Position numbers and translations under genes: made by a program. Below are positions 1 through 23,712 of a DNA stretch of 23,712 nucleotides, piece by piece. Source of the stretch: Chrysochromulina tobinii (lineage: Eukaryota > Haptophyta > Prymnesiales > Chrysochromulinaceae). Under the pieces are notes generated by a model. It saw only the letters and a program-made list of their open reading frames with translations, was not told the DNA's origin and did no database searches. The stretch is from the NCBI GenBank assembly GCA_001275005.1, contig JWZX01001071.1, positions 1-23,712 on the forward strand, read 5' to 3'. Positions within the stretch are counted from its first letter, which is position 1, and each line of letters starts with the position of its first letter.

Positions 1-2
1 CC

Positions 3-3000
3 CCGCCCACGCCTCCACCCCCATCTCCACCGCCGGCTCCTCGCCAGCCACCCTTACCACTCCTGCCACCTGCGCCTGTCTTTCCAAGCTTGTTATGGGG
101 CGCCGGGAGCTCGCCCGACACGACGCGAGGCTTTGTCCGTCACGGCTGGCGCACCTACTGCAACTATGGGCTCGATCCGAATGCAACGGCTGGCGAGCCA
201 CTCCGGCTCATATCCCAGCCGTACTGCAGTGACGCCCCCACTGAATTCAGCTTCGACACCTCGCGCGCCCCCGCCCCCTTCAAAATGCCACGTGCCTCCA
301 ATACCACGGGGCACGCGTCCACATTGGGCGGGCTGGCTGACGTGGTGGCCATCGAGGAGTGCTACGACCTCAACTGCATGCGCTGCCTGAGTTTCTTCCA
401 CGAGTGTGCAGAGGCATCGAGGGTAGCCCAGGAAGGGCTCGCAGGCGGCGGCATCAGTGCCTCCAGCGCGAAGGGCCTCGGCTACATGGTTGTGGTCTCC
501 CTCTTCTCGGTGGTGATCTACTACTTGCTGCACTACTTTGCCATCTCTGGGATCGGAATGCCGTGCACCACTAGTGCCGGTGAGCGCGCCTTGATGATCC
601 AAATGATCTTCACGCTAGCCTCGTTCGTGCTCTTCGTCGTCTTCTATGTCAACTCGGGCTTCCTGTATTACAAGGTTCGCAACCCGTTTGGGACCCTCAG
701 CTTCGCCCTCTACGCCGTCGCCGAGATGTTCGGGCTGCTCTTGTCGTACGGCTTCTTCCTGGTCTTCATCGGTTTCGTCTTCACACCGCTCTTGATGAAC
801 TGGCTATTCCGGCTCCTCGGCCGGCTCGCGCTGCGGGCGCAGCAGTTCCCAAAGCAGCAGTTCATCAACGAGATGTACGAGGGCGCACTCTGGCTCCCGC
901 ACAAGGTGCTCTCCTACTCGAGCTTGAGAAGCCTTGATTGCGTCTGATTGCGTCCCTCATCAGGTGTCCCTCGAGCTTGAGAAGCCTTGATTGCGCCTGA
1001 TTGCGTCCCTCATCAGGTGCTCTCATACTCGAGCTTCGGCGTGCTCCTAGGCACGATGCTCTCGACGACCATGCCCATCACCCTCGGCATGGTCTCCGCC
1101 TCGTGCTTCCTCCGCTACGCCATCGACCGCGGCTTCTTTCTGCTCCGCGTCTACCAAAGGCCCGACCCCATCGACGGCACGCTCGTCAAGTTCTGCGTCC
1201 GCCTCTTGCCCATCGGCCTCGTCGCTAAGGTCTGCGCCATGTACCTCCACTACGCCGGCTCGCCCGCTCGCAGCTTCCCCATCGATATCCTTCTCGGGCT
1301 CACGGTCGGCTACGCGGCCATCTTTTTCGTCGTCGGCACCGACCTCGCTTTCTGGGCCTCGACTCTGGGCCTTGCACAAGCGCCGTCGCGCGACATTGCC
1401 AACTTCTTCACGCACCAGGCCCTCGTGCGCAGCGGCTTGGTCGACTCGTACGATCCGCTCCGAAAGGACGAGGCCCAGAAGCTCGAGGACCGCAAGGCCG
1501 CAAAGCTCTCTGCGAGCGAACCCGAGCGTGGGACGCGCACGGACCGTGCCGCTATGGCGGCAGCCGCGGCGGCTCGGCAAGGCTCAAGCGAGGGCCTCTC
1601 CGCCCCCCAGTGGCACCAGTGGCCCGCCGCCCGCGCTGAAGAGCCTCTCTCGACGTGGGACACTCTCCGTAGTCGACTCACTACCCAGTCTCTCCGCCGC
1701 TCCCTTGCCGGCTTCTCCTCCGGCGCTGACGCGGACACGGACGTCCCACCACCGCCCGCCCTTGCCGCCGACGCGCCGCCGTCGAGGACAGCGCCGCCGC
1801 GACGCTCGTCAGTCGCCGGCGCTGACCTCTCACGGGCCCCAAGCGATGCCGAGTGGGCGGCGCCACCGTCGAAGAGGCTGGGGTCGTCGATGTCCGGCGC
1901 AGATCGCTTCAAAAGGACCATTGATGCCGTGCTGAAGCTTGACGCGAAGATTGGCACGACGGAGGAGGCGATGCACCGCGCGTCCACCAAGGCTAGCAGC
2001 GGTGCTTCTCGTCGCAAGCGCACGGGCGACTCGTGGCGGCCAGTCGTCTGGCGCAACCCCAGCACGCTGCCAGTCGTGTGCATGTGCCCCAATTCTTGCG
2101 AGCCGGCGCACGTGCGTACGACTGACCTTTGGACGGAGCACACGTCGGCTCGATTTGGGACGGCGCGCTGGTGCCGCGCCTCGCGCCTCGGCGGCGCGAC
2201 CGAGGTGCACACCTTTGGCAGCTGGGTTGAGCTGCGCCTGTGGATGGAGACGAATCTGCGCACGCTCATCTCCGATCGTACGAGCCCATCGGCCATCGGG
2301 CAGAGCGGGGAGGTCGCCGTTGGCAGCATCGGGTCAGCCCTTGCGGTCGACGGCAGCGGCGCGAGCGCGCTGTACGTGTTCACGGGGATGCCGGTGACGC
2401 TGCTTGCACCAAGCGAGCACACGGCGCAATGGATGCTCACAGTCTCGCGCGACCGTGGCGAGTTCCCCAACCTGCAATGGAAGGTCCTCGTGGCGACAGA
2501 GCGTAACGACTTTGACCACCTGCTCCGTCTGCACGGCTGCACCGACGAGCGGATCGCGGCGCAAGCCATCGAGGGTCGGACCGACGCTGAGCTGCGCCGC
2601 GAGCGCGACGCCGACGGCGCGGTGATCTGGCAGGTGCAGTGCATGGCCGCAGAGCTAATGCACGGCGGCGAGGGCCATGCCAGCGTACGGACGCGATGGG
2701 TTGCAGTGCTACGCGCGGGCGGCTGCCCCACAAAGATTGGATCGAGCTTCACCAACGTCGCACAGCGTGTGGACTGGGGCCACCCGAGCCACGCGCACGC
2801 CGACGCCGACCTCGCCGCCCGCCTCGCCGGCGCGTACCACCTCGTCGCGCTCGCCGGCACGGAGCACAAGTGCAATTTCCACGTGATGGCGTCGCTCCGG
2901 AAAGGCTCCGATTGGTCTGAGCAGTTCGTGTACGCGGCGCCGTTTTGGCCCGCGGCGTACCTCGCGTCGCGGCAGGCGCCAAAGGACATGCTCCTTTCGC

Positions 3001-5469
3001 TCATCGCCTACTGCAATCACAGCTGGACGCTCGTCTTCACGCACGCGACCACCGCAGCCGCGCTCGGGCAAGAGGAAGAGGATGAAGAGGAGGACGGTCG
3101 TCTCAGCGATGCCGCCGTGAGCCAGATGTCTTCATTCGGGGCGGCGGCGTCGGTCTTCCTGAGAGGATTCGGCTTCTCGAAGAAATCGGGCATCACGCCG
3201 AGCATGTCGTACGACAAGGCCTTTAGTGTGCTGGATAAGGACGGCAGCGGTAGTATCTCCGTCAGCGAGCTCAAGGCGGCGCTCGTCAAGGAGGGCAGTT
3301 CGGACGTGCTGGAGGCAGAGATCCAGAGCCTCATAGACCAGGTCGATGTCAGTGGCGACGGCGAGCTGCAGCTCGATGAGTTCGAGACGTTCTGGGACCT
3401 CTTCAAGGCCAACTGCGAGGAGGCGGCGGCAGGCAAGCCGCCCACGCCTGGCCGCTTGAAGCCCAAGCCCAAGCCCAAGCCCAAGGCCAATCCCAACGCC
3501 GTGCCGCCCGTTCGCCAGAAGGTACTCGTGCAGCCCACGTGGCCGGCATCGGAGGTCGGTGCACTCGTCTCCAAAGGTTACACGATCACCACGGCGGCCT
3601 GTGGCCCAGGCGACGCCGCGATGAGTCGCGTCGTCGTGGTCGTTCTCACCAAGTCGCCGTCCACCATCAGCCCGCGCTTGCTCGGCACATTCGGCTCCAA
3701 CGAGCAGATCGTCGACACTTGGCGCTCGAACGAGACCCCAAATCACCGCAATTGGGCCGCTGCGGGGGGTGTCACCATCCGCGCGTCACAGACCGCCGCC
3801 GAGACGGACGATGATGTGAGGCTCGTGCGGGGGGCCAAGCTGCCCCCCTGGCTACACCGCAACGTGCGCTGTGCCCCCCCCCCGAGTGCCTGACCTGCGC
3901 CTCCCCCCCTCCCGAATGCCTGTGCCCCCCTATACCGACGCGTGGCAGCGTGCAGCTGCCAGTGCAGGGCCGCCGCTGCGGCTGCCGATGCCGCCGATTC
4001 CGCTGCTGCCGTTGCCGCTGCGTACAATCAAGCCTGCATTGACACGCGCCCGTTGTTTTGCCGTGTACACTCAGGAGCCCCCCGGCGCGACCCAATTCGC
4101 CATCGTGAACGTGCTCGATCCCGACCTTGCGTCCTTTTGGAGCTCTGGCGAGCTCCTCGAGCCGGGCGAGCCGGTCACCATTACCATCGATCTCGGGGTC
4201 ACGCGCAAAGTCGACTCCGTGATGGTACTGTGGGGAGATGTCGAGCCGTTACCGATGCCCAAGGCGTGGGAGCTCGTCGGAGGCACTGGCGGCAGCGTGT
4301 GGGACGGCCCAGACGACCCCCACACGCTCAATCCTGAGGAGCTCGGCCTGAACCTTCCAACGAAGACGCCCGGGGTCTTCCAGAGCAAGATGCATGCGCA
4401 CGTCGCAGGCGTGAGTCACAGCCTCGTCACGCTCACCTCCCCCAAGGATCTCCGCGTGCTCCAGCTCCGCCTGGTCACACCGCAGCCTAAGCATGAGGGG
4501 GGCGGCCGTCACGGCTTCTCCATACGTCGGATACTCGTGCTTGGCCCTTGGACCGAAGCGGCGAGCAAGGCGGCGAGGCCTGTGGCGAGCGAGGAGGCCC
4601 CTACCGAGTTGCGCATCGATGGCGATATGCCCATCGGCTTGACGCAGCAGGAGGTGATCATGCTCGAGCAGCTCAAGCTCAACGTGGAGAGCAACGTGCC
4701 AAAGCGTAGCAATTGGTCGAAGCTCGCAGGCAGCGTACTTGGAGACTCGGCGTCTGGGCAGGGCGAGCAGCTCGACATGCGCTCTCAGCCTGACTTGGCG
4801 AGTGGTGTGGCCGGCGATAGCCTTGCGACCCAGATGGCATCCGAGCTGCTCATCGATGGTGACTTACCCATCGGATTGACGCCGGACGAAGCGCGTGAGC
4901 TCGAGCAGCTCACGCAGCTATCCGAGCTACGCATTGATGGCGACCTACCGATCGGCTTGACGCCGGAGGAAGCGCGTGAGCTCGAGCAGCTAAAAGCGAG
5001 CACTTTGCCGGCCTCGGCCTCGCCGCCGCCGCGCACGCGCGGATCGAGCGGAGCCAATCAACTGGCAATCAAGGGAGATCAAGGGAGATCGAGCGGAGCC
5101 AAGCACCCATGTGCCAGCGTTCACACCCGCAGCGTTCACACCAAGAACCCGTTTGCCAAGCCCCTCGCCGCGGCCACGGCACCTGCTCGGAAGGAGACGG
5201 TCGAGGAGATCGCCGCGCGCATGATGGCGGACATCGATGACATAGCTTCGACATCGAGGGAGGCGCGCGGACGGTCGAGATCATTCGATGATGATGCTCC
5301 GCCGAAAGTGGTTGGGCAGCGCGACGGCCAACCTTCGCCCAGAGGGTTGGCGCCAAGTGTGGAGCGAAGGTCGCCGACCGCGCGAGCATCGAAGGAAAGG
5401 CGAACGCGCGATGAGCTGTTCAAGAGTGCGCGCGAACAGCTAGAGGAGGAGGCCGACTTCAGGATCTGA
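3..5469 (+). CDS. Large multi-pass membrane protein with EF-hand pair and discoidin-like C-terminal domain (5' partial)
   Basis: Exons 3-905, 1017-3863 and 4075-5469, all joined in phase 0, encode about 1,714 residues. The frame is open to the left edge, where it encodes a proline-rich stretch (PPTPPPSPPP), so the true start lies outside. Next come a Cys-containing segment, then about six hydrophobic helices coded at 480-555, 588-680, 698-815, 1035-1125, 1206-1260 and 1281-1365. The helix pattern around 860-1180 resembles the C-terminal helices of OSCA/TMEM63 (CSC1) channels; this is a tentative family impression. A long cytosolic part follows. Two EF-hand loops (DKDGSGSISVSE at 3234, DVSGDGELQLDE at 3345) suggest calcium binding. 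A KPKPKPKPK linker, a discoidin (F5/8-C)-like domain at 4075-4550 and three 23-residue repeats end the protein. The last exon could be a separate gene, but only about 25 bases separate the stop at 3893 from its first ATG, and the splice is in frame. Likely a membrane calcium-responsive protein; role unknown. Confidence 0.7.
906..1016 (+). other. Introner-like intron 1 of the membrane/EF-hand gene, internally duplicated
   Basis: GT-AG, phase 0, 111 bp, with an in-frame TGA at 945. The first 20 bases, starting GTGCTCTCC, are repeated with one mismatch directly after the intron at 1017. The intron consists of two tandem units, 906-963 and 964-1016, each carrying CTCGAGCTTGAGAAGCC, CTTGATTGCG and TCCCTCATCAG. 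Removing it joins K to VLSYSSFG without loss or repetition. Confidence 0.85.
3864..4074 (+). other. Conventional intron 2 of the membrane/EF-hand gene (C-rich)
   Basis: Donor AAC|GTGCGCTG, acceptor TACACTCAG|GAG, phase 0 on both sides, 211 bp and strongly C-rich. It joins the sequence ending PPWLHRN to EPPGATQFAIVNVLD, which starts the discoidin-like domain. It has no flanking exon duplication and lacks the TCCCTCATCAG end. Inferred from frame agreement only; if it is not spliced, translation stops at 3893. Confidence 0.6.
4606..4992 (+). repeat. Three 23-residue repeats in the membrane protein C-terminus
   Basis: Copies at 4606-4674, 4843-4911 and 4924-4992 share the core ELRIDGDLPIGLTPEEARELEQL. 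Copies 2 and 3 lie close together; copy 1 is separated by about 170 bases. The pattern is a charged turn (IDGD), PIGLT, then an amphipathic helix ending LEQL. I do not recognise the family. Confidence 0.85.
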
Positions 5470-6251
5470 TTCGATCCGATTCCGCGTGGTTCGATCTCAG
5501 TTCCGATCTCGCCGAAAAGAGTGCGTTCCAGTGTGACTTCTTGCCGTTCTTGGCGCGTCGGTGGCCTGCATTCGAGACTCCTATTGGCAACACGATGCGA
5601 GAGGCCCAGGCTCCATCTAACCACCGCTCTATGGAAACTCCTGCGCCAGCTGACCAGCGTCATCCTTAAAGCATGAGCATCGCACGCAATCAGAAGCACC
5701 TCTCGATCCCCCCAAATCTCAGAATTCATCATTCGACCTCGTCACATCCAGACTCATGTTGCATTACTGCACTGTAGGGTAGTTTTGGTAGCTTATTCCG
5801 TTAAACGCACCACTCACCCGACCGGCGCGGATCCGTTCGCGGTTTGGGAAGTGTGTTTCGATCAAAAATCTCTCGTCTATCCCGAACCGCCTGACGTGAG
5901 GTCAGAGGTGTTGAGATGTGATAAGAACCTCCTGCTGGCCTCCTGCTCGATAGGAAATACCAGGAAAACAACGTACGGTACAGAACAGGATCACAGGACA
6001 AAGCGCCCCTGCTTCTCTTCCGGCCCACCGGCCACCTCTTTCTCCTGAGTCCGACGTTCGCGGACACCGAACGTCACCGCGCTCACGCATGGGAACTTCA
6101 TCATGCAGGGTACAACGCTTCATCATTCAGTACGCTTCATCATTCATGGTACGCTTCATCATGCACGGGAACGCCTCCTCCCCCCCTTGTTAGGCGGACG
6201 TCAGCTTGCTCTCTTCGACCTCGCGTCCTATTGGGCGTCCTAATGGGCGTC
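5470..6251. other. Convergent 3' intergenic region with small tandem repeats
   Basis: It lies between two converging gene ends. No convincing gene is seen; an 87-codon frame at 5785-6048 has no recognisable features. Four degenerate copies of about 19-22 bp built on GTACGCTTCATCATTCATG lie at 6091-6167, and a 12-bp repeat (GGCGTCCTAATG) starts at 6223 and runs into the stop codon of the next gene. Confidence 0.7.
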
Positions 6252-6266
6252 CTAATGGGCATCCTG
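6223..6266. repeat. 12-bp tandem repeat spanning the stop codon of the CXXC-RING gene
   Basis: About 3.5 copies of GGCGTCCTAATG (one as CGTCCTATTG). The minus-strand stop TAG (6252-6254) lies inside one copy, so copy-number change could shift the C-terminus slightly. Confidence 0.8.
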
Positions 6267-9200
6267 TTCCATGTACATGAGCTGCACCGTATCGTCGCCG
6301 CTCTGCATGCCGTTTTCCTCGACGGCAGGGCCTGTCCCATGGAGTTGCTGCTCGCCCTCAACCAACTCCTCTGCCAGCTCCTCTGCCAGCACTGCCTCCT
6401 CCTGTGCGTCTTCCGCCCCGCCGTCCGCGTCCTCGTCGTCCTTGTCGTCGCTGACACCCTCCTCCTCGTCGTCCTCGTCGTCGCTGACGCCCTCCTCCTC
6501 GTCGTCCTCGTCGTCGCTGACGCCCTCCACCTGGTCGTCCTCGAGAGCGTTCTCAGCGTCTCCCTCGCTGTCCTCGGTCGGCGGCCCTGAGTGCTGCGAT
6601 AGCCGAGCTGCCTCTGCCTCGTACAGGGCCTCGCCCACCTCTTCCTCCTCGTCCTCGCTCTCGCCCTCGTCGTCTTCCATCCCCTCGTCGTCATCGTCCT
6701 CCGCCACAAAGATGCACGCCCTCGCGCGCGCACAAGGCGCCTCCCTTGAGCTCGAGCCCACCTCACTCGTCGCCGCCTCGACCGCACCACCCTTCGCCAC
6801 CTCATCAACCTCATCAGGCGTCGGCATGCCCGCAGCGAACGCGCCAGTGGCATCCCGGCCGCGGCGGGCGTAGTACGCGACACGCCGTGCGCTCTTCTTC
6901 TTCTTCGCGAGGGTCAGCTGCACGCTCTCGAGGGCAGGCATGCGCACAAGCACGGCCTCCGGGTCGTGCGCGGCCTGCGCGTCATCGATCGTGCCCTCTT
7001 CGATGAGATTCTGGATGAGGCTGTCGATGCGTACATCACGCTTGAACGCGCGCCGCGTGTGCGTGTGGAACTTGCACTCAGGGCAATCATGCCGGCCCAC
7101 GCGTAACCACTTCTCAACGCACTCTTGGCAGAAGCGATGCATGCAAGGCGCGACCACGGTGCGCTCGAGCACCTGCAAGCACACGGCGCAGTGCAGGAAG
7201 TGCAGCAGACCCCCGACAGAGCCGCTCACGCGCACCTGCTGCGTCACGTCCTCTTCGCCCTCAAGCTCGAGCTCGGGGCGCAAAAGCATGCGTGGTCGGC
7301 CGGGCAGCCCACGGCTCACAGTCTGGCTGCGCCCACGTCCACGCCCACGCCCACGTGCTCGCCCGCGCCCGCGTCCCTGAACCGTGGCTGCGGCTGCCGC
7401 TGCCACGAAAGTGGCCTCCTCGGTGAGCACCTTTGCGTCGCTGCTGCTGCCCGCCTCACTTTCGGCGGCGTCGGCGCCGTCTCTGCCGCTCTCGCCGCCG
7501 CCTCCAGCGTCGGCGCCGTCTCTGCCGCTCTCGCCGCCACCTCCAGCGCTCTCGCTGCCAGTGTCGTCGGCCGCCTCACCGCTCGAGCCGCGGTGCTCAC
7601 CGCGGCGGCGCTGCACGAGGGAGTGACGAGAGGCCGCCTGCAGCGCCTGCCGCTCGAGCTGGAGTAGCTTCTGCTTACGTCTCCAGATCGTCGAGCGATG
7701 CAGACCGAGGGCCTCAGCCTCGAGCACGTCCTCCGACGTCGGGCGCCGCTTGCCGTAACGGCCTCGACGACGGCCGAGCTGCCCGCTGCCCCGCGCATTC
7801 CTGGGCGACCAAGACCCGTCCTCGACTGCATCGCCCTCGACGGCGCCCTCGTCCTCCTCGTCCTCCTCGTCCTCTCGTCCTGAGGAGCCCGCCGAGCCCT
7901 CGAAGGCACCTTCGAGCTCGTCTTCGGCGAACGCGGCTGGCTGGAGTCGTCGGCCGCGGGCCGCGCGCCTCGGCGCCTCCGCGGCCGCGATCGCACGCGC
8001 CTCTGAACGCCCCGCCCCTTGGCTCGAGGCCGCTTGTGCGGCGGCGATCTGGCGGTCGGAGGTTGGCATCCCCGCGAGCACGTACTCGAGGGCACATTCG
8101 GGGCACATGCCCATCTGGAGCTGCACGTCTGCCGAGGGCATGCCACATCGCCTGCACGTCGGGCCGCAGAAGGCCGACTGTGACGTGCGCCGGCGCTTGG
8201 GTGGAGGCGCCGTAGCTGCTGTTGCACCCTGATCCTCCCTCGTGGCCGCTGGCGTCGGCGCCGCTGATGCCACCGGTGCAACCGTCGGAGGTGCGTACTT
8301 GGGCTTGAGCGAACCCAAAGGCTTAGCCTGCGGCTGTGACGAACCCAAAGGCTTAGCCTGCGGCTGTGACGAGCCCATAGGCTTAGCCTGCGGCTGTGAC
8401 GAACCCATAGGCTTGGCCTGCGGCTGTGACGAACCCATAGGCTTGGCCTGCGGCTGTGACGAACCCATAGGCTTGGCCTGCGGCTGTGACGAACCCAGAG
8501 GCTTGGCCTGCGGCTGTGACGAACCCAGAGGCTTGACCTGCGGCTGTGACGAACCCGAAGGCTTGGCCTGCGGCTGTGACGAACCCATAGGCTTGGCCTG
8601 CGGCTGTGGTGGGGTGCTGCTATGGCTCGGCTCGAGGCCCACACTCAGGAAGGCGGCAATGGCCTTCCTGGACGATGGGCGAGGCTTGGCTGCCGCAGAG
8701 CCGCGAGCGGCGGCAGCGCCAGCCGTCGACGGTAGATGCGGAAGCTTGCCTGTTCTCGCCACCTGCGAGGTGGGGTGTGCTGGCTTGCTGGCCGCCTTGC
8801 CGTCTTCCGCCGCGTTACCTTCGCACGAGGCAGCGGCCTCCACTGCCGCGGAAGTGGCAGTGCTTGTGGCATCACCTGACACTGCCGCCATCGCTGCGTT
8901 TGCGGCATTTGCGGCGGCGGCGGCAGCGACGGCTGCGCCGGCGGCGGCAGCCGCGTTCGTAGACACTGTGGGCGGATCACCGTCTTCGTTACAGGGCAGA
9001 AGCAATGGGTGCCCTTGGTGGCGCACAGCTGCTGAACGCGCATCCGAAGCTTCGGATGACGTGACGAGCATGTTGGCTGCAGCGACCAACTTCGAGCTCG
9101 CAGCCATGAGTGCGGCGGCCCTGGCAGCATTGCCGATCGTCGGGTGCTTGACCGCCTTTGTCGCCGCCTTTGCTGCCGAAACCGCCGCCTTGACGGCCTT

Positions 9201-12200
9201 TTCATCGCGTGTGGACATCGACGCGGCCTTCGCTGGCTTCCGTGGCGCCGGTGCGCTCGAGGGCGATGTAATCCGCTCGACCCCACGCTCCAGGGCGACC
9301 AGATCGAGTACGTCGGCGGGCGGCGGCGCGCGTTCGGTGAGCTGCGGCGGCGTGTACTGCTCGATGGGGGCGATGGGGGTGTTCACGAAGTCATGACTGG
9401 CTGGGTCCGGCGCAGGGATGGTCATCTTTGGTGGTCCGGTGCTGTCGAGCTGCTCGATGGGCACGATGGTGGAGCAGAGGCCATGCGGCGCCGCGGTGGC
9501 AAGCGTGAACGGAAGGCACGCATGGCCACCCCCCTCCATCTGCACCACCGCGCGCAGCAGGCTGCCGTCGATCATCGCCATCATGGACTGTGCTCCAATG
9601 GATGAAGGGGCCACCATCCCCCCGCTCTCATGCTCGGGGGCAGCGGGCGCCGCACTGTGACTGAGCGCGTGGGGCGTGAGCCAGTTGATCGGGATGCACA
9701 TGTGCTGCGTGCCATACGTGCCGCCCATGGCGCCGCCCATGGCGCCGCCCATGGCGCCGCCCGTCTGGCCGCCCATGGCGCCGCCCATGGCGCCGCCCGG
9801 CAGGCCGCCCATCTGGCCGCAGCCTATCTGGCCGCTGCCCATCGCGCCGCCCATCGCGCAGCCGAGCGAGCGCAGATGCTGCTGCACCTCCTCTGACGTT
9901 GGCAAGCGGCCACAATTCGCGTCGAAGTTCCACATGAACTTGTGCTGCTGCTCGGTCCCCTTCGAGGCCCCCTTGGACTTGTCATCCTCCCCCCTGATGG
10001 CTGCCTCGGGCACATTGGTACTCGGAGGACGTGGCTTGCGCGGCTTAGGCTTGGCGGGTAGCGGCTTGCCCTGGCTCGCGGCAAGTTTAGCTTGGAGGCT
10101 CTGATTGCTCGCATGGATCGCCTCCGTCATTGCCAGCGTGACGAGGGGCGTGCCAATGCACAGTCCGTCCATCGCCACCGGCACCGGCTTCGCGCGGCTC
10201 GAATTGGCATTGCGCGCGGGCTCGGCAGAGGCGCCTCCAGTAAGAACTGCCGCCGCCCTCGCCTTGCCGACCGCCATGCTCGCCTCCGCCATGGCCGTGT
10301 TGATCTCGATCAGGCTCGGGGGCGGTCCTGATGTTGCGGCGGGCACGACGGGCGCGGCAAGTGGCTCGCCGCTGGCTTCGGTGGACGCTGGCGAGCCCAC
10401 TGGCATGGATTGCAGCGCCTGCAGCTTCGAAGGGGTACCCGCCTCCTCCTCTGCGTAAGGGAGAGAGAGCATCGAGGACACCTTGAAGTCGTTGGCGACC
10501 TTGTCCAGGCTGCGCTTGGTCGGATTGGCACGGAACTCGAGTGAGCGGAAGAGGTAGCGACGGTCAAGCGGCACACGTTTCTCACAGTAGTACATAAGCA
10601 CGTAGGCGGGCGGGAGCGGCCGCGCGCGGCGCGCCCGTGGGAATGCCCATACGAGCGGTAGCGGCCCATTCTGTTCCACTGCATCCGTGAGCTCGGTGGG
10701 CGGCTCACGGTTGGAGAAATTCTCGACCATCTGGAGCTCCTGCGTGGACGTCACGCGCAGCGATGCCCACGCCTTGATGGGGCCCACATGAGCCATCTTC
10801 TTGTTGACGCACTTTTGCCGCTTGGTTCCCTTGCCGCCGAAACGTGGCTTGTCCAGGCAGTAGAGGCACGCGCCGCAGTCGTGGATCTCGAGGGCTACGG
10901 GCTTGTTGTCGGGTCCCTGTGATGCAAACACACGGTGGCACACAACGCGCGCACGCGCACGCGACGGCCATCAGCCTTCAGGAGAGTCCGGTGATGGGGG
11001 AGCACTCACTCACACGGACATCGGGAAGAGAGAGAGGCGATCCATGCTGAGGGCCTTGCATACTTCGTGGCATACGGTCAAGGTGAGCTTCACCCACAGC
11101 TCGCTGGGGCCCTCCCGGGTGGCCTCGAGCTCAGCAGGGGTCGCGGTGACGCAGACAATGTTCATGTCGTGCTCTGGGTCGGCGAAGGCCGCGACGATTG
11201 GGCCCGGCTCCGAGTTCAGAGTGTCGGAGCGGATATCGGTAGTGCTCACCACAACCGTCTCCGAAATGACCATCGCTGCGGGTACCGGCTGCACAGGCTT
11301 GAGCATGTTGAGCATGCCGGCCGACCTGCGCAAGAAGAGAGCGTTGTGAAACGATGCACATCAGGCACACAAGGGGATGCCTCCGAGAGAGGAGGGGAGA
11401 GAGCGGGGTCGATGGCGTGCGGGCTCGAGTGTCTCGACAGCTAGCATACACGGGCCCAGTGCTCTGCGTCAGGCCGCGTGGGGCCATCCCTCGGGCCTTG
11501 TACATAGGCCTCTTGGAGGGGGGTTGGTCATAGGAAGTGCTCGCCGCCTGTGCAGCCCTTATGGCAGCAGCTTGGACCTGCGCCGCCGCCTGCTCCTGCG
11601 CAAGAGGGCCGTTAGCTCCGCGCTTGGGGTTGGAAGGCAGCACCAATGGCCGATTGCCCAGAGGCCCGTGGCTCACGGGCGTCGAGTTGCCAGCAGCAGG
11701 AGCAGCAGCAGCGAGACCAATGCGCCCATCCACGCGCCCATCTGAGGTGGCAGTGCCACTCAGTGCTGCTGCCACGAGCACGACGGGGCGGGGGGGGACT
11801 GCTGGCAGAGTCATTGGGTCGACTTCCATGAGGGGCGTGACACCCGGCTCAGGCGCGATCTGGTCAGCAATCTGGCGCCCCTCTGTACCGTAGCCAAGCA
11901 ATGAGGTGTCCGCCGAGAGCCAAGCCTGCTGCAATGACGTGGTAGCGCATGCCACGTGCTGTGCAACCGATTCAAGCCCGACGACGGAGGCGGCTGGAAT
12001 GAGGATCGTGTGACACTGAAAACAAGCACGGGCGCGATACGCGACACAAGGGTATGCTGTCAGCATGCAGGGAGCAGGTAACGTGCATGACCTGGTCACG
12101 GGCTATGCTCGCTGGTACGTAGCCCGTGCTGACTCGGGGATGATGAGATGAGTGCCGTGCAAACGCACACCTGCTCTTCGTTGACGATCGCTCGGGTAAG

Positions 12201-12461
12201 GGGCTGAATGGTGACGACGTGCGTGTCCGGAAGTTTCGCAAAACAACCAGACCCGCTGCTCGCCGCCGCCGGCAACTGTGCCCCTTGCGCATGTAGCTCG
12301 GCTGCCGACTCAACAGATGTGCCGTAAGCATCGGGAATCGCGGGGAGTGTGGGGCAACCTTCCATCGGATCGCTTGTTGATGGGGGTCGACTGGGCCCGT
12401 CCGCCGCTGGACTGGTGGTTTCCGCAAGCTCCATGGGCGTCGCCTCCAGAGCATCTGTCAT
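6252..12461 (-). CDS. Half-CXXC zinc finger / RING1-like RING finger chromatin-type protein
   Basis: Four exons on the minus strand: 12171-12461, 11450-12015, 11016-11325 and 6252-10916, about 1,943 residues. Phases agree at every junction (0, 2, 0). A CXXC-type finger half (DCGACLYCLDKPRFGGKGTK) begins exon 4 at about residue 400; this motif binds unmethylated CpG in KDM2, CFP1 and DNMT1. Then follow Gly-Ala-Met repeats (about 742-790), Ala-rich segments, ten 10-residue QPQAKP repeats (about 1155-1255), a CxxC...CxxC zinc-ribbon-like stretch (about 1303-1330), a possible helix-turn-helix (about 1447-1475), an RGR tract, a C3HC4 RING (about 1630-1668, C-x2-C-x11-C-x-H-x2-C-x2-C-x11-C-x2-C) and an acidic tail. 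The RING, with its following helix, resembles RING1/RNF2 of Polycomb complex 1. Predicted nuclear E3 ligase, perhaps acting on histone H2A; the function is inferred. The start ATG at 12461 is the first in frame before a typical acidic/Ser-rich N-terminus. Confidence 0.75.
6436..6530 (-). repeat. 33-bp repeat coding the acidic EEGVSDDEDDE unit
   Basis: About three in-frame copies near the C-terminus of the CXXC-RING protein, reading EGVSDDEDDEE. They give a strongly negative, possibly phosphorylated (Ser before Asp, CK2-like) tail. Confidence 0.8.
7466..7545 (-). repeat. 39-bp repeat, two copies (GGGGESGRDGADA)
   Basis: Two near-identical in-frame copies encode GGGGESGRDGADA in the linker just N-terminal to the RGR tract and RING of the CXXC-RING protein. 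Confidence 0.8.
8311..8610 (-). repeat. 30-bp coding minisatellite, ten copies (SQPQAKPMGS unit)
   Basis: Exactly ten contiguous 30-bp units from 8311 to 8610, differing at a few positions. On the coding (minus) strand each encodes a 10-residue unit of type SQPQAKPxGS, where x is mostly Met or Leu. Changes are concentrated at the x codon and at one Ala-to-Val position. Because the unit is a multiple of three, copy-number changes keep the frame. Confidence 0.95.
9718..9860 (-). repeat. 12-bp Gly-Gly-Ala-Met coding repeat
   Basis: A degenerate array of about a dozen units of GGGCGGCGCCAT (coding strand) encodes GGAM, with variants such as GGQT and GCGQ. It lies in the Gly-rich segment of the CXXC-RING protein. 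Confidence 0.85.
10917..11015 (-). other. Intron 3 of the CXXC-RING gene
   Basis: Minus-strand donor TCC|GTGTGAGT at 11015, acceptor GCATCACAG at 10917, phase 0, 99 bp. The better-looking GTGAGT two bases further in would break the frame into the CXXC exon, so GTGTGA is chosen. Confidence 0.65.
11326..11449 (-). other. Intron 2 of the CXXC-RING gene
   Basis: Minus-strand donor GTATGCTAG at 11449, acceptor CTTCTTGCGCAG at 11326, 124 bp, phase 2. The split codon is GT|G (Val), joining TGP-V-SAGMLNML. Confidence 0.65.
12016..12170 (-). other. Intron 1 of the CXXC-RING gene
   Basis: Minus-strand donor GAGCAG|GTGTGCG at 12170, acceptor GCTTGTTTTCAG at 12016, 155 bp, phase 0. It joins IVNEEQ to CHTILIP. 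It has no duplication at its ends. Confidence 0.7.
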
Positions 12462-12894
12462 GATCAACCTGTTCGAGGCACAACGAAAAGCAACACGAGT
12501 CGAGCACCGACGTTTGATCGCACGCAGTGGCAACCAATAACAAGTTGCGCTGCGCAATCGCCCCGGCCAGAGGGCGTGGCGGTAGCGCGGCACGCATACA
12601 AGCCCGCAAGAGGGGTTTGTTCGCACCTAACCGTGACAAGCGTGCGTCGCGCTGCGCGCGCGTTGCGGTGCACAAAAGTCAGAGACCCAGATGCGTGACG
12701 CGGAGGTCACAATTTTGCAAAACTTGTTTTTTGACGTAATAGACGTTTGACATGCGGCGCTCACAAATCGCTTTTTTTTAAGGAATAGCGCGCCGACGGA
12801 GAAATGGGCATGAGATGTGCGCGATGGCAATTTTGGTTTCGTGCGGGAAGAGGTCACACGTCACGCACTCACTCACATTCACGCGTCACGATTC
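12462..12894. promoter_or_regulatory. Divergent promoter region between the CXXC-RING and AAA genes
   Basis: 433 bp between two genes reading away from each other. An AT-richer core at about 12710-12782 stands out from the GC-rich surroundings. It holds TTGCAAAACTTG, a CRE/bZIP-like TGACGTAA at 12732-12739 and a run of eight T at 12772. No other gene is seen. Promoter role is inferred from gene orientation. Confidence 0.5.
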
Positions 12895-15240
12895 ATGCCT
12901 TCCGACGCCAACAAGCCCGCGGACGCGCACGCGCTGGCGCAGCTGGCGGCTCGTATCGACGCCGCGCTCTCCGCATCGATTGGCGGCGCCTCGCTACTCC
13001 ACGGGCCGGCAGGCTGCGGCAAGACGAGGCTAGTCGACGCGCTCGGCAGACGGCTCTCGTGGCCCATCGTGCGCGTGAGCGTGGAGCGCGTGTGCCGTCC
13101 GCGTATTGGAGGCGCCGAGGCCGCGTTGCACGCCGAGTTGGATGCGGCGCGTGCCAGAGCGCCTTGCGTGCTCATCATCGACGAGCTGCACGCGCTCGCA
13201 CCTGCGAACGCGCTGCCCGGCAGCATGGAGTCGCGCTTGGCGCTCCAAGTGGCCGACGCATTGCAGGAGCTGCGAGCATCGGCTGTGTACACGGTGGGCG
13301 TCTGTCGCGAACCCGAGGCGCTGCACGCGGCAGTGCGCCGCAGTGGTCGCCTTCACCACCAGCTGGGCTTGCGAGCGCCCTCTCCGGCGGAGCGCTCGGC
13401 TATCCTCGAGTCGCTCGCAGAGCAGTTGCTGCCGTCCGGAGAAGCCGGCGACCGTATGCGTGCGACCGTGCGAGCGGTCGGCGCGGACGCGCACGGGCTG
13501 TGTGGCGCGCAGCTCGCCGGCCTGTGCCAGCACGCGGCAACTGCGGCGTGGAGGCGGGAACGAGCGGCGGCAGAGGCGGCGGAGGTGTCGGAGGCAGCAA
13601 CGAAGGCGGCGGAGGCGGATTCGAAGGCAACGGAGGCGGCGGATGCAGCGGCGAAGGCTAAGGCGCGAGCAGCTGCGGCGCCGGTGCTCGCTTTGTCTCC
13701 CGCGGCTAAAATCGACGCCAAAACCTTCCAGAAGCAATGGGAGAGCCTTCCCACAGCGGCGACGTGGTCAGCAGTCGTCGGCGGCTCAGGTGTCGTCGAG
13801 GGGCTCAAGGACCGCCTCGCTGCCAAGCACGTGAAGTGCATGGCCTCTGGCGCACAGGCCGACGTGTCCAAGTTCTACTTGTATGCCGTCGAGGCGACGA
13901 CGAGCTGCCTGGTGCTCGTTGAGCTTCAGGTCGCTTGGCCGTTAGGCCAAGCTTCCACAGTCATCAAGGGGGATCCGAACGCGGCTGCTGTCATTGCTCC
14001 CTTATCAGCCCTCCTCCTGGCAGAGCTGACATGCGAGCAAGTGGTGGCCGAGGAGCCTCGCGACGAAGAGCAGCACGAGCGGCCGGCCGAAGTGGGCGAG
14101 GCACACGGGGCGGAGGCTGGTGGCCTGAGTGTGCCCCTTGGCCGGCCGAGCGAGGCTGAATGGTGGGCTGTGATGCATGAGAGACCGATCGACCCGCTTG
14201 CCTATGGTTGCCTCTCTCATCGCCCCCGATCGCCCCCTCCCTCATCAGGTGGGCTGCCATGCATGCAGCGCGATCGAGTGCTCTGAGCGCGCTCCGGCTG
14301 CCGACGCTATCTCCGAGTGGTGCTCGAGATGGTATCTCCGCGGCCGCGGCGCTCGAGGCGCTGCGCACGATGCCCTCTGGAGAGGCCCTGCTGGCGAGCT
14401 TGATCGCGCCGCTGCGCTCGCCACACGTGCTCGCGGCCCTGGGCGTGCGCCCGCTGGGCGGCGTGCTTCTGCACGGGCCTGCCGGCTGTGGGAAAACGAC
14501 CCTCGCGCGCTACGTGGCCGCGGCGGCCGCGGCCAATTTCGTCGAAGTGCCCGCCGCGGCGCTCATCTCTTCCACAGTGGGCGCGTCCGAACGCAACCTC
14601 GCGAGGCTCCTCGGCGCCGCGCGCGCCGCCGCGCCGTGCATCCTCTTCCTGGATGGCCTCGAGTCGCTAGCTCCGGTGCGCGGGGCGGACACCCGCCGAT
14701 GACCTCTGATTGCCTATTGATTGCCTTTGAGGACCTCTTGATTGCCTCCCTCATCAGGTGCGCGGGGCGGACACCACGACAGAGGGGACGATGGACAGAT
14801 TGCTCTCGCTCTTGCTGTGCGAGCTAGACGGCGCTCGCCAACACGGCAGCGATGGCAGCCCGCCCCTCGTGCTACTGGGCGCCACGCGCGAGCGCTCCCT
14901 TTTGGACCCTGCCATCCTGCGCCCCGGTCGTCTCGACGTACACCTGCACGTCGGCCTGCCGGACGCTGTGCAGAGGCGCGCTCTCCTCCAGCATCAGCTG
15001 CTCGCAAGCACCCCCGTCGCGTGGGCGAAGGCGGCAGAGCACGAGGCGGCAGAGCAGGCAGCGGCCACGGACGCGGCCGGCGCAGGTGACGTGTCGCTCG
15101 AGTGGCTCGTCGCGCTGACCGAGGGCTATTCCCTCGCACAGCTGAGCGCGCTCTGCCGCAAAGCGGCGATGGCTGCCCTGCGCGAGAGCTTGGACGCGCC
15201 GCGGGTGCAGATGGCGCATTTTGAGGGTGCTCTCTTGTAG
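12895..15240 (+). CDS. Tandem (two-ring) AAA ATPase with beta-adaptin appendage-like insert
   Basis: Exons 12895-14162, 14249-14675 and 14758-15240, about 725 residues. Two AAA modules of the Cdc48/AFG2/PEX type are seen. D1: Walker A GPAGCGKT (about 36-44), Walker B VLIIDEL (about 92-98), Arg-finger-like SGRL. D2: Walker A GPAGCGKTT (about 500), Walker-B-like ILFLDGLESL (about 553-563, glutamate replaced by Gly), Arg finger RPGRLD (about 619). Between them lie an Ala/Glu/Lys coiled linker (about 222-276) and a segment (about 277-380: FQKQWESLPTAA ... LVELQVAW) resembling the C-terminal lobe of the beta-adaptin appendage. Such ATPases unfold or extract proteins. The N-terminal domain is almost absent, so substrate recruitment may use the insert. 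An in-frame ATG at 12817 is an alternative start, adding 26 residues. AFG2B/SPATA5L1-like and PEX1-like are both possible; I assign no symbol. Confidence 0.75.
14163..14248 (+). other. Introner-like intron 1 of the AAA gene
   Basis: GT-AG, 86 bp, splits TG|G (Trp). The donor side GTGGGCTGTGATGCATG is repeated with two mismatches right after the intron at 14249 (GTGGGCTGCCATGCATG). It ends CTCCCTCATCAG. Without splicing the frame ends at 14286, before D2. Confidence 0.8.
14676..14757 (+). other. Introner-like intron 2 of the AAA gene
   Basis: GT-AG, 82 bp, phase 0. Its first 18 bases (GTGCGCGGGGCGGACACC) are identical to the first 18 bases of the next exon at 14758. Inside are CTGATTGCC, TTGATTGCC and TTGATTGCC, and the end is TCCCTCATCAG. 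Its length is not a multiple of three, and an in-frame stop at 14700 requires its removal. Confidence 0.9.
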
Positions 15241-15480
15241 GGACCCTATAGTCGCGAGTCGGGCGCTCCCGAGCGTCCCAAAACACGTGTGTGATACCGA
15301 TTTGGATTCATGTTCGGTACCAACGAAGACCCAATTTGACCCAAAGGGGTAGGGGGAGGTATTCTTTCTGGATTCACACACTAACCCCACGACCTGCTTG
15401 AAACGACGCGTGCAGTACGCGCGAAATATCGGCCGCCGTATAGGAATTTCCTACACGCGCGCTTCACTTTCGCGCCTCAA

Positions 15481-16002
15481 ATGGCAGAAGTCGCGCCGCG
15501 GCGGACGCTGCGCTCGCCCGTCGTCGGCCAGAAGCGCGTGCTCGAGGAGCAGCCCACCACCGCCTCCAAGCGTTACCCTGTCCGCTCCAAGATCGCTCTT
15601 GAATTTGAATTCGCTGCTAACCTTGCACCTCTTGAGATGGTCGCGCTGCTAGAGGACGCCGAGGACCGGCCATCGGAGGATGGCGACTATGTCCCCGAGG
15701 AGCCCGATGAGGTCGACGAGGAGTACGACGAGATGGACGCGATCAAGGAGCGCGGCGAGCTTGATGCGCTCGCCAACGGCGATGCCACCGTGACTCCAGC
15801 AAGCGCCGCTCTCCTTGACGAGCTTGCCGAGGCCGACGAGGACGATGCTGACGAGGACGACGAGTTCGAGCCCGCCGAGGAGGAGGAGGATGAATCGGAC
15901 GATGACGACGATGGTGAGGAGGAGGAGGACGACGACGACGAGGAGGCCTCAGAGGAGGAGGCCGACGAGGATGCTGACGAGGCCGACGTTGACGAGGCCT
16001 GA
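15481..16002 (+). CDS. Highly acidic small protein, probably nuclear
   Basis: 173 residues from an ATG preceded by a non-coding stretch. The N-terminal 45 residues are basic with Lys/Arg clusters (PRRTLRSP, ASKRYPVRSK) that could act as nuclear localisation signals. A short middle part holds DGDYVPEEPDEVDEEYDEMD, and from about residue 110 the chain is almost only Asp/Glu (EDEFEP, long D/E runs). Acidic tails with aromatic residues occur in histone chaperones and nucleolar proteins; whether this one binds histones is only inference. It lies 240 bases after the AAA gene on the same strand and converges on the next gene. Confidence 0.7.
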   Translation: MAEVAPRRTLRSPVVGQKRVLEEQPTTASKRYPVRSKIALEFEFAANLAPLEMVALLEDAEDRPSEDGDYVPEEPDEVDEEYDEMDAIKERGELDALANGDATVTPASAALLDELAEADEDDADEDDEFEPAEEEEDESDDDDDGEEEEDDDDEEASEEEADEDADEADVDEA

Positions 16003-16638
16003 AGCTCAAGCTGCTCCTTCCTCAACATCGGGCGGCATGCCCCACCGAGCGCGCCAGTGGTCTCCGACGGCGCATTCTTCGAGAGTGGTGACAGCCATCG
16101 GATATGGACTTTGCCTATGTTCCCGCCCTGTATCAGTGCTTCTTCGGGTGGCTGAGTGTGGACATGTCACTGTGTCGGCGGTAGCGCTCCGGTACCCGCC
16201 CGTCTCGTGTCAGTGTCGTGATCGTGTGCATTTACATGTGTTGGGCCGACAGCCACAGGACTGTATGTTGCTCACAAGTATTTAATAATTCAAAATTTTC
16301 TATGCACGCCTTGCGGGCTCGATGACTAGGTGAAGGCTGTCCCACGCACGGAGTGCGGCGCGCTCGAGCTCCACTGCCACTCGGACGTCGCTCGTTACTC
16401 CTCACCGCCCCAGGGCTCAGGGGTCAACCGGCGCGGCAGATGTGGGAACGGAGTCATGATGCTCGAGGCGCGACGCTCAGCGTCTCACTCATTACAAGAC
16501 TCTCCGCGACGGCAGTGTTGTGCACGCTCGGTCGTGCACGGCGCCATCCCCGGACTTACCCCAGACTATTCATGCACTGCCCATGCGAGCGGCAGCGCCC
16601 CGCTCGGTTCGCTCGCTCGGTTCGCTCACTCGGTTCGC
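16003..16638. other. Convergent 3' intergenic region
   Basis: About 640 bp between converging gene ends. The only AT-rich patch, TATTTAATAATTCAAAATTTT at 16279-16299, may belong to a 3' end. No gene is seen. A 13-bp repeat (CTCGGTTCGCTCA), three copies at 16603-16641, overlaps the stop of the minus-strand gene. Confidence 0.6.
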
Positions 16639-18078
16639 TCACTCGGCGATCTCGTCGTCGCGCAGGTCGAGCTGCGCCTCGTCGAAGCGGCTGAACGCGC
16701 CCACCTCGGCTTCCTTTTCGCGCGTCTCATACGCGAAGATAAAGCCGACGATCACGAACTTGAGGGAGAAGATGCACATCCAGAGGGTCGCGCCGAAGCT
16801 CTGTCCTGGCGTCATGTTCTCGAAGGAGGGCATGCCGGCAAGCTTGACAATGTCGAAGAGGATTGAGACGGCCACGAGCACCAGGTACATGAGCATGAAG
16901 TTGCGGTTCTTGGCGTCCAGGTAAAAGCCCGCGAGCACGATGAGCAGCGCCGACCAATCGACGGTGTCGATGATCATTAACAAGTACAGCACGAGCTGCA
17001 GCATGAGCGCGAGGTAGAGGCCCTTTTTGAAGCTGAGGAGCTTCGTCGACTGGAACTCCATCCAAGCCTCGGCCACGTTCTCCGACTTCCACAGGCTGAA
17101 CAACGTCATGGTGAGCACGGCGCCCGCGAGCGAGACGAGCACAAAGGAGAACCGGAGCAGCCCGAAGGAGGCTTCCAGCTCGACCACGCCCCAGCCGAGC
17201 GTGTCGGGGATCATGAGTGCATACATGGTCATGGCGACGAAGAGGAGCAGCCACAGTGCCGCCCAGCAGCAGCAGATGATGCCCTTCTGCATGTAGTCAG
17301 TGAAGCCGAACCCCTTCTCTATCTGCTGCGCCATCTTAGCCACCATCGGAATCTCTTTGGCAGCGTACAGGGCTGTGAAGGCCGTGGCCGCGAGGCCTGG
17401 GATCAAGGCCAACCAGAGCAGGCCGACCGCGGTCGCGCCCGCACGCCCCGCGGCGCACCACGCCTCGACGGGCGTGCTCTTGGGCGAGCCGTTGTCCCAC
17501 TTGGATGGGTCAGGCGTCATCGCGCACAAGCTGCCCAGGCTGCAGTCGTTCTTTTTGCCGCCGCAGAAGATGTATGAGTCGACCGTCGGGTTTGAGGCCG
17601 TGCCGAACTGGACGTTGGTCAGCGAGAGGTAGGCGGTAAACGGCTGGCCACGGTTGAGCGCCGTCGCTTTCAGCCACGCAAAGTTGGCCATTGACGCCAG
17701 CAGCAGGAGGTTGACAAGAAGGCCAACGAAAGCGACGATCAGCGGCACGCTGTTGAGCTTGTCGAGGTCGGCCTGGGAGATGCCGAGTTTCGCGAACGCC
17801 TCATCTGCGGACGGAAGCCGGCAGCGAGTGAGGACGGTCTCGCGACGAGCAGCTAAGCTGCAGCAGCACGGGCTCAGCTTCGTCACATCCCGCTGCTGCT
17901 GCATGCGTGCGTGCCGTGTGCTGCCAGTGGCATGCGGACAGGCCGGACAACCCGGCGCAGTCTGGAGTTTCTGGCCGGTCGGTCAGGCTGCGCGCAGGCG
18001 CGTGCCGCGCGAGGCTGCGAGCCGCGCTAATGCAGTCGCACCCTTGGCTTTCTTGATTTGCAACTTGATATCCGCCAT
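16639..18078 (-). CDS. Multi-spanning membrane protein of unknown family
   Basis: Exon 1 is 18042-18078 (37 nt, MADIKLQIKKAK plus one base) and exon 2 is 16639-17804; about 400 residues. The splice makes codon G|AT (Asp), giving KAKDEAFAKLGISQADLDKL. About seven or eight hydrophobic helices follow, starting with LIVAFVGLLVNLLLLASMANF. A Cys-containing loop (FCGGKKNDCSLGSLC) lies between helices 1 and 2 and probably faces outside or the lumen. The C-terminus is charged and acidic (FDEAQLDLRDDEIAE), probably cytosolic. No conserved motif that I recognise. An alternative unspliced start at 17904 would give a Cys-rich, low-quality N-terminus, so the spliced form is preferred. Confidence 0.75.
17805..18041 (-). 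other. Intron 1 of the multi-spanning membrane protein gene
   Basis: Minus-strand donor AAGG|GTGCGACTG at 18041, acceptor TTCCGTCCGCAG at 17805, 237 bp, phase 1. Chosen because it joins a short ATG exon in frame with the conserved-looking EAFAKLGIS start. It has no introner features. Confidence 0.65.
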
Positions 18079-18375
18079 CGCACACAGATCTGTTCGCAGG
18101 CACACGCGATGCGGTCAGCACGGCTGTTGGCGCTCCAGATGGACGGGAAGCGACGTTGCTCACTTTGAGGGCGCAAGGCGAGCGGCCAGGCGGATTCAGA
18201 CAAGGCTTCACTTCGATTCGGCTGCTGACGGTGCGCGCGCGCGCTGGATAGATTGCGCTGTCATCAGCAAAGGGTAAGATTGGTCAAGAATTATTTGGTG
18301 CGAAGTCGACTAATTAGGGGCGATTCACGATAGGTAGGTTCTCGTCGTCGGCAACCTCGATGTTTTCCTTCCAGC
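18079..18375. promoter_or_regulatory. Divergent promoter region with a probable 5'-UTR intron
   Basis: 297 bp between divergent genes. On the plus strand a canonical donor GTAAGAT at 18274 pairs with acceptor TTTTCCTTCCAG ending at 18374, one base before the ATG of the kelch-RING gene; GACTAATTAG at 18308 could be the branch site. The ATG exon thus probably follows a spliced leader exon that may be non-coding, or may carry a signal peptide. Confidence 0.5.
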
Positions 18376-20613
18376 ATGCAGTGCATTACGGCGGTCCTCG
18401 CTGGGCCCTACCTACAAGACCCACTCGCTGCGATCGGACAAATGTACCTTTCGGGCGCATCGGTTTTATCGCGCGACTGCACGGTAGGCGGGTGCCCCGC
18501 TAGCGAGGTCAGCGGCCGCTACTCGCACTGCGCCGATGTCTTTTCGACCAGCGCGGGCGACCACATGATCATCTACGGTGGCCAGGGTATTGTCGACGGC
18601 GTGTCGCTATCGACGCTCGGCGACGCGTGGGCGTATGACATGACGCGCGACTCATGGACGCTCATCCAGGACATTCGCGCCGGCGTCATGCTCACGAGCA
18701 TGCCCGCGCCGCGCTCCTCGCATAGCTGCACGATCGTCAACAAGAACCCCGTCGCGGGCACGGCTGACTTTCTCACATTTGGCGGCCGCGTCCAGCGCCA
18801 GGTCGGAACGGCTGTGGTGGCCACCAATGAGGTCTGGCGCCTGCGCCTTACCGACCAGCGCGTCACGGGCGAGGGCACGCTCGTGGTTGGCGTGTGGTCG
18901 CGCCTTTACGCCTCGACGTTGGAGCAGCCCGTGCCGCGGTTCGACCACACGGCGGTCGCATATGACGGCTCCGTGCTCATGTATGGTGGCTGCGAGGGCG
19001 ACGCCTCAGCCTTCGACGACGTGTGGCTGCTCGACTACACAGGAAATGCCAACGCCTCATGGAGGGCTCTGACGGTGGGTGCTGCGAGCGTGACCGGCAC
19101 GACCAGCCCAGGGACGGGATCCATCACGCCCGGCCGCCGCTGCGCACACGCGGCGGCGCCCGCATCGGAGGGGATGCTCGTCTTCGGAGGGCGCACCCCA
19201 AGGTTACCGCCCGGCGCCAATGACCCCGTGTGGCCTTCCCTCTCTGACGCCTGGGCCTTCAACGTCGGGAACGCATTCCGAGGGCCTGGCTACGGCACGT
19301 GGACGCGCATGCCGCTCAACGAGCGCAACGCGCAGGGCGTGGTACTGCCCAACGCGAAGGTCAACCGGTCGGACCATGCCGTGCTCATGATCTATCCCCA
19401 GACTCTCCTTGTCTACGGCGGCCTCGTCACCGATGAGACGCTCAGTACCATCTACGTTGCGAGGGACTGGCTGCACGTCGCGCTGAATGCGGTGCGCTCG
19501 AATCCGAGCATGGTCACGCATCTCGCATGGGGTCCCGACTGGCGCTTTGATCACACGATGGTCCTCGCCCCCGTGATTCGACACCCACGGGCGAATCGCA
19601 TGCTGTACAACGCGCCGCTCCTGTACGCGGGCGCCGGCGGGCGGAAGATCTTCGACGACATGTGGGTGTACGATCTGCAACTGAACGAGTGGATTGAGTT
19701 CACCTCCGGCGACGAGGCGCCCACCGTGGCCTTGAGCATGCTCTCCTCGCTCCTCTTCGGCGCAGCGGGTTTCGTTGCGTATGCATGCGTCCTCGTGGCT
19801 CTCTTCGCACGCCGTTTAAACAGGTATCTGCCACAGAGCACCCGGCCTAACGCCCCCGTGCAGGCGCAAGAAGCCCCGACGCACGCGCAAGGACCCCCGC
19901 GCCGGCGCGGAATATCTCCCGATGAGATCTGTACGCTGCCGCGTGTCAAGTGGGCCGATTTCGTTAATCACAAGGGCAGCGAGAGCTCATGGACGGGCAG
20001 CGGCGGCGGTGGCGACACCGCGACCGCCCGGGGCGACGCCGAGGCCGCGACAGCTTGGGTCGAGGGCACGAGCAAGCTCGAGGAGATGGAGGAGGAGGAT
20101 TTGTGTGCGGTGTGCTTAGGGAGGTACGAGGCGGACGACCTACTCATCCGGCTGCCGTGCGAGCATCTCTTCCATGAAGCATGCATCGGCCGCTGGCTCG
20201 AGACAGACGGTACGTGCCCGAAATGCCGCTTCAATCTTCGCAGGCGAGCGGGGCGCCCTTCGGCACGACATGAGCGGTTTCGCCAGATGAATGTCGCGGA
20301 GCTGATCACGGACATGATCGCACAGTCAGTCGTCGACGACTCGCCGCCGCGGTCGCCGCCGCGGCGCGACGAGGAGGCTGGCATCGAGCTCGTTGACGTC
20401 GGCCGCACCGTCCTCACCGGCCACGCCGATGGCAGCACATCGCTGCAAGCAAGCGCAGAGTCGCACCCGCGACCAAGCCCAAGCGCGGAGCCGGAGGCGC
20501 CCCCGCCGCAGGCCGCGCCCCCCGAAATCGTGGCGAACGCGGCAGTTTTAAGGGGTGTGCGAGTTCCAGTTCGGGTCAGTCCCGAGCCTCAGCCCGAGCC
20601 CTCTGTTGCATAG
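18376..20613 (+). CDS. Kelch-repeat, single-pass membrane, RING-H2 protein (putative E3 ubiquitin ligase)
   Basis: 745 residues from the ATG at 18376. Residues about 45-445 hold about six kelch blades, each with a GG pair followed by a W/Y strand (MIIYGGQG, FLTFGGRV, VLMYGGCE, MLVFGGRT, LLVYGGLV, LLYAGAGG), a beta-propeller for protein binding. A hydrophobic helix at about 450-478 (LSMLSSLLFGAAGFVAYACVLVALF) is followed by Arg-rich residues, placing the propeller in the lumen or outside and the rest in the cytosol. The RING-H2 at about 577-617 has spacing C-x2-C-x14-C-x-H-x2-H-x2-C-x10-C-x2-C. The tail is Pro/Ser/Glu-rich. Likely a membrane E3 ligase that reads a luminal or extracellular ligand. 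No signal peptide is visible at this ATG; it may lie in an upstream exon ending at 18273. Confidence 0.8.
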   Translation: MQCITAVLAGPYLQDPLAAIGQMYLSGASVLSRDCTVGGCPASEVSGRYSHCADVFSTSAGDHMIIYGGQGIVDGVSLSTLGDAWAYDMTRDSWTLIQDIRAGVMLTSMPAPRSSHSCTIVNKNPVAGTADFLTFGGRVQRQVGTAVVATNEVWRLRLTDQRVTGEGTLVVGVWSRLYASTLEQPVPRFDHTAVAYDGSVLMYGGCEGDASAFDDVWLLDYTGNANASWRALTVGAASVTGTTSPGTGSITPGRRCAHAAAPASEGMLVFGGRTPRLPPGANDPVWPSLSDAWAFNVGNAFRGPGYGTWTRMPLNERNAQGVVLPNAKVNRSDHAVLMIYPQTLLVYGGLVTDETLSTIYVARDWLHVALNAVRSNPSMVTHLAWGPDWRFDHTMVLAPVIRHPRANRMLYNAPLLYAGAGGRKIFDDMWVYDLQLNEWIEFTSGDEAPTVALSMLSSLLFGAAGFVAYACVLVALFARRLNRYLPQSTRPNAPVQAQEAPTHAQGPPRRRGISPDEICTLPRVKWADFVNHKGSESSWTGSGGGGDTATARGDAEAATAWVEGTSKLEEMEEEDLCAVCLGRYEADDLLIRLPCEHLFHEACIGRWLETDGTCPKCRFNLRRRAGRPSARHERFRQMNVAELITDMIAQSVVDDSPPRSPPRRDEEAGIELVDVGRTVLTGHADGSTSLQASAESHPRPSPSAEPEAPPPQAAPPEIVANAAVLRGVRVPVRVSPEPQPEPSVA

Positions 20614-20914
20614 CAGTCAATGAGTTCCAAGCAAAGGGTTTGTTCACACCAGTATCTCACACACGCAGGGTGGGGGCGAGATATAGCCCCCGAGCCGAGG
20701 ATTTTGAGTGTCGACGGTGTCACACTTTGGAGTGTCTGACACTGAAATTTCGGGAAAAGTTTCGTCGAAGTTTCGTCACTGATCTCACTGAGTTTCGTCA
20801 TCTCTTTATTATGAAATCAGTGGGTTTCGTCAGTCAGTCTACCGGTCGTAAACCTCCGTAGGGTATAGCCCGACAGAACGCGATTGCACGACACAACGCG
20901 AGGCCGCGAGACAC
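20614..20914 (+). promoter_or_regulatory. Upstream region of the Cys/Pro-rich gene with repeated GTTTCGTC
   Basis: 301 bp between tandem genes. GTTTCGTC occurs four times (20760, 20770, 20792 and 20824), three of them as AGTTTCGTC, together with TGACACTGAAATTTCG. No gene is seen. It could be a 3' end or a promoter; this is not settled by the sequence. Confidence 0.45.
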
Positions 20915-21868
20915 ATGCGAGGGAACGAAATACCCTCGGCCGGCCAGTCTGCGTCCCCATCACAGTGCGGTGATTGCTGCGCACGATGCATGAAGCTCGG
21001 CCATGACTGTGGCATATCCTCCTCGTGCGACTGCTCCTCGCTGGGCTGCTCGCACTCCACCTGTGACTTTTGCATCCCAGACCCGTCGCCGCCATTGCCA
21101 CCAGGCTCGCCTCCAGATACCTGTGCGCCCTGCTACAACTCCATGCTCGAGGAAGGCGATTGTTGCCTCGTGCCCGGTTGCGTGCACAGTAAGTGCTCCT
21201 TCTGCACGAACTATGGACCGTGTGAGGTGCCGCCGCACCCACCCGCGTTGCCCCCACCACCGTCACTGCCACCAACGCCGTCATCACCACCGTCACCACC
21301 GTCACCGCCGCCGCCACCATCGCCGCCACCGCCGCCACCGCCGCCACCGCCGACACCGCCGACACCGCCGACACCGCCGCCACCTCCGCTCCCGAGTCCT
21401 CGACCACCCTCGCTGCTGCCTGCACTTCCCAACCCACCGCCAGAATGGTTCGGGTATGCAGGTTCAGGGCTCGCTGGAGCGACCACCATGGCCCTCCTGT
21501 GCTGCATTTGCCGCGGATGCAGACAACCGACGACCCGCCAGCTCCCGAGGCTGCGAGTGCGTGGTCCTATCCTGCTTGCACGCGCTCCTCATGTGGTTGA
21601 TCCGCTTCCACACGCGTCATTCCACGGCTGCAATGCAAGCATCCGCACGGATCCTTGCATTACAATGGCTCCCATCCAGTCCGCTCCCATCGTGACTGTC
21701 GTTGGCATGCCCTATGCCGAGCAAGAGGAGGAGGTAGATGGGCACGATCAAGAGGCGAATGTGCCTCGATACGAGGACGTGTGCACCTCCGCAATCCCAG
21801 GCGTCATTGTTCGAGGTTACCCGCCGCGCTTTGAAGTCGCAGTCGAAGAACTGCACCTGTCGGACTGA
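20915..21868 (+). CDS. Cys-rich, Pro-rich single-pass membrane protein
   Basis: 317 residues from the ATG at 20915. Two Cys-rich modules (about 18-53, with CGDCCARC and CSHSTCDFC, and about 70-98, with CAPCYN and CVHSKCSFC) end with similar CxHSxCxFC patterns, suggesting an internal duplication. A proline-rich stalk of P, S and T follows (about 105-175), of the type often hydroxylated and glycosylated in algae. A hydrophobic helix (about 182-200, GSGLAGATTMALLCCICRGC) and a cytosolic tail with a Glu patch complete it. No signal peptide is visible, so an upstream exon may be missing. It could be a cell-surface or scale/wall-associated protein; function unknown. The neighbouring 5'-partial gene at the left edge has a similar Pro-rich start before its membrane helices. 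Confidence 0.65.
   Translation: MRGNEIPSAGQSASPSQCGDCCARCMKLGHDCGISSSCDCSSLGCSHSTCDFCIPDPSPPLPPGSPPDTCAPCYNSMLEEGDCCLVPGCVHSKCSFCTNYGPCEVPPHPPALPPPPSLPPTPSSPPSPPSPPPPPSPPPPPPPPPPTPPTPPTPPPPPLPSPRPPSLLPALPNPPPEWFGYAGSGLAGATTMALLCCICRGCRQPTTRQLPRLRVRGPILLARAPHVVDPLPHASFHGCNASIRTDPCITMAPIQSAPIVTVVGMPYAEQEEEVDGHDQEANVPRYEDVCTSAIPGVIVRGYPPRFEVAVEELHLSD
21250..21400 (+). repeat. CCGCCA-type microsatellite coding the polyproline stalk
   Basis: Degenerate runs of CCACCG, CCGCCA and CCGACA triplets encode PPSPP and PPTPP. It is likely to vary in length between alleles. Confidence 0.8.
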
Positions 21869-22590
21869 CTGACAAGCGGGCAGTCCTGTTGCTGGCGGCA
21901 CGGTCTTTTCTCTGCTCTGGTGCGCTCCAACCGAAGACAGTCATGTCTACGCGGATGGCAGCGGTCGACTGGCCGCTACATAAAGGAGCCCCGGGGGACT
22001 AATCATACCTCGACGAGGCTACGCAGATACTGACCTTTGGCGCATTGACACGGAACCGCTCGACGACGAAACCGCTCGCTTCTCCGAGTCCACACTTCAC
22101 GGGCGCGCGGTGACGAATGACGTTGCGGATCCGGTCAAACAGTCGTCGAACAGCGTTCGCGGCGCTTCGTGGCTTCGAGCGTCGGCGGCGACCGGCGTTC
22201 GCATTTTACTTCCGTAGGGTAGCGCGTACGCGGTACTTACTCATAGTCATATTCCGTTTCCTTCGTTGCGAGACAGTGCACACTGCGCACAGTCGTTCGA
22301 GTCGAGTGCTTACGGTCGAGAGTCTAGTAGCACCTCCCATAGACCGGACAAAACCGCCTCACTCTCGACTCTGAGTACTGAGAGGCACGAGAACCTCGAT
22401 AATGGATACCGCGTACACCGTTCGGCATGCTGCACATGGGCATGGATAAGGGCCAAGGGGCCATCACCACAAAAACAGAGCGAGACAGAAAAGCTTCGAG
22501 CTCCTGTACCGAGGACGTCACGTCACGCCGATGCCCGTTTTCCCCCGGCTCACACGCGCCCGTGAATGCTAATGGCTGAGCTTTACAATC
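21869..22590. other. Convergent 3' intergenic region, no clear gene
   Basis: About 720 bp between converging genes. A 85-codon frame at 22117-22374 is Arg-rich and looks like noise. No RNA gene or repeat is evident. Confidence 0.55.
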
Positions 22591-23397
22591 TTACGATGCC
22601 CCTGGGTCGACGTAGAAGCTCTTCAGGGTATCGGGCTGCGGCAGAAAGTCATCATCGTCGTCATCCGAGTCGATCTCGAGCGACCTCAGTCGATCTCGAA
22701 CGGTCTCTTGGTCAATCTCGAACGGAGGGGAAGAGGAGGCGAGGACCTCGGAGTCATCCTCGCCCACAGAAGCTGAGGAGGCGTCGTAGGTGGCGAGGAA
22801 TGCATTGGTCGCAGCGTGATCTGGATTGATGGACTGTACCTTCCGAAACTGCTCAATACCCATGTCGATCGCCCCACAGGCGAGTGCAATCTTGCCAACG
22901 TGGAAGAGCGCACGCCAGCACTTTGGATCCAGCGACAGTGCCGTCTCGTACTCACTGAGCGCTTCATCCTCGTCGTCACGTCGTTCGGCGGCGACGCCGA
23001 GCAGGAAATGCATGTCCGCGTCCTCGCCACCCTCCGCCAAAGCAGCCTTTGCATGCGGCACTGAGCTCTCATGATCGCCGTAGCATGTGTGCGCAGTGGC
23101 GAGCAACCGGCTCAGCGTGACGCTCGGCTTGCCTGCCTTATCAGCATAGTTGGCTGCCGCCGCCTCTAGCTCATCGATGAGACCTTCGAGCTGATCGCGC
23201 GATTTCGAGCGAACATCAGCGGAACTAAGCTTGAGCAGCGGCAGATCAGCCGGAGCAAGCAAGGCGGCCTCCTTGTCGTTGGATGTAGCCAGCACTGAGA
23301 GCAGTGGCGCGCGATGAGACTTCGGTGCGTGCGAATTGGCTCCCTGCCATGCCGTTGCTAGCTGTAGGCATGTCGAGAGCAGCACAAGACACCTCAT
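22591..23397 (-). CDS. TPR protein with signal-peptide-like leader
   Basis: 268 residues from an ATG at 23397. The N-terminus MRCLVLLSTCLQLATAWQG is a good signal peptide with likely cleavage after ATA. It is followed by a Ser/His/Lys-rich, acid-poor stretch (GANSHAPKSHRAPLL), as in bipartite leaders of secondary-plastid algae. The body (about 70-205) holds at least three TPR-like helix pairs: HTCYGDHESSVPHAKAAL, MHFLLGVAAERRDDEDEALSEYETALSLDP and ALFHVGKIALACGAIDMGIEQFRKVQSINPDH. The tail is acidic (SDDDDDDFLP) and ends FYVDPGAS. TPRs mediate protein contacts; the partner is unknown. Plastid or secretory location is inferred from the leader. Confidence 0.75.
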   Translation of the reverse strand: MRCLVLLSTCLQLATAWQGANSHAPKSHRAPLLSVLATSNDKEAALLAPADLPLLKLSSADVRSKSRDQLEGLIDELEAAAANYADKAGKPSVTLSRLLATAHTCYGDHESSVPHAKAALAEGGEDADMHFLLGVAAERRDDEDEALSEYETALSLDPKCWRALFHVGKIALACGAIDMGIEQFRKVQSINPDHAATNAFLATYDASSASVGEDDSEVLASSSPPFEIDQETVRDRLRSLEIDSDDDDDDFLPQPDTLKSFYVDPGAS

Positions 23398-23712
23398 GAT
23401 AAGCGCGGCTCACAAGAGACGACGAAGGGGCGCGTCGTCGGCGCGTCCGTTCTCAGTAGGGGGCCGTGAAGAGTGAAGGATCAAAATGAGAAAGATGTAC
23501 CGGTTCTGAAGTCGAGCGCGTGTGCGCTGCGCGCGCGCGTGAACGAGCGACGGAAACACGAGCGCGAGTCAGCGCGTACCACCCAAGACAGCGGGGCAAG
23601 AAACCGGGGCCGCGGCTCTGCCACCATCGAGGCGCGCAACCCCGTCGCAGCGCATGCTCGAGGCCATAACCTCGAATTTGGGGCTCCAGTCAAGCACCGA
23701 CTCGTCCGGGGT
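23398..23712 (-). promoter_or_regulatory. Upstream region of the TPR gene
   Basis: 315 bp 5' of the minus-strand TPR gene. It is GC-rich with CGCGCG runs around 23520-23540. No gene or clear promoter motif is seen. Confidence 0.35.

What the first reader, a model, noticed from the sequence alone, without database searches (positions are those of the whole stretch)
14163..14757. Three introns in two genes share a terminal TCCCTCATCAG and sit in 17-20 bp exon duplications: a new introner family?
Introns at 906-1016, 14163-14248 and 14676-14757 all end TCCCTCATCAG; the first and third also carry TGATTGC units. Each begins with a copy of the bases that start the next exon: 20 bp with one mismatch, 17 bp with two mismatches, and 18 bp exact. 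All exon copies start GTG, so the duplication itself creates the 5' splice site while the element supplies the CAG end. This is how introners (intron-generating transposons) are known to insert, but the duplication is longer than the 8-bp class usually described. The exact 18-bp match suggests a recent event. Conventional introns nearby have none of this.
Basis: partly seen in the sequence, partly recalled or inferred. Interest (0 to 1): 0.85.

Follow-up and report, generated by a model that had tools for sequence, protein, structure and literature searches.

The report
Self-copying introns with long target duplications
In the small alga Chrysochromulina tobinii, a large family of introns shares one ending, and many of them sit in unusually long, variable duplications of the gene they interrupt; one intron in this window looks like a shortened copy of an intron of another gene, so new introns here may arise by copying old ones.

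Summary
Confirmed and extended. The window is a Chrysochromulina tobinii contig. All three introns exist, end TCCCTCATCAG and start with a copy of the next exon. They belong to a family: CCTCATCAGGT occurs 2,093 times in the genome, reversed control 8. Of 40 copies chosen by end motif, 20 have a flanking direct repeat, against 0.19% of swapped-exon controls; 18 have none. In 44 clean copies the repeat is 16-48 bp; 3-9 bp is given in print for earlier introner families. Removing introns restores a AAA+ frame and a Lon protease piece that aligns without a gap to solved Lon. Eight metagenomic homologues read through intron site 2 and seven through site 3, of 11 aligned. Window intron 1 shares 102 bp (99%) with a pyruvate-carboxylase intron on contig C1205, cut at its 5' side, ending at the AG and meeting its target at 9 shared bases. 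So the mobile part seems to be an intron's 3' part; the duplication supplies the 5' splice site. I favour target-primed reverse transcription of excised intron RNA; DNA template switching is not excluded. No RNA-seq, nucleotide empty site or enzyme was available.

The parts
906..1016 (+). intron 1: two tandem 53-bp units; 917-1016 matches the C1205 pyruvate-carboxylase intron
906..925 (+). 5' copy of the target duplication of intron 1; supplies the GT; last 9 bp shared with the inserted unit
1017..1036 (+). 3' (exon) copy of the duplication of intron 1
998..1016 (+). family 3' end TGATTGCGTCCCTCATCAG: branch-point-like TGAT, pyrimidine-rich run, AG acceptor (splicing roles inferred)
14163..14248 (+). 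intron 2, in the AAA+ ATPase gene
14163..14179 (+). 5' copy of the duplication of intron 2 (17 bp, 2 mismatches)
14249..14265 (+). exon copy of the duplication of intron 2
14676..14757 (+). intron 3, in the AAA+ ATPase gene
14676..14693 (+). 5' copy of the duplication of intron 3 (18 bp exact)
14694..14757 (+). inserted body of intron 3: TGATGACC / TGATTGCC repeats, then TGATTGCCTCCCTCATCAG
14758..14775 (+). exon copy of the duplication of intron 3
12895..15240 (+). AAA+ ATPase gene interrupted by introns 2 and 3; 725 aa once both are removed
3..3893 (+). gene interrupted by intron 1 (partial at the contig start; 1,259 codons and a stop once the intron is removed; hydrophobic stretches read by eye suggest a membrane protein, no Pfam match in its first 495 residues)

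Best explanation
These are members of a large family of mobile spliceosomal introns that works like introners. A new intron forms when a copy of the 3' part of an existing intron (branch-point-like CTGAT repeats of 10-11 nt, pyrimidine-rich run, ATCAG) is placed between the two arms of a staggered break in an exon. The copy ends at the donor's 3' splice site; its 5' end is truncated at varying points and often joined through a few shared bases. Filling the stagger duplicates some 16-48 bp of exon; the upstream arm, which usually starts GT, becomes the 5' splice site, so the mRNA is unchanged. SHOWN: family size, duplications in about half of sampled copies, restored frames, intron-free homologues, one case of a shared 102-bp intron core in two unrelated genes. 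INFERRED: actual splicing, the direction of that copy, and the template. The most likely template is excised intron RNA, whose 3' end is exactly this AG, copied by target-primed reverse transcription with a reverse transcriptase supplied in trans. I put about 0.95 on the mobile-intron part and about 0.5 on the RNA part.
For: Family: exact counts 993, 879, 2,093, 3,915; reversed controls 0, 0, 8, 144. Duplications: 20 of 40 sampled copies versus 0.19% of 1,560 controls; 44 clean copies 16-48 bp, median 25.5, 18 perfect. Exon start: GT follows 60 of 70 non-tandem copies in nine stretches, background 4.8%. Frames: AAA+; Lon with eight introns removed, 291 residues aligned without a gap. Gain: 8 of 8 homologues P0015-P0022 are uninterrupted at site 2 and 7 of 7 that reach it at site 3; the three closest relatives carry an intron at site 2. 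Donor and recipient: CTCGAGCTTGAGAAGCC occurs four times in 53 Mb, twice here and twice on C1205; on C1205 it lies where pyruvate carboxylase would continue. 5' junctions: 9 shared bp in that case; 2 bp or more at 11 of 24 testable junctions (p 0.0005 to 0.025 under a null that allows chance extension). Near-identical bodies with different flanks: L065 (two different duplications), L061, L112/L117.
Against: 18 of 40 sampled copies show no duplication (score 8 or less); they may be old or multi-unit introns longer than my 220-bp view, but I did not show that. All copies were found by their 3' end, so a fixed 3' end is partly built into the sample. Nine more clean copies score 9-11, six of them with repeats of only 9-13 bp, so the lower limit of 16 is soft. 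None of 20 reverse-transcriptase loci held (of 26 hits), +-1.5 kb, has CCTCATCAG; two have the 8-mer CTCATCAG on the other strand. No A-rich tail. The repeats upstream of the fixed end are not explained by simple truncation. Repeat and body lengths are negatively correlated (r -0.57); selection for introns of about 80 nt could cause that, so could another mechanism. The donor gene on C1205 lacks a third copy of its repeat, ends in an unrelated acidic tail and has a second duplicated exon stretch. Sense bias (81 of 83) is expected from selection alone.
Confidence: 0.6

Rival explanations
1. DNA-only copying: a stalled or broken exon end switches template by microhomology to an intron elsewhere, copies to its 3' end and switches back upstream at a GT, which leaves a duplication (MMBIR-like, name recalled; or staggered-break repair as proposed for Daphnia).
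For: Microhomology at 5' junctions; donors and targets share GT at the 3' junction; tandem units are frequent; staggered-break direct repeats of 4-12 bp are described in Daphnia (passages of PMC4202315).
Against: AG precedes the duplication at only 13 of 44 target sites, so the 3' junction shows little microhomology beyond GT. Thousands of copies of one family are not expected from general repair.
Confidence: 0.3
2. A non-autonomous DNA transposon of the usual introner type, moved by a transposase in trans.
For: Introner families with a self-carried 3' splice site and a TSD-derived 5' splice site are known (Symbiodinium; PMC9860276). The terminal 20-mer CTGATTGCCTCCCTCATCAG itself begins CTGAT and ends ATCAG, a 5-bp inverted pair.
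Against: Repeat length varies from 16 to 48 bp; no 8-nt inverted copy of the 3' end at the intron start or body start in 44 of 44 clean copies; no conserved 5' end seen in the copies listed.
Confidence: 0.07
3. Tandem duplication of an exon stretch containing AGGT made each intron, and the shared ends are convergent splicing signals.
For: Each window intron starts with a copy of the next exon.
Against: The 19-mer TGATTGCCTCCCTCATCAG occurs 879 times exactly, reversed control 0; intron bodies listed are not copies of local exon; intron 1 holds a sequence otherwise found only on C1205.
Confidence: 0.02
4. Assembly artefact or coding minisatellite, not introns.
For: Internal 10-11 bp repeats and tandem units; draft 454/Illumina assembly (PMC4580454 passages); L091 and L096 are the same sequence on two contigs.
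Against: Removal restores conserved proteins; a 99%-identical environmental protein (P0012) runs into the intron at site 2.
Confidence: 0.01

Closest known systems
Introners (Gozashti et al. 2022, PMC9860276; parts 1-3 of 7 of the text and passages read; supplementary tables not read)
   Same: Many similar introns in different genes; insertion into exon with TSD; 5' splice site taken from the TSD and 3' splice site carried by the element, as in their Symbiodinium example.
   Different: The text gives 3-9 bp repeats for earlier families and 4- and 8-bp examples; here 16-48 bp and variable. No inverted repeats found. Similarity does not reach the 5' end, which their filter required. Their Chrysochromulina sp. 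example is the reverse: 4-bp TSD, element carries the 5' splice site.
Newly gained introns of Daphnia by staggered double-strand breaks (PMC4202315, passages)
   Same: [quoted passage not shown] fill-in of a stagger.
   Different: 33 such repeats of 4-12 bp; here longer, and one sequence family with thousands of copies.
Introner elements of Amoebophrya (PMC7789003, passages)
   Same: Family of repeated introns with direct repeats at the boundaries.
   Different: 3-5 nt direct repeats, 8-20 nt inverted repeats, mostly non-canonical splice sites.
Direct repeats near splice sites of 213 introns (PMC11782384, abstract and passages)
   Same: Repeats of 4-30 bp at or near intron borders taken as insertion marks.
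   Different: A survey of individual introns from many taxa, mean 11.4 bp, not of one mobile family.
Non-LTR retrotransposons / SINEs moved by target-primed reverse transcription (features recalled)
   Same: Variable-length duplications, fixed 3' end, 5' truncation, microhomology at the 5' junction.
   Different: The unit is an intron tail ending in AG, without an A-rich tail; no partner element found.

Membership tests
Introner (2022 survey definition) | similar introns at many non-paralogous positions | tested here: met
   paralogy was excluded only for pairs with different downstream exon
Introner (2022 survey definition) | similarity extends to near both splice boundaries | tested here: not met
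   3' yes; the first 16-48 nt of clean copies are target-derived
Introner (2022 survey definition) | created by insertion into exon, orthologues without it | tested here: met
   protein level only, for introns 2 and 3; intron 1 had no homologue to compare
Introner of DNA-transposon type | short TSD (3-9 bp) | tested here: not met
   16-48 bp in 44 clean copies; some weaker 9-13 bp cases
Introner of DNA-transposon type | terminal inverted repeats | tested here: not met
   0 of 44 at 8 nt; no pair joins the two ends of a window intron; 5-bp CTGAT/ATCAG in the terminal 20-mer noted
Introner (2022 survey definition) | spliced in RNA-seq | not testable with these tools
   only indirect: restored frames
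TPRT-type retroelement | variable-length target duplications | tested here: met
TPRT-type retroelement | fixed 3' end with 5' truncation, microhomology at 5' junctions | tested here: inconclusive
   one traced case and 11 of 24 junctions, moderate statistics; the fixed 3' end is partly built into the sampling
TPRT-type retroelement | partner element with the same 3' end and reverse transcriptase | tested here: inconclusive
   20 of 26 RVT_1 loci held, +-1.5 kb, none has CCTCATCAG; 10 of the 20 scanned with Pfam; draft assembly
Daphnia-type break repair | short (4-12 bp) repeats | tested here: not met
   most clean repeats are longer

The most novel reading that the evidence does not exclude
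Spliceosomal introns in this alga reproduce through their own excised RNA: the RNA's 3' end is reverse-transcribed at a nicked exon, the copy is 5'-truncated, and a 16-48 bp duplication of the target supplies a fresh 5' splice site. That would be retrotransposition of intron tails with target duplication, in which any well-spliced intron can be a parent and carries bits of its host's exon along.
Probability: 0.4. Interest if true: 0.92.

Novelty: new variant of a known kind. Interest (0 to 1): 0.74.

Why it matters
How new spliceosomal introns arise is a long-open question, and the 2022 survey credits most recent bursts to DNA transposons. A family with thousands of matching ends, long variable duplications, no inverted repeats and one apparent donor intron gives an organism in which intron-from-intron copying can be tested directly. 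It also points to a blind spot: a survey that demands similarity at both intron ends would tend to pass such a family by.

Tried and rejected
Rfam at gathering threshold on the window, L061, L063 and L065: no match. Reverse transcriptases: 26 RVT_1 hits; 10 of 20 loci scanned with Pfam, two with RNase H (LTR-like), one without a family at 1e-5; none linked to the family. GIY-YIG: 4 hits, not followed. Viral contigs searched for two forms of the motif: 0 and 0. Homologues of the intron 1 gene: none. The first junction test overstated significance because chance extension of the repeat adds overlap; recomputed with a null that allows it. Among the 93 similar pairs (40 shown), many reflect the CTGATGACC minisatellite or tandem copies and were not used. 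In one search, L091 and L096 are one sequence on two contigs and L100 is a tandem unit, not a target duplication: with one of the pair kept and L100 dropped, 18 of 38 score 10 or more; three of these (L099, L106, L108) follow another element end. The 40 were picked, so their motif includes the following GTA or GTG, and I passed over places with another listed match close by. The 44 clean copies are what is left of 84 with score 12 or more (66 of 134, 18 of 40) after dropping repeats over 50 bp, duplicates, copies after another element end and copies with an inner end; four have element-like sequence inside the repeat, and without them n is 40, 16-48 bp, median 24.5, r -0.55. A third conventional intron end used was wrong and was redone.

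Full report
WHAT AND WHERE. The window equals a 23,712-base contig of Chrysochromulina tobinii (a haptophyte): a protein encoded in it is Ctob_008520, on a contig of that length. The draft assembly is held as G000, 53.15 Mb in 2,253 contigs; the window is C383. The genome paper (passages) gives 16,777 genes and on average one intron per gene; its main text has 'intron' once and no word starting 'transpos' or 'retro'.

All three introns, their shared end and their repeats are as described. Repeat scores are 17, 11 and 18, against 4, 4 and 4 for three conventional-looking introns of a neighbouring gene, and 0.19% of 1,560 swapped-exon controls reach 11.

THE FAMILY. Exact matches in G000, both strands: TCCCTCATCAGGTG 993, TGATTGCCTCCCTCATCAG 879, CCTCATCAGGT 2,093, CCTCATCAG 3,915; the same patterns read backwards give 0, 0, 8 and 144. 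Two longer forms with CTGATTGCATG and CTGATGACCT units occur 57 and 77 times. Most copies that I listed carry 10-11 bp units beginning CTGAT (or close to it), then a pyrimidine-rich run, then ATCAG. CTGAT fits the usual branch-point consensus (recalled), so the conserved stretch looks like branch point to 3' splice site.

DUPLICATIONS. I took 40 copies from places listed, chosen by motif and not by their flanks, passing over places with a close second match. A direct repeat of the exon start at the intron start scores 10 or more in 20 of 40, versus 0.19% of controls in which exons were swapped between copies. With one duplicate sequence and one tandem unit dropped this is 18 of 38. Eighteen of 40 score 8 or less and show no repeat. 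In 44 clean copies (of 84 with score 12 or more; drops listed in Tried and rejected) the repeat is 16-48 bp, median 25.5; 18 are perfect; the intron median is 80.5 nt. No perfect repeat of 12-15 bp was seen, but nine more clean copies score 9-11 and six of those have repeats of 9-13 bp, so shorter duplications probably exist. In nine continuous stretches, picked for density apart from the window, GT follows 60 of 70 non-tandem copies, background 4.8%.

THEY BEHAVE AS INTRONS. Taking out introns 2 and 3 gives a 725-residue AAA+ protein (Pfam AAA, E 9.6e-51); left in, they bring stops. On contig C289 (L067) I removed eight GT..AG segments, boundaries chosen by eye with Lon in mind: six end CTCATCAG, one CTCGTCAG, one TGGAGCAG. 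The result is a 303-residue piece without a stop, where the unspliced frames have 27, 38 and 37. It aligns to solved Lon (3m6a, ATP-dependent protease La 1) over 291 residues without a gap, so the joins fit. In the nine stretches 81 of 83 ends lie on the majority strand of their stretch. Direct RNA evidence could not be had.

THEY WERE GAINED. The AAA+ protein has 40 metagenomic or other homologues at E <= 0.001; I aligned the best 11. At site 2 (codon 423) eight read straight through (P0015-P0022, 52-67% identity over the matched part). The three closest, 91-99% identical, run into an intron there, so that gain is probably older than their split. At site 3 (residue 565) the seven that reach it read through; four end before it. 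These are protein-level empty sites; nucleotide empty sites were not available.

A DONOR. Window 917-1018 matches contig C1205 over 102 bp at 99%, and its 17-mer CTCGAGCTTGAGAAGCC exists only four times in the genome, two in each place. The C1205 gene is pyruvate carboxylase (best match a mitochondrial pyruvate carboxylase, 3bg3, E 1.3e-28), and GTGTCCCTCGAGCTTGAGAAG there encodes VSLELEK in frame, aligned with the enzyme's continuation (EFEVELER). My query for this was a composite: the gene repeats a 33-36 bp exon stretch, and VSLELEK follows the second copy. Seven residues are thin, but the simplest reading is that this is carboxylase exon sequence, carried inside the carboxylase intron and then into the gene of this window. 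The window copy lacks the first six bases of the unit, ends at the AG, and meets its target through CTCGAGCTT, nine bases present in both. The opposite direction is not formally excluded. The C1205 gene is odd in that an acidic tail, not more carboxylase, follows the intron.

OTHER COPIES. Identical 52-bp bodies sit in two different duplications 1.2 kb apart (L065); a 45-bp body occurs twice in L061 with different flanks; L112 and L117 share 58 of 62 bp (L117 has no detectable duplication); L020 and L064 share 66 of 73 bp, including the first one's repeat, which has no clear match in the second one's exon (from 186 copies). Testable 5' junctions share 2 bp or more with the element's next unit in 11 of 24 cases, swapped control 6.5%; a null allowing chance extension gives 16-26% and p between 0.0005 and 0.025.

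MECHANISM. A 3' end at the AG, a variable 5' end, a long variable duplication and 5' microhomology are marks of target-primed reverse transcription (recalled), and an excised intron's 3' end lies exactly at the AG. Because I found copies by their 3' end, its constancy is partly built in; the C1205 case is the best independent support. The C1205 intron could be excised from its two-unit start (106 nt) or from the earlier exon copy (191 nt); both joins lead into the same downstream frame, and only the second is open upstream into carboxylase. I found no enzyme: 26 reverse-transcriptase hits exist, and none of the 20 loci held carries CCTCATCAG. DNA template switching at GT could give a similar product; AG precedes the duplication at 13 of 44 sites, which does not favour it but does not exclude it. 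The negative correlation of repeat and body length (r -0.57; -0.55 without four doubtful copies) suggests selection for an intron of about 80 nt.

COMPARISON. The 2022 introner survey (PMC9860276, parts 1-3 of 7 and passages) gives 3-9 bp repeats for earlier families and 4- and 8-bp examples, asks for similarity near both intron ends, and shows a Chrysochromulina sp. family from a TARA genome with a 4-bp TSD that carries the 5' splice site. Daphnia repeats are 4-12 bp, Amoebophrya 3-5 nt; a survey of 213 introns saw 4-30 bp, mean 11.4. A mirusvirus paper compared viral introns with the introner database and found no hits (passages). In the listings of my searches (with 40 of 67 shown, 24, 25, 32, 57, 58, 81, 82) and the papers opened I saw no account of this family; supplementary tables, preprints and most subscription papers were not seen.

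VERDICT. It works like an introner, but with a different insertion signature: a new variant of a known kind. The RNA route is the bold reading and remains untested.

Noticed in passing
L129, L100, L130 (C1205:12500-13700, minus strand): The pyruvate-carboxylase gene that shares intron 1's core stops matching carboxylase after VSLELEK; the spliced frame continues into an acidic and then basic tail. Gene fusion, truncation or assembly error.
   Followed up: partly
L100 upstream part (C1205): A 33-36 bp exon stretch (CTCTTCCTCAAG..GGGCAGGAG) is duplicated around a TGATGAGCCC repeat that does not end in CATCAG: a duplication without the family end.
   Followed up: no
L064 around 4600-4700: Tandem array of a 21-bp unit CTGATTGCCTCCCTCATCAGG, four successive potential 3' splice sites.
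   Followed up: no
L067 (C289): A Lon protease gene with at least eight introns in 1.7 kb, some multi-unit, against a reported average of about one intron per gene.
   Followed up: partly
L067 reverse complement 2100-2450: Minisatellites of the CCTGATGACCCAACCTCCCCACAATCT and AGATACGAGATTGTGGGG kind, seen by eye.
   Followed up: no
window 8302-8608: Ten copies of a 30-bp minisatellite inside a long minus-strand open frame.
   Followed up: no
44 clean copies, first six bases of the duplication: The intron copy differs from the exon copy more often in the first 6 bases (28 of 264) than later (39 of 967), as if new 5' splice sites were being adjusted, or as an effect of my allowing up to three leading mismatches.
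   Followed up: no
L091 and L096: The same 299 bp lie on two contigs (C498, C908): overlapping contigs, alleles or a recent duplication.
   Followed up: no
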